The position numbers were made by a program, and so were the translations under genes. A DNA stretch of 64,000 nt from Bacteroidota bacterium (lineage in GTDB: Bacteria > Bacteroidota > Bacteroidia > M30B66). Under the pieces are notes generated by a model that saw only the letters and a list, made by a program, of their open reading frames with translations, did not search any database and was not told the DNA's origin. Position 1 is the first letter of the stretch, and each line of letters opens with the position of its first letter. Where the stretch lies: positions 1 through 64,000 of the forward strand of contig JAIXUS010000015.1 of NCBI GenBank assembly GCA_027483445.1. Direction: 5' to 3'. Below are positions 1 through 64,000 of this stretch, one piece after another.

Positions 1-65
1 GTGTCTCGGTGAATTTTGTCTTTCGCATACGCTTTTCAAAGTTAGCAGTTTAAAACGTAGCTATT

Positions 66-935
66 TTGGGGGGAGGCTTCAGTGCAAGACCAGTTGTTTC
101 GGGTTTATCAGGAAACAATAAAATTAAATTCCTCGATAAAACACGAAAAATTATTGATAATACCGTTCTTCCAATAAAAGAGCAATATAGATATGTTCAT
201 CTTGATTTGAATTTAAAAACAGATTGGACTCATGAAAGAGAATGGAGAATAGCTTGTGGAAATAATGATTACGAATTTACAGTAAGAGATGATCAATATA
301 ATTAAACATTCATTACGAGGGGGCTTAATATATTCTCAAAAGAATTATTTTCTGAAGTAATAGTCATAGTTAAATCCAGTGAAAATGCTCAAAAATTATG
401 GAAATTAATACAGGGGCAATTAGATTGTGGTTATGCTAAAGGAGGTCAGGAATTCTATACAAATGTAAAATGCTTAATAACAGAAAAAGCAATTGAATTC
501 ATGCAATTAAACTCTGTTGGTTCCATTGAAGATCTTCCAGATAATGTATTTTACTCGATAAATTACGATTTTTTGAATACAAATGAAATAAGTATTTTTA
601 ATAATTGTATTCAGAAATGTCATGAATTAGCTAATTCATTTGCCGAGGAATATATCAATAGCCATAATCTTACTACCGAGGCAAGCCGCTTTAATCATGA
701 CATATGTGGTTTTGCTGATGTCGTTTCATACGACATTGAAAATAAATATTGTAGATATGCCTTAAAAACTGGGCATGCATACTCAATAGGTGATAAAATA
801 CTATTTAATAACCTAAAGAAAGCAGTACCCAGTATTCAAAGTATTACTTATCATGAGTATATCTCACAAAAGCAAAGTGAAATAATGACAAAAGAACTTG
901 GGGTTATGTTTTACGTACATTCAGTTCGTGATTAA
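66..935 (+). pseudogene. decayed AT-rich gene with EWR motif, one in-frame stop
   Basis: One reading frame runs through this interval and is broken only by a TAA at 303-305; after the stop it continues open for 209 more codons to the TGA-free end at 935 (stop TAA). The left part carries a WTHEREWRI segment, like the EWR motif in DUF2971 and AbiGi-type proteins linked to phage abortive infection; this is a resemblance by eye only. No good start codon is present: the frame is closed by a stop at 51-53 and the first possible start is a TTG, so the 5' part of the gene is also missing. The sequence is much richer in A and T than the lipase next door, which suggests recent transfer. I see no catalytic residues that allow a firm function. 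Confidence 0.55.
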
Positions 936-1215
936 AGCCTTGGTCTTCCCCCTCCCCCAACCCACCTCGATCGCCATTGCTCAATTTTACAGCACCGGCC
1001 CTTTCTCCTTTCCCCTTTCGCCTTTCAACTCGCGTAGCGTTGCGCCACCGGTTGAAGCGGAAACCCCGAATGGCGGGGGCTTTTGAGCGGTGGCATGAGG
1101 CGTTGTAGCGAAAAACGGGATGCCTGAAAATTGGGCTCAAAGGGTAACGGAGGCTCGGGCAGGCAGGCGCCCTGAAAATAAAGCAGCACACAGCCTCTGG
1201 GCTTGGGTTCTTGCT
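936..1215. repeat. structured intergenic element downstream of the lipase gene
   Basis: There is no plausible gene here. A pyrimidine-rich stretch (about 945-1025) is followed by nested inverted segments: GCCACCG near 1044 pairs with CGGTGGC near 1087, and inside it CCCCG pairs with CGGGG around the loop AATGG (about 1064-1078). On the minus strand this lies just after the lipase stop and could act as its transcript end, although the T-run is poor. The composition and nested palindromes look like a dispersed extragenic repeat; no second copy was found in the window. Confidence 0.35.
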
Positions 1216-2322
1216 CTACAGCTGCTCGGCGATGGTGTAGTAAGCCTCGAGGCTGTGGTGGACGAATACTTTTTCGGGATCGGACCGGAAGCGCTCGAAA
1301 TAGGCGGCATCGGGACGGAGCACTACCGGTGTGCCGGCGCGCATGTACATCGACGATTTTACGTACCTGGGCTGCTCGAATTCGGGCAGTGTTTGGCGCA
1401 CAAGCCGGCTTACCATGCGGCCGAGGTATTTTTCGTACTTCTGCTGGGCCTTCTGCGTTGGACGAGTGAGGTTGCGGAAGATTTTGCGCAGCACCACACG
1501 CTCGGCAATGTTGCGTTGGCGAATCATTTTTCGCGCACCCACAAAGGGATTTAAGGGGTGAAAATCGTTCACAGTTTGTATGGTTACCGGGGTTTCGGGC
1601 ACCCAATCTTCCGAATTTACCACGGTAAAGGCCCATCCACCGCGGTTGGCCCACTCAAAATCGTAGGCAAAGGCTAGATTTCCGGGTTTTGGAGCGGCCG
1701 AGCAATAGGTTTTCAGGCGCAAGTCGGCGGGCAGGGCACCCAGGCGCATTTGCTCCCGAATAAAGGCGTTGAGCAAAAAGCAAATGGCGCCGCCCTGGCT
1801 ATGGCCCATCAGCAGAAAATCGCGCTGTCCTTCGTTAACCCTCCTTTTCAGATGCGGCAGCATGTCGCGCGAGAGGTAGGCCGTAGCCACGAGCCAACCC
1901 ACATGCACGTAGGCATTCGGGTTTTTGCTGAGGCTGTATTCGAACCTAAAATCCTTTTCCAGCTGCAAACTTCCGCTGGCGGGCACCATGGCTGCATAAA
2001 TATTGGCCACCCAGCTTACGAGGTCGGCAATGCTTCCGCGCACGTTCAACACATCGGGCTTCCCTTCTGAAATCCAGTGAACCCAACGGTTTTTGAGTCC
2101 GATCTCAGGCGAACGGTAAGCCAGTGTGTACTCGGCCGGAGGTCCCTCGATACCGGGCGTGTAGCCGGCAATGTCTACATTCTCTGTGTTAAACCTGAGC
2201 AAATGGAGGTATTCGCGTTTTTCGAAGCCGCTCTGCAATGGAATCTGAGCGCTTGCAAGCAGGCTGCACAGAATGAACAAGCAGGCTAGTGGGAATTTGA
2301 GCATCGGTCGGGGACAATTCAT
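1216..2322 (-). CDS. secreted class 3 (fungal-type) lipase
   Basis: A 368-residue putative secreted lipase or esterase. An N-terminal hydrophobic signal segment ends near ASAQ (residue 26). The serine elbow GHSQGG puts the nucleophile at about residue 175, and a downstream D in NSEDWVPE and an H in VHHSLEAYY near the C terminus are candidates for the rest of the triad. This order fits the lipase class 3 fold. Two starts are possible: ATG at 2322 and ATG at 2304, which begins directly with the signal peptide; a weak TACTTTAG box ends 6 bases before the first. The gene stands alone, convergent with the decayed gene to its left. The substrate is unknown. Confidence 0.8.
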   Translation of the reverse strand: MNCPRPMLKFPLACLFILCSLLASAQIPLQSGFEKREYLHLLRFNTENVDIAGYTPGIEGPPAEYTLAYRSPEIGLKNRWVHWISEGKPDVLNVRGSIADLVSWVANIYAAMVPASGSLQLEKDFRFEYSLSKNPNAYVHVGWLVATAYLSRDMLPHLKRRVNEGQRDFLLMGHSQGGAICFLLNAFIREQMRLGALPADLRLKTYCSAAPKPGNLAFAYDFEWANRGGWAFTVVNSEDWVPETPVTIQTVNDFHPLNPFVGARKMIRQRNIAERVVLRKIFRNLTRPTQKAQQKYEKYLGRMVSRLVRQTLPEFEQPRYVKSSMYMRAGTPVVLRPDAAYFERFRSDPEKVFVHHSLEAYYTIAEQL

Positions 2323-2773
2323 GGCGTCTAAAGTACCCCTTAGTCAAATACTTGAAGCGTGGTTCAACACGTTTTTTCGCGCGCTAAGGCTAATTTCCGG
2401 ACACGTGGTGTGGGCTTCTTTGCGGCGTACTGAAAAACACTCGACAGTATTATGCACCGCACTACATCTTCTTTTTGAATGTGGTTTTGTGCGCGGTTTA
2501 ATCAATGAGCTTTCGGAAACTCATCCACGCCGGCAATCGGAAAATCTACTTTTCGGTATTGGGCAATGCAAGGTTGGCTTGGTTAGATAGCGGTTCGCGG
2601 TAATCCGTTTACGGCTCCGCCTTATAGTTTCGCGTGGGTTGCATTTCCTCCTTCTTTAATTAATTCCAAGTAATGGACAAAAATGCAAAATAACCTGCAT
2701 AAACTATAAATCAAATCAAATATTTGTTTATACTTGCATATCAAACACCAAAAATCTAAACAACAGTTAAATC
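2323..2773. other. intergenic region between divergent genes
   Basis: About 450 bases separate the lipase and the T9SS cargo start. No open frame has coding character. The last 80 bases are very AT-rich and contain a TATACTTG sequence at 2729-2736, close to the Bacteroidota -7 consensus TAnnTTTG and 37 bases before the ATG at 2774. Nothing else was recognised. Confidence 0.4.
2729..2736 (+). promoter_or_regulatory. probable -7 box for the 2774 gene
   Basis: TATACTTG matches TAnnTTTG at seven of eight positions and lies in an AT-rich leader upstream of the T9SS cargo gene. Confidence 0.35.
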
Positions 2774-4699
2774 ATGAAACAGCTGCTACTACTCATTGTA
2801 TTATTTCTGTTTTCTTACGGCAAAAGCAAATCACAAGATTCTGTAACGGTCACGTTTCGTTTGTATATGCAGTATCCTAATGGTACTTCTGTTTTTGAAG
2901 ACGCATTTCAGGAAGGATTATTCCCTTTTCCATTTATTACAGGGAATTTTGCTGATTTGGGAGCCACCGGCCAACAAGATCAACAAGACGTTCCATTAAG
3001 TAACTATTCTCTTGAAACTATTTTATTCGAATCGTTTAACTCTGTAAGCACGATTAACCCCAATGAGATAAATTTTGAAATAAAGTTTCCTTTAATTGCG
3101 GTTGGTCAAGAGCTTAAATTTAGTTTTGGAATTTACGATTTTTTAATTCCTTACATGTTTTATGGTGATGATATCAACCTTTATCCGGATAATTCGCCAC
3201 ATTCCTCATGTTTTACAAGTTCACCTGAATTAGATCTTTTGTTTGCCCAAAATAACATAAACAGCACTGGTATTGTTAGGACAATCACAATCCCACCTGT
3301 TGATGCCATTTACAGCTATTGCTGGTCTTCTTGTTTACAATGCAATGGAGATTCACCCGGCATTGTTAGCGAAGAGAATATTATAAGAACGAGAACCTTT
3401 ATTGACTTAAACAATAATTCAGTTTTTGATTCAGAAGAACCAAAGGTTCAGGGAATTAATGTTCAAATTAATACAAGTCCTATTCCAATCAATGGTTATA
3501 CGGGAAACAATGGGACATTTTCTACTTACTTACCCGATGGAAACTATACAGTACAGGTTGTGCTTCCGAACCGATTTAACACAACAAATGCAATTCAAGA
3601 TGTAACACTTTTAAATAATGATGTTAATTTGCTGTTCCCATTAACATTAGCTCCCGATTTTTTCGAAATTGAGGCCGTTTTTAATCCTGCGTTGATGGTT
3701 GCAGGTTTTAACCAAACTTCGTTTATCGAAATCCAAAATACCGGAAATACCGTCTCTAATTTGTCTTTGACGATAACTTTACCGAATAACCAAAGTTTTG
3801 TGAGCAGCATCCCTGCACCAACAAATGTTTCTGGCAGTGTTTTAACTTATTTGATTCCATCTATCGATGTTTACGATAATTTTCCAATCAGCATTACCAC
3901 TTATCTTCCTCCGCCCCCAACATTTATGCCCGGTGATGAAATCACTTGGAACCTGAATTTAAGTCCTTTACCAAACGAAGAAAGTGATGCCAACAACATT
4001 TTTAGTTATACACTTCCGATACTTTCTTCCTATGATCCTAATGACAAAACAATGATGAAAGGAAGTTCTCTCACCCCGGCTTTAGTAAATGAAGGTGAAG
4101 ATTTTCATTACCGAATTCGTTTTCAAAATACGGGAAATTTCCCAGCTTCTTTTATCCATGTGCGCGACACCTTGGAAGCCGGCTTGAATGCTTCAACGTT
4201 GCGAATGCTCTCCGCTAGTCATGAATATTCACTCACTGTAACGAACGGGGTTTACTTAGATTGGTTTTTTCCTAATATTCAATTACCCGATTCTGCCTCC
4301 GATCCTGAAGGAAGTCAAGGTTATATCCTGTTTTCAATACAACCTATTTTACCTGTTGCAGAAGGAACCCAAATAGAAAACACTGCTCATATTTATTTCG
4401 ATTTTAATCCTGCAATTATTACCAATACGGAAGTTACAAGAATAGAAACCCCATTGTCTGCCAGCCTCTCCAGTGCCTACGAAAACGTATGGGTAAATTC
4501 ACATTTGGAATTGCACATTCAAAATCCAAATGATTTCACTCAATTAAATGTCTATTCGTTGGATGGAAGAATACTATACAATTCGAAGCCCACGAATTAT
4601 CTCGATTTAAAAAGTATTAACGCAAATGAGCTAGTAGTTATTGAGTTAACAGGGAATAACAAACGCGTGGTGCTGAGACAGGCTTTGATCAAAGAATAA
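2774..4699 (+). CDS. T9SS cargo with SdrD-B-like and SYDPNDK domains
   Basis: A 641-residue secreted protein. It begins with a clear signal peptide (MKQLLLLIVLFLFSYGKSKSQ-like; cleavage near residue 21). Around residues 205-285 is an SdrD-B-like fold with the signature FIDLNNNSVFDSEEP, followed by a DUF11/CARDB-like stretch. Residues 420-555 carry the SYDPNDK-type domain common in Bacteroidota T9SS cargo (ends near FDFNPAIITNTE). The last 75 residues look like a type A sorting domain (LNVYSLDGRILY ... VVLRQALIKE), which would direct export by the type IX system and attachment at the surface. The role beyond a surface or adhesive protein is unknown. The gene is more AT-rich than its neighbours. 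Confidence 0.8.
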   Translation: MKQLLLLIVLFLFSYGKSKSQDSVTVTFRLYMQYPNGTSVFEDAFQEGLFPFPFITGNFADLGATGQQDQQDVPLSNYSLETILFESFNSVSTINPNEINFEIKFPLIAVGQELKFSFGIYDFLIPYMFYGDDINLYPDNSPHSSCFTSSPELDLLFAQNNINSTGIVRTITIPPVDAIYSYCWSSCLQCNGDSPGIVSEENIIRTRTFIDLNNNSVFDSEEPKVQGINVQINTSPIPINGYTGNNGTFSTYLPDGNYTVQVVLPNRFNTTNAIQDVTLLNNDVNLLFPLTLAPDFFEIEAVFNPALMVAGFNQTSFIEIQNTGNTVSNLSLTITLPNNQSFVSSIPAPTNVSGSVLTYLIPSIDVYDNFPISITTYLPPPPTFMPGDEITWNLNLSPLPNEESDANNIFSYTLPILSSYDPNDKTMMKGSSLTPALVNEGEDFHYRIRFQNTGNFPASFIHVRDTLEAGLNASTLRMLSASHEYSLTVTNGVYLDWFFPNIQLPDSASDPEGSQGYILFSIQPILPVAEGTQIENTAHIYFDFNPAIITNTEVTRIETPLSASLSSAYENVWVNSHLELHIQNPNDFTQLNVYSLDGRILYNSKPTNYLDLKSINANELVVIELTGNNKRVVLRQALIKE

Positions 4700-5229
4700 T
4701 GAAGCTGCTATTTCCCAATAGGTGAAAACTATAATCGACTTACGTTTTCCTCTTCAGATAAAAAAGCGTTTTAATGGCTGAACACACAAATTGATGATGA
4801 CTCGAAATAGGGTTGGTTGTGAGTAGGGTCTACCTAAAAACTGAATAGCTTTTCATTAGTGCTCTTATAGGTCATTGAATCGAAGTAGAGCCAACCGAAA
4901 AAGTTAGAAATGTGCCTGTTGCGAGGCGAATAGGCGAAGCTGTATATTGAATACTGCTTGCCGCGGGCAACGAAGCAGATGCTACATTTCTGGCTAATGA
5001 AAAACTGAGCTCAATGAATTCACAAGAGGATTGATTTTCAAAAGCCAGACTAAAATCCATTGCGTTAAGCCTCCTTCAATTATGGGCTAAAGTACTATAA
5101 ATAAAGCCATTGAGTATTTTTTAGTAAGTACTAAAGTAGATGGACCATTACTACAAGTTGGATGATTTTTTCCTCCGCCATTGTTAATACTTACTCTGAA
5201 ATTAGAGTAAAAACGGGCGGCCATCCTCT
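4700..5229. other. intergenic region holding a dispersed hairpin repeat
   Basis: No gene is supported in this 530-base gap. It contains the hairpin repeat listed at 4897-5005. The last 130 bases are AT-rich and lead into the topoisomerase promoter. Confidence 0.4.
4897..5005. repeat. dispersed hairpin repeat, copy A
   Basis: Outer arms AGAAATGT (4906-4913) and ACATTTCT (4984-4991) are inverted. Between them CTGCTT and AAGCAG bracket a GC-rich core with GCCGCGGGCAACGAA. The same core and arm layout recur at 39701-39765, where the arm pair is AGAAATGC/GCATTTCT, so the closing pair changed from T-A to C-G. A left-half fragment occurs at 51933-51955. Confidence 0.65.
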
Positions 5230-5237
5230 TATTTTTG
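5230..5237 (+). promoter_or_regulatory. -7 box immediately before parC
   Basis: TATTTTTG matches the Bacteroidota TAnnTTTG consensus exactly and ends six bases before the ATG at 5244. Transcription would start at or just before the start codon. Confidence 0.5.
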
Positions 5238-5243
5238 CGCCCT

Positions 5244-7889
5244 ATGGCAGAAGATACACCAGAAGAGACAGAAGGCATGGATTTGTCGGAGCAGCATGCT
5301 TCTGACGAGCACATTACCCATCTGGGCGGGATGTATGAGAACTGGTTCCTCGATTATGCTTCGTATGTGATTCTCGAGCGTGCCGTTCCATACGTGGAAG
5401 ATGGACTCAAGCCGGTGCAGCGGCGAATTCTGCATGCCATGCAGGAACTCGACGACGGGCGGTACAACAAAGTGGCGAATATTATTGGGCATACCATGAA
5501 GTATCACCCGCACGGTGATGCCTCCATTGGCGATGCTTTGGTGCAGCTGGGGCAGAAAGACCTGCTTATCGACTGCCAGGGAAACTGGGGTAACATCCTC
5601 ACGGGCGACTCTGCCGCGGCGGCGCGTTACATCGAGGCCCGCCTTAGCAAGCTGGGCAACGAAATCCTCTTTAACCCAAAAACCACACACTGGCAGCTCA
5701 GTTACGATGGCCGAAACAACGAGCCCATCACGCTTCCGGTAAAATTCCCCTTGCTGCTCGCCCAAGGCGTGGAAGGCATTGCGGTAGGTCTGGCCTGCAA
5801 AATTCTGCCCCACAATTTCATCGAGCTTATTGATGCCTCGGTGGCTTATTTGAAGGGGAAATCGTTTGAAATTTACCCCGACTTCCTCACCGGCGGTCTG
5901 GCCGATTTCAGCAAGTACAACGACGGCATGCGGGGCGGAAAAGTGCGGGTTCGAGCCAAAATTTCGCAGCTCGACAAGAACACGCTCGTCATCACCGAAA
6001 TCCCTTTCGGAACCACCACCGGAAGCCTGATTGAATCCATCATCAGCGCCAACGAAAAGGAGAAGATTAAAATCCGCAAGATTGAGGACAATACCGCCGA
6101 GAATGTAGAAATCCTCATCCACCTGCCTGCGGGTATTTCGCCCGACATCACCATCGATGCGCTGTATGCAGTAACCGACTGCGAGATTACCATTTCGCCT
6201 AACGCCTGCATCATTGAGAATGATAAGCCGCGGTTTACGGGTGTTTCAGATATTTTGCGCCTATCGGCGGATAACACCCGCTACCTCCTACAGCGCGAGT
6301 TGGAAATCGAGAAAGCCGAGCTGGAAGAGGCCTGGCACTTCAGTTCACTCGAGAAAATCTTCATCGAAGAGCGCATCTACCGCGACATTGAAGAAGCCGA
6401 AACCTGGGAAGAGGTGATAAGCCGCATCGACAAAGGCTTACAGCCCTTCCGTTCGCGATTGAAGCGCGATATTACCCACGACGACATTGTTCGGCTTACC
6501 GAAATCCGCATCAAGCGCATCTCGAAATTCGATGCCTTCAAGGCCGATGAGCAAATCAAGGGCATTGAAGAGAAAATTGCGCAGTGCGAAAATCATCTGG
6601 CCAACCTCACCGAATATACGGTTGCCTGGTACCTGAACCTGAAGAAGAAATATGGTGCCGGCCGCGAGCGGAAGACTGAGATTCGTCCGTTCGAGAACAT
6701 CGAGCTGGCCAAGGTGGTCATCAACAACGCCAAACTTTACGTAAACCGCGAAGAAGGCTTTGCCGGTTATGGCCTGAAGAAGGACGAATACGTGTGCGAA
6801 TGCTCCGACATCGACGATATTGTGGTGATGCGGGCCGATGGCACCATGCTCGTGACCCGAATTTCCGACAAAGCCTTTGTTGGCAAGGACATTTTGCATA
6901 TCAACGTTTTCCGAAAGAACGACGACCGCACCACATACAATTTGGTGTATCAGGATGGCAAAACCGGTCCGTATTTCGTCAAGCGTTTCGCCATCAGCGG
7001 GGTCATCCGCGACAAGGAATACCCGCTAACCAAGGGAACTAAAGGCTCAAAGGTGATTTACCTGAGTGCCAATCCGAACGGGGAGAGCGAAACCCTGCAT
7101 GTGTTCCTCAAGCCACGTCCTAAACTGAAGAAAACCTCATTTGAGTTCGATTTCGGAACGCTGGCCATCAAGGGTAGGGGAGCCGCCGGAAATACCCTCA
7201 CGAAGATTCCCATTCGGAAGATTGTGTTGAAGGAGAAGGGCCAAAGTACCCTGGCTGCAAGGCAGATTTGGTGGGACGAATCGGTGAAACGCATCAACAC
7301 CGAAGGACGGGGCTCGCTGCTCGGTTCATTTGGTCCGGCCGATAAAATCCTCACCCTAATGCAGAGTGGTCATTACCGGCTTTACCCGGCCGATCCGGCC
7401 CTGCATTTCGAGGAAGACCTGATTCACATTGAGAAATTCCGTCCTCAACAGCCTATTTCGGCCGTGTATTATGATGCCGAAACGAAGGAGCACATGGTGA
7501 AGCGTTTCGTTCCGGAAAGCGGCGATAAAAAGACCTTGTTTATCAGTGAAGCGGAGGGCTCAGTGCTCATTTATGCCAGCACCGATACGTTCCCTCGCAT
7601 ACAGGTAGACTTTGCCAAGATGGGCAAGGTAGAACGGGCCTCTCAGGAGATTGAGCTGGAGTCGTTCATTGCCGTGAAGGGCTTGAAGGCCAAAGGGAAG
7701 AAGCTGGCCCAACAGCCGCCGAAGAAAATTACGCCTTTGGAGTCGTTGCCCGAACCGGAGCACGAGCCCGAACCGGAAGGTGGGCCAGGTGCCGACGAAG
7801 CCGATGATTCCGCAACGGATGCCGCACCGAATATTGTAATCGACCTCGAAGCCGATGATGATCAGCTGAGGTTGTTCGGGGAATCGTAA
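5244..7889 (+). CDS. parC: DNA topoisomerase IV (or gyrase-type) subunit A
   Basis: An 881-residue type IIA topoisomerase A subunit, which cuts and rejoins DNA to unlink daughter chromosomes. The N-terminal breakage-reunion domain shows YVEDGLKPVQRRIL, the KYHPHGDASIGDAL segment and the active-site tyrosine in AAAARYIEARLS (about residue 130). A long coiled-coil/tower region follows, then C-terminal beta-pinwheel-like repeats (residues 520-800) and an acidic tail rich in E, P and D. ATG 5244 is chosen over the upstream TTG at 5235, which lies inside the -7 box. The parE partner is not adjacent. The C-terminal domain lacks an obvious gyrase GyrA-box, which favours ParC over GyrA. Confidence 0.88.
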   Translation: MAEDTPEETEGMDLSEQHASDEHITHLGGMYENWFLDYASYVILERAVPYVEDGLKPVQRRILHAMQELDDGRYNKVANIIGHTMKYHPHGDASIGDALVQLGQKDLLIDCQGNWGNILTGDSAAAARYIEARLSKLGNEILFNPKTTHWQLSYDGRNNEPITLPVKFPLLLAQGVEGIAVGLACKILPHNFIELIDASVAYLKGKSFEIYPDFLTGGLADFSKYNDGMRGGKVRVRAKISQLDKNTLVITEIPFGTTTGSLIESIISANEKEKIKIRKIEDNTAENVEILIHLPAGISPDITIDALYAVTDCEITISPNACIIENDKPRFTGVSDILRLSADNTRYLLQRELEIEKAELEEAWHFSSLEKIFIEERIYRDIEEAETWEEVISRIDKGLQPFRSRLKRDITHDDIVRLTEIRIKRISKFDAFKADEQIKGIEEKIAQCENHLANLTEYTVAWYLNLKKKYGAGRERKTEIRPFENIELAKVVINNAKLYVNREEGFAGYGLKKDEYVCECSDIDDIVVMRADGTMLVTRISDKAFVGKDILHINVFRKNDDRTTYNLVYQDGKTGPYFVKRFAISGVIRDKEYPLTKGTKGSKVIYLSANPNGESETLHVFLKPRPKLKKTSFEFDFGTLAIKGRGAAGNTLTKIPIRKIVLKEKGQSTLAARQIWWDESVKRINTEGRGSLLGSFGPADKILTLMQSGHYRLYPADPALHFEEDLIHIEKFRPQQPISAVYYDAETKEHMVKRFVPESGDKKTLFISEAEGSVLIYASTDTFPRIQVDFAKMGKVERASQEIELESFIAVKGLKAKGKKLAQQPPKKITPLESLPEPEHEPEPEGGPGADEADDSATDAAPNIVIDLEADDDQLRLFGES

Positions 7890-7893
7890 AAGC

Positions 7894-7928
7894 AAAAGCG
7901 CCTTTGAGGCTCGTTCAAAGGCGCTTTT
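7894..7928 (+). terminator. strong intrinsic terminator after parC
   Basis: A perfect 14-bp stem (7894-7907 with 7915-7928) encloses a seven-base loop and ends in a T-run. It starts five bases after the parC stop. Confidence 0.9.
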
Positions 7929-7976
7929 TAAATGCTATGTGCAACAACAATTCTATTCACCAAGTGTAAAGTTCTG

Positions 7977-7984
7977 TACCTTTG
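7977..7984 (+). promoter_or_regulatory. -7 box immediately before the zeta-like gene
   Basis: TACCTTTG matches TAnnTTTG exactly and ends three bases before ATG 7988, suggesting a leaderless mRNA. Confidence 0.5.
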
Positions 7985-7987
7985 AAA

Positions 7988-8575
7988 ATGCAGGTTAAAA
8001 GGCTTTACATGATAGGTGGTTGTAATGGTTCTGGCAAAACCACAGCCTCATTCAATATTCTTCCAGATCTTCTACATTGCAATGAGTTTGTTAATGCGGA
8101 TGAAATAGCCAGAGGTCTTTCACCATTTCAGCCTGAAAAAGTTTCAATTGAAGCTGGAAGATTAATGCTAAAAAGAATTGATGAACTTATTCATTCAAAC
8201 CAAGATTTTGCCTTTGAAACTACACTGGCAACGAGGACCTTCGTTAGCACTGTTAAGAAAGCTAGAGCAAGAGGCTATTTTGTTACACTGATTTTCTTTT
8301 GGCTGGATTCAATAGAATTAGCAAGAGATAGAGTACGGAGAAGAGTTTCAGAAGGAGGCCATTTTATTGAATCGTCAGTGATTGAAAGAAGGTACAAAGC
8401 AGGAATTAAAAACCTGTTTCACTTGTATGGTCATGTAGTGGATTCTTTACTTATCTACGATAATTCAAAGGCCGAAGCTGAATTAATCGCCGAGAAAGAA
8501 CTTGAAAGTGAATACTTCGTTATACACAATGCTGAAAAGTTTAACACTTTAAAAAGGCTGTCAAATGAGCAATAA
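7988..8575 (+). CDS. zeta-toxin-family P-loop kinase
   Basis: A 195-residue P-loop protein of the zeta toxin / AAA_33 family. A Walker A motif GGCNGSGKTT lies at residues 10-19, followed by NADEIARGLSPF (catalytic Asp region) and the substrate-strand motif FAFETTLATRTF near residue 75. RRRVSEGGH resembles the lid arginines. Classical zeta toxins phosphorylate UDP-N-acetylglucosamine and block cell-wall synthesis; whether this short stand-alone form does so is not known. ATG 7988 is chosen because the earlier TTG at 7982 falls inside the -7 box. The gene is markedly AT-rich compared with parC, consistent with transfer. It overlaps a 48-residue downstream frame by 11 bases. Confidence 0.82.
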   Translation: MQVKRLYMIGGCNGSGKTTASFNILPDLLHCNEFVNADEIARGLSPFQPEKVSIEAGRLMLKRIDELIHSNQDFAFETTLATRTFVSTVKKARARGYFVTLIFFWLDSIELARDRVRRRVSEGGHFIESSVIERRYKAGIKNLFHLYGHVVDSLLIYDNSKAEAELIAEKELESEYFVIHNAEKFNTLKRLSNEQ

Positions 8576-8711
8576 GGAAAAAGAGGCTTTGAAGGAAACC
8601 ATTAAGAAAGCAATCAAAATTTCCTCACAAAAATTAATTCAGAGAAAGAAAGCGCTTGGACAAAAACTAGTGATAAGCGATAATGGAAAAGTCAAGGTAG
8701 TAGAGCCATAG
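8565..8711 (+). CDS. 48-residue partner of the zeta-like kinase
   Basis: This small frame starts inside the end of the zeta-like gene (ATG 8565, 11-base overlap) and ends at TAG 8709-8711. The product is basic in its N-terminal half (KEKEALKETIKKAIKISSQ, probably helical), followed by RKKALGQKLVISDNGKVKVV, which reads like a small beta-hairpin. Overlap, shared base composition and small size argue for co-translation with the kinase. It could be an antitoxin-like regulator, although in epsilon/zeta systems the antitoxin gene normally lies upstream; function is inferred from position only. Confidence 0.6.
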   Translation: MSNKEKEALKETIKKAIKISSQKLIQRKKALGQKLVISDNGKVKVVEP

Positions 8712-8798
8712 AAGGCAAGGACATTGAGTACTTAGTCTTCAGTAATTAGAGGATGCGGGTTAACCTTTGAATGCTCTTCACTGATGCGAGGGGTTGAA

Positions 8799-8833
8799 CG
8801 TATTGCGTATCACGTATGTCGTATTTCGTACAC
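8799..8833 (+). repeat. CGTATNN heptamer array, pair 1 left
   Basis: Five consecutive seven-base units read CGTATTG, CGTATCA, CGTATGT, CGTATTT, CGTACAC. The period is exact and the last two bases of each unit vary. Confidence 0.7.
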
Positions 8834-9090
8834 TGCCCTTCCCTAAATAGCGTTGACCCTTTTGGTTCAACATTGATTTATTTCCATCGGGCAATCAGGA
8901 GCATGAGGTACTTCTTTTGTGCAGCTGTTTAGCGTGAATAAATGCAGCTGTTTCAAATTTGATTTTGTCGTTTGAAATACTCAATTCCTCGCTCGTCAGC
9001 ATGTTCCGAAGCTAGCCGTTAATCGGCAATTGCAATGCCGCCTGCGCTCAAGTAATTTCTCAGTTCCAACAATTTACCGTGCCCAAAATC

Positions 9091-9151
9091 AAAAAAAAAC
9101 CAAAGCCTGAAGCGCTTGTTCCATTTAGAAACGTTCGCCTCAAGCCTTGGG
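9091..9151 (-). terminator. intrinsic terminator of the TonB/HMA operon
   Basis: Read on the minus strand, arms at 9151-9136 and 9114-9100 pair over about 13-15 positions with three G-T wobbles, enclose a loop of about 20 bases and are followed by nine T residues (9099-9091). Confidence 0.75.
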
Positions 9152-9154
9152 TTT

Positions 9155-9189
9155 TCATACGCAGTACGGAATACGTAATACGCTGTACG
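9155..9189 (-). repeat. CGTATNN heptamer array, pair 1 right
   Basis: Five seven-base units on the minus strand (CGTACAG, CGTATTA, CGTATTC, CGTACTG, CGTATGA), facing the array at 8799-8833. Confidence 0.7.
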
Positions 9190-9245
9190 CTCGTTTATGA
9201 AATCTCTCCCCCAAATGTTACCGTGCCCTCAGCCTAGAGCCTCAA

Positions 9246-11480
9246 TCACTGAAACTTCCAACGCATTCCAATATACACCACCTGACCAAAGGTAGGTCCC
9301 CAGATTTGAGCAGCATCGAAAAAGCCATTGTGAGGGTCTTCGGGTGAAATGATTTGCCGGCTTTGAATAACGCCGGTCAAGTTCTCACCACCCACATACA
9401 CCGCTAGTTTTTCAAAGTTATAGGTTACCTGGGCATGCAGCAAGGCATAGTCGGGCGAGCGGTCGGTCATCTGGTACGGCTCCGGATTGCCACGGGTATC
9501 AGGCATTCGCTTGCTGCTGATGTAGTTTATCGTTACGTCGGCCATAAACTTATTGCCCCTCGAATGGTAGGAGAGGCTGGCCAGCGCGCGATGTCGGGCT
9601 GTAAAGGGTTTCTCCAGCCAGCCTTTGGTGTTAAAGAACATCCAGGCATCGGTGTAACGATAAGCCATGCGCAAGTCGAAGCGATTGTTGATCTCCTGAA
9701 ACAGATCCAGCTGCGTGCTGTTGGCAAACGATTTCCCATCCACATTGTACACCAGCATCTTTTGCGCATGTGCATCAAGGTCAATCACCGTTTGGCGCTC
9801 AAACCAGGTGTAGAAGTACTCTCCCGAAAGGCTTCCTTCGCGGCCGTTGATGAAATAGCTCCATTGAAAGCTGGTTCCGCCATTCCAGGCTACTTCAGGC
9901 CTAAGGTCGTAAGCTGCGCTGATGGTTCCGGGCTGCGCAACAGGCGTGATAAATGTCCGGCTACTCACCAGATAAGCCATGTTTTCGGCCAAAACATTGG
10001 CTGTACGCTGACCTCTTCCGCCGGAGGCGCGAATATTGAAACGCTCAGTGATGTTCCACTTGTAATGCAGCCTCGGCGTTACAAATCCCCCAAAGAGGAA
10101 GTTATGGTCGGCGCGAAGCCCCGCCACCAGCGTGTGATTTCCGTAGTTTCCGGTGTATTCAAAAAAGCCTCCTGCGGTTTGCTCAAGTCGGGCAAGCGGA
10201 GTTCCGGTGTAGTACTCTTCATATTGATCGCTCCAGAAATTGGCTCCGGTACGGTACTTATGCTTGCCCGAAAACCCGATTTGATTTTGGAAAAACACAT
10301 TGGCATTCACACTGTGCTGGTTGGCTTGATACCAACGGGCATCGAACTGCGAGTTAATGGTGTAGCGCTGAAAGTTACCCAGGAACCCGATGCTCTTGCG
10401 CGGATTGCTTTTGAATACATATCCGGCCTTGGCCACAACGTCCCACTGCTGAATTTCCTGGTCGAACTCGTAATGGTGCTCATCGAATGGATCTTCCTCA
10501 GTGTGTGTGGTTCCCGAATACTTCTTTTCCCGAACATAACGAACACTGAGTTGCGCTGTGCGACCCATGGTATCGCGGTAAAACCAACGGTTCATCACAT
10601 TGCCCTGCCAGCCGTCCGGACTGTCCATAAAACCATCGCGGTTCTGATCGATCATATTATCCATCCAGCTACCGTGCACCAAAAGGTTGGTACTCAGCTT
10701 CTCGTTTAGCTTTACCACCTTAATGAGATTGGCCTCCGAACGCCCGAACTGGTTCAAATACAAATTCAGTAAACCTCGCTCTTTGCAATCAGGCTTTTTA
10801 ATTTCGGTGTTGATTTGTCCCGTAATCGACTCAAAACCATTGGCTACCGAGCCCACGCCTTTCGATACCTGGATCGATTCAACCCAGGTTCCGGGCAGCA
10901 AACTCAAGCCGTGGTTAATGTCTAAACCCCTTATTAATGGTAGGTTTTCAATGGTGTTTTGCAAGTAAATACCGCTCAATCCCAACATTTGAATTTGCCG
11001 GCTTCCGGTAACCGCGTCGGTGGTGGTAATGTCTACCGTAGCACTGTTTTGAAAGCTTTCCGAAACATTGCAGCAAGCTGCTTTAAAAAGCTCCTGTTCG
11101 GTGATGATTTCGGTTTTGATGGGATTGATGCTCGACAGATAGGTAGAAGGCTGCACGGCAACAACTTCAAAGGTGTTCAGCTCTTTTTCATCGATCAGGC
11201 TTACGGTATTGGGTTTGCCTTTCAGGCTGATGACAGTATCGGCTCTATGTCCGGTGGCCGTAAAAATCAGGACCAACGTATCGGCTTCTGATACGATTTC
11301 ATACCGGCCATCGTCGTCGGTTTGTACTAACAAGGTTCCATCCTGTATGTAAACCTGAGCTCCGGGTAGGCTCTGGTTTCCGTGCTTATTTTGGCCTGAA
11401 ACCACGCCTGAGTGCTGAGCCTGCATACCACACGAAAACCCGATGCTTGCCAGAAGCAGGAGCTTAGTGGTGGCGTTCAT
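9246..11480 (-). CDS. TonB-dependent receptor of the metal operon
   Basis: A 744-residue outer-membrane receptor. A signal peptide ends near MQAQ (residue 22). Residues 25-100 form a CarboxypepD_reg-like domain (GAQVYIQDGTLLVQTDDDGRYE), residues 110-240 the plug (QIQMLGLSGIYLQNTIENLP, then GVGSVANGFESITGQIN), and the rest is a 22-strand type barrel ending in an aromatic residue pair (WKFQ). Plug residues include an unusual AACCNVSESF segment with two cysteines. It is the last gene of an operon whose other members are HMA-type metal-binding proteins, so the likely cargo is a copper or other soft-metal complex. Its ATG overlaps the end of the preceding gene by 17 bases. Confidence 0.85.
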   Translation of the reverse strand: MNATTKLLLLASIGFSCGMQAQHSGVVSGQNKHGNQSLPGAQVYIQDGTLLVQTDDDGRYEIVSEADTLVLIFTATGHRADTVISLKGKPNTVSLIDEKELNTFEVVAVQPSTYLSSINPIKTEIITEQELFKAACCNVSESFQNSATVDITTTDAVTGSRQIQMLGLSGIYLQNTIENLPLIRGLDINHGLSLLPGTWVESIQVSKGVGSVANGFESITGQINTEIKKPDCKERGLLNLYLNQFGRSEANLIKVVKLNEKLSTNLLVHGSWMDNMIDQNRDGFMDSPDGWQGNVMNRWFYRDTMGRTAQLSVRYVREKKYSGTTHTEEDPFDEHHYEFDQEIQQWDVVAKAGYVFKSNPRKSIGFLGNFQRYTINSQFDARWYQANQHSVNANVFFQNQIGFSGKHKYRTGANFWSDQYEEYYTGTPLARLEQTAGGFFEYTGNYGNHTLVAGLRADHNFLFGGFVTPRLHYKWNITERFNIRASGGRGQRTANVLAENMAYLVSSRTFITPVAQPGTISAAYDLRPEVAWNGGTSFQWSYFINGREGSLSGEYFYTWFERQTVIDLDAHAQKMLVYNVDGKSFANSTQLDLFQEINNRFDLRMAYRYTDAWMFFNTKGWLEKPFTARHRALASLSYHSRGNKFMADVTINYISSKRMPDTRGNPEPYQMTDRSPDYALLHAQVTYNFEKLAVYVGGENLTGVIQSRQIISPEDPHNGFFDAAQIWGPTFGQVVYIGMRWKFQ

Positions 11481-11796
11481 ATTTGCAACAGATATGTAGT
11501 TTTTGATACACTTCCTCTTCTGCCTTCAGGCCATCCACATCGTGGCCAACAGCAAGAATAAGCTCTCGGATCTGGTCAAGATTAATCTTCTTCTCATTGT
11601 ACCGGACCAACAGCTTGTGCGACTTTGAATCCCATTTGGCGAGCTTTATTCCGGGAACATCCAAGGCCTCTTCTATGCGTTTTTTACACATGTCGCAGTT
11701 GCCATCCACGTGAAGCGTGGTTTCTATTTGGGCCAGTAAACGATTGCCCAAAACAGGGCTAAGCAGCAGCCCCAAAACAATCAATAAAGTTTTCAT
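11464..11796 (-). CDS. secreted HMA-domain metal-binding protein
   Basis: A 110-residue exported protein with signal peptide (cleavage near LLAQ, residue 23) and one heavy-metal-associated fold. The metal loop is GNCDMCKKRI, with the CxxC pair at about residues 34-37. The C terminus adds LHICCKYERHH, a Cys/His cluster that could form a second metal site. Its place directly upstream of the TonB receptor suggests periplasmic metal capture or delivery. The product resembles a CopZ-like chaperone moved to the envelope. Confidence 0.8.
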   Translation of the reverse strand: MKTLLIVLGLLLSPVLGNRLLAQIETTLHVDGNCDMCKKRIEEALDVPGIKLAKWDSKSHKLLVRYNEKKINLDQIRELILAVGHDVDGLKAEEEVYQKLHICCKYERHH

Positions 11797-11825
11797 GATT
11801 CAGTAATTGAAGGTTAAACAAGGTT

Positions 11826-11842
11826 CATCGAGGTGTTCGATG
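11826..11842. other. hairpin between operon genes
   Basis: A perfect six-base stem CATCGA/TCGATG with loop GGTGT lies between the HYC_CC_PP and secreted HMA genes. There is no T-run, so it is more likely an RNA-processing or stability element than a terminator. Confidence 0.35.
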
Positions 11843-11847
11843 CTTGT

Positions 11848-12234
11848 CTAAATCCTAAAATTACTGTACGCAACCACCAGGTCGGGTGGAGGAAGAGCCA
11901 GGTAATGAGGGGGCACTTCTGCATTTCGCAAACCGACCACCGGACTGAAAACAGGACTATTGAACGCACTGGGTGGTAGCGCAAAAGCCTGAATAAAAAA
12001 GCCCGTTTGCAGGCTTTGAACCTGATGTTTTGCCGGAGTTTTTAAACTCAGTGTTTCGGTGCTGCAGCAGCCTGTAGTTGGGGCTTTTGAATGACAAACG
12101 CAACAATCCTCGCCCGTTTCAATCACCGCAACATAATCCAACTCTCCTCCGCAATAGTGAAATTGCAGACGCAAACCGGTAGTTGAGCTCAAATAGAGCA
12201 CAATCAACAAACCGATGGAGAGTAGGCGCAACAT
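11848..12234 (-). CDS. HYC_CC_PP family protein
   Basis: A 128-residue protein that begins with a hydrophobic segment (MLRLLSIGLLIVLYLSSTTG) and then shows the family signature: HYCGG near residue 27, a CCVC motif near 45, GCCS near 55, and a proline-rich end (ALPPPDLVV). These Cys/His motifs suggest metal binding in the envelope. ATG 12234 is chosen because it starts at the signal sequence and lies one base after the stop of the upstream HMA gene (TAACATG); the longer frame would overlap that gene. The function of the family is not established. Confidence 0.75.
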   Translation of the reverse strand: MLRLLSIGLLIVLYLSSTTGLRLQFHYCGGELDYVAVIETGEDCCVCHSKAPTTGCCSTETLSLKTPAKHQVQSLQTGFFIQAFALPPSAFNSPVFSPVVGLRNAEVPPHYLALPPPDLVVAYSNFRI

Positions 12235-12235
12235 G

Positions 12236-12448
12236 TTAGTGTATTTCTTCAGCTTCAAATCCGGCTTCGGCCACAGCATTTAAAACGACTGCCGCATCCA
12301 CTTGATTGTCTCGTACTTCTAAAATCTTTTGCTCCGTCGAAACATCTACTGTCCAACGGCCTTCACCAACGGCTTCGTTGAGGAAGGGCGTAACCGAGCG
12401 GACACATCCACCACATTGAAGGTTGGTTTTAAAACGAAGCGTATTCAT
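12236..12448 (-). CDS. cytosolic HMA-domain metallochaperone
   Basis: A 70-residue single HMA domain without signal peptide. The metal loop NLQCGGCVRSV carries the CxxC pair near residues 12-15. It resembles CopZ/Atx1-type copper chaperones. It is the first gene of the metal operon and is divergent from the subtilase gene, with 67 bases between starts. No matching P-type ATPase is in the window. Confidence 0.8.
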   Translation of the reverse strand: MNTLRFKTNLQCGGCVRSVTPFLNEAVGEGRWTVDVSTEQKILEVRDNQVDAAVVLNAVAEAGFEAEEIH

Positions 12449-12499
12449 CTTTTTCTTTGGGAATCCAATCCAAGCGCAGCAACTTTAAATGCTTTTACT

Positions 12500-12507
12500 T
12501 AGGTTTG
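12500..12507 (+). promoter_or_regulatory. -7 box before the subtilase operon
   Basis: TAGGTTTG matches TAnnTTTG exactly and ends eight bases before ATG 12516. Confidence 0.5.
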
Positions 12508-12515
12508 GCGTCCTT

Positions 12516-14102
12516 ATGTACAGCAAAGGTATCGCATTTCTTTTTTTCTCCTGCATTGCTTGTGTTTCTGTTTTTTCACAAAGTCCGGTGAAATATCGGG
12601 TTTACTTTAAAAACAAGGCGAATCAGCAATTCGACCCACACACTTATTTCGATGCTAAAGCCATTGAGCGCCGTGCGCGTCAGGGCCTGAGCTTGTTCGA
12701 CAGCACTGATTTCCCGGTAAATCCGAGTTATCTGAACGAGGTAGAGCGCCGAGTTGAGACCTTGAAAATGCACTCACGCTGGTTGAATGCTGCTGTGGTG
12801 ATGGCCACACCGGAGCAAATGGCCGCAGTCTCGAACTTGCCTTTTGTTTCGGCGGTAGAGCAGGCTTCAGGGGTGCTGTGTTTGCCGGCTTCGCGGGATG
12901 ACGAATCGTTGCCTCCTTTAAAGAAAGCGGAAGAGATGCAGCGACAAATAGAGCGCATGGGTGCCAGCGACCTGCAAACGCAAGGGCTGCATGGTAAAGG
13001 TGTGCGGATAGCCATTTTCGATGTTGGCTTTAGCGGAGCCGATAAGCACCCGGCTTTTGTCCACTTGTTTCAGAATCAGCAGATAAAGGGAACGCGCGAC
13101 TTCGTAAAGAAACGCGATTATGTGTATGAAGGTGGATGGCATGGTACGGCTGTATGGTCGTGCATCGCCGGGAAGAATCCCGAAGGTCGGTGGCTTGGAC
13201 TCGCCATGGATGCCGAGTTTCTGCTTGCCCGCACCGAGCTCGAACGCAGCGAGCCGTTTGCCGAAGAAGAGTATTGGGTAGCCGCGGCTGAGTGGGCCGA
13301 TAAAAATGGGGCCGACATCATCAACAGCTCGCTGGGCTACACAGAAAACCGGTATTTCCCCGAGCAAATGAACGGTAAAACGGCATTCATCTCCCGTGGT
13401 GCAAATATGGCCGCACGCAAGGGCATTCTCGTGGTGAACGCCGCCGGTAACGAAGGCTCCGGCGATTGGGGAATCATTGGCGCACCCGCAGATGCCGACT
13501 CCGTTTTGGCTGTAGGCGGCGTGGAGCCTTGTTGCGACTACCACATCGAATTCAGCTCGTTTGGTCCCACCGCCGACAAACGCCTTAAACCCAATGTAGC
13601 CGCACAAGGCCGCACGCTGAGTGCAAAGTCTTCGGGTTTTAGCACCGTCGATGGAACCTCCTTCGCCAGCCCGCTCATGGCCGGATTTGCCGCCTGTATG
13701 TGGCAGAAATATCCCGCGTTAAAAAATATGGAGCTCTTTCGCTTGCTCGAAAAGTCTGGGCATCTCTACCCATATTTCGATTATGCACACGGATATGGAA
13801 TTCCGCACCCTAGCCGGTTTAACAGTGAGGCTCCCCCCGAACCTACGTTCAACCTGGTTAAGGATACCGCTGCTGCACACTACACTGTGGTCATCAACCC
13901 CAGCCATTTTGATTCCTCTGCAACCGAATTCTCTCAATTGCTCTACGTCTCCGAAGTCGACAGTCGCAATCACCTTATTGCCTATCGTGTGGTTGATGTA
14001 AGCACCACGGAGCCCTACGTATTCAAGTACTCTCCGTTTAACCCGATATCACGCCTGCGATTACACTACAAAGGCTACACCTTCGAACAAGCTATTCCAT
14101 GA
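12516..14102 (+). CDS. secreted S8 family serine peptidase (subtilase)
   Basis: A 528-residue subtilisin-like peptidase. A signal peptide ends near VFSQ (residue 22). The catalytic Asp lies in IAIFDVGFSG (about residue 170), His in GGWHGTAVWS (about 207), the oxyanion Asn in NAAGNEGS (about 313) and Ser in DGTSFASPLMAG (about 387). Residues 25-130 look like an inhibitor-type propeptide. No typical T9SS sorting domain is visible at the C terminus. ATG 12516 is preferred over the upstream TTG/ATG because the signal peptide starts there and the -7 box lies just before it. The stop overlaps the next start (ATGA). Confidence 0.87.
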   Translation: MYSKGIAFLFFSCIACVSVFSQSPVKYRVYFKNKANQQFDPHTYFDAKAIERRARQGLSLFDSTDFPVNPSYLNEVERRVETLKMHSRWLNAAVVMATPEQMAAVSNLPFVSAVEQASGVLCLPASRDDESLPPLKKAEEMQRQIERMGASDLQTQGLHGKGVRIAIFDVGFSGADKHPAFVHLFQNQQIKGTRDFVKKRDYVYEGGWHGTAVWSCIAGKNPEGRWLGLAMDAEFLLARTELERSEPFAEEEYWVAAAEWADKNGADIINSSLGYTENRYFPEQMNGKTAFISRGANMAARKGILVVNAAGNEGSGDWGIIGAPADADSVLAVGGVEPCCDYHIEFSSFGPTADKRLKPNVAAQGRTLSAKSSGFSTVDGTSFASPLMAGFAACMWQKYPALKNMELFRLLEKSGHLYPYFDYAHGYGIPHPSRFNSEAPPEPTFNLVKDTAAAHYTVVINPSHFDSSATEFSQLLYVSEVDSRNHLIAYRVVDVSTTEPYVFKYSPFNPISRLRLHYKGYTFEQAIP

Positions 14103-14794
14103 AACCATTGATTATTGCTGCGGGGCTTTTCCTGCTTTTTGGCTCGGCTCCGGCTCAGAATGTAATTCTTGATAAAGACCCCGCCATCGACAGCCTCGTT
14201 CCCAAGCGAGGACCAAACCGCAAGCATTACTTGCACACATACATGAGTTTCGGCTTTACAACAGACCCCGGAGAAGCCGGAGCGCGGTCGAGGCAGGGCA
14301 CCTTCGGACATTACCAGCTTGGTTTGCGGTATAAGCGCCGGCTGTCACAAACCTTCGCCTTAGGATACGAATTCGCCTACGATGTGAATGATTTATCGCA
14401 GCGTCAGGAAGCCGGTAAACTGGTGCCCGACACACTGCAATACAGGCGGGAAAGGCTCATTTTTTACAATGCCCTGTTTTCACCTTACCTGCGCATCAAT
14501 TTTGGAAGACGTGGGAATCAACTGGGTAAATACGTCGACCTGGCCGCTTATGGAACCTACACCGTTTCTCATGTTTTGTTTCAAAGAAGTGAGCTTCCCG
14601 ACGGTCGCAACATTCGCAGTAGAACTACTGGCTTAACCTATTTTCAACGCTTCAATTACGGCGCTACCGTTCGAATTGGCATTAATAAAATCATCCTTTA
14701 CGGACATTATCGTTTGTCGGATTTATTCTATGCTAACTGGAATTTTCCCGAACCCGCCCGATTGCAGGTAGGCGTTCAATTTGTGCTGAATTAA
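14099..14794 (+). CDS. predicted outer-membrane beta-barrel protein
   Basis: A 231-residue protein with a signal peptide (LLFGSAPAQ) and then alternating, aromatic-rich strands (YQLGLRYKRRL, FALGYEFAYDV, RIGINKIILYGHYRL) ending in LQVGVQFVLN, a pattern typical of a small outer-membrane barrel. It is translationally coupled to the subtilase (four-base overlap) and followed eight bases later by a glycosyltransferase. No named family was recognised. Confidence 0.65.
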   Translation: MKPLIIAAGLFLLFGSAPAQNVILDKDPAIDSLVPKRGPNRKHYLHTYMSFGFTTDPGEAGARSRQGTFGHYQLGLRYKRRLSQTFALGYEFAYDVNDLSQRQEAGKLVPDTLQYRRERLIFYNALFSPYLRINFGRRGNQLGKYVDLAAYGTYTVSHVLFQRSELPDGRNIRSRTTGLTYFQRFNYGATVRIGINKIILYGHYRLSDLFYANWNFPEPARLQVGVQFVLN

Positions 14795-14802
14795 TTTGAA
14801 TC

Positions 14803-15927
14803 GTGAGGATTGCAGTAAATACCCGACTATTGCTCAAAGGCAAACTGGAAGGCATCGGTTGGTATACCTACGAAACCCTCAACCGCATTACCCGTGCGCA
14901 TCCGGAGCATGAGTTCATCTTTTTGTTTGATCGTCCATACAACCGTGAATTTCTTTTTTCGCCCAATGTGAGCGCACGCTGGTTGCCTCCACCCACGCGG
15001 CATATAAGCCTGTTTACGCCTTGGTTTGAATTCGCAGTTCCTTGGATGCTGAAACAAAGTAAGGCCGACGTTTTTGTTTCGCCCGACGGTCATCTTTCCT
15101 TGCGCAGCAAATTGCCTTCAGTGGCGGTTATTCACGATTTGAATTTCCACCATTTGCCCGAAACACTTCCTTTGCCCATTCGCAACTACTACAATACGTT
15201 TTTTCCCCGATTTGCCCGGAAGGCTACCCGAATTGCCACCGTGTCGGAGTATACCAAGCGCGACATCGTTGCCTCTTATGGGATTTCGGCCGATAAGATT
15301 GATGTAACGTGGAATGGCAGCAACATGGCTTATCATCCGCTCACTGCGCCTGAGGTGGAGCAGGTGAGAGGGCGGATTACCCGGGGGCGACCGTATTTTT
15401 TATTCATCGGACTTATCATTCCACGTAAGAATCTCGGTCGGCTAATGCAGGCTTATGATGCTTTTCGACAAAAAACCGGGATTGAAATAGATTTGGTGGT
15501 TGTTGGGGAGAAGAAGTGGTGGGACGAAGAGCATGAGGCGGTATTCCGCGCCATGCGCTTTGGGGCTGATGTCCATTTTTTAGGTAGGCTTGAGCCCAAT
15601 ATGCTTGCCCAGGTGCTGGGTGCTGCACTTGCATTGACGTATGTTCCTGTTTTCGAAGGCTTTGGAATTCCAATTTTAGAAGGGTTTTCTGCCGGCATTC
15701 CGGTGATTACCTCCAATGTTACCTCGATGCCTGAAGTGGCGGGAGAGGCTGCCGTATATGCCAATCCTTATGATGTAAATTCAATTGCTGAGGCTTTGGA
15801 AAAAGTTGCAGTCAGCGAACCGTTGCGTAGTGCTTTGGTTACCGCTGGGCTGGAACGGAGAAAGCAATTTTCATGGGATATTACGGCTAATCGCCTTTGG
15901 GACTGTATCGCCCGCGCTATGGCATAA
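14803..15927 (+). CDS. GT4-family glycosyltransferase
   Basis: A 374-residue GT-B fold glycosyltransferase. The N terminus MRIAVNTRLLLKGKLEGIGWY is typical of family 4 enzymes; the Glyco_trans_1 domain includes FLFIGLIIPRKNLGRL (about 200-215) and the sugar-nucleotide E-x7-E motif in PVFEGFGIPILEGFSAG (about 285-301). The start is GTG 14803. It probably adds a hexose to a cell-surface glycan, but the acceptor is unknown. It ends the subtilase operon; its stop codon touches a terminator that serves the opposite strand. Confidence 0.85.
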   Translation: MRIAVNTRLLLKGKLEGIGWYTYETLNRITRAHPEHEFIFLFDRPYNREFLFSPNVSARWLPPPTRHISLFTPWFEFAVPWMLKQSKADVFVSPDGHLSLRSKLPSVAVIHDLNFHHLPETLPLPIRNYYNTFFPRFARKATRIATVSEYTKRDIVASYGISADKIDVTWNGSNMAYHPLTAPEVEQVRGRITRGRPYFLFIGLIIPRKNLGRLMQAYDAFRQKTGIEIDLVVVGEKKWWDEEHEAVFRAMRFGADVHFLGRLEPNMLAQVLGAALALTYVPVFEGFGIPILEGFSAGIPVITSNVTSMPEVAGEAAVYANPYDVNSIAEALEKVAVSEPLRSALVTAGLERRKQFSWDITANRLWDCIARAMA

Positions 15928-15950
15928 AAAAACCGGTCCCGAAGGACCGG
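15926..15950 (-). terminator. UUCG-tetraloop terminator of the beta-oxidation operon
   Basis: On the minus strand CCGGTCC-TTCG-GGACCGG (15950-15933) is followed by seven T residues (15932-15926). It lies about 240 bases after the acyl-CoA dehydrogenase stop and overlaps the stop codon of the facing glycosyltransferase gene. On the plus strand the hairpin lacks a T-run. Confidence 0.8.
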
Positions 15951-15994
15951 CAAAACAATAAAATTAACCTAACCTTAACTTTTTATTGTTTTCA

Positions 15995-16008
15995 CTGCCC
16001 GAAGGCAG
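15995..16008. other. second small hairpin, CTGCC-CGAA-GGCAG
   Basis: A five-base stem with a TTCG loop on the minus strand, without a T-run, 45 bases from the terminator. It may add stability to the 3' end of the operon transcript. Confidence 0.3.
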
Positions 16009-16188
16009 CGGGGCTATACCCGATTCAAAAATGATACAGAATACGCCCTTTGCAAAGTTAAAAATTCGACGGAACTTACATGTGGTCGCTGAAGTACGAA
16101 CGGGCTTGTGTTGAAAAAATAATCCCAAACCCATTGCATCGCCCTGCTGACCTGTAATGTAGATATTAAGTCAGTGTGAACAACCACA

Positions 16189-17979
16189 TTAAAAGCAGTA
16201 TTTGTTCGCTTCAATTAACCTTTGGGCAATACGTTGGCGAGCATCTTTGGTGTTTAATGGAGCCACTTTGGTAAAGCGGCGAAGCCCCATCAGCATCATT
16301 TTCTGCTCATCGCCTTCGGTAAATGAATTGATGGCATTTTTTCCGGCGATGTTTATTTTATCGGCTGCCTCGTATATGTAAACCCTGGCCATATCGATTT
16401 GCAGTGCAGAATCGGCATCTCCAACTTGTGAATGAAGCTTTTCGGTACGCAGAAGGATTGACTCAGCCACATACAATTCAATCAACATATCGGCAATGTT
16501 CATGAGGATTTCCTGCTCCTTCGCCAAGGTCATCATCAGCTTTTGAACCGCCGATCCGGCCACCATCAATACAGCTTTCTTAAATCCGGCAATGGCCTTC
16601 TTTTCGGCGGCAAACAGTGTTTCATCAATTTCACCAAAATCAGGAATGCCCATCAGTTCTGAAGCTACTTCCATCGCAGGGCCCATCAGATCAAGCTCAC
16701 CCTTCATGGCACGCTTCAGCATCATGTCGACCGTGAGCATTCGGTTAATTTCGTTGGTACCCTCAAAGATCCGGTTGATGCGCGCATCGCGGTAAGCCCT
16801 GTCCATCGGAGCTTCGGCCGAATAGCCCATTCCACCGTAAATCTGTACGCCCTCATCAACAACATAGTCGAGGGTTTCGGAGCCGTGCACCTTCATAATC
16901 GCGCATTCAACGGCAAACTGCTCCACGCTCTTTAAACGGGCCTTTCCAGGCTCCATGCCCGAAGCAATCAAGGCCTCATAGGCATCATCAATGTTTTGTC
17001 CCGCGCGGTAAGTAGCGGCTTCCGAAGCGTAGGTTTTGATGGCCATTTCGGCCAGTTTGTGACGAATCGCACCGTATTTCGAAATCGAACGGCCAAATTG
17101 TTCGCGCTCATTGGCATAGTTCAACGCGGTGCTGATGCATTGTTTACATCCGCCAATGGCGGCCGCAGCCAATTTAATACGACCAATATTCAAGATGTTT
17201 ACGGCGATTTTAAAGCCGTTCTGGCGCTCCGACAATAGGTTTTCTACCGGAACTAGGCAATCGTTCAGGAACACCTGCACGGTGGATGAACCCTTGATGC
17301 CCATCTTTTTCTCCTCTTCATTCAGGCTCAACCCCGGATAATTGCGTTCAACAATGAAAGCACTCAGGTTTTCATCGTCGTCGATTTTGGCAAACACGGT
17401 GTACACATCGGCGAAGCCACCATTGGTAATCCACATTTTCTGTCCGTTCAGCTTGTAATGCTTGCCGTCTTCGGTGAGGGTTGCCTTGGTTTTTCCGCTA
17501 TTGGCATCCGACCCGCTGCCCGGCTCGGTAAGGCAGTAGGCCGCCTTCCATTCGCCACTCGCCAATTTGGGAATGTACTTCTTCTTCTGCTCTTCGTTGC
17601 CGTAATACAGGATTGGCAGCGTTCCAATGCCTGTGTGGGCCGATAAGGCCACGGCAAAGGAAAATCCGGCTCCCGCTACCTCTGCCACGAGCATCGAGGT
17701 GTTGAAGTCTTTGCCAAACCCACCGTATTCCTCCGGAACTGAAACGCCCATGAGCCCGAGCTCACCGGCTTTGTCGAGCAGCGATGGCATCAAGCCCGGC
17801 TCCAGTTTATCAATGCGATCTAAATTGGGATGCACTTCCGCATCCAGAAACTGCTGCGTCATGGCCGCAATTTCCCGTTGCTCTTCGGTCCAGTTTTCCG
17901 GGATGAAAATATCCTCTGCCTGGGTTTCGCGGATCAGAAATTCACCGCCTTTGATGGCTGTTTTTTCGGTGGTACTCAT
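16189..17979 (-). CDS. acyl-CoA dehydrogenase, long form
   Basis: A 596-residue flavoprotein that introduces the first double bond in fatty-acid beta-oxidation. The N- and middle domains carry AAYCLTEPGSGSDA and KMWITNGGFADVY (FAD binding); the catalytic base region is IYGGMGYSAEAPMDRAYRD and INRIFEGTNEINR. The length exceeds ordinary acyl-CoA dehydrogenases (about 380 residues) by an extra C-terminal helical domain, as in the very-long-chain type common in Bacteroidota. ATG 17979 (MSTTEKTAIKGG) is chosen; the longer frame would run into the thiolase gene. Last gene of the operon. Confidence 0.9.
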   Translation of the reverse strand: MSTTEKTAIKGGEFLIRETQAEDIFIPENWTEEQREIAAMTQQFLDAEVHPNLDRIDKLEPGLMPSLLDKAGELGLMGVSVPEEYGGFGKDFNTSMLVAEVAGAGFSFAVALSAHTGIGTLPILYYGNEEQKKKYIPKLASGEWKAAYCLTEPGSGSDANSGKTKATLTEDGKHYKLNGQKMWITNGGFADVYTVFAKIDDDENLSAFIVERNYPGLSLNEEEKKMGIKGSSTVQVFLNDCLVPVENLLSERQNGFKIAVNILNIGRIKLAAAAIGGCKQCISTALNYANEREQFGRSISKYGAIRHKLAEMAIKTYASEAATYRAGQNIDDAYEALIASGMEPGKARLKSVEQFAVECAIMKVHGSETLDYVVDEGVQIYGGMGYSAEAPMDRAYRDARINRIFEGTNEINRMLTVDMMLKRAMKGELDLMGPAMEVASELMGIPDFGEIDETLFAAEKKAIAGFKKAVLMVAGSAVQKLMMTLAKEQEILMNIADMLIELYVAESILLRTEKLHSQVGDADSALQIDMARVYIYEAADKINIAGKNAINSFTEGDEQKMMLMGLRRFTKVAPLNTKDARQRIAQRLIEANKYCF

Positions 17980-18001
17980 GGTGTAAAGGATTGATGGTGA
18001 A

Positions 18002-19186
18002 TTAAAAGCGTTCAAAAATTCCCGCGGCGCCCTGACCGGTTCCCACACACATGGTTACCATGCCGTAGCGCTGATTGCGGCGTTTCATTTCGTTTAACAG
18101 TTGTACGGTAAGCTTGGCGCCTGAGCAGCCGAGCGGATGACCCAGCGCGATGGCTCCGCCATTTACGTTGATCCGCGAAGGATCCAGCTCTAACTTGCGA
18201 ATTACCGCCAACGACTGTGAGGCAAAGGCCTCGTTCAGCTCTATCAGCTCAATGTCGTTCTTGCTCAGTCCCGCTTTTTCCAAGGCTTTCGGAATGGCAT
18301 ACACCGGACCAACACCCATAATTCGGGGTTCCAATCCGGCAACTGCATACGACACCAAACGGGCCTGAGGCGCTAAGCCGAGCTCATTCATCAGCCGTTC
18401 CGACATCATCAGCACAAAGGCGGCGCCATCGGAGGTTTGGGAAGAGTTTCCGGCGGTAATCACCCCGTCGGCGGCAAAAACAGGCTTCAGCTTGGCCAGG
18501 CGGTCGAGGGAAGTGTCGGCACGAGGCCCTTCATCGGTATCGACCACGTACTTTTTCACCGTTCGTTTCTCCTTCTCATTCAGGAAAATCTCTTCAATTT
18601 CGATGGGCACAATCTCCTCTTTGAAGCGGCCCGATTGAATGGCATCCACGGCTTTGCGGTGCGACTCGTAGGCAAACTGATCCTGATCATCGCGGTTTAC
18701 GCCAAACTCCTTCGCCACAGCTTCGGCGGTGAGCCCCATGCCCCAGTAATAATCAGCATGGTGCTTGGCCACCTCGTAATTTGGCACGATTCGCCATCCA
18801 CCAAAAGGTATGGGCGACATGGTTTCAACGCCACCGGCAATGATGCAATCGGCTTGTCCCGCCTGAATCTTGGCTGCCGCGATGGCAATGGTCTCCAGTC
18901 CCGACGCACAATAGCGGTTTACGGTCATGCCCGGCACCTTGTCGGTATGCAAGCCCATGAGCGAAATCATCCGCCCGATGTTGAGGCCTTGTTCTGCTTC
19001 CGGTGTGGCATTGCCCACAATTACGTCGTCGATGCGCGCTTTGTCGAGTTGCGGCACCTGCTTCATGAGGTGTTCAATTACTCGCGCCGCAAGGTCATCA
19101 GGCCGCATAAAACGAAACATGCCGCGCGGCGCCTTGCCAACTGCGGTGCGAAATCCGGTAATGAGGTATGGAGTGTTTGTTTGCAT
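18002..19186 (-). CDS. fadA: acetyl-CoA C-acyltransferase (thiolase)
   Basis: A 394-residue degradative thiolase that cleaves 3-ketoacyl-CoA. The acylated cysteine is in VNRYCASGLETIA (about residue 90), the His in VNGGAIALGHPLGCSG (about 350) and the second Cys in MVTMCVGTGQGAAGIFE (about 380). It sits between the four-helix-bundle gene and the acyl-CoA dehydrogenase. Its ATG is preceded directly by a heptamer array rather than by a normal operon spacer, which suggests the insertion separates it from fadB. Confidence 0.92.
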   Translation of the reverse strand: MQTNTPYLITGFRTAVGKAPRGMFRFMRPDDLAARVIEHLMKQVPQLDKARIDDVIVGNATPEAEQGLNIGRMISLMGLHTDKVPGMTVNRYCASGLETIAIAAAKIQAGQADCIIAGGVETMSPIPFGGWRIVPNYEVAKHHADYYWGMGLTAEAVAKEFGVNRDDQDQFAYESHRKAVDAIQSGRFKEEIVPIEIEEIFLNEKEKRTVKKYVVDTDEGPRADTSLDRLAKLKPVFAADGVITAGNSSQTSDGAAFVLMMSERLMNELGLAPQARLVSYAVAGLEPRIMGVGPVYAIPKALEKAGLSKNDIELIELNEAFASQSLAVIRKLELDPSRINVNGGAIALGHPLGCSGAKLTVQLLNEMKRRNQRYGMVTMCVGTGQGAAGIFERF

Positions 19187-19193
19187 CGGTTGA

Positions 19194-19228
19194 GGTATTA
19201 CGTATTACGTATTGCGTATTGCGTTTTA
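19194..19228 (+). repeat. CGTATNN heptamer array, pair 2 left
   Basis: Five seven-base units: GGTATTA, CGTATTA, CGTATTG, CGTATTG, CGTTTTA. The last unit contains the stop codon of the four-helix-bundle gene. The 17-mer at 19208-19224 is exactly inverted at 19769-19785. Confidence 0.75.
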
Positions 19229-19615
19229 TGAATTAGGGGTATTACGGTTTGAACGGTCAATTGATTTACGAATCGACTGTTGTAGGTTCACATTCATTCG
19301 GCTTATCGCATCAATGTATTCTAGTATCTGTGAACGTTCTGTTTCATTGAGATACTTTCGTCGAAATGAAATTTCTGTTTGAAAATGGAGTTCAGCTGCG
19401 GAACCATTTGAAATACCAATGAAGTGATCGAATTCTTTTTGTGAATTTCTGCCAGCTCCTTCGGCAATATTTGATCCTATTGAAACTGCGCATCTTCGCA
19501 TTTGATCGCTCAAACCATAGCGCTCGGAATTAGGAAAATTGGCAGTAACTTCATAAATGAAATCAGCCAGTTCCAGCGCTTTTTGCCAGGTTCTTAATTT
19601 ACTTGCATCATTCAT
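19226..19615 (-). CDS. four-helix-bundle protein (23S rRNA intervening-sequence family)
   Basis: A 129-residue protein of the four-helix-bundle family first known from 23S rRNA intervening sequences and related to the Avd accessory proteins of diversity-generating retroelements. Characteristic motifs are LRTWQKALELADFIYEVT at the start, YGLSDQMRRCAVSIGSNIAEG in the middle and EFDHFIGISNGSAAEL. Function is unknown; nucleic-acid binding is suspected for relatives because of their basic faces. The gene interrupts an otherwise standard fadB-fadA-acyl-CoA dehydrogenase operon and is enclosed by inward-facing heptamer arrays, so it looks like an inserted cassette. Confidence 0.85.
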   Translation of the reverse strand: MNDASKLRTWQKALELADFIYEVTANFPNSERYGLSDQMRRCAVSIGSNIAEGAGRNSQKEFDHFIGISNGSAAELHFQTEISFRRKYLNETERSQILEYIDAISRMNVNLQQSIRKSIDRSNRNTPNS

Positions 19616-19757
19616 GGTCTCTTTATTTTATTGTCTGACAGTGATCTTTTACTCGGACTTTATTTTTCTTTTTTCAATTAAAACTCAACAACATGCTTTC
19701 CTTAAAACTTCCAATCTTTTCACATCAAATTTGTGATGTTGGCCTGGTCACGGTAGC

Positions 19758-19799
19758 TGCTACGTTATACGCAATACGCAATACGTTATACGCAATACG
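19758..19799 (-). repeat. CGTATNN heptamer array, pair 2 right
   Basis: Five perfect minus-strand units (CGTATTG, CGTATAA, CGTATTG, CGTATTG, CGTATAA) at 19799-19765 plus a degenerate sixth (CGTAGCA). It lies 14 bases after the fadB stop. Confidence 0.75.
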
Positions 19800-19812
19800 T
19801 ACAGCTCATACA

Positions 19813-22209
19813 TCAATTCCTCAACACCTTCCCCGTTTTCAAAATGCTCTGAATCCTCTCCAAAGTCTTCTTTTCGCCGCAGAGGCTGAGGAAGGCTTCG
19901 CGTTCGAGGTCGAGGAGGTATTGTTCGGAGACTTCCGTTGGTGCGCTGAGGTCGCCGCCGCACATGACGTAACCGAGCTTTTCGGAGATTTTCTTATCGT
20001 GTTCGCTGATGTAGTTTCCACTATACATGGTGTTGGCGCCCGCGTACACCATGCCGAGACCAGAACGGCCCAACACTTTGATGTCGCGGCGCATCATCGG
20101 TTTCACGTAGCCCCGTGCCGAGAGCTCCAGCACTTTTGCCTTGGCTTGGGCAATGCGGCGTGAAGGATTGGTTACTATTTCATCACGGCCCGGAATCAAA
20201 ATGCCCATATTCATTGCCTCACAAGCCGATGTTGCCACCTTGGCCTGTCCAATCTTCAGGAAGTTATCACGCAGTAGATTCACCATGATATCGCCTTCTT
20301 TGTAGGCATCCGACGTGCGGAGCACAAACTCCTTCGTACCGCCACCGGCCGGAATTAAGCCAACACCGAATTCCACCAGCCCGATATAGGTTTCGGCGGC
20401 GGCCACCACTGCATCAGCGTGTAGATTCATCTCGCAGCCGCCACCCAGCGTTAGTCCTTGTGGCGCAGTAACCACAGGCACCGCTGAGAAACGAATTTTC
20501 ATCACCGTATTTTGGAAGGCGCGGATAGAGAAATCGATTTCCTCCCATTCCTGCTCAACAGCCATCATAAACACCATGGCCAGATTAGCCCCGGCTGAGA
20601 AATTGGGTGCATCGGAGGCAATCACCAAACCGAGAAAATCCTTCTCTGCAATGTCGATGGCCTTCTGAACACCTTGCAATACCTCGGTGCCAATGGAATT
20701 CATCTTGGTGTGAAACTCCAGATTCAGCACTCCGTCGCCGATGTCGGTGAGTGTGGTCCCCGAGTTCTTCCAAACTGTATGCGTGGGGCGGATATGATCG
20801 AGAATGATGAACGATTCGTAGCCCGGAATGCCCTTGTAACTCTTGGAAGGAATATCGTAATACAGCTTTTTGCCGCCTTCAATCTTGTAGAAGCTGCTAT
20901 GCCCGGCGGCCAGCATTTCATCTACCCAGGCCGAATAAGCAATTCCGGCTGACTTCATTTGGCTTACTGTGTTGCTGAGGCCGGTGGCGTCCCAACTTTC
21001 GAATGGACCCATTTCCCAGCCAAAGCCGGCTTTCAGGGCTTCGTCGATGCGGTAGAGCTCGTCGGCAATCTCCGGAATTCGGAACGAAACGTAGGCAAAA
21101 AGTGCGAAGAAGTTCTTGCGGTAAAACTCACCGGCCTGGTCTTTCCCGTTAATGAGCACTTTGTAGCGTTCGCGGAGGTTTTCAATCGGCTTGGTTTGCT
21201 CAAGCGTGGCGAATTTTACCTTTTGCTGCGGACGGTATTCCAGCGTGTTGAGATCGAGGGCCAGGATTTCCGATTTGCCATCCCCCGCCTTTACCTTTTT
21301 ATAAAAGCCCTGACCGGATTTGTCGCCCAGCCAGCGATTTTCGTTCATTTTCAGGATGTACTCAGGCAGCTCAAAATAGCTTCGGGCTTCGTCGTTCGGA
21401 CAGTTTTCCTTGAGCCCTTTGGCAACATTTACAAGGGTGTCGAGACCTACCACGTCGGTGGTGCGGAATGTGGCCGACTTGGGGCGCCCCAAAACGGGAC
21501 CGGTAAGCTTGTCGACCTGCTCTACGCTGAGCCCCATTTCTTTCACCGTGTGGAAGAGGTAGAGAATGCTAAACACCCCGATTCTGTTGGCAATAAAGGC
21601 CGGAGTGTCTTTGCAGAGCACCGTGGTTTTTCCGAGGAAACGATCGCCGTAATGCATCAGAAAATCCACCACTTCGGTTGATGTTTCCGGTGTGGGTATG
21701 ATTTCGAGCAGGCGCAGGTAACGCGGCGGGTTGAAGAAGTGTGTGCCGCAGAAGTGCTTGCGGAAATCGTCAGAGCGTCCTTCGGCCATCATTTGAATGG
21801 GAATGCCCGAAGTATTGGAGGTGATGAGTGTTCCCGGCTTGCGGAATTGCTCAACACGTTCGAAGAGGCTGCGTTTAATGTCGAGCCGCTCCACGACTAC
21901 TTCAATGATCCAGTCGCAGTGGGCAATCTCCTTCAGGTTATCGTCGAAATTGCCGGTTTTTATTCGCTTAGCCACGCCGCTGTGGTAGGCCGGAGAGGGG
22001 TTCGATTTGAGGGCGAAGGCGAGCGCGTCGTTTACGATTTTATTGCGAAATGCCGGCGATGCAGCCATGGCCTGATCGGCATCGGGTGGGAGCGTAGGCA
22101 CAATATCGAGCAGGAGCACTTCAACGTCGATATTGGCAAAATGGCAGGCAATGCGCGAGCCCATAACGCCCGAACCCAAAACGGCAACTTTGCGGATGTG
22201 TCGGTTCAT
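19813..22209 (-). CDS. fadB: 3-hydroxyacyl-CoA dehydrogenase / enoyl-CoA hydratase fusion
   Basis: A 798-residue bifunctional beta-oxidation enzyme. The N-terminal Rossmann domain begins VAVLGSGVMGSRIA and binds NAD; FCGTHFFNPPRYLRLLEI marks the dehydrogenase active-site region (about 140-160). The C-terminal half contains an enoyl-CoA hydratase/crotonase domain (SAGANLAMV, TLGGGCEMNLHADAVVAA near 600). This order, dehydrogenase first and hydratase last, is the reverse of E. coli FadB and is the usual Bacteroidota form. Its start overlaps the marR stop (ATGA), so the two are translationally coupled. Confidence 0.9.
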   Translation of the reverse strand: MNRHIRKVAVLGSGVMGSRIACHFANIDVEVLLLDIVPTLPPDADQAMAASPAFRNKIVNDALAFALKSNPSPAYHSGVAKRIKTGNFDDNLKEIAHCDWIIEVVVERLDIKRSLFERVEQFRKPGTLITSNTSGIPIQMMAEGRSDDFRKHFCGTHFFNPPRYLRLLEIIPTPETSTEVVDFLMHYGDRFLGKTTVLCKDTPAFIANRIGVFSILYLFHTVKEMGLSVEQVDKLTGPVLGRPKSATFRTTDVVGLDTLVNVAKGLKENCPNDEARSYFELPEYILKMNENRWLGDKSGQGFYKKVKAGDGKSEILALDLNTLEYRPQQKVKFATLEQTKPIENLRERYKVLINGKDQAGEFYRKNFFALFAYVSFRIPEIADELYRIDEALKAGFGWEMGPFESWDATGLSNTVSQMKSAGIAYSAWVDEMLAAGHSSFYKIEGGKKLYYDIPSKSYKGIPGYESFIILDHIRPTHTVWKNSGTTLTDIGDGVLNLEFHTKMNSIGTEVLQGVQKAIDIAEKDFLGLVIASDAPNFSAGANLAMVFMMAVEQEWEEIDFSIRAFQNTVMKIRFSAVPVVTAPQGLTLGGGCEMNLHADAVVAAAETYIGLVEFGVGLIPAGGGTKEFVLRTSDAYKEGDIMVNLLRDNFLKIGQAKVATSACEAMNMGILIPGRDEIVTNPSRRIAQAKAKVLELSARGYVKPMMRRDIKVLGRSGLGMVYAGANTMYSGNYISEHDKKISEKLGYVMCGGDLSAPTEVSEQYLLDLEREAFLSLCGEKKTLERIQSILKTGKVLRN

Positions 22210-22646
22210 ACTTTTTCGGTTTTACCGGTTTCTGTAACGGATAATATGTGACGAATGACTTCGAAAAAAACACTGAGCTTTTCGGGGTCAATCTGTTCTC
22301 TGACAAGATGGTTAAAAGAAAGCACGGCCCGACGGGCGGCTTCGCGTTTTTCTTTGCCCAAGGTTGTTAAAAAGATGCGCACCAGGCGTTTGTCGCTCGG
22401 ATCAGCCTGTCGGTAAACAATGCCGGCATCTTCCAAATTTTTGAGTGTGCGGGTCAACGAGCGGGTTTCGAGACCAATCAGTGGCGCAATCTTGGTGGCC
22501 GGAGTACCCTTTTCAACGTCGATGTTCAGCAACACAAAACCCACCGATGTGGTCGAATTGTGTTTCGCCGCCTCCACATTGTACATGCGGTAGAGGGCGT
22601 GCCAAGCAGTCTTAATGTTGTAACAAACAGTCTCTTCGGCTTTCAT
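22206..22646 (-). CDS. MarR-family transcriptional regulator of beta-oxidation
   Basis: A 146-residue winged-helix regulator. The recognition region is TPATKIAPLIGLETRSLTRTLKNLEDAGIVYRQ and the wing DPSDKRLVRIFLT. It heads the operon and overlaps fadB by four bases, so it most likely represses its own operon and releases on an acyl-CoA ligand; the ligand is inferred. ATG 22646 is chosen because the earlier TTG at 22655 lies within the -7 box TAGGTTTG. A perfect 12-base palindrome sits in the -33 region. Confidence 0.88.
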   Translation of the reverse strand: MKAEETVCYNIKTAWHALYRMYNVEAAKHNSTTSVGFVLLNIDVEKGTPATKIAPLIGLETRSLTRTLKNLEDAGIVYRQADPSDKRLVRIFLTTLGKEKREAARRAVLSFNHLVREQIDPEKLSVFFEVIRHILSVTETGKTEKV

Positions 22647-22652
22647 CGATTG

Positions 22653-22660
22653 CAAACCTA
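22653..22660 (-). promoter_or_regulatory. -7 box of the marR-fad operon
   Basis: On the minus strand TAGGTTTG matches TAnnTTTG exactly and ends six bases before ATG 22646. Confidence 0.55.
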
Positions 22661-22673
22661 ACCGATAATTTGT

Positions 22674-22685
22674 TATGCATGCATA
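22674..22685. promoter_or_regulatory. probable MarR operator TATGCATGCATA
   Basis: A perfect 12-base palindrome 13 bases upstream of the -7 box, covering the place expected for the -33 element. Position and symmetry fit an autoregulatory MarR site. Confidence 0.55.
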
Positions 22686-22872
22686 CCTTTTTTGTTAAAG
22701 ATTGTTAAAATCCAAACTGCGACGCTGATTTTAAGTGGTTGAGTTCAAACAAAGTCTGCCTTGGCCGTAACACTGCGTAAAATCCTCCGGCATTTTCGAG
22801 CATGAAGATTAACACCCAATGTTATTTGGGCGTTGCCGCTGTTCAGCTTTATGTGTGCGCTTAGCACCTTAA

Positions 22873-23351
22873 TCAGCGGCCGCGCTCGGCCATAGAGCCG
22901 ATAATTAGGGCCGGAATGATGATGGCGAACTTAAGCTGAAACGCGGCAAACAAGATGAAGGGTGTACCGAGCGAAAGGAGGGTTTCGGGCGCGGTGCCTG
23001 CGTTGTCCATCGTGAAGAAGGTAAGTGGATTGCCAACGCCGCCGCAGATACTCTCGTCAAAGGCCAGTGAGAAGCCTACTGAATACCATATGAGGCTTAT
23101 CATCCCTAATGCTACAAAACTTTGGAGTAGGGTAGGGATGATGTTTTTGGTTTTACCATGCCGACATAGAAAAAGCTGAGTCCGGGCGTCATGATGAGCA
23201 CCATGGCACTGGCGGTAAGCATCCAGGCGAGATCGCCGGCATTGAAGGCTCCCGGCTCGGCTACCGGGTGATGCGATGGATAGAAAGCGGCGAGACCGCA
23301 GATGAGAAAAACTAAGGTAAAGACAACGAGGGGAATTCTTCTGCTATTCAT
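22873..23351 (-). pseudogene. amt: broken ammonium transporter (Amt) gene
   Basis: Two frames together give the first part of an Amt channel: a start with a signal-like helix and GDLAWMLTASAMVLIMTPGLSFFYVG-type helix, then, in another frame, MISLIWYSVGFSLAFD and FAAFQLKFAIIIPALIIGSMAER. They join if one A is restored in the run of five A residues in CCAAAAACATC (about 23135), giving KPKNIIPTLLQSFVALGMISL. So a one-base deletion shifted the frame. The gene also stops at AERGR after about 160 residues, whereas Amt proteins usually exceed 400, so the 3' part is lost too. It is most likely non-functional. Confidence 0.8.
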
Positions 23352-23535
23352 CTTCGAAATGATATGAATAAATTATTGTCTATGCTATACTAAATTGGGC
23401 GATAGATTAGGATGTAGGCAAATAAATGGATGGTTTTTCGAGATGTTGCAATTTCGATTTAGTGAAGCAAGTTTGATTGACTTCGTTCGATCGTTGAAGC
23501 TTGAGGTTGCGCTTAGCACTTTCTCGGGTCTGGGT

Positions 23536-26500
23536 TTACCGAACCAATTGTATCCGGCCGCGTTCGCGGATGATCTTCGCGTTTTTGTCGCGGGCCAGTA
23601 CCGAGAAGGTGTAAACATCGTCGGGTGCGTCGCGACCGCTCACTTTACCGTCCCAGCCGGCTTCAAGGGTGTTGTTGAAGTAAATCAGTTCGCCCCAGCG
23701 ATTGTAGATGCTCATTTCTAAGCTTGAAATGCCATACATGGCTGGTCTGAATATGTCGTTTAACCCATCTTCGTTGGGGGTAAATGTGTTGGGAAACAGC
23801 ATTTGAATAAACCCAATAACCACCTTTTGCTCCATCGACTCTTTGCAGCCGAATTCGTTTTCGCACTCCAGCTTCACGGTGTAGATGGTGTCGTTTTGAA
23901 AAAGCAAACCCCCGTCGGGCTGCAGCTCCGTTGGTTGGCCATCAATAAACCAGGTGCAGTTTTCAGAATCGCTGCTTAAATTAACAACCGGCAGCGACAC
24001 CGGTGCAAACGATTCAAGGTTTACCAAGGCAAAGGCAACGTCGAACGACACATCTTCGACCCGAACACTGTCGATTGCCGTATTGCATTCGCCCGTTCGG
24101 CTAAGGTAAATCACGCCTTCGCGGTTCACCCAAATGGATTGAGAAAAATCGCCAGTCGACCATTGGTTTAGATCAGCATTCGCCGAGCTTAACTCCAAGG
24201 CCGAAGGAAAACAGGCATACACCACCTCATCGCCGAGTATGTCTGCAGTTACTGCTTCTTTCTCTTCCAATACCACCCGAATCATCTCACTAAAGCATTC
24301 GAGATTCTCAGCCCTGAGGAAAACCTCTGTTGTGCCTGCAGCCGGACTGTACGTAGGCCCTTGGTCAACTTCGATGGTTCCGGCGGCATCGGCATACCAA
24401 ACAATGGTGTTGTTGGCAAAGGCATTAATGATTGGAATGGATTGTCCTGAACACCAACGAACGGTGTCTTCGCTAATTGGTGGTTCGGGCGATTGTGTTT
24501 GGGTAACGGTGAGTTCAAATGCAGGGCTGTTACACAATCCGTCCGACTGAACTACATAAAGCGTTTGAGGAATATCTGAAAGGGGAGGCGTGAACGTTGT
24601 TCCTGATCCTACCGGAAATAGCAATTCAGGATTGTCGAACCAAAACACTTCACCTGTGGCTCCATTGGCAGTTAGTTGCTGTGGCCCGATGGCCGAACAG
24701 TATTCAGTAGGCCCACTCACAGTAATTGCAGGCAATGTTGGTAAAATATCGATCAACAATGTTCCTGAACTACTACAACCACCAGCACTTATGCTGTAAT
24801 CAAGCTGAATTGTACCTACAAGGCCAGTTGGGTTAAACACCTCGCCAACCACACCAGGGCCTTGCCAAATGCCTCCTGGAACGCCGCTGTTCCAAGTGCT
24901 TATGCTCACATTTTGAGCGCTTTCGCAGATGATATTTGGGGCGGTAAATAAAATGGTAGGGGGGGGGATGACTTCAATAGTGTTGTTGAGGCTCGATTGA
25001 CAACCATTTTGGGTAACAGTATACGTCACATCAATTGCGCCGGCTAGGCCCAAAGGAGAGAAGCTGCTTCCACTTACGCCTGTGCCCGACCAAGTGCCGC
25101 CGGGAAGACCGTTCAGCAAAGGCGCGAGATTTAAAGCCGGGGCTGTTTCGCAAATCTGAGGATTGGCAAAAGCCCAGCTCGCATCGGGCGCTTCGATAAT
25201 AGTAAGGGTTCGATTTTGTGAGTCGGTACAACCGGGAGCGCCCACCAAATAAGTGATATCGATTGATCCCGAAAGCCCTTGTGGGTTAAACGTGTTAAAT
25301 GTAACCCCCGGTCCGCTGAAGCCTCCATTCGGGCTCCCGGTGATGAAGGCGTTCAAATCGATAGGAGTTTCGTTGGAGCAAACGTTACCGGGCGAATTCC
25401 AGGAGGCATCGGCTACAGTAATTACCGCGATGTTTTGGGTGGAGCTTACCTGACAATTCCCACTTCCAAGGGTATAGGTTATGGCAACGTTTCCGTTTAA
25501 ACCAGCAGGATTGAAAAGGTTTCCGCTTACACCGGTTCCCGACCAGGTGCCACCGGGCGTGCCATTCAACTGTTGGTTTAAGTCGATGGTTGGTGAACTT
25601 TCACAAACGGTAAGTGTTGTCCATGCCGGGTTGCCACCAGCCACCACGGTAATGTTGTTGGTTTGGGTGCTTTGACAAGCCCCTGTACCAATAGTATAGG
25701 TAATCGCCTGAGGACCAGCGAGACCAATGGGGTTAAAGGTATTTCCAATAACGCCTGGTCCGCTCCAACTCCCGCCCGTGCTTCCTGAAACCAGTGTATT
25801 AAGGTCGAGCGGCGCCGCGTTGTCGCAAAGGCTTACGTTAGCGTCCCACGAAGGGTCTCCGGCAGCCGTAATGATGATGGATTGCGTTTCAGAAACCGGC
25901 GTTACACAGCCCGCAGGTGTAACCGTGTAGGTAAAACTATAAGTTCCGTTTAAGGTTGATGGATCCACCAAACCATTCACCTGATTGGGGCCCGACCATG
26001 TTCCTCCGGGGGTGCCGGAAACAAAGTCGTTTAAGTCGAAGCTTGGTTCGGTGGAGCAAAGCGGCCCCGGTGGATCCCACGAAGGGTCAGGCATTTCGAA
26101 AAGACCCTGACATCCACTGTTGGAGTAAGAAATGAGGCCGGCCGAGCTCACCTCTACCGTTGCGCCATCACCACCGGTAAGCTGATCGGGAATATAGGTG
26201 GCTTGTTGCGAGCAGCTGCCACCAAATCCCAGGGTTATTGTTCTGGGATTTGGGCCTGAATTCGCAAAATTGCCGCCTGTTTCATTGCCACATTGGAAAA
26301 TGGCGTAAATGGTCTCATTGAGATTGATAAATGGGTTGGCCGCCGGATCAAAGAAAGCCGAGGTGAAGAGAATAACCGTAGCACCGGCGGGCAGAATGCC
26401 GTTTGTGGGTTCGATAATTTCGCCGCAGCCTGTAATTGAAGCGTTCAGTTGAGCAACAAGGTTTGCCGTAGTTGCATTTTGACAGACGCCCTGCCATGAG

Positions 26501-26706
26501 TTGCTCACGTTTGGCCACGTTACAGTTAAACTTGCTGTGTTGATTGCCGCGGGACCAACCCGGAAGCGCACCATTTCGTTCAGGCCTTCCGGCGAGCCGC
26601 AGGCATCGGCCAGAAAGGATTCCAATACAAAGCAGCCAGGTGCCTGAGCTTTAACGCTCAGCGTAACCGTGGCAAGACTCAGGAATAAAATGAGTTTGCG
26701 GAACAA
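23536..26706 (-). CDS. large T9SS type B surface protein with six 75-residue repeats
   Basis: A 1056-residue secreted protein starting at TTG 26706 with signal peptide (VTLSVKAQ). Residues about 205-660 contain six tandem repeats of roughly 75 residues with the pattern CxxxxPxDLN, GTPGGTWSGxGV, FNPxGLxGxxxITY. Ig-like domains follow (YCSAIGPQQLTANG; SEDTVRWCSGQSIP). The final 90 residues are the gliding-motility-associated C-terminal domain (FPNTFTPNEDGLNDIFRP, YNRWGELIY, GRIQLVR), the type B T9SS signal, which predicts secretion or surface attachment. Function is probably adhesive or structural; the N-terminal 200 residues have no recognised domain. Confidence 0.85.
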   Translation of the reverse strand: MFRKLILFLSLATVTLSVKAQAPGCFVLESFLADACGSPEGLNEMVRFRVGPAAINTASLTVTWPNVSNSWQGVCQNATTANLVAQLNASITGCGEIIEPTNGILPAGATVILFTSAFFDPAANPFINLNETIYAIFQCGNETGGNFANSGPNPRTITLGFGGSCSQQATYIPDQLTGGDGATVEVSSAGLISYSNSGCQGLFEMPDPSWDPPGPLCSTEPSFDLNDFVSGTPGGTWSGPNQVNGLVDPSTLNGTYSFTYTVTPAGCVTPVSETQSIIITAAGDPSWDANVSLCDNAAPLDLNTLVSGSTGGSWSGPGVIGNTFNPIGLAGPQAITYTIGTGACQSTQTNNITVVAGGNPAWTTLTVCESSPTIDLNQQLNGTPGGTWSGTGVSGNLFNPAGLNGNVAITYTLGSGNCQVSSTQNIAVITVADASWNSPGNVCSNETPIDLNAFITGSPNGGFSGPGVTFNTFNPQGLSGSIDITYLVGAPGCTDSQNRTLTIIEAPDASWAFANPQICETAPALNLAPLLNGLPGGTWSGTGVSGSSFSPLGLAGAIDVTYTVTQNGCQSSLNNTIEVIPPPTILFTAPNIICESAQNVSISTWNSGVPGGIWQGPGVVGEVFNPTGLVGTIQLDYSISAGGCSSSGTLLIDILPTLPAITVSGPTEYCSAIGPQQLTANGATGEVFWFDNPELLFPVGSGTTFTPPLSDIPQTLYVVQSDGLCNSPAFELTVTQTQSPEPPISEDTVRWCSGQSIPIINAFANNTIVWYADAAGTIEVDQGPTYSPAAGTTEVFLRAENLECFSEMIRVVLEEKEAVTADILGDEVVYACFPSALELSSANADLNQWSTGDFSQSIWVNREGVIYLSRTGECNTAIDSVRVEDVSFDVAFALVNLESFAPVSLPVVNLSSDSENCTWFIDGQPTELQPDGGLLFQNDTIYTVKLECENEFGCKESMEQKVVIGFIQMLFPNTFTPNEDGLNDIFRPAMYGISSLEMSIYNRWGELIYFNNTLEAGWDGKVSGRDAPDDVYTFSVLARDKNAKIIRERGRIQLVR

Positions 26707-26728
26707 AGCAACAATAATCGGAACGTTG

Positions 26729-26736
26729 CAAAGGTA
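26729..26736 (-). promoter_or_regulatory. -7 box of the type B surface-protein gene
   Basis: TACCTTTG on the minus strand matches TAnnTTTG exactly, 22 bases before the TTG start at 26706. This supports the TTG start. Confidence 0.5.
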
Positions 26737-26787
26737 TTGAAATCGAGCCTTGTACGGTTAAGGCTACATGAAGTTTGCTTTAGCGTA

Positions 26788-28926
26788 CTATTGACGCATG
26801 ATTCGGACGGCCTCTGTTCGTCCTTCGCAATGCATGAGCAGAAAGTATAAGCCCTTAGAGCCATCAGGCCGGAAGGCCCAACTCTTCCCGGCAACCAATG
26901 GTTCGGGGTGCAAGGCCGTTTTGCGACCGGAAATGTCCATCCATTCGAACGTAACCGGCGATGTGGGCTTTGGGCCTTTCCACACCACTTGAACATAGTC
27001 TGTTGATGGGTTCGGGAACACGCTTACCTGCCGTGTTTCGATAACTTGGGGCAAAAATGCCGGAATGCTGTCGCTGTTTGGCGCTCCAGGTGTGGGCAAG
27101 AAAAGTTGTTTCCAATTGCCGCTGCCATCGAGGTAGCGACCAAAACTACTGCCGGAGGCCACATTCGGATAGTTGATGGCATCCATCAGCGTTTCGCCGT
27201 CGGAGTAATACAGGGCCAAATAGCCCGGAGCCGTTTCGCTGAGCGTGAAATTGAGGTGGAGCGGTCCCTGCACCGTGTTTTGGTCGGCCCACAACACTTT
27301 GAAGCTCCCGGGCGTCATGGTTACCTGACTGCTCACCGGCGGAAACACGAAGAGTTGCGGGTTGTTAGGGTTGTTGGTAATACTGAAACCACTGAGGTTA
27401 ACGGTGGCTGTATCGGCGTTGTAAAGTTCAATCCAATCGTCGAGTTGACCGTTTTCGTCGGGGAAATTGAGGTTCGTCGCGCAAATTTCGTTGATGAATA
27501 CCTCAGGAATGTAAACGATTGGGGCGTTATCATCGTCGCGAATAACGAGCGTAACCGAACTTTGAGCACCAATCTGAACGCCATTGACCACCGTGGTAAT
27601 GGTGAAGGTGATGACTTCGTCGGCTTCAATTTGAAAATCGTTGAAAGGGGTCACACTAAAGCTCAAAGTGCTGCTGTTGGGCGTACTGAGGAGCAATAGC
27701 TGATTGTTAAAGGCTGTGGGTGTGGTGAAGTAATCGGTTTGAATGCCCGGTCCGTTTACGGCGGTAACAATTACATTGATGGCGGCTGGCAATGCCGGAC
27801 TGAGGTTTAGGGTAATCGTTGCCGGAAGGCCTCCCTCGGTAACCAAAACTGTATCGGTACTAAAGCTCACCTGTGGCAGGTTTTGCTCTGTACTCACAAT
27901 GGTAACAAGTGTTGAGGTAATCTGGTCTAAAACAAGGCCTCCCGAGAGTGCACCAATACTGAACGTAATGTTTTCATCCAGCTCACCGATGCCATCAAGC
28001 AGAGCTTGTACACTAAAACCAACCTCAGTGGTATTGGCGGGTATTTGCAAGGTTATATTGCCGGCCACAACGGCCGGATTGCATTGAAAGTCACCTGCAG
28101 TAATGCCGGGAAACTCGAGCACATTAATCACCACGGTTTGTGGCGTAAATTGAGGCGAACTGAGGCTTAAGGTTATATCGGCCAATGAGCCCCCTTCGGT
28201 TATGGTGTAGTTTTCCTGATTAAAGCTGATGGCCGAGGCAAAGGGTAGGGTAGTACCGGAATTCCAATCGGGCCAGTTTTCGTATTGTGCGCTTTCGCCG
28301 TTCGACAAAAACCAGTAGTTTACGTTGTTGATGATGCTCAACATGTCGGTGCCGTCGGGCGAAAATGGCGTAATGGCGAAATAGCCGTTGTCGACTGCAA
28401 ACGACTGTGTGTTTGTGAAGGCAATGGCCGTTAATCCGTTCACGAGCGGAGCGGGCAGGCAGGTTCTGAACTGGAAAAAAGGCAGCGAGTCGCACTCATC
28501 GCGCCAATTGGTGCTGCTGATGCCGGCAATAAACGATGGTTCATCCTGCGGACCCACATAGGCCAAAACTTGATCGGCGGCACCACTCATAATGTAGAGC
28601 CTTCCTTCGGCAGTTCCTGGGCCTTCAACGGCCATGTTGTCGCTGCCATCATCGCGCAAGCGAACAATTGAGCCAATGGGTAAAAGGGTATCAGGACTCG
28701 TCCAAACAACAGTTTGCTCGGTGAGTACCAGGTGGTTAAATCCCCATTTATTGTCGGTAAATGAAATTACCGTTCCGGGCTGTATTTCAACCAGATTCAC
28801 GAAGGCAAAAGCTGCTGGATTGTCAGTTTGGAGCGCAACAAATGCAATAGCGCCAGGCTGAAGCGTTTGAGCCTTTAGGTTGAAAACTGCGCAGAACGCG
28901 GCAATGAACGTCAATAATTTTCTCAT
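26788..28926 (-). CDS. lamin-tail and Calx-beta domain T9SS cargo, copy 1
   Basis: A 712-residue secreted protein. After the signal peptide (FNLKAQ) comes a domain found also in its neighbour (AIAFVALQTDNPAAFAFVNL ... SFTDNKWG). Two Calx-beta-like repeats follow (FNQENYTITEGGSLADITLSL at about 240 and VSFSTDTVLVTEGG at about 355), then a lamin-tail domain (VFINEICATNLNFPDENGQ, DDWIELYNADTATVNLSG, about 485-620) and a type A sorting domain (VSVFPNPSTDYVQV to the end). ATG 28926 is chosen; the longer frame lacks a proper signal peptide. Related proteins are often extracellular nucleases or phosphatases, but no nuclease motif is present here. Confidence 0.82.
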   Translation of the reverse strand: MRKLLTFIAAFCAVFNLKAQTLQPGAIAFVALQTDNPAAFAFVNLVEIQPGTVISFTDNKWGFNHLVLTEQTVVWTSPDTLLPIGSIVRLRDDGSDNMAVEGPGTAEGRLYIMSGAADQVLAYVGPQDEPSFIAGISSTNWRDECDSLPFFQFRTCLPAPLVNGLTAIAFTNTQSFAVDNGYFAITPFSPDGTDMLSIINNVNYWFLSNGESAQYENWPDWNSGTTLPFASAISFNQENYTITEGGSLADITLSLSSPQFTPQTVVINVLEFPGITAGDFQCNPAVVAGNITLQIPANTTEVGFSVQALLDGIGELDENITFSIGALSGGLVLDQITSTLVTIVSTEQNLPQVSFSTDTVLVTEGGLPATITLNLSPALPAAINVIVTAVNGPGIQTDYFTTPTAFNNQLLLLSTPNSSTLSFSVTPFNDFQIEADEVITFTITTVVNGVQIGAQSSVTLVIRDDDNAPIVYIPEVFINEICATNLNFPDENGQLDDWIELYNADTATVNLSGFSITNNPNNPQLFVFPPVSSQVTMTPGSFKVLWADQNTVQGPLHLNFTLSETAPGYLALYYSDGETLMDAINYPNVASGSSFGRYLDGSGNWKQLFLPTPGAPNSDSIPAFLPQVIETRQVSVFPNPSTDYVQVVWKGPKPTSPVTFEWMDISGRKTALHPEPLVAGKSWAFRPDGSKGLYFLLMHCEGRTEAVRIMRQ

Positions 28927-28964
28927 AGGCCTTAAATCCAAACGTGAGAATTGGATACAAGTTA

Positions 28965-28972
28965 CAAAAGTA
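28965..28972 (-). promoter_or_regulatory. -7 box of lamin-tail copy 1
   Basis: TACTTTTG on the minus strand matches the consensus exactly, 38 bases before ATG 28926. Confidence 0.5.
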
Positions 28973-29058
28973 AGGAACTTGCGAAATGTGAAGACACTGG
29001 CGAAGTAAAACGAAAAAGGCCGGACGAATCCAGCCTTTCAAAGAGAAACCAGGTGTGT

Positions 29059-31200
29059 TTAGCGCGCAATACAAATTTTAGCGTGCAACTGTTTTGCACC
29101 TTGAATCGCGTGGAGCAGATAAACTCCAGCCGGAAGCATTTGCACATTGAGTTGCGCTTCGAGTTCGACGCTTTGCTGTTGAAGTACGATTTTTCCATCC
29201 AATGTACAGAGCTGAACGAGAGCTTGCTCGGCCGTTTTAAAGCGAAGTCTGAGTTGATCTGAAACTGGGTTGGGGTAAGCGAGCAATGCGGCTGTTTCTT
29301 CGTCTTGGAAGCCAACGGTTTCGTTAGAGGCTCCGGGTGTGGCCTCCAAAATGATCCAAGGCAAATCGCCATCCTGCAAACGTGCATAGCTGGTATCAGC
29401 GCCTAAGAATCCATAGCTTACCGAGTCGATGACAACCACAATCGGATCAATTTCGCCAATGAGGTTCGCCAATCCAATAAAGCCACCCGAATTGTCGAGG
29501 CTGAAGTTCAAATGCAGCGGCCCAGCATCCGGATTTTCGTCGGCCCATAAAATCACAAATTCGCCCGGTTCTACAATGGTTTCTGCTGAGCCTGCCGGGA
29601 ACTGATGTTTATCGGGCACTCCAATCTCATTGGTGATGTACAAACCCGCCAGATCAATGGCTTGAGTGCCGGCATTGTACAATTCAATCCAATCGCTGAA
29701 TTGCCCGTTTTCGTCGGCAACAGTTGTATTGTTTAATGCCATCAATTCGTTGATATACAGTGGTGGTGCGGGTGGAGGAACGTCGTTGTCTAACAGGGTG
29801 ATATTCACTGTGGTAAACTGTCCGGGATTAAAGTTTCCTTGGAAGTTATTCAGCGAAATGGCCACGTTTTCAGCGGTTTCAAGCAGAAGGTCATCTACAA
29901 CACTTAAATCGATGGTTACGTTGCTTTGCCCAGCCGGAACCGAGATGGGAATTTGAGCCTGAACGATTGCCGGATCGGTGTTGATGTCGGTTTCGTCGCC
30001 TCCGTTTGAATAGCTAAAATCCAACGTAAAGCTTGAAGCCGAAGCATTTGCAGGCGACCACGAAATATTGATAGCTACGCTGTTTCCTTCCAGCACCGAA
30101 AGATTGGTTTGGGCTTCACTGAAGGTAACAAACGAAGAGTTCAGGTCTTCTTCAATGGCAAAATTGATGGTGTTGGCCGATCCAATCTCTAGACCTTGAT
30201 CTACAGCCACAACTGTGATGGTGGTTATTTCGCTACCCTCGATGGCATCAGCCGAAGGCGCCTGAACTGAAAAAGAAAAGGCACTCACGCCTGCTGGTAT
30301 TTGTACCGTGATTAGTCCGAGGGTATGTGGCGGACTGGTTACGAAGTCGGTACCGGTGAACTCTGCGGTAAGGGCAACCTGGAGGTTAATGTTTTTGGGA
30401 ATGCTCAATGCCGGGCTTACCGCCATAATCACGTCTACGGCTGCGCTTCCTTCGGTAACCGACACCGCAGCCACATTAAAGCTTACCACCGAAGGGTCGG
30501 CTACACCAATGGTAATGTTCCAATCGGGCCAAAGGCCGGCGCCGGTGGTTAATGGGTCTTCTCCAACGCTCCAATTGGTAATATTGTAGATAATGGATTG
30601 AAGCTCAGCAACTGAACCAGTAATTGAACTGAGGTTCATAAACCCATTATCGGGATTGCTGCCTCCAGCCGTTGAGTTACTCAGTTGAATGGCGGTTTGT
30701 CCTAAAGTTAGGTTTGAAGGCAAACAGCTGGTGTTCGAGTTGCCGTTACCGGTTGCATTACAGGTGCTTAAAAAAGCGTTTGTCGAAAGCGCTGCGATTG
30801 GGATTTGTGTGCCTCCGCTGTTTATTACGTAAGCAAACAGCTGATCTCCCGAAACAGCGAGTCCTCCCATTTTCCCGATTACTTGTCCCGGTCCTTCGAT
30901 GAGTGCATTTGGCACATTGGTGTTGTTTGGATCGGTAATCGTAACAACGGTTGCGGCCGGAACGGTTGTTGTGGCCTTCCATACGAGGTCATCTTCGTTG
31001 GTGAAAAAGGCTGTACCACTCCATCCGTTGTCGGTGAAAATGATTGAATCGCCGGCTGCGATATCTTGCAAGGTTACAAAGGCAAAAGCATCAGGTGTAT
31101 CGGCCTGAAAACCTAAAAACGCAATGGAGCCCACCGCCGGTTGAGCCATAAGACCTACACTGAATGCCAGGCTGCTCAAACAAAGTAATACTTTTCTCAT
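29059..31200 (-). CDS. lamin-tail and Calx-beta domain T9SS cargo, copy 2
   Basis: A 713-residue paralogue of the preceding gene with the same domain order: signal peptide (GLMAQ), AIAFLGFQADTPDAFAFVTL domain, Calx-beta repeats (FNVAAVSVTEGSAAVDVIM; SVLEGNSVAINISW), lamin-tail domain (LYINELMALNNTTVADENGQ, DWIELYNAGTQAIDLAGLY) and a type A sorting domain ending with LHAKICIAR. Tandem order on one strand with 132 bases between the genes points to duplication, but sequence identity is only moderate, so it is old. Each copy has its own -7 box. Confidence 0.82.
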   Translation of the reverse strand: MRKVLLCLSSLAFSVGLMAQPAVGSIAFLGFQADTPDAFAFVTLQDIAAGDSIIFTDNGWSGTAFFTNEDDLVWKATTTVPAATVVTITDPNNTNVPNALIEGPGQVIGKMGGLAVSGDQLFAYVINSGGTQIPIAALSTNAFLSTCNATGNGNSNTSCLPSNLTLGQTAIQLSNSTAGGSNPDNGFMNLSSITGSVAELQSIIYNITNWSVGEDPLTTGAGLWPDWNITIGVADPSVVSFNVAAVSVTEGSAAVDVIMAVSPALSIPKNINLQVALTAEFTGTDFVTSPPHTLGLITVQIPAGVSAFSFSVQAPSADAIEGSEITTITVVAVDQGLEIGSANTINFAIEEDLNSSFVTFSEAQTNLSVLEGNSVAINISWSPANASASSFTLDFSYSNGGDETDINTDPAIVQAQIPISVPAGQSNVTIDLSVVDDLLLETAENVAISLNNFQGNFNPGQFTTVNITLLDNDVPPPAPPLYINELMALNNTTVADENGQFSDWIELYNAGTQAIDLAGLYITNEIGVPDKHQFPAGSAETIVEPGEFVILWADENPDAGPLHLNFSLDNSGGFIGLANLIGEIDPIVVVIDSVSYGFLGADTSYARLQDGDLPWIILEATPGASNETVGFQDEETAALLAYPNPVSDQLRLRFKTAEQALVQLCTLDGKIVLQQQSVELEAQLNVQMLPAGVYLLHAIQGAKQLHAKICIAR

Positions 31201-31217
31201 AGACTGATTTTATGGCT

Positions 31218-31225
31218 CAAAGTTA
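31218..31225 (-). promoter_or_regulatory. -7 box of lamin-tail copy 2
   Basis: TAACTTTG on the minus strand matches the consensus exactly, 17 bases before ATG 31200. Confidence 0.5.
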
Positions 31226-31309
31226 ACAAGCAATCAACACCAAAGAAGCAGGTCATCATGCCCAATACCTAATTTTGTGCACCAACAATTTGTAGGTTTG
31301 TGTTTGAAT

Positions 31310-33229
31310 TTAGTCGAAAAAGGTCCAGTTTAAGCCCAGTTTTAAGGCTCGGTCGTGGATGACATAGCCAGGAGTGAGCATGAACGTTTGTTCGCCAAAA
31401 GAGGAGTTGAAATGTTCCAGCTTGATGAAAACCCGGGCTCTCCGAATGCGGGCGCTCAGGTAAAAGTCGGCTTGCAGCAAGCCTTGGTTCGGGCCTTGGG
31501 TTGACCGATAAAACAATCCCGACCAGGGCTGATAGCCATACGCAGTAAAGGCCGTACAGCCCATCAGGTCGACACCCACCCGCAATATTGTTTTGCTCCG
31601 TTTGAAAGGAGTCTCCCAGAATAGATTCTCCTGGAATTGCAAGGCTGGTAGGCGAATTACGGAAGTGTTGGAAGCCACCTGGGCCAACACCTGAGAATGA
31701 AGATGGAAGCGCCCCAATCGCAGTTTATGCAAGGCCCCGGCCGAAAGTACATTCTGCGCCTGGCCTATCTGTTCAGGTCGACCTGAAGCATCTAGAATGA
31801 CCAAATTTCCCATTACCCTGTTACGCACAAATAAGCTCCAGCGCTCTTTGGCATCGTTGTAGGAGGCTCCAAGACTCAACAGGCTTTGTTTGCTGAAATC
31901 TTCGTTCCAGTAAGAGAAATTAGAACTAAAAAACTGGAGTTGGTAATCCACTTCCTGAAGGTGACTTTCTAATTCTAAGGCTAGTGTGTTTCTACCTGAT
32001 TTTCCCAGCTCTAGTCGACCTTCGATTTGAGTGTCGCCTGCATTGAAACCTGCAAAAAACACCTCCGCAGCGGCGCTTAAACGCCAATGTGACGCCTGTA
32101 GCCTCACAAACCCACCGGCGCTCTGGTTTAGGCTGCGTAAATTGAGGCTATCGTTCATGCCGTAATGCTCGGTAAACAGCTCGATGTATTGTTGTCTTAT
32201 GAAGGCTTTAAATCCCAATTGGAAGCGGTTTGAGCTGTCGGGCTGACCTTCGAGCTTGAGTAAGGCAATCTCATTGTTGAGGCGCCGCTGAATCCATGCA
32301 GTGTTGTTTCGATTGTTTTGGAAAACTTGGGGATAGAAAGCCGTATCGGGCGTTGGATCATCGTATAAATGCCGGTAAAAATCGTAAGCAGCTGTTTGTT
32401 GCACTCGCAAAACGCCTCCTTTCCCCTGGCCGCTGCTGTCGGTCCTTGAACGCAGTAAATCGTAGGTTTGGCGCAGCAACATACCGTTTCTAAACTGTTG
32501 GTTACGTGCGCTTTGTAGTGAAACTGGATACAATCTCCGGTTGTTTTCCGTATTGGTGCGGAACAAGGAGTCGCCGAAAGCGGTGAGCCCGCCGTTTTCC
32601 TGAACAATGCCGCGATGGTAGTGCAAGGCTGCGATGAGCTGATAGCGCGATTTTTCGGGTCGAAGCCACAGGTGAAATCGCAAGGCTGTATGCGCTGCCC
32701 TTTGGCGAACATAAAAGCCCTGACTGTTGATTCTTTTGTATTCGATTCCGGTGTTGAGGGCTTTACCGGCATTCTGGGTGTGAATCAGGTGGAAGTAGTT
32801 CTCTTCCTGACTTCCTTGTGCGTATGAAGCTTGCGTAAAGGGCGATTTAGCGTCGTAAACCCTCACCTTTTCGGCCGGAAGGAAGTATGGTTCGAAGGTG
32901 TTAAAGCCCCAGTGGAAGCCGCGACGAAAAACGGGTGCCCAAATCCACGGCTGCATTGCCGATCCGTTGTTTCCCAAAGTGGCATTGATGATTTGTGTAG
33001 AATACACCGGCAAATACTGCTGAAACCGATCGAGGCTGTAGCTTTTGCGCTGCATACTCCGGTTGCTGTGCTCAGTTACATCGAGGTCGGTAAAACTCAC
33101 ATCTGAAGAATCGCGGGAAACGCCGCTGGAATCGAACGCCGGACCTTGTCGCTCAGTGCCTTGCTGAAATTGAGCTTCAGCCCTGGGCAGGACTAGCATG
33201 AACAGGCCAAAGCACAACCAACGAATCAT
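31310..33229 (-). CDS. putative porin
   Basis: A 639-residue outer-membrane protein with signal peptide (VLPRAEAQ). The rest is rich in alternating beta strands and aromatic residues, with the NATLGNNGSAMQPWIW and FEPYFLPAEKVRVYDAKSPF segments typical of the Bacteroidota putative-porin family (DUF/Pfam putative porin). It ends with LKLGLNWTFFD. Substrate is unknown. It stands alone between the lamin-tail gene and the helicase gene; a degenerate TTACTTTG lies five bases before the ATG. Confidence 0.75.
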   Translation of the reverse strand: MIRWLCFGLFMLVLPRAEAQFQQGTERQGPAFDSSGVSRDSSDVSFTDLDVTEHSNRSMQRKSYSLDRFQQYLPVYSTQIINATLGNNGSAMQPWIWAPVFRRGFHWGFNTFEPYFLPAEKVRVYDAKSPFTQASYAQGSQEENYFHLIHTQNAGKALNTGIEYKRINSQGFYVRQRAAHTALRFHLWLRPEKSRYQLIAALHYHRGIVQENGGLTAFGDSLFRTNTENNRRLYPVSLQSARNQQFRNGMLLRQTYDLLRSRTDSSGQGKGGVLRVQQTAAYDFYRHLYDDPTPDTAFYPQVFQNNRNNTAWIQRRLNNEIALLKLEGQPDSSNRFQLGFKAFIRQQYIELFTEHYGMNDSLNLRSLNQSAGGFVRLQASHWRLSAAAEVFFAGFNAGDTQIEGRLELGKSGRNTLALELESHLQEVDYQLQFFSSNFSYWNEDFSKQSLLSLGASYNDAKERWSLFVRNRVMGNLVILDASGRPEQIGQAQNVLSAGALHKLRLGRFHLHSQVLAQVASNTSVIRLPALQFQENLFWETPFKRSKTILRVGVDLMGCTAFTAYGYQPWSGLFYRSTQGPNQGLLQADFYLSARIRRARVFIKLEHFNSSFGEQTFMLTPGYVIHDRALKLGLNWTFFD

Positions 33230-33280
33230 GGCCGCAAAGTAAAAACAAATTTAGCCCCGAGGTGCGTATCGAATGAAGGC

Positions 33281-34708
33281 TTAAAAATGCTCAGCCTGTT
33301 CATCCGGGAAAAAGTCTTTGTGAAAATTAACTAAATAAAGCTTTTCAGTGGCTCGGGTTACCGCTGTGTATAGCCAACGCAAAAGACCCATATCAAGCAT
33401 TTCCTCTGTTAAGAATCCTTGGTCTACAAAAATACATTTCCATTGTCCGCCCTGGGCTTTGTGACACGTTACGGCGTAAGCAAACTTTACCTGCAAGGCA
33501 TTGAGAAAAGGGTCTTTTTTCATCGCCCTGTTTCGGTCGGCCTTTAAAGGTATATGCGCATAATCCGCTTCAATTTCCTGCTGCAGTTGTTTAATTTGAC
33601 CAAAGTTCATGTTGGCTTGGTCAGAATCAAGACTGTCGAGCCAAAGCTTCACTTCCAAATCAGGTTGTTCGGGGTATTCCAGAAGGCGAATTTGGGCGTC
33701 CACGAAATGAAAGCCGGCGCGCTCGTACCGTTTTCCAATGCGCTGGATTTCGGCCGTGTCGCCATTGGCAATAAATCCCGGACCGGAATCCTCGGGTAGC
33801 CAGAAATAATTGTTGCGCACAATCATCAGGTGGTCGCCACTGCTGATATCGCTGTCTTGCCAACGAATTCTAGCCCTGATTTGGCGGTTGTACAGTACCG
33901 CATTTTTGTTGCTGCGCGTTATCACCAGAACTTCCTCGGTACCATAACGGGCATACGCTTGGTTGAGGCATTCCTCTAAATCCATCCCGCTGATGCGGTG
34001 AATATCGCCAAACTGATTGGTTTGTAGCGACGGGAAGGCATTTTCGCCCTTTCGAATCTGGTCGCGAATCCGTGTGGCATTCCATAAAATGCCCGAATCA
34101 CTTTCCTGGCGTACCACCTCCGTAAGCTTAACCTCGGTTGGCCTGAGATACAGGTGTTCGCGCAGAAACTTTGAGTCGATGGCCGGACTTTCGGCGAGCC
34201 CCACCGGCGGAAGCTGTGCGTCATCTCCAATCAGCATTAACCGACAATCGTTTCCACTTTGCACATAAGCCATCAAATCGTCGAGCAGGCTGTGCTCCGT
34301 TTCCACATTCTCGCCGCCAATCATTGAGGCTTCATCGACAATAAATAAGGTCTTGTGGAAAAGGTTTCTTTGTAAGGCAAAGTGCATGCGACCATCCGAA
34401 ACAGTGCTGAAATAAATCCGCTTGTGGATGGTCCACGCGGCTTGACCGGAGTAGGCACTCAGCACTTTGGCCGCTCTGCCGGTCGGGGCCATCAAAACAG
34501 TCTTTATGCTCGTTAAGGGTAGCGTTTTAACCAACGATCGAACCATGCTTGTTTTCCCGGTTCCGGCATAACCTTTCAGGACGAATATCTCTGTAGAGTC
34601 ATGCCCGGAAAGAAACGACATAATCGATTCGAAAAGCCCGAGCTGTCCCGCAGTAGGCGAGTGTCCGAGGTTTTTGCTGAGTGCTTCAATAAAGTCTTTC
34701 TTGGTCAA
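33281..34708 (-). CDS. RecD/Dda-like superfamily 1 helicase
   Basis: A 475-residue ATP-dependent DNA helicase. Motif I is GYAGTGKTSM (about residue 40), motif Ia VLMAPTGRAAKVL, motif II LFIVDEASMI, motif III LMLIGDDAQLPPV, motif IV-V region VLVITRSNKNAV, and the C-terminal UvrD_C_2 motif FAYAVTCHKAQGGQW with motif VI LYTAVTRATEKLYLV. It resembles stand-alone RecD2/Dda enzymes without RecB or RecC. The start is set at TTG 34708 (TKKDFIEALSKN) because a perfect -7 box lies just upstream and the longer GTG frame would overlap the divergent DUF3822 gene. Confidence 0.85.
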   Translation of the reverse strand: MTKKDFIEALSKNLGHSPTAGQLGLFESIMSFLSGHDSTEIFVLKGYAGTGKTSMVRSLVKTLPLTSIKTVLMAPTGRAAKVLSAYSGQAAWTIHKRIYFSTVSDGRMHFALQRNLFHKTLFIVDEASMIGGENVETEHSLLDDLMAYVQSGNDCRLMLIGDDAQLPPVGLAESPAIDSKFLREHLYLRPTEVKLTEVVRQESDSGILWNATRIRDQIRKGENAFPSLQTNQFGDIHRISGMDLEECLNQAYARYGTEEVLVITRSNKNAVLYNRQIRARIRWQDSDISSGDHLMIVRNNYFWLPEDSGPGFIANGDTAEIQRIGKRYERAGFHFVDAQIRLLEYPEQPDLEVKLWLDSLDSDQANMNFGQIKQLQQEIEADYAHIPLKADRNRAMKKDPFLNALQVKFAYAVTCHKAQGGQWKCIFVDQGFLTEEMLDMGLLRWLYTAVTRATEKLYLVNFHKDFFPDEQAEHF

Positions 34709-34734
34709 TCGCCGCTTTTGGTCTAAACTTGCCG

Positions 34735-34742
34735 CAAAGATA
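34735..34742 (-). promoter_or_regulatory. -7 box of the helicase gene
   Basis: TATCTTTG on the minus strand matches the consensus exactly and fixes the helicase start downstream of 34735. Confidence 0.5.
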
Positions 34743-34751
34743 AACCGCGCT

Positions 34752-35609
34752 ATGCACGGACCCACACCGGTTCAACAGTATTCTGATAACTCGCTGGATT
34801 CCAACCGAATGGAAGAGTGCCTGCTAAGGGTGCAGGTGTCGGAAGACGAGCTTCAGCTTGCAGTTTTCGATTATGTAACTCGCCAGTTTCTGCTCGTAGA
34901 GCGCTATAGTCTTTCAAAAGGCTTCTCAGGGGCCACAACCGAACAGTTGATTGCAAGAATCCTACGCCAGCACAGCTTACTGCGTTTGCCTTTCAAACAG
35001 CGAGAGGCTATATTGATTAGTTCCGGCTGGAATATCATTCCCAATGCGTTTTACCAGTCGGGCCAGGCCGAGATTATGTTACGCTCAACCCGAAACATTC
35101 CCGAAAAAGCCCGTTTCCTCCATTCGGCCTTTCCTGAGCGAGGCTTCACGCTGGTGGGCAGCTTTCCGGAAATTACCACTGAAGTCTTGGAGACTGAGCT
35201 TCCCGGCCTTCAAAAGGTATTCTACCTCAAACCCATGCTGGAACAGATTTTCCTCAATGAGACACCACAGTCGGTGTATGTGTTTGTACAGGATTTTCGG
35301 GCCGACCTCATCGCGGTTATGGATGGTAAGTTACGGATGGCCAACACATTTCGGTTTCAAACACCCGAAGAGTTTGTTTACTTTGTAATTCTGGCCTACG
35401 ACGCCCTTGAATGGAGTCGCGACCTCTGTGCCCTCACCTTGTGTGGCGATATTGAAGCCGGTTCGGCCCTGTATCAGTCGGCCTACAAGTACATTCGTCA
35501 TATATCGTTTTTACAGCGCCCCGAAGAACCAGCCGTACCGGCGGATGTCAAAACGGGAGCTGCCATGCCTCCTCATTTTTTCCTCAACCTTTTGTACAAA
35601 CCACAATGA
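34752..35609 (+). CDS. DUF3822 family protein
   Basis: A 285-residue protein of the Bacteroidota-specific DUF3822 family, with an actin-like ATPase-type layout: LRVQVSEDELQLAVFD near the start, SAFPERGFTLVGS and SVYVFVQDFRADLIAVMDGKLRMANTF in the middle, and LTLCGDIEAGSALYQ near the end. The function is unknown. ATG 34752 is used; a second ATG at 34809 would trim an acidic lead. It overlaps rsmD by four bases (ATGA), a conserved pairing in this phylum as far as I recall. Confidence 0.8.
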   Translation: MHGPTPVQQYSDNSLDSNRMEECLLRVQVSEDELQLAVFDYVTRQFLLVERYSLSKGFSGATTEQLIARILRQHSLLRLPFKQREAILISSGWNIIPNAFYQSGQAEIMLRSTRNIPEKARFLHSAFPERGFTLVGSFPEITTEVLETELPGLQKVFYLKPMLEQIFLNETPQSVYVFVQDFRADLIAVMDGKLRMANTFRFQTPEEFVYFVILAYDALEWSRDLCALTLCGDIEAGSALYQSAYKYIRHISFLQRPEEPAVPADVKTGAAMPPHFFLNLLYKPQ

Positions 35610-36154
35610 GAATTATTTCCGGCAAATGGAAAGGAAAACGGATCGAGGCACCGGGCAATCTGCCTGTAAGGCCCACAACCGATATGGCCAAGGAAGGCCT
35701 GTTTAACTACCTTCAAACACGGCTTGAGTGGAGTGGGCTAGAGGCTATGGATTTATTTGCCGGTACAGGAAACATAACGTACGAGCTACTTTCAAGAGGC
35801 GCGGCCTCCGTAGTGGTGGTCGATAAACACCCTTCCTGCACTAAATTTATTGGGAATACTCTCAGGCATTTGGGAGTTACGCAAGCGCGTATTTTTACAA
35901 CCGATGCCCGCGTCGCTGTAGAAAGAAGCAAAGATCAATTCGATTTTATATTTGCCGATCCACCCTACGATTTAGCCATTCACCACGCCTTGTCGGAGCT
36001 CATTATGCAGAGCCCTTTATTAAAGCCCGGCGGCATCTATGCCATTGAGCATCCGGCTGAAGTAAGTTTAACTACCATCAACGGCTACACAGAAACTCGG
36101 CATTATGGTCGGGTGCACTTTAGCTTCTTTTCCATACCTTCCAACGCTCAATAA
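35606..36154 (+). CDS. rsmD: 16S rRNA (guanine966-N2)-methyltransferase
   Basis: A 182-residue SAM-dependent methyltransferase that modifies G966 of 16S rRNA. It begins MRIISGKWKGKRI, has the SAM motif MDLFAGTGNITYELLSRGA (about residues 50-68) and the catalytic FIFADPPYDL motif (about 113-122). Its length matches the family. It is coupled to DUF3822 by overlap and followed seven bases later by coaD. Confidence 0.93.
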   Translation: MRIISGKWKGKRIEAPGNLPVRPTTDMAKEGLFNYLQTRLEWSGLEAMDLFAGTGNITYELLSRGAASVVVVDKHPSCTKFIGNTLRHLGVTQARIFTTDARVAVERSKDQFDFIFADPPYDLAIHHALSELIMQSPLLKPGGIYAIEHPAEVSLTTINGYTETRHYGRVHFSFFSIPSNAQ

Positions 36155-36160
36155 TCCACC

Positions 36161-36637
36161 ATGAAGGCCATTTTTCCAGGATCATTCGACCCATTCACAC
36201 TTGGTCACGAAAGCCTTGTAAGGCGCGGATTGAACCTCTTTGGCGAGATTGTGGTTGCCGTGGGGAAGAATTCTACCAAAACCACACAGTTCGATATCGA
36301 GCAAAGAGCAGAATGGATTCGGCATGTGTTTAAAGATGAACCCGGCGTGAGCGTTGTTATTTACGAAGGACTCACCATTCACTTTTGCCAAAGTATGGGC
36401 GCCCGTTTCATTTTGCGTGGATTAAGAAATAGCTCCGACTTCGGCTTTGAACGGGGCATTGGACAAGTAAACAAGGCCATGGCTCCCGACATCGAAACGG
36501 TTTTTATTCTGAGTTTACCCGAACATACCGCGGTGTCATCCACCATTATTCGCGACATTTACCGCAACGGTGGCGATGTTCGTCCTTTTGTTCCCGAAGC
36601 AGTCGCTGATGGCATTTACCATACGCGCTTGAAGTAA
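36161..36637 (+). CDS. coaD: phosphopantetheine adenylyltransferase
   Basis: A 158-residue enzyme of coenzyme A synthesis that joins ATP and 4'-phosphopantetheine to give dephospho-CoA. Signatures: FPGSFDPFTLGHESLVRR with the TxGH-like motif, RGLRNSSDFGFERGIGQVN and the ISSTIIRD-type SSTIIRDIYRNGGDV. Full family length. Part of the DUF3822-rsmD-coaD operon. Confidence 0.95.
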   Translation: MKAIFPGSFDPFTLGHESLVRRGLNLFGEIVVAVGKNSTKTTQFDIEQRAEWIRHVFKDEPGVSVVIYEGLTIHFCQSMGARFILRGLRNSSDFGFERGIGQVNKAMAPDIETVFILSLPEHTAVSSTIIRDIYRNGGDVRPFVPEAVADGIYHTRLK

Positions 36638-36654
36638 TTCACGTTTTGTCGAAT

Positions 36655-38004
36655 ATGAAATCACTGATTTCAAAATCACACTGCGGGCTTATTGTCTTGT
36701 TTTTGAGCATTGCGTTTCATGCTCCTGCTCAGGTAATTTTGCTAAAAGCGGATGGCAATACGGGTCTTCCATTGCGCATCACACGGTATGGAAATCCATG
36801 GATACAAAGGGAAACTTCCGTATTTCGAACTCAGCTCACAACCGAGTTTCAAAAAGTTGATTTGCCTACTGCTCGTGGCTCCCATGAGGTTTGGATGATC
36901 AACCTGCCCGAAGAGTCGGCACAAGTGTACTTGGGGGCCGGCGACACCTTGTACATGCAGTATACCGAGGTCTCGGGATGGCACTTCGAATCGGGCAATG
37001 CCGCGGCTTTCAATGAGCGCATTGCGGCAATCGACCGCCTGTGCGACAATGTTTTGATGCAAGCCGCAGCCAATAAGTCGCAACCCGTCGTCAAACAAGT
37101 TCGTCAGTTTGCCGATACCATCTTAAACACTTCGGCTCGCTTTGGAGGCGAGTTTGAGCAAGGTTACCTGAAATTTCGCGTCGCCTTAACTGAGATTAGC
37201 TCCGAAAGTAGGTCGCGTAAAGCGCTTATTCAGAGGTACTTTAATTCAAGTCCGCAGCCTTTAAATCCGGCCTGGATGGAATCGTTTCACCAACTGTTCG
37301 GAAGCGTTTTGCAACAGGAGCTCATTCGCGACCGAAGCGACACCTTGAAAACCGCAATTTCAAATGCACAAGTTGATAGTATTCAACACTACTTTGCACG
37401 TCGTTTTCCCGATTGGTCAAGCGAAATCCGCGATTTAGCCCTAGTGCTTGGCTTGTATCGCGAAGGCTACCGAAAAGGGATTTCACGTGGGGTAATTTTG
37501 CGCAATCTGGCACGCTTACTGGCAGGTAAAAGCCCAAATATCCAGCAATTCGTGGAAGATATTCAGGACGATTGGTTGCGCTATCAAAAAGGGGCACAAA
37601 TGCCACCTTTTACCTACACCAGCCAAGGGAAAACCCTGAATTCGGAAACGCTTCTGAGCAAGCCATTGTATTTAGCTTATTATCCCGATCTCGACCCCGA
37701 AGTTCAGCGCGAATTGCTCATGTTAAAAGCCTTGTATGCCAAATACAAGTCGGGCATTTCCTTCTTGGTCGTTGTTAATACTACCAACGAAGCTTATCTC
37801 AACAAAGTAATCACAGAAACGCAACCCGGATTTGATGTCGTATCGGCCGCCCGCTGCAGTGAGACCTTTTTTCAATACCCTGAACGGGAAGATACGCGCA
37901 CCTATTTATTGTTGGAGGCGGGTGGAAGCGTGTTTCAGGCCCCGGCTGAAGGTCCGGAAACAGGCGTTGATGCAGCCTTTCTTGGGCTAATGAAGAAACG
38001 CTAA
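36655..38004 (+). CDS. exported protein with degenerate thioredoxin-like C-terminal domain
   Basis: A 449-residue exported protein with signal peptide (SIAFHAPAQ, residue 25). The N-terminal part (MINLPEESAQVYLGAGDTLYMQY) resembles the DUF4369-like module seen before thioredoxin domains in Bacteroidota. The C-terminal 130 residues have a thioredoxin-like order (KPLYLAYYPDLDP ... YKSGISFLVVVNTT ... RTYLLLEAGGSVFQ), but no CxxC is visible, so it is unlikely to be a disulfide reductase. ATG 36655 is chosen over TTG 36646. Its stop codon overlaps the Nudix stop (CTAA, 38001-38004). Confidence 0.65.
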   Translation: MKSLISKSHCGLIVLFLSIAFHAPAQVILLKADGNTGLPLRITRYGNPWIQRETSVFRTQLTTEFQKVDLPTARGSHEVWMINLPEESAQVYLGAGDTLYMQYTEVSGWHFESGNAAAFNERIAAIDRLCDNVLMQAAANKSQPVVKQVRQFADTILNTSARFGGEFEQGYLKFRVALTEISSESRSRKALIQRYFNSSPQPLNPAWMESFHQLFGSVLQQELIRDRSDTLKTAISNAQVDSIQHYFARRFPDWSSEIRDLALVLGLYREGYRKGISRGVILRNLARLLAGKSPNIQQFVEDIQDDWLRYQKGAQMPPFTYTSQGKTLNSETLLSKPLYLAYYPDLDPEVQRELLMLKALYAKYKSGISFLVVVNTTNEAYLNKVITETQPGFDVVSAARCSETFFQYPEREDTRTYLLLEAGGSVFQAPAEGPETGVDAAFLGLMKKR

Positions 38005-38630
38005 GGCATTTGGGTAAAGTGATTCCAAACGTCGCGAACCGAAGGCCAGGCCTCTGGTAAAATACGCTCAACCTCAGCCTGCTTAATCCACCCGGCCTCT
38101 TCAATCGCCTCTTCTGTTTGGGGTTTCAAGGGATACGCCTCCGAACAATGGAAATGATACCACACGGTTTCTTTTAGAATGGTTTCACCTCCCGAAGGGT
38201 AAGTATGGTAACTGTTGGTGATGAACCTTGGATTCGACACTTCAGGAACGCCCGTTTCTTCGATTACTTCACGAATGGCTGTTTGTAGCGGTGTTTCAAG
38301 TCCTTCGGGTTTGCCTTTGGGTAAGTCCCACCGTCCTAATCTTTTGATAAACAGGAAGTAGTCATCCGGCGCTTGGAGTATTCCACCCGCGGCTGTTTGG
38401 ATTGGAAGGATTTTTTTCAACAAAGCGAACCCCAGCTCCGGCTGGATTTCGGGTAGGAAAATTGAAAACTCTGAATCGTCGGCTTCGCTAAGGTTCCGTA
38501 GCGCTTCGCGCACAATTGCTTCACCTTGTCCTGAAAGTACAGTATACCCATCTGTTTGTATCTGAACATCTTGTGGATTGTTGAAAAGTAGGGCTTTTCC
38601 GTTGGAGTAAAGGGCGTACTTTTGCGTCAT
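38001..38630 (-). CDS. Nudix hydrolase with N-terminal extension
   Basis: A 209-residue Nudix protein. The Nudix box is GKPEGLETPLQTAIREVIEETGVPE (read as GX5EX7REUXEE, about residues 105-130). An N-terminal region of about 75 residues (YALYSNGKALLFNN) is common to Bacteroidota homologues next to pyrE. Substrate is unknown, probably a nucleoside diphosphate derivative. ATG 38630 is chosen; its start codon shares CATG with the divergent pyrE start, and the longer frame would lie inside pyrE. Confidence 0.85.
   Translation of the reverse strand: MTQKYALYSNGKALLFNNPQDVQIQTDGYTVLSGQGEAIVREALRNLSEADDSEFSIFLPEIQPELGFALLKKILPIQTAAGGILQAPDDYFLFIKRLGRWDLPKGKPEGLETPLQTAIREVIEETGVPEVSNPRFITNSYHTYPSGGETILKETVWYHFHCSEAYPLKPQTEEAIEEAGWIKQAEVERILPEAWPSVRDVWNHFTQMP
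38617..38624 (+). promoter_or_regulatory. -7 box of pyrE inside the Nudix gene
   Basis: TACTTTTG matches the consensus exactly and ends four bases before the pyrE ATG; it lies within Nudix codons 3-5 of the opposite strand. Confidence 0.5.
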
Positions 38631-39285
38631 GGTCTTGAATAAGGATACTGCAGAGCAGCTTGCTGACTTTCTGTTGCAAATTAAGGCGATAAAACTCCAA
38701 CCTGCGAAACCATTTTTATGGGCTTCGGGCTGGAAATCTCCCATTTATTGTGATAACAGGCTAACGCTATCATTTCCGAAAGTGCGCACCTTCATACGTC
38801 AGGAGCTCACCCGTGGAGTGGTTTCCAAATTTGAAAAGCCCGATGTGATTGCGGGAGTGGCTACCGGTGGTATCGCCCACGGTGCACTTGTTGCCCAAGA
38901 GCTAGGCATTCCGTTCGTTTATGTGCGTTCCGCCGCCAAGGGGCACGGCATGGAAAACCTTGTTGAGGGTAAAGTGGAGGCCGGCCAAACTGTGGTGGTT
39001 ATTGAAGATTTGATATCAACCGGAATGAGTAGCCTCAAGGCGGTAAAAGCTTTGCGTGAATCTGGGGCTATCGTTAAAGGCCTTGTTTCTATTTTCGATT
39101 ACGGTTTTGAACAGGCCGTGCGTCAATTCCAAGAAGAAAAATGCCCTTATTTCAGTTTGAGCGATTACTCTTCACTGATTGATCGTGCCACCGAAAACGG
39201 TTATGTTGGTCGCGAAGATGAGGAGCAACTCAGAGCCTGGCGATTAAACCCTGAAACCTGGGGTTCCTCCTTGAAAATTGCCTGA
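38629..39285 (+). CDS. pyrE: orotate phosphoribosyltransferase
   Basis: A 218-residue enzyme that converts orotate and PRPP to orotidine 5'-phosphate in pyrimidine synthesis. Key motifs are FLWASGWKSPIYCDNR (orotate binding), VIAGVATGGIAHGA, the flexible loop VRSAAKGHGMENLVEG with its lysine and histidine, and the PRPP motif VVVIEDLISTGMSSLKAV. Full length for the family. Followed two bases later by a SRPBCC gene, so they are probably co-transcribed. Confidence 0.95.
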   Translation: MVLNKDTAEQLADFLLQIKAIKLQPAKPFLWASGWKSPIYCDNRLTLSFPKVRTFIRQELTRGVVSKFEKPDVIAGVATGGIAHGALVAQELGIPFVYVRSAAKGHGMENLVEGKVEAGQTVVVIEDLISTGMSSLKAVKALRESGAIVKGLVSIFDYGFEQAVRQFQEEKCPYFSLSDYSSLIDRATENGYVGREDEEQLRAWRLNPETWGSSLKIA

Positions 39286-39287
39286 TT

Positions 39288-39689
39288 ATGCTAACTATCG
39301 ATACCGGCTTCAAAGCCGTTCCCAATGCCACTCAGGAACAAGTGTATACATTTGTTTCCGACATCAATAATTTGCAACTGTTAATGCCCGACAGGGTTAA
39401 AAACTGGCAGTCCGACACCGATTCTTGTACCTTTACCATTCAGGGAATGGCCGAAATTGGAATGAAAATTAAGGAACGACTTCCACATGGAAAGTTGATT
39501 TTGGAGTCATTCGGAAAAACGCCTTTTGCATTCACACTCGATATTCTGTTTCGTGAGTCGGGAGCCGGAAGTGAGGCTTCCATCGTTTTTAACGGCGACG
39601 TAAACATGTTCCTCAAAATGGTTGTGGAGCAACCGCTTACCAACTTCTTTGGAATGTTGCTCGAAAAGCTGCCGGAGCAATTTAAATAG
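39288..39689 (+). CDS. SRPBCC-superfamily protein
   Basis: A 133-residue protein with the helix-grip layout: an N-terminal strand, NATQEQVYTFVSDINNLQLLMPDRVKNW, several strands and a long C-terminal helix (FLKMVVEQPLTNFFGMLLEKL). It probably binds a hydrophobic ligand. Conserved placement directly after pyrE is typical of Bacteroidota. No active-site residues are recognisable. Confidence 0.78.
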   Translation: MLTIDTGFKAVPNATQEQVYTFVSDINNLQLLMPDRVKNWQSDTDSCTFTIQGMAEIGMKIKERLPHGKLILESFGKTPFAFTLDILFRESGAGSEASIVFNGDVNMFLKMVVEQPLTNFFGMLLEKLPEQFK

Positions 39690-39700
39690 GGCTTACTGAA

Positions 39701-39765
39701 AAAGTCAGAAATGCTTCAGATGTGAGCCGCGGGCAACGAAACAGAAGTTGCATTTCTGGTTAGCG
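39701..39765. repeat. dispersed hairpin repeat, copy B
   Basis: Arms AGAAATGC (39707-39714) and GCATTTCT (39750-39757) are inverted around a core containing GCCGCGGGCAACGAA, shared with copy A at 4897-5005. Confidence 0.65.
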
Positions 39766-39847
39766 ATAAATCGAGTTGTATGGATTTAGGAGTGCTTGGC
39801 TTTCGGTATGCTAGATTACAACCCTAGCCTTAAGCCTTATCCAAATA

Positions 39848-39895
39848 GAGTCTATTGTGTTATGAGTAAACAGCTTGGCTGTTTTCGATAGACTC
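39848..39895. other. nested inverted repeat
   Basis: GAGTCTAT (39848-39855) pairs with ATAGACTC (39888-39895); inside, ACAGC (39870-39874) pairs with GCTGT (39878-39882) around TTG. No T-run follows on the plus strand, so it is not an ordinary terminator. Confidence 0.5.
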
Positions 39896-39994
39896 ATTAT
39901 CGTTGTGTACTAAGTTGTTAAAAACTGTTAAAATTTCGGTTGTGTACTTCAGGATTTCGCTGCACCTTTGCCGAAACTGATTTAATTTCACACA

Positions 39995-40459
39995 ATGAAA
40001 AAAGTATTTCAATTCGCTGCCGCAGCTGTAGTTGCTGTTTTGGTTTCATGCTCTGGAGGTTCAGGTCCTGAAGGTGCAGCAAAAGGCTACCTCGATGCAT
40101 TAATGGCGGAGGATTTCGAAAAAGCCAAAGAGTTTTCTACAGAAGACACCAAAGGCATGCTCGACTTCATGAAGAGTATTTCCGGAATGGCTGGTGAGAA
40201 AAAGGAAGGTGAAAAGAAAGCATACACCGACCTTAAGTGTACAGTTGAGGCTGGCGATTCAACAGCTGCGTGTACCTACAAAGTAGAAGGCAAAGAAGAG
40301 TCTTTGAAATTGAAGAAAGGTGCTGATAAGTGGCTCGTTCACATGCCGAAAGAAAGTCCTGCCGGAATGGATGGCGGAATGGATATGGGCGCTGATTCTA
40401 CCGGAATGGCTCCTGCTGCCGGCGATTCTGCTGCTGCTGCCGCTCCTGCTGCTCAATAA
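39995..40459 (+). CDS. DUF4878-like lipoprotein
   Basis: A 154-residue lipoprotein: signal helix followed by the lipobox LVSC (Cys at about 19). Residues 25-120 resemble the DUF4878/NTF2-like fold (GAAKGYLDALMAEDFEKAKEF ... KLKKGADKWLVHM). The C-terminal 30 residues are low complexity, rich in G, M, A and P. Function is unknown. Confidence 0.7.
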   Translation: MKKVFQFAAAAVVAVLVSCSGGSGPEGAAKGYLDALMAEDFEKAKEFSTEDTKGMLDFMKSISGMAGEKKEGEKKAYTDLKCTVEAGDSTAACTYKVEGKEESLKLKKGADKWLVHMPKESPAGMDGGMDMGADSTGMAPAAGDSAAAAAPAAQ

Positions 40460-40467
40460 TTTTCTCC

Positions 40468-41130
40468 ATGCGCTTCAAGTCCGCTCCCCGCTGGCTGAAG
40501 TTTGCCGGAATATTTGCAACCCTTTTTCTTTTGTCCGCAGGCTTTGTAGCTTACAAAGTCCTTTGGGATCCAGAAAACACGAAACAAGTGTTTTACCCGA
40601 TCAGCGACAAAGAAAAAGGGTTGCTTCGTCATGGTGATATGTTGCTCCGTCAAGGGTATGGAATGTTCTCTGAAGTGATTGTGGATGCCCAAGACACACC
40701 ATTTCCGATCTCCCATTGTGCCATGCTTGTCGACGATCAGGGTCAATGGAAAGTCATCCACGCCATGTCGAGCTCAGTAGCCGATTTAGACGGTGTCCAA
40801 ATGCAGCCTCTTCAGCGTTTTTTGAACGAATGTGTGCCCAACTCACTGGTGGTTACCCGGTTTAAGTCGACACCCGACTCCATTGCCCGGCTTGTAAATC
40901 GCGTGAAAGGCTACGCGCTTCGGAAAATGCCCTTTGACCATCATTTCGACAATACCGACACCAGTGCTTTTTATTGTACAGAGCTTTTTCGCCACTGCTT
41001 TGAACAAGAATTCCAAAGAGTCATCTTTCCCATGTCGTCGCCCTCCGACTACATTCCCCTCAGTACCTTCCAAGATACCGCTCAGTTTGAAGTCATTCTC
41101 AATCACCAATTGGAAAACAAAACTCATTGA
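40468..41130 (+). CDS. YiiX/YebB-like NlpC/P60 cysteine hydrolase
   Basis: A 220-residue membrane-anchored protein (helix at residues 12-32). The papain-like YiiX fold shows GDMLLRQGYGMFSEVI near the start, a His in ISHCAMLVDD (about 80) and the catalytic Cys in AFYCTELFRHCF (about 170); in this family the catalytic order is permuted. Probable role is hydrolysis of a lipid or peptide amide in the envelope. It lies eight bases after the lipoprotein gene, suggesting co-transcription. Confidence 0.78.
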   Translation: MRFKSAPRWLKFAGIFATLFLLSAGFVAYKVLWDPENTKQVFYPISDKEKGLLRHGDMLLRQGYGMFSEVIVDAQDTPFPISHCAMLVDDQGQWKVIHAMSSSVADLDGVQMQPLQRFLNECVPNSLVVTRFKSTPDSIARLVNRVKGYALRKMPFDHHFDNTDTSAFYCTELFRHCFEQEFQRVIFPMSSPSDYIPLSTFQDTAQFEVILNHQLENKTH

Positions 41131-41306
41131 TTTCTCCTCAACGATAAAGTGGCACAATTGGGCAATTCTCCGAGTAACGTTTAATTGTTAATTGTCTGTT
41201 TTTTAGGCCTTTGCTATTTATTAAAGAATTGCTGTGAATACCTTAATCAAATCAAATCCTGCATTACCCCTAAACTTTCTATATTCGTGGTTTCAAAGAA
41301 ATCAGG

Positions 41307-42335
41307 ATGCGCATTATTTCATTGCTGGTATTTACCGCTATTTCAGGGTTATCGCTGAGTTTGAGCGCTCAGAATGAACAGGCGGTAGAAGCCTATAACC
41401 AAGGGATTACATTTTTCAATACGAAGAATATCAAGGAAGCCATCAATAGTTTCGATAAAGCGATTTCAATTGACTCCTCCCTAAATCAAGCGTATTTCAA
41501 TAGAGGCGTGGCCAAGGCCGAACAGAACGACTACGCCGGTGCAGTGGCCGATTACACGAAGTTTATCGAGCGTGATAAGTCGGTTAGCGATCGTGCATTT
41601 TACAGCCGGGCGCAGGCCTATTACTTAATGCAAAAGAAAGAGGAAGCTCTTGCTGATTATCTCGAAGCCGGAAAGCGAAACAACGAGAACTATGACGCGC
41701 ATTATTATTCAGGTGGAATCTACTTCGAAAAAGGGGCTTACTCTGATGCCATCCGCTTGTTTACCCAAGCCATTACCGCCAAAAGTGATTTCGCCGAGGC
41801 TTATCACGACCGTGGAAGCGCAAAACAAAAAAGTGGAGATACACAAGGTGCAATTGCCGATTACCGCGAAGCTACCCGTTTACGCCCAAATCTTGTTCAG
41901 GCTTATAATAACCTCGGCTCATTGTTAAGAACCACAGGAGATTTGCAAGGTGCATTGGTCGAATTTGGCTACGCCATCAAGGCCGATTCAAAGCAAAGTC
42001 AGTCATTTGTGAAGCGCGGAAGAGTGAAGTTCGATATGCAGGATTTTGAAGGGGCAATGGCCGACTTTAATAAGGCCATTGAGCTTAACCCTCGTGATGC
42101 TTACGCGTTCAATAACCGTGGATGTCTTAAAAACAAGCTTCGCGACTTTCAGGGTGCTATCGAAGATTTCGATAAGGCTCTGAGTCTAAATCCCAATTAT
42201 GGATATGCCTACATGAATAGAGGTATTGCCAAAGAAAATGTAAACGACGTTACAGGGGCCTGTAAAGATTGGAATGAGGCCACCCTCAACGGGGTCGACA
42301 TTGCCAAACAATTTATTGACTCCGACTGCAACTGA
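41307..42335 (+). CDS. TPR-repeat protein
   Basis: A 342-residue exported protein (signal peptide ending SLSAQ) made almost entirely of about eight tetratricopeptide repeats; clear units include AINSFDKAISIDSSLNQAYFNRGVAK, AVADYTKFIERD and AIEDFDKALSLNPNYGYAYM. TPR arrays mediate protein-protein binding in the periplasm. It ends four bases before the PorE-like OmpA gene and is probably in its operon. Confidence 0.85.
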   Translation: MRIISLLVFTAISGLSLSLSAQNEQAVEAYNQGITFFNTKNIKEAINSFDKAISIDSSLNQAYFNRGVAKAEQNDYAGAVADYTKFIERDKSVSDRAFYSRAQAYYLMQKKEEALADYLEAGKRNNENYDAHYYSGGIYFEKGAYSDAIRLFTQAITAKSDFAEAYHDRGSAKQKSGDTQGAIADYREATRLRPNLVQAYNNLGSLLRTTGDLQGALVEFGYAIKADSKQSQSFVKRGRVKFDMQDFEGAMADFNKAIELNPRDAYAFNNRGCLKNKLRDFQGAIEDFDKALSLNPNYGYAYMNRGIAKENVNDVTGACKDWNEATLNGVDIAKQFIDSDCN

Positions 42336-42339
42336 TCTC

Positions 42340-44391
42340 ATGAAGAAAAGCTTACTCATCCTGTTGTGCAGTGTTGGATTGCTTGCTCAGGCGCAGCAAA
42401 ACACAGAATTCGACAAAGACAATTTCCCGAACGATAAGAAAGGGCTTAAAGAAGCCTTGAAAAACATCGAAACTGGCGACAATTACTTCTACAACGCCGA
42501 TTACACGATGTATATCGCAATCGATTATTATCTGAAAGCGAATACCTTCAATCCGAACAATGCTTCATTGAATTTTAAACTGGGAATTTGCTACCTTAAT
42601 TCCCCCAATAAATTCAAGTCGCTCGATTTCCTTCGGAAGGCCTATCAACTCAACCCAAGCATTGATCCGCATATTACATTTTTCCTCGGCGAAGCTTACC
42701 ACCTGAATCACGATTTCGAGAATGCCATCAAGTACTACTCTCTGTACAAAGGAGTGAAAGAGAAAAAGCCTGAGTATGATCCCGATAAGCGAATCTCCGA
42801 ATGCAATGAAGGAAAGCGTTTGGTCGCCAACCCCGTTCGGGTAAACATCGAAAATCTTGGTCCTGTTGTAAATTCAAAATACCGTGAATACGCTGCGGTA
42901 ATTTCCGCCGACGAATCAGTGATGTTGTTTACCTCTCGTCGCGACAATACTACAGGTAAGCTTATTGCAGAGGATGGACAATACTACGAAGACATCTACA
43001 CCAGCACCAAACAGAACAATATCTGGACGCCTCCCATCAATCTTCCTGCACCGGTAAATACCAAAGAACACGATGCAAGCATTGCCCTTTCAAACGATGG
43101 TCAGAAGCTGTTTATTTATTTCGACGATGGCAATAACAAAGGCGACATTTTGCTGTCGAAACTCGAAGGTGATCGTTGGTCTAAGCCCGAAGAAGCGGGC
43201 GGAAAGGCCATCAATACCGACTATTCTGAAATTCATGCCTGCTTTTCATACGACGAAAAGTCGATTTATTTCGTAAGTAATAAGCCTGATGGCAGTTTAG
43301 GAGGGTTCGATATTTGGGTTACGCGTCAGGGCGCTGATGGCAAATGGCTGCCTGCAGAGAATCTCGGACCAACCATCAACACCCCTTATGACGAAGAAGG
43401 CGTTTTTATGCACCCCGATGGTAAAACCATGTATTTCAGTTCGAAAGGACATAAAACGATGGGGTCGTACGATATTTTCCGGACGGTTTTTGAAAACGGG
43501 AAATGGTCTGAGCCTGAAAATATTGGTTATCCGATCAATTCGGCCGATAAAGACGTGTTTTATGTGGTGAGTGCTTCCGGTAAGCATGGGTACTATTCAT
43601 CGGCGAGAATGGATGCGATTGGCGAAACCGATATCTATATGATTACATTGTTAGGGCCTGAAAAAGAAACGGTTATGAGCAATCAGGACCAACTTCTACT
43701 GTCGAGCACAATTCTCGAACGCGAAGCTGTGATTGAACCCAAGCTCGACCGTAAGTTTGCTTCAAACGTAACAATTCTGAAAGGAACAGTTCGCGATGCA
43801 GTTTCGAAAGAACCGTTGAATGCGCTAATTGTAATTACCGACAACGAGAAAAATGAAGTGGTATCTACCTTTCAATCGAACTCAAAAACCGGTAAATACC
43901 TGGTTTCCCTGCCATCAGGGCGAAATTACGGTATTGCGGTAACCATGGAGGATTATCTTTTCTTCTCCGAAAACATCGACCTTCCCAAGTCTAAGACCTA
44001 TCAGGAAATTGAAAAAGACATCGACTTGAGTCGACTCGAAGTAGGGCAGAAGATCGTGTTAAAGAATATCTTTTATGACTTCGATAAGTCGACACTCCGT
44101 CCTCAATCAATGGCCGAGTTAGACCGTTTAACAAAACTGTTGGAAACCAATCCAACCATGCGAATCGAGATTTCTTCTCACACCGATAACGTGGGCTCGG
44201 CGGCATACAATGAGAAATTATCTGGAAGTCGCGCACTTTCGGTGGTGAATTACCTCGTTGAGAAAAAAGGCATCAAGAAAGAACGCCTTGAGTACAAAGG
44301 CTATGGTTTTACCCAACCCATTGCACCAAACGACACTGATCAGGGGCGCCAATTAAACCGCCGCACCGAATTCAAGATTCTCTCCAAGTAA
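42340..44391 (+). CDS. PorE-like protein: TPR, PD40 propeller, CRD and OmpA domains
   Basis: A 683-residue exported protein (signal peptide ending LLAQAQ). Residues 30-150 hold TPR-like repeats, 170-430 a WD40-like PD40 propeller (RDNTTGKLIAEDG, SYDEKSIYFVSNKPDGSLGG, FMHPDGKTMYFSSKG), 480-560 a carboxypeptidase-regulatory-like domain (LKGTVRDAVSKEPLNALIV) and 570-683 an OmpA domain that binds peptidoglycan (FYDFDKSTLRPQSMAELDRL, ISSHTDNVGSAAYNEKLSGSRA). The order matches PorE of the type IX secretion system, which fits the sorting domains elsewhere in the window, but such proteins occur in several copies. ATG 42340 is chosen; the longer frame overlaps the TPR gene. Confidence 0.85.
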   Translation: MKKSLLILLCSVGLLAQAQQNTEFDKDNFPNDKKGLKEALKNIETGDNYFYNADYTMYIAIDYYLKANTFNPNNASLNFKLGICYLNSPNKFKSLDFLRKAYQLNPSIDPHITFFLGEAYHLNHDFENAIKYYSLYKGVKEKKPEYDPDKRISECNEGKRLVANPVRVNIENLGPVVNSKYREYAAVISADESVMLFTSRRDNTTGKLIAEDGQYYEDIYTSTKQNNIWTPPINLPAPVNTKEHDASIALSNDGQKLFIYFDDGNNKGDILLSKLEGDRWSKPEEAGGKAINTDYSEIHACFSYDEKSIYFVSNKPDGSLGGFDIWVTRQGADGKWLPAENLGPTINTPYDEEGVFMHPDGKTMYFSSKGHKTMGSYDIFRTVFENGKWSEPENIGYPINSADKDVFYVVSASGKHGYYSSARMDAIGETDIYMITLLGPEKETVMSNQDQLLLSSTILEREAVIEPKLDRKFASNVTILKGTVRDAVSKEPLNALIVITDNEKNEVVSTFQSNSKTGKYLVSLPSGRNYGIAVTMEDYLFFSENIDLPKSKTYQEIEKDIDLSRLEVGQKIVLKNIFYDFDKSTLRPQSMAELDRLTKLLETNPTMRIEISSHTDNVGSAAYNEKLSGSRALSVVNYLVEKKGIKKERLEYKGYGFTQPIAPNDTDQGRQLNRRTEFKILSK

Positions 44392-44392
44392 A

Positions 44393-45058
44393 ATGGATAG
44401 AGCACTGGTTCGGCATGAAATAACCTCCGATGGCAGTAGTACGCTGTTTTCGGAGACTTTTGGCGTGAGTTATCACAGTGTGCATGGTGCCGTTCAGGAA
44501 AGTGAGCACGTCTTTATCGACGCTGGATTGAAGGAAGCCATCAAAAACAAGTCGAGTTTGCGCATTTTGGAAGTAGGGCTTGGAACCGGTCTCAATGCTT
44601 TACTCACTTGGAAGTACACGACGCACAACGAATTCAAGGTCGACTACACCGCCTTGGAAGCGTTTCCAATCAGTTTGGAAGATGCCATGCACCTCGATTA
44701 CAATGCTTTTTCTTTACCGGCCAAGCCTGATGACCTTATCAGACTTTCCTGGGAACAGCCAATCGCGCTTAGCGAGCGTTTTACATTCACCAAAGTGAGT
44801 GCAAAATGGCCCGACTATGATTCGTTGCAAGGTTATGACTTGATTTATTACGACGCTTTCGCGCCCAACGCACAACCTGAAATGTGGCAAACTGATGCAC
44901 TCTCGCGCTCAGTAGAATTACTCAACACCGGAGGTATTTGGGTGAGTTATTGCGCGAAAGGTGACGTTCGTCGGACTTTAGAGGCGCTTGGATTATTGGT
45001 AGAACGCTTGCCCGGCCCTCCATTTAAACGCCACATGCTTCGGGCCCGTAAAGCCTGA
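44393..45058 (+). CDS. mnmD: tRNA (mnm5s2U34)-methyltransferase
   Basis: A 221-residue MnmD/MnmC1-type methyltransferase without the FAD domain of MnmC, which is the usual form outside proteobacteria. Motifs: FGVSYHSVHGAVQESEHVFI at the start, SAM motif ILEVGLGTGLNALLTW (about 60-75) and DLIYYDAFAPNAQPEMW (about 148-164). It finishes the wobble-uridine modification begun by MnmE, whose gene lies 3 kb away. It starts two bases after the OmpA stop. Confidence 0.88.
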   Translation: MDRALVRHEITSDGSSTLFSETFGVSYHSVHGAVQESEHVFIDAGLKEAIKNKSSLRILEVGLGTGLNALLTWKYTTHNEFKVDYTALEAFPISLEDAMHLDYNAFSLPAKPDDLIRLSWEQPIALSERFTFTKVSAKWPDYDSLQGYDLIYYDAFAPNAQPEMWQTDALSRSVELLNTGGIWVSYCAKGDVRRTLEALGLLVERLPGPPFKRHMLRARKA

Positions 45059-45063
45059 ATTTT

Positions 45064-45071
45064 TATCTTTG
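45064..45071 (+). promoter_or_regulatory. -7 box of the DUF4920 gene
   Basis: TATCTTTG matches the consensus exactly, 18 bases before ATG 45090; this supports that start over the upstream TTG. Confidence 0.5.
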
Positions 45072-45089
45072 TTTCCAACAATCAAACCC

Positions 45090-45542
45090 ATGAAACAGCT
45101 CATTCTCCTGTTGTGCCTTCTTTTGGGCAGTTATACCTTAAATGCCCAAAAGGGCGATACCTTCGGCGATAAAGTAAAACCTTCCGGCGCTGTGGAAGGA
45201 CAAGCCTTCCTGAAAGAAATCGAGGGGAAAGACTCCATGAATGTGAAGCTAAAGGCTACCATTCTTGAGGTTTGTCAAAAGAAAGGCTGCTGGATGAACG
45301 TTGACCTCGGAAACGGCAAATCAATGATGGTGAGATTTAAGGATTATGGTTTTTTCGTTCCGAAAGATGCAAACGGCCGCACCGCAATCATGGATGGTAA
45401 AGCGTTTCGGGAAGTGATCACCGTAGATATGTTACGCCACTACGCAGAGGATGCAGGCAAATCGAAGGAAGAAATAGAGAAGATTGTCGCCGACGAAGAA
45501 CGCCTCTCTTTTGAGGCTTCCGGTGTACTCATCCTAAAATAA
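45090..45542 (+). CDS. DUF4920 domain protein
   Basis: A 150-residue exported protein (signal peptide ending YTLNAQ). Its KATILEVCQKKGCWMNVDLG and DYGFFVPKDANGRTAIMDG segments are typical of DUF4920, an OB-like fold of unknown function with a conserved CxxxGCW motif that may bind metal. It lies two bases before a cytochrome c gene. Confidence 0.82.
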   Translation: MKQLILLLCLLLGSYTLNAQKGDTFGDKVKPSGAVEGQAFLKEIEGKDSMNVKLKATILEVCQKKGCWMNVDLGNGKSMMVRFKDYGFFVPKDANGRTAIMDGKAFREVITVDMLRHYAEDAGKSKEEIEKIVADEERLSFEASGVLILK

Positions 45543-45544
45543 CC

Positions 45545-45943
45545 ATGAGAGTCACCAAGCTGCTTCTTGGTTCATTCGCGGGATTTGCATTGCTTCTGGT
45601 GCTAACAGCCTGGCAATCAGAAAGCGAGTTGAGCAAACTCATGCGCAATATGTCTAACGACATGAAGCGGATCAGAGTGAAGGTTCAGGAAGGGCAAAAA
45701 ATACCTCAGTTCTATAAAAAGTACGGTAAAATTCACACCGCAAAACCCAGCGTGGATTCTAAAAAGGGAGAGGAGTTTCCGGAGATGGCTACAGCCTTTC
45801 TTAAGCAGTGTGAGCGTTTGGGCAGCTCCGATAAATCTCAGTTAAAGATCGAATACAACAATCTGGTGCAGAGCTGTATTCGTTGTCATGAGAAATATTG
45901 CCCCGGACCTATCACCATGCTTAAACGCCTCAAGCTCCCGTAG
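45545..45943 (+). CDS. small cytochrome c
   Basis: A 132-residue exported protein with an N-terminal hydrophobic anchor (LLLGSFAGFALLLVLTAW). The single haem-binding motif CIRCH lies near the C terminus (about residue 116), followed by CPGP. A C-terminal CxxCH after a mainly helical domain is the layout of cytochrome c' type four-helix proteins. It pairs with the DUF4920 gene. Confidence 0.78.
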   Translation: MRVTKLLLGSFAGFALLLVLTAWQSESELSKLMRNMSNDMKRIRVKVQEGQKIPQFYKKYGKIHTAKPSVDSKKGEEFPEMATAFLKQCERLGSSDKSQLKIEYNNLVQSCIRCHEKYCPGPITMLKRLKLP

Positions 45944-45964
45944 TTCGGTGAGTTTATGATGACA

Positions 45965-47674
45965 CTAACCGGGCAGCAAACCCAAAGCCTGGCGAAGTGC
46001 TGTAATGTTCGGATTTGAAGCCTCCATAGCCTTTAGCTTGTCTTCGGTGGTATAAAGCTTTGTTTTGATGGGAGCCTCAGACTTGCTTAACATCAAGCTG
46101 ATACTGTGGTTTTTTAATTGTTTCCGCAAAAAGTTAATCAAGTCGAACTTGGCAGCTTCGAGCTCACGCAATTGACTCTCGTTTTGAACCAGATAGCGAA
46201 TTTGATGGTCTTGTTCGCCCAATTCAGGCCTATTCAAGGTAAGGGTTCCGCAAAGCGATTGTTTTCCTTCAGCCTTTAATTTTTCTGTGTAACTCAGCCA
46301 TACCGCATTTAAGGCCTCCAGACTAAAAGGTTCCTCGGGCAGCACTTCACTGATCGAATGCTGCTCTTGAGTATCAGCCAGATCTGTTTGATCAGCCGGT
46401 TTGGAATCAAGATGCTTCTTAATCGAAACACTCGTTTTCACGGCTTGAATGCCCCTCAAGGCAATAACCGGCACCTTAGGTTCGGGAGGCGTGGCAGTAT
46501 TGGCCTGCGAGGCGGTATTGCTTAACGGACTTCTAGGTGTGGTGTCAGGATTTTTTTTTTCCTCAGCAACAGGCTGAGGCTTAAAGATACCCACCAGTTT
46601 TAGTAGCGTTAACTCAGCTTGCAAGCGGTTGTTCAAGGCCGCTTTGAGTCCCAACTCACCTTGCGCCAAGGCATCAATACCTCTTATCAAGGTAAAGGCT
46701 GCTACTTGCTGTGCTTGGGTTTGGTATTTACTTTTAACGCCTACACTCACTTCCAGAAGAACCAAAGTGGCTGCATCTTGGCACACCAATAGGTTGCGAA
46801 AATGCTCGGCAAGCCCGCTGAGGAAATTGGCAATGTCGAATCCATGATTGAGTACCTCGCTCAGCAGCAGAAGCGTTTTTGAAATGTCGCCTTGAATGAG
46901 ATAGTCGGTAGCCTTAAAGAAATAATCGTAATCGAGCACATTGAGGTTTTCAATGGCCGACTTATAGGTGATCGCGTTACCTCCCGAGTAGCTCACAATC
47001 TGGTCGAACATCGACAAGGCATCGCGCAAACCTCCATCTGCCTTTTGAGCAATCACATGCAAGGCCTCCATTTCGGCCTCAATGGATTCACTTTTAGCTA
47101 CATAGGCCAGGTGGTTGGCAATGTCATCAACCTGAATTCGATTGAAGGTAAACACCTGACATCGCGAAAGAATGGTGGGCAGAATCTTATGGCGCTCTGT
47201 AGTGGCCAAAATAAAGATGGCATGTTTCGGCGGTTCCTCTAGCGTTTTCAAAAAGGCATTAAAAGCCGCAGTCGACAGCATGTGCACCTCGTCGATGATA
47301 TACACACCGTACTTCCCGATTTGTGGGGCAAAGCGAACCTGATCCGTCAATGCCCGAATGTCGTCTACCGAATTGTTCGAAGCTGCATCGAGTTCGTGAA
47401 TGTTAAAAGAGGCACTGTTGTTAAATCCTAAGCAGCTTTCACAGGCATTGCAAGGCTCTGTTTCGGCAGTGAGGTTTAAACAATTGATGGTTTTCGCCAG
47501 AATTCGTGCACAGGTGGTCTTCCCAACACCTCTAGGACCGCAAAACAGAAATGCCTGAGCAAGATGGTTGCTGCGTATCGAGTTTTTGAGCGTGTTGGTA
47601 ATGGTTTCCTGCCCAACCACCGATTTGAAGGTGGCAGGCCTGTACTTCCGCGCTGAAACCAAGAAATTCTCCAT
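45965..47674 (-). CDS. dnaX: DNA polymerase III subunit tau (with probable gamma form)
   Basis: A 569-residue clamp-loader ATPase. The P-loop is FLFCGPRGVGKTTCARIL (about residues 42-59), the zinc cysteines C64, C75, C78 and C81 lie around CNACESC, motif II is YIIDEVHMLSTAAFNAFLKTLEEPP and the SRC motif is LSRCQVFTF. Residues 230-365 form domain III; the tail is tau-specific. Codons 372-375 contain an uninterrupted A10 run (46551-46560); slipping by one base either way hits a stop within 10 codons, giving 376 or 383 residues. A -7 box ends five bases before the ATG. Confidence 0.93.
   Translation of the reverse strand: MENFLVSARKYRPATFKSVVGQETITNTLKNSIRSNHLAQAFLFCGPRGVGKTTCARILAKTINCLNLTAETEPCNACESCLGFNNSASFNIHELDAASNNSVDDIRALTDQVRFAPQIGKYGVYIIDEVHMLSTAAFNAFLKTLEEPPKHAIFILATTERHKILPTILSRCQVFTFNRIQVDDIANHLAYVAKSESIEAEMEALHVIAQKADGGLRDALSMFDQIVSYSGGNAITYKSAIENLNVLDYDYFFKATDYLIQGDISKTLLLLSEVLNHGFDIANFLSGLAEHFRNLLVCQDAATLVLLEVSVGVKSKYQTQAQQVAAFTLIRGIDALAQGELGLKAALNNRLQAELTLLKLVGIFKPQPVAEEKKNPDTTPRSPLSNTASQANTATPPEPKVPVIALRGIQAVKTSVSIKKHLDSKPADQTDLADTQEQHSISEVLPEEPFSLEALNAVWLSYTEKLKAEGKQSLCGTLTLNRPELGEQDHQIRYLVQNESQLRELEAAKFDLINFLRKQLKNHSISLMLSKSEAPIKTKLYTTEDKLKAMEASNPNITALRQALGLLPG
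46551..46560 (-). promoter_or_regulatory. A10 slippage site in dnaX
   Basis: On the coding strand GAG G-A10-TCC occurs between domain III and the tau tail. One extra A reads K-K-K-S-stop (TGA); one A fewer reads nine further codons then TAA. Confidence 0.55.
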
Positions 47675-47679
47675 CTCTG

Positions 47680-47687
47680 CAAAGATA
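47680..47687 (-). promoter_or_regulatory. -7 box of dnaX
   Basis: TATCTTTG on the minus strand matches the consensus exactly and ends five bases before ATG 47674. Confidence 0.5.
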
Positions 47688-47899
47688 GCAGAGTGATTTT
47701 CCCCAAGGCTGAGATGTTAACATCTTTTTGAAATCGGGCTTGAAAGTGGAATTCCTCATTTAAAATGCAAATAGCCAGCATACGAGAAACTCCTTATCCG
47801 CAACGTTATCCGCGGCTTGCCGCATTTAAAAGCCAGCTTCGCCTCTTCACTGCATCTCTGTCGCCATTCTTACTTTTTCAGAAGGCCCCAGGTATCGGA

Positions 47900-49279
47900 T
47901 TATTTCCCGATACAAAACTTCCCGAAAATTGTCCCAAGTACCTCATCGTGCGTTACTTCGCCGGTGATTTCTGAAAGTGCGTCGAGGGTATCTCTTAAAT
48001 CGCGGCTCAGCAAATCGCCGGGAAGGCCAAGGGCTAAACCGTTGAGCACCTGCTGCAATGCTTCCGAAGCCTTACTCAACGCGCTGTAATGGCGGGCATT
48101 GCTCACCAAATGATCGCCATGTTCGCGCGCACTGCTCACATAGTCGAGCAAAGCCTCTTCTAATTGTTCCAAGCCGACTCCCTCTTTGGCGCTCAGCATC
48201 AATATGTTGCCCATCTCTTCCGGCACTTGTCCCTGAAAAGTCTGCTGATCGATTTTATTACACAACACCTGTATTTGCGCCTCTGGCAAGGCCTGTTCCG
48301 CCACCCGCCGGTATTGCTCAAGGGCTTTGCCGCTGCTTAAATCGGCAGCATCTACCAACAGTAAAATCAGAGAGGCCTGACGAATGCTCTTGTAGCTGCG
48401 TTCAATCCCAATCTGCTCTACAAGGTCGTCCGTTTCCCGCAAACCTGCTGTATCTATAAATCGAAAAGCCACTCCGCCCAGCACCAGAACATCTTCCACA
48501 GTATCGCGCGTGGTACCGGCAATCGGACTCACAATAGCGCGGTCTTCTTTGAGCAATGCATTAAGTAAGGTCGATTTTCCGGCATTCGGCTTCCCTACAA
48601 TGCTTACAGGAACGCCCTGTTTAAGCACATTTCCCATCGCATAACTGTCGCGCAAACGATTAATCACCACCAATAAAGTATTCACCAATTGCTGCAGTTG
48701 TTCCCGATTGGCAAATTCCACATCTTCAGTACTGAAATCGAGTTCTAATTCTACCAAAGCCAGGAAATTCAACAACTCTGTACGCAAACGTCTGATTTCA
48801 TCGCCAAAACCTCCACGCAGCTGCTTAATCGCTAAAGCATGAGCAGCAGGGTTTTGCGAGGCTATCAGGTCGGCCACAGCTTCGGCCTGACTCAAATCAA
48901 TCTTTCCATTTAAAAATGCCCTCAGGGTAAATTCTCCCGGCTGCGCGGGGATGGCACCAGCGGTATGCAGCCACTGCAGAATTTCTTGCTGAATAAACGT
49001 GGAGCCATGGCAGCTAATTTCGAGTGTGTCCTCGCCGGTGTAGGAGTGAGGACCGCGAAATACACTCACTAAAACCTCGTCGAGTTTTACACCGGAACGC
49101 TCCATTTTTCCAAATAAAATCGAGTAGGCCTCAGCACTCAACAATTTTTTCCCGCCATACGGCTTGAAGATTTTATCGACAATTGAAAAAGTTTCCGGTC
49201 CACTCACCCGAACCACAGCAATTGCGGCCATTCCGGGGTGAGTAGCCAGTGCACAAATGGTGGTATCTCGGTGAATCAT
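47900..49279 (-). CDS. mnmE: tRNA modification GTPase MnmE
   Basis: A 459-residue GTPase that with MnmG modifies U34 of certain tRNAs. The N-terminal folate-binding domain runs to about 120 (YTGEDTLEISCHGS), helical parts surround the G domain with G1 GKPNAGKSTLLNALL (about 228), DTAGLRET, and NKID (about 335), and the protein ends in the invariant CIGK. Its ATG overlaps the stop of the DoxX-like gene upstream (ATGA), so they are translationally coupled. Confidence 0.95.
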   Translation of the reverse strand: MIHRDTTICALATHPGMAAIAVVRVSGPETFSIVDKIFKPYGGKKLLSAEAYSILFGKMERSGVKLDEVLVSVFRGPHSYTGEDTLEISCHGSTFIQQEILQWLHTAGAIPAQPGEFTLRAFLNGKIDLSQAEAVADLIASQNPAAHALAIKQLRGGFGDEIRRLRTELLNFLALVELELDFSTEDVEFANREQLQQLVNTLLVVINRLRDSYAMGNVLKQGVPVSIVGKPNAGKSTLLNALLKEDRAIVSPIAGTTRDTVEDVLVLGGVAFRFIDTAGLRETDDLVEQIGIERSYKSIRQASLILLLVDAADLSSGKALEQYRRVAEQALPEAQIQVLCNKIDQQTFQGQVPEEMGNILMLSAKEGVGLEQLEEALLDYVSSAREHGDHLVSNARHYSALSKASEALQQVLNGLALGLPGDLLSRDLRDTLDALSEITGEVTHDEVLGTIFGKFCIGK

Positions 49280-50436
49280 TGAACAGGTGCCGGACCTCCG
49301 GTACGTAAATTAAATTTAGCGTTTACCGAATTAAATTCCGGAAATACGTTATGATGCCACATGGCCAGAACCTTAGAGCCTTTTAGCAGGATTAATCCCG
49401 GATTTGAGCGAATCATGGTTTTTAATGCCGTGCCATCACTAATTAAAAACGGAAATGCACATTGGTTTGCATGTCGGAATTCTTCCACCAACTTCACATC
49501 TTTTGTGAGCCCATAGAACGGAATTCCGGCTTTTTCTGCCGCCGCGGCAAACGTATTTACCTCCGAAAATACAGCCTGATCAGCTTTTTGTAAATCGTAG
49601 CTCACCAGAAAAAATTGATGCCCGGGATATTTCAGAATATCCATGGTAAAGTCATTTCCTTCAATGGTCGAAAGGCTGAAATCGTGAATCGGAGCCGGTT
49701 CGCCCGGATCGAGAATTTCGACCTTGGTGTCGATAAATTTCCATACGGTGGTATCCACTTCCCACGAAATAGTGTCTTTGTAGGGGTAGTTATCGAGGAG
49801 CTCTTCTTTATTGGTTTTCAGATTTAAAAACAGGTATTGCGTTTTTCCTTGTTTCATCGGTCTGATTTCCTTCATGCCTTCAATCAAGTCATTTCCAACA
49901 GCGTAAGGCCTGAAATCAATTACGGGTAAAAAATGATAGGTGTAAAGCGGAAATCCCACATTGATGATCGTCGCACCGATGAGTAAATTTCGGGTCGTTT
50001 TATTACCGAATAAAGGTTTGATGTGTTTTCTTCCGGCAATTAAAATTCCTATCAGAATTAACAGAACAACATCTTTGGTGAATGATTCCCAGGGCGTGAG
50101 TTTTAGGGCATCACCAAAACAACCACAGTCTGTTACTTTGTTGAAGTAGGCCGAATAAAAGGTTAAGAATGTAAAAAATACAATCATGCTCATCAGCAAT
50201 GTGAGCGTAAGAATTACACGTGTTCCAAGTAAAAGCGTAATTCCCAGTAAAACTTCAACAACGCAGATTAAACCGGCCTGCAGCACTGCAGTTGGAATTA
50301 AAAATTCGGTACCGAAAACTTGGTAGTATTCTTCCAGTTTATAGGCAAAACCGATGGTATCGTTGGATTTTATAAGTCCTGAAATAATGAAAAGGACTCC
50401 AACCAAAATGCGAACAAGATGAATCAGGTATTTCAT
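49276..50436 (-). CDS. BT_3928-type DoxX/MauE membrane protein with thioredoxin-like tail
   Basis: A 386-residue membrane protein. Four to five helices in residues 1-155 form a DoxX/MauE-like domain, with the cysteine pair VTDCGCFGDALKLTPWESF typical of MauE-type electron carriers. The C-terminal periplasmic part (about 235-386) has a thioredoxin-like order but no CxxC. It may pass electrons to envelope thiols. It sits between DUF1599 and mnmE, a gene order often seen in Bacteroidota. Confidence 0.82.
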   Translation of the reverse strand: MKYLIHLVRILVGVLFIISGLIKSNDTIGFAYKLEEYYQVFGTEFLIPTAVLQAGLICVVEVLLGITLLLGTRVILTLTLLMSMIVFFTFLTFYSAYFNKVTDCGCFGDALKLTPWESFTKDVVLLILIGILIAGRKHIKPLFGNKTTRNLLIGATIINVGFPLYTYHFLPVIDFRPYAVGNDLIEGMKEIRPMKQGKTQYLFLNLKTNKEELLDNYPYKDTISWEVDTTVWKFIDTKVEILDPGEPAPIHDFSLSTIEGNDFTMDILKYPGHQFFLVSYDLQKADQAVFSEVNTFAAAAEKAGIPFYGLTKDVKLVEEFRHANQCAFPFLISDGTALKTMIRSNPGLILLKGSKVLAMWHHNVFPEFNSVNAKFNLRTGGPAPVQ

Positions 50437-50448
50437 GTTTAATTCAAG

Positions 50449-51003
50449 TTATTGTGTCTCAGTGGTTTTTTCATCGAGCTTGATGAGTGCAAAAATGGCA
50501 TAATTCATCATATCCATGTAATTCGATTCAACGCCTTCTGAGGCAATTGTTTTGCCTTGATTGTCTTCGATTTGTCGGATTCGAAGCAGGCGCATGAGAA
50601 TTATATCGGTAAACGAACTAACCCTCATATTTCTCCACGCTTCACCATAGTCGTGGTTTTTCTTGAGCATGAGGGCTTTTACTTCGGCCACAGTTTTGTC
50701 GTAAAGCGATTCAATTACCTTGGATTCCAATTCCAAAGGTGCGTTTTCGTCGAGCTGAAGTTGAATGAGTGCCAAAATCGAATAATTGACAATTCCGATA
50801 AATTCAGGCTCAATGCCTTCGTCGACCAGGTGTGTGCCTGAAGTCTCAATGCCGCGTATCCGTGTGGCTTTAATGTAAATCTGATCGGTAATGGAGCTAA
50901 GCCGGAGTACACGCCAGGAGGTGCCATAGTCGGCGTTTTTTTGTAGAAAAGTTTTGCGACAGTGGCCAATAACACGGTCAAATTGTAACGATGTTTGCTC
51001 CAT
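50449..51003 (-). CDS. DUF1599 protein
   Basis: A 184-residue protein with two copies of the DUF1599 / nucleotide-modification-associated module: KNADYGTSWRVLRLSSITDQIYIKATRIR and KNHDYGEAWRNMRVSSFTDIILMRLLRIR, each followed by an EGxExxxxxIxNYxIxALI helix. The internal duplication is plain. The conserved KNxDYG motif recalls all-alpha NTP pyrophosphatases, so nucleotide binding is likely; activity is unproven. Its ATG shares CATG with the divergent folP start. Confidence 0.82.
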   Translation of the reverse strand: MEQTSLQFDRVIGHCRKTFLQKNADYGTSWRVLRLSSITDQIYIKATRIRGIETSGTHLVDEGIEPEFIGIVNYSILALIQLQLDENAPLELESKVIESLYDKTVAEVKALMLKKNHDYGEAWRNMRVSSFTDIILMRLLRIRQIEDNQGKTIASEGVESNYMDMMNYAIFALIKLDEKTTETQ

Positions 51004-51883
51004 GGATTTGATGAATCAGACTGCGAATTTACATGCTGCTGTTGAATTCCCTTCGCTTCAGATTGGCGGCCGCCTCATTTCTTTTGAAAAGCCGCATTTG
51101 ATGGGGATTATCAATGTAAACGACAATAGCTTTTTTGACGCAAGCCGGGTTTCGGCGGTCGATGAAGCTCTCAATCTTGCCGGAAAGCATGTAGCAGAGG
51201 GGGCGTTTTTTCTCGACCTCGGTGCTGCCAGCTCCAAACCGGGTTCGGCATTGTCGAATCCTGATGCGGAGTGGTTGCGTTTGGAGCCAGTTCTAAAGGC
51301 GATTCGTGGGGCTTTTCCGAATACACTCATTTCGGTTGATACGTACCATTCAGCGGTGGTCGAAAAGGCGATGGATTGCGGTGCTGATATGATCAACGAT
51401 ATTTCGGCCGGCAGTATTGATTCCCGGTTGCTTGATACTGTCATCAGGCTGAAAGCCCCGTATATTCTGATGCATATGCAGGGAAAGCCTGAAAACATGC
51501 AGGCAAACCCAAGCTACGAAGATGTAACAGTGGAGGTGTTGCACGAATTGGCGCAGAAGTTAGCCTTTCTCCGTTCTCATGGTCACGGCAATGTGTTGGT
51601 AGACGTGGGTTTTGGATTTGGGAAATCGCTGGAGCACAATTATAACCTGCTGAAAAATTTATCTGTTTTCAAATCGCTTCGTGCTCCATTATTGGTCGGT
51701 TTATCGCGTAAAAGTATGGTAACCCGATTATTACAGGTTTCTGCGGCCGAAGCTTTGAATGGCACTACTGCATTGCATGTGTTGGCTTTGCTTAATGGCG
51801 CTCACATTTTGCGGGTTCATGATGTAGCACCGGCCGTTGAAGCTGTGCGCATTGTTCGCGCCTATCAGGGTGCTTTGGATTAA
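51002..51883 (+). CDS. folP: dihydropteroate synthase
   Basis: A TIM-barrel enzyme of folate synthesis (293 residues) joining p-aminobenzoate to the pterin pyrophosphate. Recognised by HLMGIINV, FLDLGAASSKPG, LISVDTYHSAVVEKA, DMINDISAG, LMHMQGKP, VDVGFGFGKSLEHN and GLSRKSM. The first loop reads NVNDNSFFDASR, where most enzymes have NVTPDSFxDGG, an unusual change next to the metal site. Starts at ATG 51002 or ATG 51011; both lie within nine bases of the divergent DUF1599 start. The diadenylate-cyclase gene often found downstream is absent. Confidence 0.9.
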   Translation: MDLMNQTANLHAAVEFPSLQIGGRLISFEKPHLMGIINVNDNSFFDASRVSAVDEALNLAGKHVAEGAFFLDLGAASSKPGSALSNPDAEWLRLEPVLKAIRGAFPNTLISVDTYHSAVVEKAMDCGADMINDISAGSIDSRLLDTVIRLKAPYILMHMQGKPENMQANPSYEDVTVEVLHELAQKLAFLRSHGHGNVLVDVGFGFGKSLEHNYNLLKNLSVFKSLRAPLLVGLSRKSMVTRLLQVSAAEALNGTTALHVLALLNGAHILRVHDVAPAVEAVRIVRAYQGALD

Positions 51884-51932
51884 TTCATTAATAGGCGATT
51901 TTTTTATGCTGCTTAATGAGTATTCTGAATAA

Positions 51933-51955
51933 GGTCTACTGAGCAGTTAGAAATG
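51933..51955. repeat. left-half fragment of the dispersed hairpin repeat
   Basis: GGTCTACTGAGCAGTTAGAA resembles the left ends of copies A and B, but the core and right arm are absent. It lies beside the broken sensor gene. Confidence 0.4.
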
Positions 51956-51965
51956 AAATCGAAAT

Positions 51966-54254
51966 CTAATTGTGTTGATTAATTTCTGCGAATGACTTCG
52001 AAAGCTTGGTTATTTGGTGAATAATGTCATCAAACTCTTGCATCGACATGTTAAGCATTGTGCAAAATGACATCAATTCTTCCGAACTCAGGTTTGGATC
52101 CATTAATAAATCTACAATTCCCATCATTCGAGCTAAAGGAGCTCTAACAACGTGCGATTGCAACCACGCAATTTCACGCAATGAATTATTTTGCTCAACG
52201 ATTTGATTTAAAATACGCATTCTGTTATTTATGCCAGACTCCGCAATGAGTTTCGCTTTTCTTCCATTAATGAGTATGATTGTACTTGTAATTTTTAGCT
52301 CAAAAACTTCTCCTGACTTTTTCTGATGCTTGAACTAATCTGAAAAATAGACTTGGTTTCGTTTTCTTGATTCATTCAGGATTTCGAGCAATTTAGGAAT
52401 TTCGTTGGGCAGACGAATATTCTTAATGGTCATTGATAGAAATTTCTCCTGTGTGTATTCAAATTCTACAATTGTCTCCTCGTTTACCATCAGGAATGAT
52501 AAGGTTTCGAGATCGTAAACCCACATTGATATCGTGCTGAATTTAAAGAGTAATTGATAATTGGTATTTGATTCTTCTAATTGAAATTATACTTGTTTGA
52601 AATCGGAAATATCTTTTAAATAACAAGCCATTCCAACCAATTCGTTATTAGTGTCGAAAATAGGATAGAAGTTGATTGATACAAATCGGAGTGAAAGCGT
52701 TATTCCGGTGTTAAATTCGTGAAAAAGATGGATGCTTTTTTGTGTTTTTATTACTTGTTCAAATGCATTTTTGAATATCAAATTCAGGGGTTCTGGAAAT
52801 GGAATATCTTTAAAATTACTGTTGAGCTCGATAGGCGCTTGACAAAATGCATCGGCTGCAGCTTTAAAGGAATTATTATATGTGCTTAAGCGGCCTGAGG
52901 TATTCATCGACCAAACCCAATCTTCAGTAGCATTAATAATAGCTTCAGTTTGCAGTTTTTGCTTAAGCAACTCTTGTTGTAAATTTTCCGATTCAGTAAT
53001 GTCGATTACTAACGAATCCCAGGCTGTGGCGCCTTTCGCAAACGCTTGAGGTTTTCCTTTTCCTTTGTGCCAGCGTAGAGTGCCATCAGGGTGGAAATAA
53101 CGGTAGGTAAATTCCCATGCTCGATTGAATCGCTGCGATTGAAAAACGCTTTCCATTAAATTGTCGTAATCATCAGGGTGCACTCGTTGCAGAATGAAAG
53201 AGTTATCTGTCATAGCGACTTCCGGAGTTATGCCCCAGATTTCGTATGAACCGGCACTGACGAATTTCATTTTTTGGGTGCCATCCTCATATAGAATATA
53301 GCGATAAACGACAGCGGGCAGGGAGTTTGAGTACGACTCCAGTTGCAATTGTGTGAGCACTTGTTTGTTGATGTCGGCCATCGTACCATTCATCCTGAGC
53401 GGTTCGCCTTCGTCAGACCAGCTCGATACTTTGGATCGCGTATTCACCCAAATCCATTCTCCGTTTTTATGGCGCATACGGTAATTCAAGTCGTAATAGG
53501 GAATTTCTCCTTTGAGTAGCCGTGTTAATTGTTCTGAGGAGTATTTTTCATCGTCGGGATGCGCAAAACGGTACCACGTTTCGATATTAACTTCACCCAA
53601 TTCATCGAGAGTATACCCAATAATTGTGGCCCACATTTCATTCACCTGCAGTGCCCCGGTAATCATATCCCATTCCCAAATACCCAACTCGCTGGCCTCC
53701 ACAGCACTCAGCAAAGGGCGGGTTTTATTGTAGAGATAAGTCAATTCAATTTCTTGGAGGATTACCTTTTTTGATTCAATGAGGGCTGCTTCAATAACTT
53801 TATGCAGACTGAGTATTTCTTTGAATTTACTTTCTAGAACCGAGCTTGAATTGCACAGGATTACCAGATAGGTGTCAAATACGATCGGGTTATCATGAAT
53901 TTTTAGGAATTGCCCATGTATTAGATGCGTTTGTTGCTCTATAAATAACTCCAAACTAAAATTTTCTTTGTGCAGCGTTTCATTTTTCAGTTGTTTAACA
54001 AATTGCTGCTGTAACTTATCGTTGAGTGCTTGATGAATTAGTGAATTGTTCGAGAAAACGAGGCAAATGCTCGGTTCATGCCATTCCAATACACCTAAGG
54101 TTACTTCACCGAGCATTGACTCAGCCAACTCCTGCAAAGGCTGCAAGGTTCGCTTAAAGGCCTCCGCATGCTTTTCATTTTGAAGATAGCAAACATGCTG
54201 ATGACCTTCCGAATCGGCCTCTGGATGTTTGGGTATGTCTTCAAAATTCTTCAT
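51966..54254 (-). pseudogene. PAS/HisKA sensor gene with two in-frame stops
   Basis: A single frame of 763 codons spans this interval, broken by TAA at codon 556 (52587-52589) and TAG at codon 640 (52335-52337). Read through, it encodes an N-terminal region, three PAS domains (IWEWDMITGALQVNEMWATI near 195; LPAVVYRYILYEDGTQKM near 320; EDWVWSMNTSGRLSTYNNSF near 450), a fourth PAS (MWVYDLETLSFLMVNEETI) and a HisKA-like dimerisation helix (IAWLQSHVVRAPLARMMGIVDLL) with the phospho-acceptor H; there is no ATPase domain, as in many Bacteroidota PAS proteins. Both stops sit inside sequence that is otherwise conserved, so decay is recent. The first 555 residues may still be made. Confidence 0.8.
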
Positions 54255-54407
54255 AAAGTATAATTGATATCATGAATTAATTTCACGGATAAAAGTAATT
54301 ACTGTATTTCAAACACGCAAGGAAAAAATAAGGGTTAACACCTATGTGCATTCATTCCAAATTCTACTCTCCTCGAATAGAATACATTAGCCCTTACTGG
54401 CAGAATA

Positions 54408-54965
54408 TCAAATTCTTGTAACGCCGCCCGAAACGATGAACTTCATTACATCTTCTGAGCTACCCTCGATAGGTGTGATCCTTTGATTGTCTACAATAAA
54501 CAGATTACCTGAAAAGTTGTAGCTGTGCGGCATATACACCGCGCTCTTTCCTCCTTCGATGCCCAAACTGAGCAAGTCGCGCTGCGTAATAAAACCCAAC
54601 TTGTAAATGCCACCATCAGATTGCATGCTTACCAAAACCGGTTTGCTGAAACGCTTTTCGTTGCCCATAAATGCCGACATTAAATCGCGCACAGAGGTGT
54701 AAATAAACTTCACCAGCGGAATCCGTTCCAGTGTTTTATCGATAAATTGCGTAATAGGCGTCTGGATAAATACCGTTCCTAGCCATCCTAAAAAAGTGAT
54801 GCTGACAATTACGAGCGGTATGCCAATCAGCCAGTATTCTCCCGGTAATAATCCCCTGAGAAATCGAATACTCTGATAAACTATCCACAGCGTAATGCCA
54901 ATTGGAGTAATCAAAAGCAAGCCTTTGATGAAATACCCCGTAATTTTTCTGAATAGTTTTTTCAC
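54408..54965 (-). CDS. DUF502 membrane protein
   Basis: A 185-residue inner-membrane protein with two helices (residues 10-32 and 43-67) and the DUF502 signatures PIGITLWIVY, GWLGTVFIQTP, IPLVKFIYTSVRDLMSAF and a soluble C-terminal domain with MPHSYNFSGNLFIV. Function unknown; possibly a transport regulator. The start is set at GTG 54965, because the TTG at 54986 lies inside the -7 box. Confidence 0.85.
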   Translation of the reverse strand: MKKLFRKITGYFIKGLLLITPIGITLWIVYQSIRFLRGLLPGEYWLIGIPLVIVSITFLGWLGTVFIQTPITQFIDKTLERIPLVKFIYTSVRDLMSAFMGNEKRFSKPVLVSMQSDGGIYKLGFITQRDLLSLGIEGGKSAVYMPHSYNFSGNLFIVDNQRITPIEGSSEDVMKFIVSGGVTRI

Positions 54966-54983
54966 TGATGTTTTTCTTGGCTG

Positions 54984-54991
54984 CAAAAATA
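54984..54991 (-). promoter_or_regulatory. -7 box of the DUF502 gene
   Basis: TATTTTTG on the minus strand matches TAnnTTTG exactly, 18 bases before GTG 54965. Confidence 0.45.
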
Positions 54992-55023
54992 AGTATTCTA
55001 ATTGGTATTCCCGAAAGAGCTCC

Positions 55024-57144
55024 TTAGGGCTGATTGGATGGCTCCTGTTCTGTCCAAAAAAAATCTGATGTGTTTCTGTTGTAATACGATAAACGATCGT
55101 CTTTCAACAACTCAAAAATATTAATTTGAGGTGTAGGTTTGATTTCCTGATAGCCTATTGCTAAACGCTCTGTACGTGTTTCATCGAGAAAACCTTTTTT
55201 ACCAGACAGCTCAACAATAAAGCCTCCATTTAATTCTTCAATTGCCTCATATTGATAAGGTAATAACACTTTACCATCAGCGCCAATAAGCCCCCATTTC
55301 CCATTTTTCTTTACTCTGCCCATCTTGTTTTTAAAGGCCAATCCTTGCTCAAATTGGGGCTCAATAATCACTTTTCCAGCCCTGTTAATGTAACCCCATT
55401 TTCCTTTCAGTCGCACCGCACACAAATCTTCAGAAAAAATGCCTGTTTGGTCGTATACAGTCGGAATTACTGTTTTACCCTTTTTGTCGATAAACCCGTA
55501 TTTACCCTTTTTCTCTACTCTTGCAAGTCCGTTGTAAAACCCTTCAATGCCGGCTGAAGCTGCTGCACAACGATCACTTAAACTCAATACTTTTTTACCG
55601 ACCGACGTGAAAAGCAAACATTTTTTGTCTTCTTCTGCAAAGAGAAAATCCTCAGAAACGGCTGTAATCTTTTTGAATTTAGTGGGTAAAAGCAAGCTTC
55701 CATCTTTTCGAATCGCTCCTACTTTTTCGTTGAAAACCACTCTAGAAATGCCCGAAAGAAAATCAGTAGCCGCTTCATATTGTGCTTTAATGACAATATT
55801 TCCCTGCTCATCCATGAATCCGGCAAGGCCATCTTTCACAAATCCAATTCGGCCCTCGCTACATGCACCAATGTCTTCAAATTCCATGGCTTGAACCAAA
55901 TTTCCTTGATAATCCATCAAGCCATAAAGCTCATTTTGCTCAATGCGGAATAATTTACAGGCATTTCTGCTCACTGAATAATAAGCCGGCGGAACAATCC
56001 ACCTACCGCTTGTCGTGATAACTCCGGCTCCTGTATCGTTCTCTGCAATCGCAAGCCCCTCTTCAAACGATTCAGCCTCCTTGAAATTACAGGGTATAAT
56101 TACAAAGCCCGATTTATTGATGTATCCATATTTCCCATTTTTTTTCACCACTGCTAAATTCTCAGAGAAATATTCGGCTTCTTCGAATTGATAAGGAATT
56201 TGAATGGCACCGGTACTGTCGGCATACCCCCACAATTCATCCTTAACTACCGGGAAAAACAGGGTTTTCGAAAGTCCAAAATCACGATTAAGTTTATCTA
56301 AAAAAGGAAAATCAGGAAACCGCTCCTTAAATTCCATGATGCGCTCGGTCGACTGATCGGCTGTATACAAGGCATAAAACTGGTCCCAACAGCGCAGTGT
56401 ATTTCTGTTATTGGGATATTTCCGAATAAAACGAATTAATTCATCCTGTGTTCCCTGAATCACACTTAACTTAAAGAGGCCATCCTCTGCATCGGGCTTG
56501 TATTGAGAATCTGGGAATTTATCCAGAAACTCCTGATACGCTTCGAGGGTATTTTGATTGGCTGCCAGCTCAAACCTGATTTTATCGAGACGCTTTAATG
56601 CCAGACTTTTCAACTCGGTTTCCGGATAATTTTTCAGGAATATCTCATACGATTCAGGCGTATTGATAACCGTGGCTTGCGACAAGGCAGAGCTATCTCT
56701 TAAATATATTGCCTTTGTGGTGTATTGGTTTTCTCCGAACTGCGTAATAAAAAATTGAAATCCTTCTGGTTGTTTTTGTTTCCCTGCTCTTAGAAATGCC
56801 TGAAATTGAATACTATCTAATAAATTCTCAGCCTTGGTGAGCGAAACACCCAGGGTATTTAATTTTAATTTTTGTTTTTCAGAGGCAATATTCAGTGCGA
56901 ACAAACTTAACTTAATGTGCTTGTATGCCGAATCAATCTGGTGGAAATGATTTAATCGATCGTAATGAATTTTTGCCAGGCCAAAATGTGCGGCTGCCGG
57001 CTGTTTTTTTAATGACTTAATAAAACATTTTCGGGCTTTGAAAAAATCATATTGCTCAAGGGCTTCAAATCCTTTCTTAATTTGAGCATTGAACGGATTT
57101 GCCCATAGTAATCCCAAAACAATACATATCGCTCTCAAACCCAT
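55024..57144 (-). CDS. WG-repeat protein with N-terminal TPR region
   Basis: A 706-residue exported protein (signal peptide ending NPFNAQ). Residues 25-260 contain TPR-like helices with BamD-type pairs (YEIFLKNYPETELKSLALKRLDK; YQEFLDKFPDSQYKPDAEDG). Residues 270-680 carry about ten WG repeats with the pattern LAxVxxxGKYGYINKxGxxxIPxxFxEAxxF. WG repeats form beta structures for protein binding; partners are unknown. A box differing from the consensus at one base (CATTTTTG) ends five bases before the ATG. Confidence 0.85.
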   Translation of the reverse strand: MGLRAICIVLGLLWANPFNAQIKKGFEALEQYDFFKARKCFIKSLKKQPAAAHFGLAKIHYDRLNHFHQIDSAYKHIKLSLFALNIASEKQKLKLNTLGVSLTKAENLLDSIQFQAFLRAGKQKQPEGFQFFITQFGENQYTTKAIYLRDSSALSQATVINTPESYEIFLKNYPETELKSLALKRLDKIRFELAANQNTLEAYQEFLDKFPDSQYKPDAEDGLFKLSVIQGTQDELIRFIRKYPNNRNTLRCWDQFYALYTADQSTERIMEFKERFPDFPFLDKLNRDFGLSKTLFFPVVKDELWGYADSTGAIQIPYQFEEAEYFSENLAVVKKNGKYGYINKSGFVIIPCNFKEAESFEEGLAIAENDTGAGVITTSGRWIVPPAYYSVSRNACKLFRIEQNELYGLMDYQGNLVQAMEFEDIGACSEGRIGFVKDGLAGFMDEQGNIVIKAQYEAATDFLSGISRVVFNEKVGAIRKDGSLLLPTKFKKITAVSEDFLFAEEDKKCLLFTSVGKKVLSLSDRCAAASAGIEGFYNGLARVEKKGKYGFIDKKGKTVIPTVYDQTGIFSEDLCAVRLKGKWGYINRAGKVIIEPQFEQGLAFKNKMGRVKKNGKWGLIGADGKVLLPYQYEAIEELNGGFIVELSGKKGFLDETRTERLAIGYQEIKPTPQINIFELLKDDRLSYYNRNTSDFFWTEQEPSNQP

Positions 57145-57256
57145 GGTTGCAAAAATGCAGATTTCTGTTTTACCGATTCATCTTTTCCTGAAGTTTCCCA
57201 ACATTGAACCTTAAAAATTTCTAACCATAAGTCTGTTTTCTTTTTAGGTTTATCGC

Positions 57257-59206
57257 ATGAAATTCATCCTGACCCTGTTATTCGGTTTTTACTCCTGCAT
57301 TTTATCAGCCCAAAATTTTGAGTGGGCCGCCAGCGGAAGTCGGCTTCATACCGGTTTTCACTTAAGCACTGTAACCCCCGATGGTCGTCTGGTTGCTGCC
57401 GGTCAGTATTATCGCCCCGATTATGATCCAATGCCAGGGCCAACAGAATTTTACAGTGGTAGTGGTGATGTCATCCCGTTCGAAAAATACAGCAACCAAC
57501 TGTTTGTGGTTTGCTACAGTAGCAATGGTGCTGTAGATTGGACTTTTTGGGGTGGCAAAAGTGTTGGTGGAGGAACCGTTCACGGGCTATCGTCGCGGCC
57601 TGATGGTAATGTACTTGTTCAATTTCGGAGTGGTTATGTGCCTTATTGTTATACGTTTATTAATCCTGAAAATGGAAAATCGTTAAGGGCCGACAGCCTG
57701 TTCCCCGACCCGAATGCTTACGAAAATCAATCGACGTATTACAAGTTTGAATACATCGCCGAATTGAATGCCAAAGGTGATGTTCAGCAAATCACAGGTT
57801 TATTGTTGCCTACAGTTGATGAGTGGACATCCTTTCGTGTTTTGGCCGATGGGGGAATTTTGATGGCTTATTCGAATGATGTAAAGGCAACCGATGCGCA
57901 GGGCCGAAGCCGCGATGTAATGCACAATTTCACCATGAAGCTGAATTCCAAGTTTCAGCGTGAGTGGACGCATCAGGCCATGTATCTCGATTCGAGCTGC
58001 TGCAGTGTGATGGAGCATCGGTCGGGGGCCATCGAAACCAACGACGGAAGCATCGCTATTTTTGGAAGTTTCAGAGATGGCATTCGCATGGCCGGAAGCC
58101 CAGATTTTAGGCTCAAGAAAGATCTTCAGGCCCCCAAAGGGTTGCGCTATGGATCCTATTTGGCTCTACTCGACTCCAAAGGGAAACTGAAGTGGGTGCG
58201 CTTTTCCGAAGGTCTCAGTGTGATTTCATCAGTCACCTCAAGAAACAACCAACTGGTATTTGGTGGTGAGGTGTTGTATTCGGCACGTTTTTTTGGAACA
58301 TCAGTCGATACCACCGAAGGCAAAAGAGCCTTCCTCGCAGCCATGTCGGAAAGTGGAAAGTTGTTGTGGCAACAAACATTTAATGCCAAGAATATTCAGT
58401 CGGTTTGCAGCGACGAAGAAGGGAACTTTTATGCCAGTTTTCGCAGCCAGAGGCGTAAGGGTGAGTCGCCGTTAAAAATTGGTACCGATACCATTTCCGA
58501 CAGTTACGAAAGTGTGGTGGTGGCCAGCTTTGATGAAAAAGGCAAGTACCGCTGGTACCGCATGAGTAGAGCGCGCATGTCGATTAATACTGTTTCGCAT
58601 TTGCATGCCGACAATTGCGGAAACCTCTATTTTACCGGTGAAATGTGGTATGTGCTGCCGGTAAATATGAGTGTATTCGATGGTGCATTTATACGGGGTT
58701 CAGGTTATGGTGGGGCTCCGCTGGCGGCCCGCATCCGGACGACCATTCCTGAGACGCTTTTGGCCATGAATCTCAGCATAACCCAACAGTTTGAAATCAA
58801 ACGGAAAGAGCGGCAAGATCAAAAGGTAACGCGAAATACTTCAGCAGCCGTTGCAGAGCCCAATTCGTTGGTGAACTCCATTCAGCGCGACTCTTCATTG
58901 GCGGCCAATACTGGAAGAGCTTTAGGCTGCACGCCAATACCTTTTCCCTGGTCGCTAGTGGTCTTTCCAAACCCGGCTACCGGGCCAATAACGCTGCGTG
59001 CCAATACCTCCTACGCCGACCCTTCGGTGAGTATAACACTTACCGATTCCCGCGGAGCACTGGTTCGTATTTTGGTGCCTCCGCAGTTTAAAGATGCAGG
59101 CATGAGCGACTTTACGGTCGATGTGAGCGGATTGGCCAAAGGGCTGTATTTCGTGGTTTTAAAGGGAACCGCGTCGGCAGCAACCTTTTCGCTGGTCATA
59201 CAGTGA
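57257..59206 (+). CDS. T9SS type A cargo with beta-propeller-like body
   Basis: A 649-residue secreted protein: signal peptide (CILSAQ), a body of repeated beta segments reading like a propeller (NFEWAASGSRLHTG, VDWTFWGGKSVGGGTVHGLS, GKLKWVRFSEGLSVISSVTS, GKYRWYRMSRARMSI) and a type A sorting domain (LVVFPNPATGPITLRANTS ... GLAKGLYFVVLKG). No catalytic motif was seen. It converges on the META-domain gene with four bases between the stops. Confidence 0.78.
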   Translation: MKFILTLLFGFYSCILSAQNFEWAASGSRLHTGFHLSTVTPDGRLVAAGQYYRPDYDPMPGPTEFYSGSGDVIPFEKYSNQLFVVCYSSNGAVDWTFWGGKSVGGGTVHGLSSRPDGNVLVQFRSGYVPYCYTFINPENGKSLRADSLFPDPNAYENQSTYYKFEYIAELNAKGDVQQITGLLLPTVDEWTSFRVLADGGILMAYSNDVKATDAQGRSRDVMHNFTMKLNSKFQREWTHQAMYLDSSCCSVMEHRSGAIETNDGSIAIFGSFRDGIRMAGSPDFRLKKDLQAPKGLRYGSYLALLDSKGKLKWVRFSEGLSVISSVTSRNNQLVFGGEVLYSARFFGTSVDTTEGKRAFLAAMSESGKLLWQQTFNAKNIQSVCSDEEGNFYASFRSQRRKGESPLKIGTDTISDSYESVVVASFDEKGKYRWYRMSRARMSINTVSHLHADNCGNLYFTGEMWYVLPVNMSVFDGAFIRGSGYGGAPLAARIRTTIPETLLAMNLSITQQFEIKRKERQDQKVTRNTSAAVAEPNSLVNSIQRDSSLAANTGRALGCTPIPFPWSLVVFPNPATGPITLRANTSYADPSVSITLTDSRGALVRILVPPQFKDAGMSDFTVDVSGLAKGLYFVVLKGTASAATFSLVIQ

Positions 59207-59210
59207 GAAA

Positions 59211-59963
59211 TCAGTCTAAACGACTCACCTGAAATTCCAGCAGAGGGTTGGGCGATTTTCCCCAAAGGAACAGTGTTTCATCGCGAATCTCGAAGCGCTG
59301 AACCTCCTTCAAACACTGTAGAAATGCCGATTCCGTTTCACTACGTTCGCAGGCCATTTTCGTGGTAGCCACCGGACCAATTGCAATCTTCTGGGCTTGA
59401 ACGGTAAATTTACCATTGAGGCGATTGCATCCGGCGAAGCCCGACACTTCTAACTTTTTGGGCCTAAAACGCAGGTGAATGGCAGTGTTTCCCATATTTT
59501 CGACCGGTTTGCCCTGCATCTGCATTAAGTTCCAAAATCGATAGAGCGAGAGTGTATCGCGGTTGAGCACGTAGCGGGGAGCTAGCTTTCCGTTGATTTT
59601 ATTGCCGTTTTGGTCGAGTTGAATAAGCTTTTCGGGACTGTACAGAAAATACCCTTTTTCGTTGCTGCTTTCGTAAGCAATTCTGCGGGTTTCAGCGTGG
59701 TATTTGAATTTGGCTTTTACTGTAAAAAGGCTGTCGGATTTACCTACATATTGCCTGCTAATGCTTAGCTGGTTGTTTTTTTCAAGGTGCACTAACGTGC
59801 GGATGGCAGCACAGTCGGCGCAGGGTAAATTACCCAGAAAAAAGTCAGCCGGTAAACCTTTATTTTCTGCTGTTGGCGAGGTTTTGCATGCCACGGCCAG
59901 AATGGTGGTCAAGGCAACCAATGCTTGGTAAAGGCACGTTTTATACGACATGATTTTCGTCAT
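59211..59963 (-). CDS. META-domain, NlpE-like lipoprotein
   Basis: A 250-residue lipoprotein; lipobox LAVAC puts the lipidated Cys at about residue 26. Residues 40-130 resemble the copper-resistance NlpE N-terminal domain with its CxxC (FFLGNLPCADCAAIRTLVHL), and residues 135-240 form a META domain (FAGCNRLNGKFTVQAQKIAIGPVATTKMACE). Such proteins are linked to envelope stress and heat or novobiocin resistance. Its first ATG follows directly on the esterase stop (TAAATG); ATG 59951 is an alternative start. Confidence 0.82.
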   Translation of the reverse strand: MTKIMSYKTCLYQALVALTTILAVACKTSPTAENKGLPADFFLGNLPCADCAAIRTLVHLEKNNQLSISRQYVGKSDSLFTVKAKFKYHAETRRIAYESSNEKGYFLYSPEKLIQLDQNGNKINGKLAPRYVLNRDTLSLYRFWNLMQMQGKPVENMGNTAIHLRFRPKKLEVSGFAGCNRLNGKFTVQAQKIAIGPVATTKMACERSETESAFLQCLKEVQRFEIRDETLFLWGKSPNPLLEFQVSRLD

Positions 59964-60770
59964 TTAAGGCTTAAGCGCCCATTGGAGGAATTCGGGAAGG
60001 GCTTCTGCCCAGGTTTCGCAGTTGTGTTTCCCGCCCTTCATTTCATAGTAAACGGTGTCGTAGTATGGCTTGTAGCCTTTTTGGTGCAAGGTGGCAATGA
60101 GGTCGAGTGTATCGTCGATGGCATCGATAATCCCGTTTTGGTTTCGGTCTGAAAGCTCGTCTTCTGTTCCGGCCTGAAACCAAAATTGCATTCCGGGGCG
60201 ATTGTCGGATTTGCGAATTACTGTATGCATAATCCTATCGAGATCGGTGTAGCCTTTGTTAAGGTCGCGTTTGCGCCACCAGAAAGCCCCGGAAAAGGCG
60301 CCAACCTTGCCGAAAATTTCGGGATTGTTCCAAGCGATGCTCATGGCCGATAAGCCTCCAAGCGAGCAGCCGGCAATGATGTTTTGTTTTGAATGAATTT
60401 CAACCGGGTAGGCCGAAGCCAGGGTAGGGAGGAGGTGTTCTACAATAAATTGATGGTACACATTGGCTTTGTCGCCCCGACGTTTGAAATCAAGCCGGTC
60501 TTTTACACCATACTCGCGGATACGGTCGCCGGCGTGAACTGCAGCGATCATGGCCGGACGAATCAGCTTGGCTTTAAGCAGTTTTTCAAAACTCGATTTC
60601 AACTGGAGCGCTTCTGCATCTTGTCCGTCGTTCAAAATCAACAATGGCAGTGGGCCATCACCTTCGGGGTAAAACAACTCAACGCGAACTTCGCGGTTGA
60701 GCAAATCGGAGTGCAAACCTTCGATTACATTGTGGTGTAGCTTAATTGTCGGTTTTGTAAATGAACTCAT
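59964..60770 (-). CDS. esterase (alpha/beta hydrolase, Enterochelin-esterase-like)
   Basis: A 268-residue serine esterase-like protein. The nucleophile Ser is in IIAGCSLGGLSAMSIA (about 138), and the His in GGKHNCETWAEALPEFLQWAL near the C terminus. The Asp-bearing loop contains DRNQNGIIDAIDD, which reads like an EF-hand calcium loop inserted in the fold. Two starts are possible: ATG 60770 and ATG 60812. It heads a two-gene minus-strand unit with the META lipoprotein and is divergent from a second esterase gene. Confidence 0.82.
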   Translation of the reverse strand: MSSFTKPTIKLHHNVIEGLHSDLLNREVRVELFYPEGDGPLPLLILNDGQDAEALQLKSSFEKLLKAKLIRPAMIAAVHAGDRIREYGVKDRLDFKRRGDKANVYHQFIVEHLLPTLASAYPVEIHSKQNIIAGCSLGGLSAMSIAWNNPEIFGKVGAFSGAFWWRKRDLNKGYTDLDRIMHTVIRKSDNRPGMQFWFQAGTEDELSDRNQNGIIDAIDDTLDLIATLHQKGYKPYYDTVYYEMKGGKHNCETWAEALPEFLQWALKP

Positions 60771-60874
60771 GAAGGAAACGCTCGGATTGAACCGCAAATC
60801 TGTTATTTTCATGCGGTGGATTTGCAGTGGAAAAAGAAAGATTTTCAACAATCTCTTTCGAATTCATAAATTAC

Positions 60875-60882
60875 TATATTTG
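60875..60882 (+). promoter_or_regulatory. -7 box for the esterase/ATP-grasp operon
   Basis: TATATTTG matches the consensus exactly; it lies 90 bases before ATG 60972, giving a leader unlike the very short ones elsewhere. Confidence 0.45.
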
Positions 60883-60971
60883 CGCCCGAATTCTTGTTTA
60901 TCTGTTAACGATTTGTGTGATTAGGTTCGAAAATGTTAAGTATGTATTAAGTCAATTGCCAATTGTAAAAA

Positions 60972-61679
60972 ATGACCGAATCTTATCATAGCTGGTATTC
61001 GCCCACGTTGGGCAAGCAGTTCGAGATGTTGGTGTTTGGGGAATCCGGCTTTCCGCTGGTATTGTTTCCAACATCAATGGGTCGGTATTTCGAGAACAAG
61101 GATTTTCAACTCATTGAATCGGCGGCCTGGTTTATCGAAAACGGCCTGGTGCGCATTTACTGTCCCGATAGCATCGATTCGTTGAGTTGGTATAACAAAG
61201 GAGTGCATCCTTCGATTCGCGTGCACAATCATATTCAGTACGATTTGATGCTCCACAACGAGCTCTTTCCATCGATACTCGAGCAAAGCGGGACAGGACG
61301 TTTGGCCCTGGCAGGTTGCAGCTTCGGAGCCTACCATGCCATGAATTACGGCTTTCGTCATCCCGAAAGGGTCAAATACATCTTCAGCATGGGCGGCGCG
61401 TTCGACATTAAAGGTCAGCTCGATGGCTACTACAGCGACGATGTGTACTTTAATAATCCGGTCGACTTCATCCCTTCGTCAAGTCATCCCGCCTTTGGCG
61501 ACCTGCACGTGATTTTAGGCACCGGCGACCACGATATCTGCTATGAGGCCAATTTGCGAATGGCCGAAACGCTTCGCAACAAACACATTAGTCATTGGCT
61601 CGATGTAAGGCCGGGCGCAAATCACGATTGGCCCGTTTGGCGATCGATGTTCCCGCATTACCTCTCCATGATCCGTTAA
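60972..61679 (+). CDS. esterase-like alpha/beta hydrolase of the ligase cluster
   Basis: A 235-residue alpha/beta hydrolase with the serine elbow LAGCSFGAYHAMNYGF (Ser about 117), an acidic residue in ILGTGDHDICYEAN and His in RPGANHDWPVW near the end. No signal peptide, so it is cytosolic. It is the first gene of a plus-strand cluster with an ATP-grasp ligase and a carboxylate-amine ligase; such hydrolases in ligase clusters may release or activate a small amide product, but the substrate is unknown. Confidence 0.8.
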   Translation: MTESYHSWYSPTLGKQFEMLVFGESGFPLVLFPTSMGRYFENKDFQLIESAAWFIENGLVRIYCPDSIDSLSWYNKGVHPSIRVHNHIQYDLMLHNELFPSILEQSGTGRLALAGCSFGAYHAMNYGFRHPERVKYIFSMGGAFDIKGQLDGYYSDDVYFNNPVDFIPSSSHPAFGDLHVILGTGDHDICYEANLRMAETLRNKHISHWLDVRPGANHDWPVWRSMFPHYLSMIR

Positions 61680-61714
61680 AAAAGCAAACACAACTCACAC
61701 ACACTTAAACGAAA

Positions 61715-62824
61715 ATGACCATGAAAAAAATCGGAATTCTCCACGGTATGGAAAGTAGCTTTCCGGATGCCGTAATTGAGCGCATCAACAGTTTGGGCCT
61801 CAAAGACATTGTAGCTGAGCGCGTACTGATTGATGTAGTATCGCAAAGCGAACCCACTGAGTATGCGGTAATTATCGACCGTATTTCTCAGGATGTGCCA
61901 TTTTACCGTGCTTACCTGAAAAACGCTGCGATTTCTGGAACAGCTGTCATCAACAACCCATTCTGGTGGAGTTCTGATGAGAAGTTCTTCAACAACGCAT
62001 TGGCGGTGAAGCTGGGTGTACCGGTTCCGAAAACAGTATTGTTGCCTTCTTTCGAGCGTCCGGCCGATACTTCAGAAAATTCATTCCGCAATTTGCATTT
62101 TCCACTTTCGTGGGATGCCATTTTCAGTCATATCGGCTTTCCGGCTTACATGAAGCCACATGCCGGCGGCGGTTGGAAGAGCGTTTATAAAGTAAACAAT
62201 GCCGAAGAGCTGTTCCAGGCTTACCACGAAACCGGACAACTCGTGATGATGCTTCAGGAAGAAATCGTATTTGAGGAATACTACCGTTGCTATTGCATTG
62301 GCGGCAAATATGTGCGCATCATGCAGTACGAACCACGCAATCCGCACCACTTACGCTATGTTACAGGCGAAGGCCGTGGCGAAAATGACGCGTTAATTCA
62401 GACCATTCGCGATTACGTATTGAAGCTTAACCATGCTTTGGGTTACGATTTTAATACGGTTGAATTCGCAGTGCGTGATGGCGTTCCGTATGCAATCGAT
62501 TTCTGCAACCCTGCTCCTGATGCCGATGTGAATTCGGTGGGTCAGGAAAACTTCGACTGGGTGGTTGAAACTGCCGCTCAGTATGCGGTTGAACGTGCAA
62601 AAGCACAGAAGCCTGGTCAGGATAACCTTACTTGGGGAAGCTTTGTGCGCAATGCGGCCGGAGCTCCGGTTGCAGCGCCTTCTGCCGCTGAGAAGGTAGC
62701 TGAAAAAGCTCCAGCAAAGCCTGCTGCTAAGGTAAAAGCGGCTGCTAAAGTGACCGAAAAGGTAGATGCACCTGCAAAACCTGCGGCAAAAGCAACCAAG
62801 AAAGCGGCGGCTGCCAAAGCATAA
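61715..62824 (+). CDS. ATP-grasp ligase with lysine/alanine-rich tail
   Basis: A 369-residue ATP-grasp protein. Residues 1-310 hold the ligase fold with GFPAYMKPHAGGGWKSVYKV (ATP-binding Lys), LQEEIVFEEYYRCYCIGG, TVEFAVRDGVPYAIDFCNPAPDAD (metal-binding Glu and Asn). The last 50 residues are nearly all A, K, P, V and E (AKPAAKVKAAAKVTEKVD-like), like histone H1 or bacterial HU/AlgP-type tails. Family members form amide bonds between a carboxylate and an amine. Starts at ATG 61715 or ATG 61721. It lies 36 bases after the esterase gene. Confidence 0.85.
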   Translation: MTMKKIGILHGMESSFPDAVIERINSLGLKDIVAERVLIDVVSQSEPTEYAVIIDRISQDVPFYRAYLKNAAISGTAVINNPFWWSSDEKFFNNALAVKLGVPVPKTVLLPSFERPADTSENSFRNLHFPLSWDAIFSHIGFPAYMKPHAGGGWKSVYKVNNAEELFQAYHETGQLVMMLQEEIVFEEYYRCYCIGGKYVRIMQYEPRNPHHLRYVTGEGRGENDALIQTIRDYVLKLNHALGYDFNTVEFAVRDGVPYAIDFCNPAPDADVNSVGQENFDWVVETAAQYAVERAKAQKPGQDNLTWGSFVRNAAGAPVAAPSAAEKVAEKAPAKPAAKVKAAAKVTEKVDAPAKPAAKATKKAAAAKA

Positions 62825-62946
62825 TTGATTCTCTGAGAGACGGTTCTCCTTTACACCCTGTAATTATTTAATGGCAGGTTGTGGAAGCGAATCGTCTCTT
62901 TCTTATTTTGGGCATCAACCACTAAACACAATTTATCCATTCTGCT

Positions 62947-64000
62947 ATGGCTTTGCATTTACCTGCGTTTACCCTTGGTGTTGAAGAAGAATACATGGTC
63001 ATCAATCCCGAAACCCGAGAGTTGTCCTCACACGATCAGAAAATTGTTGAGTTGGCCGGGAAGGTGTTAGATGACCAGGTGAAGGCAGAGATGCACCAGG
63101 CCGTGGTAGAGGTCGGAACCTCGATTTGCCGCGATGTTGAAGAAGCTCGTCACGATTTAGCCAAACTGCGCCGAACAGTTTCGAACATTGCGGGCGATTT
63201 GGGATTGAAGATTGGGGCTGCCGGAACGCATCCGTTTTCGCACTGGAATACACAGTTGATTACACCGAACCCTCGGTATGAGCAAATTGTAAACGAGTTA
63301 CAGGAGGCGGCGCGTTCCAATTTGATTTTTGGTTTGCACGTGCACGTAGGCATTGCCGACAAAAACATGGCCATGCACATTGCCAACTCGGTGCGTTACT
63401 TTTTGCCTCACGTGTATGCCTTGAGCACCAATTCTCCCTTTTGGGAAGGGCGAAATACGGGCTTCAAGAGCTTCCGTTCTAAGGTATTCGACAAGTTCCC
63501 CAGAACGGGAATTCCCGATTACTTTAATACCTATGAAGACTTTATCGGTTACGTGAATTTATTGGTAAAGACCGGTTGTATCGACAATGCCAAGAAGATT
63601 TGGTGGGACATTCGGGTGCATCCGTTTTTTCCGACCATCGAATTTCGGATTTGCGACATTCCGATGCTCGTTGAGGAGACCATCGCAATTACGGCGATTT
63701 TCCAGGCATTGGTGGCCAAGCTGTATAAGCTGCGCAGTCAAAACCTTAATTTTATGCTGTACACCCGCGCTTTGATCAACGAAAACAAGTGGAGAGCAGG
63801 GCGTTATGGCATTGATGGCATGATGATCGACTTTGGAAAAGAAGAAGAAGTGAGGACACGCTCCTTGATTCTCGAACTCCTCGAATTTATTGAAGATGTT
63901 GTGGACGACCTTGGCAGTCGCAAAGCCATTGATTACGTCTATACCATGTTAGAGCGTGGTACCGGAGCCGATCGCCAGCTCAAGGTGTTTGAAGAGACCG
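62947..64000 (+). CDS. YbdK-type carboxylate-amine ligase (GCS2 family), partial
   Basis: The first 351 residues of a glutamate-cysteine-ligase-like enzyme; the gene continues past the window. Motifs: LGVEEEYMVINPETREL, EVGTSICRDVEEARHDLAKLR, GAAGTHPFSHW, IFGLHVHVGI and KIWWDIRVHPFFPTIEFRI. Family members ligate glutamate or similar acids to amines. Its place behind an ATP-grasp ligase suggests two successive ligations in one pathway. An inverted pair AGAGAC/GTCTCT (62836-62899) lies between the two ligase genes. Confidence 0.85.
   Translation, partial: MALHLPAFTLGVEEEYMVINPETRELSSHDQKIVELAGKVLDDQVKAEMHQAVVEVGTSICRDVEEARHDLAKLRRTVSNIAGDLGLKIGAAGTHPFSHWNTQLITPNPRYEQIVNELQEAARSNLIFGLHVHVGIADKNMAMHIANSVRYFLPHVYALSTNSPFWEGRNTGFKSFRSKVFDKFPRTGIPDYFNTYEDFIGYVNLLVKTGCIDNAKKIWWDIRVHPFFPTIEFRICDIPMLVEETIAITAIFQALVAKLYKLRSQNLNFMLYTRALINENKWRAGRYGIDGMMIDFGKEEEVRTRSLILELLEFIEDVVDDLGSRKAIDYVYTMLERGTGADRQLKVFEET

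Follow-up and report, generated by a model that had tools for sequence, protein, structure and literature searches.

Two inward-facing heptamer arrays between convergent genes of a Bacteroidota bacterium as candidate solo sites of a kind that brackets four-helix-bundle genes

The window, a stretch of 64,000 nucleotides of a Bacteroidota genome (contig JAIXUS010000015.1), contains an intergenic region with two short heptamer arrays (Table 1). To the left, the plus strand carries a zeta-toxin-like gene and, overlapping its end, a small ORF. To the right lies the gene of a TonB-dependent receptor on the minus strand. The toxin-like gene had been noted as AT-rich, and its GC content of 36.4%, against 47% for the window, and its PF06414 match agree with that; positions 7930-9033 together have 38% GC, against the same 47%. 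Searched as positions 8568-8711, the small ORF has no match in Pfam or NCBIfam. Both ORFs (7982-8711) are missing at this place in the congeners G001 and G002 and are possibly a recent acquisition. The terminator hairpin of the TonB-receptor gene, read on the minus strand, has a predicted free energy of -30.2 kcal/mol (z -4.65) and is followed by nine U. The right array lies between the stop codon of this gene and the hairpin, where the preliminary description of this DNA had placed it.

Table 1. Positions of genes, arrays and repeats in the window.
Feature	Positions	Strand	Remarks
Zeta-toxin-like gene	7982-8575	+	PF06414, E 2.4e-9
Small ORF	8565-8711	+	48 codons; overlaps end of zeta gene
Dispersed repeat holding the left array	8726-8988	+	Linker of about 45 bp, CGTAT array, tail of about 155 bp
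Left array	8799-8833	+	CGTATTG CGTATCA CGTATGT CGTATTT CGTACAC; 3' of zeta-toxin gene and same-strand small ORF
Repeat tail	8834-8988	+	Same tail on contig C9 (L039) after an AAAGTNN array instead of CGTAT
Short dispersed repeat, by eye REP-like	8983-9044	.	Copies on C79 (twice) and C9, 88-92%
Intrinsic terminator of TonB-receptor gene	9088-9150	-	Predicted hairpin
Dispersed module holding the right array	9122-9245	-	Weaker copies: G002, 69-78%; C47 (same genome), array half, 81%
Right array	9155-9189	-	CGTACAG CGTATTA CGTATTC CGTACTG CGTATGA; 3' untranslated region of TonB-receptor gene, ahead of terminator
TonB-dependent receptor gene	9246-11480	-	Label from preliminary description; stop at 9246
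Inverted CGTAT array 3' of four-helix gene	19194-19228	+	Overlaps four-helix stop codon
Four-helix-bundle gene	19226-19615	-	PF05635, E 9e-37; TIGR02436, E 9e-34
CGTAT array 5' of four-helix gene	19758-19799	-	14 bp past stop of preceding same-strand gene

The two arrays face inward, hold five heptamers each and span 391 bp, and the unit-by-unit sequence bears out the earlier account in these respects. The unit had been given as CGTATNN. This form is present in four of the five units on the left and in three of five on the right; the rest begin with CGTAC, so the unit is more exactly CGTAYNN. The interior is free of genes, as had been stated: the space between the arrays lacks any ORF of at least 60 aa. 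The sequence pattern CGTATNNCGTAT is expected 0.07 times in the window and has 10 occurrences there, with a maximum of one among 100 shuffles. Across the whole genome the three-unit pattern has 14 matches and its reversed control none. By hand count, 12 of the 19 CGTAT chains of this genome have exactly five units. As for a location of the pair in 23S rRNA, positions 7900-9300 have no Rfam match and contain no known RNA family.

Each array is embedded in a larger dispersed sequence. The repeat that holds the left array begins with degenerate AGTCT-like heptamers (8727-8754, by eye only). The comparison of the interior with other copies in the genome, which the preliminary description had recommended, finds this repeat to be dispersed: a copy on contig C46 matches at 81.6% over 267 columns and has no partner array, and shorter copies are present on C4, C79, C55, C8 and C51. 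The occurrence on C9 of the same tail after an AAAGTNN array shows that arrays of different pentamer are able to occupy one junction. In a MITE-like element the whole unit would be dispersed with both ends; the copies found here carry a single side only.

The 19-kb cassette of the preliminary description is taken here as the pair of arrays that brackets the four-helix-bundle gene at 19 kb. The protein scores above the curated cut-offs of PF05635 (126 vs 33.8 bits) and TIGR02436 (116 vs 24 bits), which describe the 23S-rRNA intervening-sequence protein family (S23/IVP). This genome contains three four-helix genes; the copy on contig C39 is bracketed by AAAGTNN arrays and the copy on C30 has no arrays. 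At the 19-kb site, G001 and G003 contain an orthologous protein with CGTAT arrays, and a CGTAT-flanked gene is present at the same intergenic site in G000, G001 and G003. In G002, the four-helix protein encoded at this site is a different one and AGTCT arrays flank it on either side, so that the gene and both arrays were exchanged as a set. At the locus between two genes that we take from their translations to be fadJ and fadA, three congeners have an orthologous gene and G002 a different one; in G004 the flanking genes are not adjacent, so that none of these genomes offers an empty site there as evidence on mobility.

The preliminary description had argued for a defined family of elements, and this is upheld beyond the window: arrays bracket four-helix genes widely, prefer a count of five and recur in the same geometry. 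TIGR02436 genes are present (E 1e-10) in 90 of the 119 genomes of this class that were sampled. A first set of 70 Bacteroidia loci is non-random, with 30 returned loci and 40 picked from the listing (16 multi-gene genomes), and its gene ends are approximate, at a fixed 320 bp past the start of the match. Within 200 bp of these 70 genes, heptad arrays are present in 85 of 140 flanks (43 left, 42 right) and in 2 of 138 control windows. Inverted pentamer pairs score above the 99th percentile of the control flanks at 54 of the 70 loci. The second set, whose loci come from named genomes spread over many phyla, was obtained by an alignment scan of genome contigs, a single-protein scan having given no match; four of its 80 loci were excluded for short flanks. 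At the threshold of 12.1, set on the control flanks of the first set and reused here, 55 of the remaining 76 loci are above threshold, against 1 of 72 controls. Outside the Bacteroidota, as sorted by record titles, the count is 40 of 52. The loci below threshold number 16 of 70 and 21 of 76. In the second set, none of the six loci that belong by record title to Patescibacteria-type lineages (L198, L212, L220, L241, L243, L247) is above threshold, and given these loci the heptamer arrays may be limited by lineage. The arrays are a real type of site and apparently a general one.

Five is the commonest number of units in both sets, upstream (16 of 54 in the first, 23 of 55 in the second) and downstream (12 of 54 and 20 of 55). 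In a simulation, the planted count was recovered in most runs. Five is the mode and no rule; four and six are common and some arrays exceed 10 units. These data also bear on the idea that the arrays are functionless seven-base microsatellites produced by slippage. Heptanucleotide repeats are common in bacteria according to the portion of PMC4679880 available here, and some of the present arrays (such as L163 and L061) are long and nearly uniform. Slippage would homogenise the units, whereas those at 8799-9189 are not identical and vary at two positions each, which sets them apart from a simple sequence repeat. The strong enrichment of inverted order beside one gene family, the modal count of five and the retention of an array at an orthologous place also stand against microsatellites, and this origin is quite improbable.

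The pentamer differs from gene to gene, and it follows the protein to some extent. Over 48 of the 54 loci (six with long or low-complexity arrays, L061, L073, L082, L098, L100 and L122, being left out), protein identity and array similarity are correlated (Mantel r 0.295; none of 2000 permutations reached this value). Among the 15 protein pairs with more than 60% identity, 73% share a site (similarity of 0.75 or more); below 40% identity this falls to 0.4 to 4%. The correlation is inflated, since some of the closest pairs come from one genus and are possibly orthologues with inherited flanks.

Arrays of a given pentamer are also concentrated in certain genomes. TAGCT arrays number 35 in G064 and 12 in G021, both of which contain TAGCT-flanked genes, and are absent from 18 of 22 genomes. 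They are also present in G055 (9) and G116 (2), which have no TAGCT-flanked gene among their genes read, a partial set. There are 14 AGTCT arrays in G000 and 18 in G003; an AGTCT-flanked four-helix gene was not found in these two genomes. By a motif test, none of 16 TAGCT loci in G064 and G021 adjoins a four-helix ORF, so the window is not the only place with solo sites.

The preliminary description had suggested that the pair at 8799-9189 might be a copy of the 19-kb cassette that is empty or has decayed. The pair shares with four-helix cassettes the arrangement of inverted arrays with one pentamer, and it has the same pentamer, five units apiece and the same inward orientation as the arrays at 19 kb. 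Geneless inward pairs are found elsewhere, at L037 in this genome and at L163, L166 and L167 in G064. The interior holds no trace of a four-helix gene: with 55 proteins as queries, the best tblastn match has an E value of 0.43, against 7e-97 for the 19-kb gene as control. In a unit-by-unit comparison, the variable letters of the left and right arrays agree at 3 of 10 positions, compared with 7 of 10 in the true 19-kb pair. This last argument is weak because two true pairs of the same genus score just 3 of 10 and 4 of 10. The agreement test covers 47 of the 54 loci, with the same six loci left out as above and one more with an array of fewer than three units.

The congeners provide a second comparison, which had also been proposed as a check. 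In G002, both outer genes are present in the same order. The alignment with the window covers 5228-7929 at 88.5% and restarts at 9034 at 80.2%. Between the two blocks is a short unrelated stretch; the zeta-toxin-like gene, the left array and the interior before about 9034 are all missing, yet G002 keeps the right array together with the terminator of the TonB gene (82.6% identity over 219 aligned columns). The counterpart of the right array (CGTACAA CGTATTG CGTATTC CGTATTG CGTTTGA) is the single CGTAT array on the 10-kb contig of G002. In G001, the two outer genes are adjacent and the zeta gene is missing. A plus-strand array lies 6 bp past the TonB stop codon, and a mixed, degenerate minus-strand array lies at the stop codon of the other gene, about 690 bp away. 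An additional, weaker plus-strand array is present further into the intergenic region. The flanks of the G001 array after the TonB stop codon are not alignable to those in the window, and this array could be a separate gain. In G003, the TonB gene is in a different neighbourhood and has no array; G004 has no match to the region.

The two arrays of the pair are thus neither both present nor both absent in relatives. The preliminary description had named in advance what would count against a single element, namely that relatives have the two arrays as independent sites at unrelated distances, and the G001 pair is of this kind. Judged from the alignment, the right array is older and common to G002. 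The simpler reading of these sequences is that the left array and the zeta gene were gained here, as they are found here only when compared with the two comparable congeners; alternatively, they may have been lost in both. The preservation of the right array without the left in G002, its differently placed partner in G001, the C46 repeat without a partner and the lack of a gene remnant contradict the empty-cassette reading, and it is highly unlikely that the pair is the two ends of one four-helix cassette that has lost its gene.

The pair is probably, with some reserve, two separate solo sites, each 3' of its own convergent gene, within a model of binding by a ring protein. The inward geometry then results from two convergent genes, each with an array 3' of its stop codon, and needs no joint origin of the arrays. 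Sixteen geneless CGTAT arrays of this genome were examined. In the stretches read, 14 of them have a neighbouring ORF on the 5' side, which for 11 of the 14 shares the strand of the array. In convergent regions, all eight geneless CGTAT arrays are closer to the stop codon of the gene on their own strand than to the other gene. The solo TAGCT arrays of G064 and G021 occur in both orientations, and just six are at a same-strand stop codon. An orientation rule for all solo arrays was considered and set aside; it holds for CGTAT here and in part for TAGCT in those genomes. The four-helix cassettes have a preceding gene on the same strand at 50 of 54 loci and a following gene on the same strand at 45 of 52. 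The upstream array starts between -10 and +14 bp from the end of the preceding ORF at 43 of 54 loci (hand count).

These positions would also fit an action at the level of RNA, in which the arrays would be sites in 3' untranslated regions or the inverted arrays would form an imperfect stem that is processed like the intervening sequence (IVS) of 23S rRNA. The right array is within the TonB transcript ahead of the terminator, and the cassettes sit between co-directional genes. In predicted folds of 54 loci, the inverted arrays pair with each other over a median of 70% of their letters, a figure without a shuffled control. In Coxiella, RNase III cleaves the IVS close to the heptamers, as stated in the part of PMC4990558 available here. 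The mismatches between paired arrays point in the wrong direction, however, with 50 compatible with G-U pairing in the sense strand and 85 in the antisense strand (p 0.003). The variable letters agree in 48% of cases against 40% in shuffled units, a slight excess. A stem does not require five near-identical units, and, barring read-through, inward solo arrays that belong to two convergent transcripts do not share one RNA molecule. An RNA-level device is unlikely on this evidence, and the wobble test led to rejection of the view that an RNA stem mainly accounts for the inversion, despite the pairing in predicted folds.

In the model of separate solo sites, an array of five heptamers would be a site of the kind that brackets four-helix (S23/IVP, PF05635) genes. 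The four-helix protein is predicted to form a five-membered ring, which would bind the array with one unit per subunit, each heptamer providing five letters that are fixed and two that act as spacers. A gene with two inverted arrays would behave as a cassette. Solo arrays would be sites without the gene, to which the CGTAT-type protein of 19226-19615 could bind in trans. Array binding, its single-stranded as against double-stranded form, the ring stoichiometry of this protein and any effect on host genes are all predicted. Against the model stand the four-helix loci below threshold, the array-free gene on C30, unit counts other than five, the TAGCT and AGTCT arrays in genomes with no matching flanked gene among those read, the mixed orientation of the solo TAGCT arrays and the possibly separate gain of the array in G001. 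The TRAP ring binds repeated triplets with spacers. The proposed complex would resemble it, with each subunit of a ring taking up one repeat and the spacers free to vary; the TRAP protein is unrelated to the four-helix protein, and binding by a ring is a proposal in the present case. Seven bases are no multiple of the helical repeat of DNA, which favours single-stranded DNA or RNA on the ring. The solved relatives 2gsc and 2rld each contain five chains of one sequence, and the Xanthomonas relative is a toroidal homopentamer of four-helix bundles, according to the accessible text of PMC4990558. Five heptamers and five subunits together suggest one unit per subunit.

The proteins of this family have been called functionless for decades. 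A wider proposition, advanced tentatively and less probable than the reading of the pair itself, is that S23/IVP proteins are widespread pentameric rings that recognise five-heptamer arrays through their own heptamer codes, that the gene and its two arrays move or are exchanged as a cassette set between the stop and start codons of adjacent genes, that the rRNA intervening sequences are a special case and that the many solo sites of genomes, including the two here, bring other genes under control of the ring. If the array is the site of the neighbouring protein, the role of S23/IVP is reduced to a simple binding test with a control for specificity built in, since every gene indicates which site to expect for its protein. 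The same link would connect the literature on rRNA intervening sequences with that on intergenic heptamer repeats. No paper linking heptamer arrays to S23/IVP generally was found in the open-access literature without preprints; one may exist elsewhere.

The nearest known system is the 23S rRNA IVS of Coxiella burnetii, which has a four-helix S23 gene and inverted terminal repeats, as do the cassettes here, and in which three GACAGAT units and one GACAGAA lie in tandem directly before the S23 ORF (available part of PMC4990558). That element lies within 23S rRNA and is excised by RNase III (same part of PMC4990558), whereas the present arrays are intergenic, their heptamer varies by gene and the pair at 8799-9189 has no gene. 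The TAACTGA repeats of Beggiatoaceae, cyanobacteria and a few Bacteroidetes are likewise short, dispersed, intergenic direct heptamers. Unlike the arrays here, they have one fixed heptamer, and in the main genome they mostly stand just before start codons (PMC4679880, in the sections available). The terms 'helix bundle', '23S' and 'S23' have no match in the available text of that paper, which shows no link to four-helix proteins. Avd and bAvd of diversity-generating retroelements (PF22296) have a related four-helix fold, according to the portion of PMC10053308 available. For the 19-kb protein the bAvd match is weak (E 1.2e-5) and under the curated cut-off, and the arrays here are no template repeats.

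Several further features of the heptamer regions are visible by inspection. At L039 (1319-1579), L038 (1-660) and L033 (2435-2660) there is a dispersed non-coding repeat of a few hundred bp by eye. The L039 and L038 copies have a palindromic stretch at the end, and the window interior is a shortened form. The CGTATNN, AAAGTNN and AGTCTNN families are found side by side in intergenic regions of this genome, at L012 (4578-4913), L019 (3603-3913), L021 (34-225) and L036 (1596-1828). At L021, the AAAGTNN arrays at 34-64 and 196-225 form a geneless pair. A second geneless inward CGTAT pair is located at L037 (1655-1682 and 1852-1886), about 230 bp across, where the flanking genes are not clearly convergent. 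In the TAGCT sites (L103, L121, L160-L175), the fifth unit is often TAGRAAW and not TAGCTNN; in other heptamer families, too, the units at the two ends of an array are degenerate.

Follow-up and report, generated by a model that had tools for sequence, protein, structure and literature searches.

The closest described counterparts of the element analysed here are the intervening sequences (IVSs) of 23S rRNA genes in Coxiella, Leptospira and Azospirillum, where inverted repeats enclose, in sense orientation, a gene for a protein of the same small four-helix-bundle (4HB) family (PF05635/TIGR02436, the S23p or 23S rRNA IVS protein family). To our knowledge, the PF05635 family has no known function. 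A relative from X. campestris (Protein Data Bank entry 2gsc) has been described as a homopentameric torus, and the S23p open reading frame (ORF) of Coxiella is preceded by tandem GACAGAT heptamers that differ in number from strain to strain (PMC4990558). In published work on IVSs the repeats are read as a stem rather than as word-specific arrays on both sides of the gene, and Coxiella is the only case of heptamers beside an S23p ORF in the literature that we found. A homologous family of small helical bundles comprises the Avd and bAvd proteins of diversity-generating retroelements.

Tandem heptamers are also known from gene-less settings. The STRR repeats of cyanobacteria and the P6b stem of the Nostoc trnL intron (TDNGATT / NNTGAGT) consist of degenerate 7-nt tandem units with facing arms, and in P6b one word class replaces another wholesale, a pattern whose origin was called unknown (PMC4476775). 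No link to a 4HB gene is reported for either (PMC4476775; PMC2670836). The TAACTGA repeats of Beggiatoaceae, Cyanobacteria and a few Bacteroidetes are likewise intergenic heptamers; they have a fixed word and form direct repeats near start codons, for which translational control was proposed without mention of a four-helix gene (PMC4679880). A link between heptamer arrays and the PF05635 family appeared in none of the papers that we found, with subscription journals thinly covered, and its novelty is therefore provisional.

In the 64,000-nt stretch of Bacteroidota DNA analysed here (the window), a 4HB gene for 129 amino acids (19226–19615, − strand) lies between two arrays of CGTATNN heptamers that face inward, each detected at period 7 by Tandem Repeats Finder. 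The left array (19194–19228, + strand) reads (GG)TATTA CGTATTA CGTATTG CGTATTG CGTTTTA and the right array (19799–19765, − strand) reads CGTATTG CGTATAA CGTATTG CGTATTG CGTATAA, followed by a degenerate sixth unit, CGTAGCA. The original prediction had described this layout from the letters alone, and re-reading of the sequence confirms to the base the two five-unit arrays, the exact inverted 17-mer that they share (19208–19224 with 19769–19785) and the position of the 4HB stop codon in the last left unit (TAA at 19226–19228). The window contains 10 occurrences of the word CGTATNNCGTAT, where 0.07 would be expected. Like the STRRs, the arrays are intergenic and built of degenerate 7-nt units in tandem and, as in an IVS, the ORF lies between terminal inverted repeats, the best arms being 30 nt long and 93% complementary. 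Unlike a 23S rRNA IVS, which sits in an rRNA gene, the window copy separates fadB from fadA.

The encoded protein is an unambiguous family member, with scores above the curated cut-offs of both Pfam PF05635 (9e-37; 126 bits against 33.8) and NCBIfam TIGR02436 (9e-34; 116 bits against 24). Its match in the Protein Data Bank is 2gsc (4.8e-22), and this structure and the related 2rld contain five chains each. Matches to bAvd (1.2e-5) and DivGenRetAVD (4.9e-7) fall below the curated cut-offs (30 against 80 bits for the Avd model), and the genes next to the window copy are fad genes. A profile search of the cassette found no transposase or recombinase, its protein matching only PF05635 and, below cut-off, bAvd. 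PF05635 genes number three in the source genome and are present in 236 of the 297 genomes sampled in the phylum, as well as in other phyla; in phage records there was a single distant match to the family.

The neighbouring genes lie close to the arrays: fadA (acetyl-CoA C-acyltransferase, 18002–19186) lies 8 nt outside the left array and fadB (3-hydroxyacyl-CoA dehydrogenase / enoyl-CoA hydratase, 19813–22209) lies 13 nt outside the right one. Both are on the − strand, as is the next gene of the operon, a fadE-type acyl-CoA dehydrogenase (16189–18048). The 0.6-kb segment had been taken for an insertion in the fad operon, and the comparison among relatives that was proposed as a check bears out an extra unit: in two genomes of the same family (G006 and G007; loci L135 and L147), fadB and fadA are separated by 27–35 nt with neither gene nor arrays, and six more distant junctions are likewise clean. 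Three congeners (G001, G002 and G003) carry a 4HB orthologue between fadB and fadA, always within facing arrays, and no relative was found with the gene at this site and without arrays. The word itself differs among the carriers. It is CGTATNN in G001 and G003, as in the window, AGTCTTN on both sides at the same junction in G002, and TTCGATN on both sides in G008, from another genus of the family. One further genome retains gene-less facing arrays in the fadB–fadA gap (L141). By coordinate comparison, a 4HB gene adjoins fadA in 28 of 120 genomes that have fadA, and two of the 28 carry one on either side of it, so the fad operon is a favoured site, partly by descent; the copies at this locus are at least partly vertically related. 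In one genome a 4HB gene fragment, apparently a decayed copy, lies between fadA and fadE (L206, 2842–2955).

The original prediction further proposed to check whether CGTATNN arrays flank 4HB genes, and here a genome-wide search speaks against an exclusive link. The source genome holds 33 CGTATNN doublets at about 18 sites, compared with 4 for a reversed-pattern control, and the window itself contains a facing pair without a gene (8799–8828, + strand, and 9157–9187, − strand, with about 330 nt of non-coding DNA between the arrays). The unit is thus not exclusive to the 4HB gene. Nor is CGTATNN a signature of the family, because the word is locus-specific, one of many. Part of the interior of the gene-less pair is repeated at another site (L037). 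Elsewhere in the source genome, CGTATNN and AGTCTNN arrays away from 4HB genes in some cases bound short, non-coding repeated elements. Five such elements (L438, L440, L443, L445 and L447) have AGTCTNN arrays at their ends and a CGTATNN array inside; L438, L440 and L447 have one sequence in common, and several of the five lie at contig ends. These AGTCTNN-bounded elements may be related to the 4HB cassettes as non-autonomous forms. Facing heptamer arrays that enclose only a short loop and no gene also occur in L092–L111 (G130:C1, at 295.9, 306.6 and 378.3 kb of the chunk), one set beside tRNA genes.

Beyond what the original prediction noticed, the layout seen in the window recurs, with a different word at nearly every locus, around most of the 4HB genes sampled in several phyla. 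The samples comprised the class (149 genomes), a genus whose genomes hold as many as 23 copies each, the phylum (297 genomes) and named genomes; they yielded 319 distinct 4HB genes at partly related loci, divided into 156 for discovery and 163 held out. Flanks of 300 nt were scored for inverted matches at thresholds of at least 11 and at least 15, with heuristic array calling. In the discovery set, 81% of the genes reached the lower threshold and 49% the higher. Pairing the left flank of one locus with the right flank of another gave 9.5% and 0.8%; matches in direct orientation gave 23% and 6%, and a control set of 422 other ORFs gave 18% and 0.9%. All three control ORFs that scored at least 20 proved to be 4HB genes. 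Matching inverted flanks were found for 74% of the held-out genes, against 19% for mismatched loci, and about 20–25% of 4HB genes have no detectable matching array pair. Lag autocorrelation of the flanks peaks at 7, 14 and 21. When 864 kb were scanned without bias for inverted pairs of period 7, the hits were the window pair, pairs beside the other array-bearing 4HB gene of the source genome (C39, which lies between facing AAAGTNN arrays) and two AT-rich pairs that resemble chance matches.

Matching flanks are mostly absent from distant bAvd-like paralogues (score of at least 12.5 in two of eight sampled), and no facing heptamer arrays are evident at four loci (L017, L049, L050 and L051) of the third PF05635 gene in the genus, which is itself distant and bAvd-like. 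Outside the phylum, facing heptamers bound 4HB genes in Gemmatirosa (Gemmatimonadota) and in cyanobacteria, including a copy between cas6 and cas4; a clear facing pair is not present at every cyanobacterial copy. The gap from cas6 to cas4 and that from cas10 to a cmr3-family gene hold 4HB genes on cyanobacterial plasmids (L451, L455 and L463). On an Azospirillum plasmid, a 4HB gene with facing heptamer arrays sits inside the large-subunit rRNA gene, so a classical IVS shares this architecture. Two related loci (L062 and L063) have a period of 8 nt instead of 7 nt (CTAAGNNN), and at one locus (L068) GTGGGTA arrays stand on both sides in direct rather than inverted orientation.

A typical cassette is a 4HB gene bordered by two facing arrays of about five heptamers (median 4.6 units), set in sense orientation into a short operon gap. 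The median distance is 4 nt from the upstream stop codon to the first array and 10 nt from the second array to the downstream start codon, and distances this short make the arrays the outer limits of the insert. Among 308 4HB genes with two clear neighbours, 266 run along both and 16 against both. The word varies from locus to locus and is common to the two sides of one locus; in a genus with many 4HB copies, words differ between loci even within one genome. Across words there is a weak shared pattern. Read inward, both arms are poor in C (8%, with about 25% G), and unsupervised alignment of all units recovered a common core, A-G-(T/A) (278, against at most 175 in a column-permuted null), with consensus A(.64)G(.81)T/A in the discovery loci, replicated in the held-out loci (.80/.90). 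The order of variant units, by contrast with this consensus, is hardly matched between arms: z was 0.00 for 29 loci, and for 92 loci the excess was +0.065 ± 0.037 of 7 positions, at most 1.7 standard errors above permuted arrays. With one consensus but hardly any shared order, the two arms look like separate arrays of a single site, not like inverted duplicates that have stayed true to each other, and we set aside a plain terminal inverted repeat or copying through a hairpin on the same ground.

The word changes along with the 4HB protein lineage rather than with genomic position. Word similarity climbs from 0.35 to 0.65 as 4HB protein identity rises, and the correlation persists between loci whose genomic contexts differ (Mantel rho 0.225; null standard deviation 0.045, maximum 0.147 of 300). 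We rejected words determined by the locus, since pairs of loci in the same context had no clear excess of word similarity at equal protein identity. Within the protein, residue 103 offers a suggestive coupling. Where it is Glu, A precedes the core G at 147 of 161 loci, compared with 41 of 74 for other residues; in the window protein it is Ala, and the base before the core G is C. The coupling was the top of about 700 residue–position pairs examined in the discovery set, for which phases were fitted on all seven positions, and it gave p = 0.038 in the held-out set, for which phases were fitted without the tested position. On phylogenetically independent pairs it was not significant (4.2 against 0.8, median p 0.375). 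Given this held-out value and the non-significant independent pairs, we treat the coupling as a lead only. A coupling between residue 31 and G was dropped after failing to replicate (held-out p = 0.10).

A consensus shared without shared order, a word that follows the protein and the lead at residue 103 together point to a word that is read by a co-encoded factor. We consider it somewhat probable (roughly 0.58) that the window segment belongs to a widespread class of IVS-like 4HB cassettes, with arrays that are putative tandem recognition sites for the cassette's own pentameric 4HB ring. In this proposal, which draws on the protein coupling, the near-absence of order conservation, the common core and the known pentamers, a pentameric ring would read one heptamer per subunit through the A-G-(T/A) core, tolerating two or three positions. 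Rings bound at both ends might then mark the cassette, hold it together or process it, either as DNA, perhaps by joining its ends for a move into a new gap, or, like a 23S rRNA IVS, as a segment of the operon transcript. The preserved sense orientation favours a role at the RNA level or a dependence on operon transcription. Binding, function and mobility are all predicted here from sequence comparison. Counting against this reading are the 20–25% of 4HB genes with no matching pair, the same-word arrays that stand apart from 4HB genes in the source genome, the loss of significance of the residue 103 coupling under phylogenetic control, and the sense orientation itself, which may instead reflect an RNA stem. 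The idea that the arrays are recognition sites of the 4HB protein itself, already raised in the original prediction, thus becomes the reading with the best, if indirect, support. The tryptophan RNA-binding attenuation protein (TRAP) is a ring that reads tandem short repeats with free spacer positions. It has an unrelated fold, eleven subunits and five-base spacing, and the likeness is only an analogy, one of logic and not of descent.

The facing arrays might instead act as an RNA stem, in which the arms pair in any heptamer register within the operon transcript and RNase III releases the 4HB mRNA, much as it excises an IVS from 23S rRNA, so that the protein need not read the word. The 266:16 bias to sense orientation in operons would suit such a stem, as would the consensus common to both arms, which makes its formation possible; in the 23S IVS of Coxiella, RNase III cuts a terminal stem of 28 bp (PMC4990558), and the Azospirillum IVS has the same architecture as the cassettes. 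Against a stem, however, arm mismatches show no bias to G·U over A·C (44 against 37), on which ground selection for wobble pairing was rejected; the order of variants is hardly matched between arms, and a stem alone predicts neither the C-poor inward strand, nor the common core, nor the link to protein lineage. We regard this explanation as rather unlikely.

Two further explanations are less likely still. The arrays could have grown by slippage as neutral heptamer microsatellites like the STRRs, with 4HB genes present in or beside them by chance; CGTATNN and AGTCTNN arrays at many source-genome sites without 4HB genes fit this, as do heptamer STRRs (PMC2670836) and the Nostoc P6b stem (PMC4476775), known without a 4HB link. 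It is nonetheless improbable, given that the same inverted word stands on both sides at most 4HB loci and not at other ORFs, that the empty fad sites have no arrays and that the word tracks the protein across contexts. Even less probable, and in our estimate very much so, is an ordinary transposon whose terminal inverted repeats are the arrays. Inverted ends exactly at the borders of the inserted segment, the clean empty sites in the two same-family relatives and the array-bounded, multi-copy non-coding elements of the same genome are what an insertion sequence would leave, but the cassette encodes no transposase, its arms are not faithful inverted copies and the ends differ between loci of one genome.

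A broader and more tentative possibility, which we find doubtful as a whole, is that 4HB (S23p) proteins form rings, that these read tandem heptamers by an evolvable code and that each gene travels in a self-bounded, transposase-less cassette whose two arrays its product recognises, with IVSs, intra-operon 4HB genes, STRR hairpins and trnL P6b as forms or leftovers of one mobile class. A locus-specific array pair that follows the protein gives the PF05635 family a concrete candidate ligand, and it ties the rRNA IVSs to hundreds of copies within ordinary operons, including cas operons. Should the 4HB protein indeed read the word, it would amount to a small ring whose sequence code can evolve.
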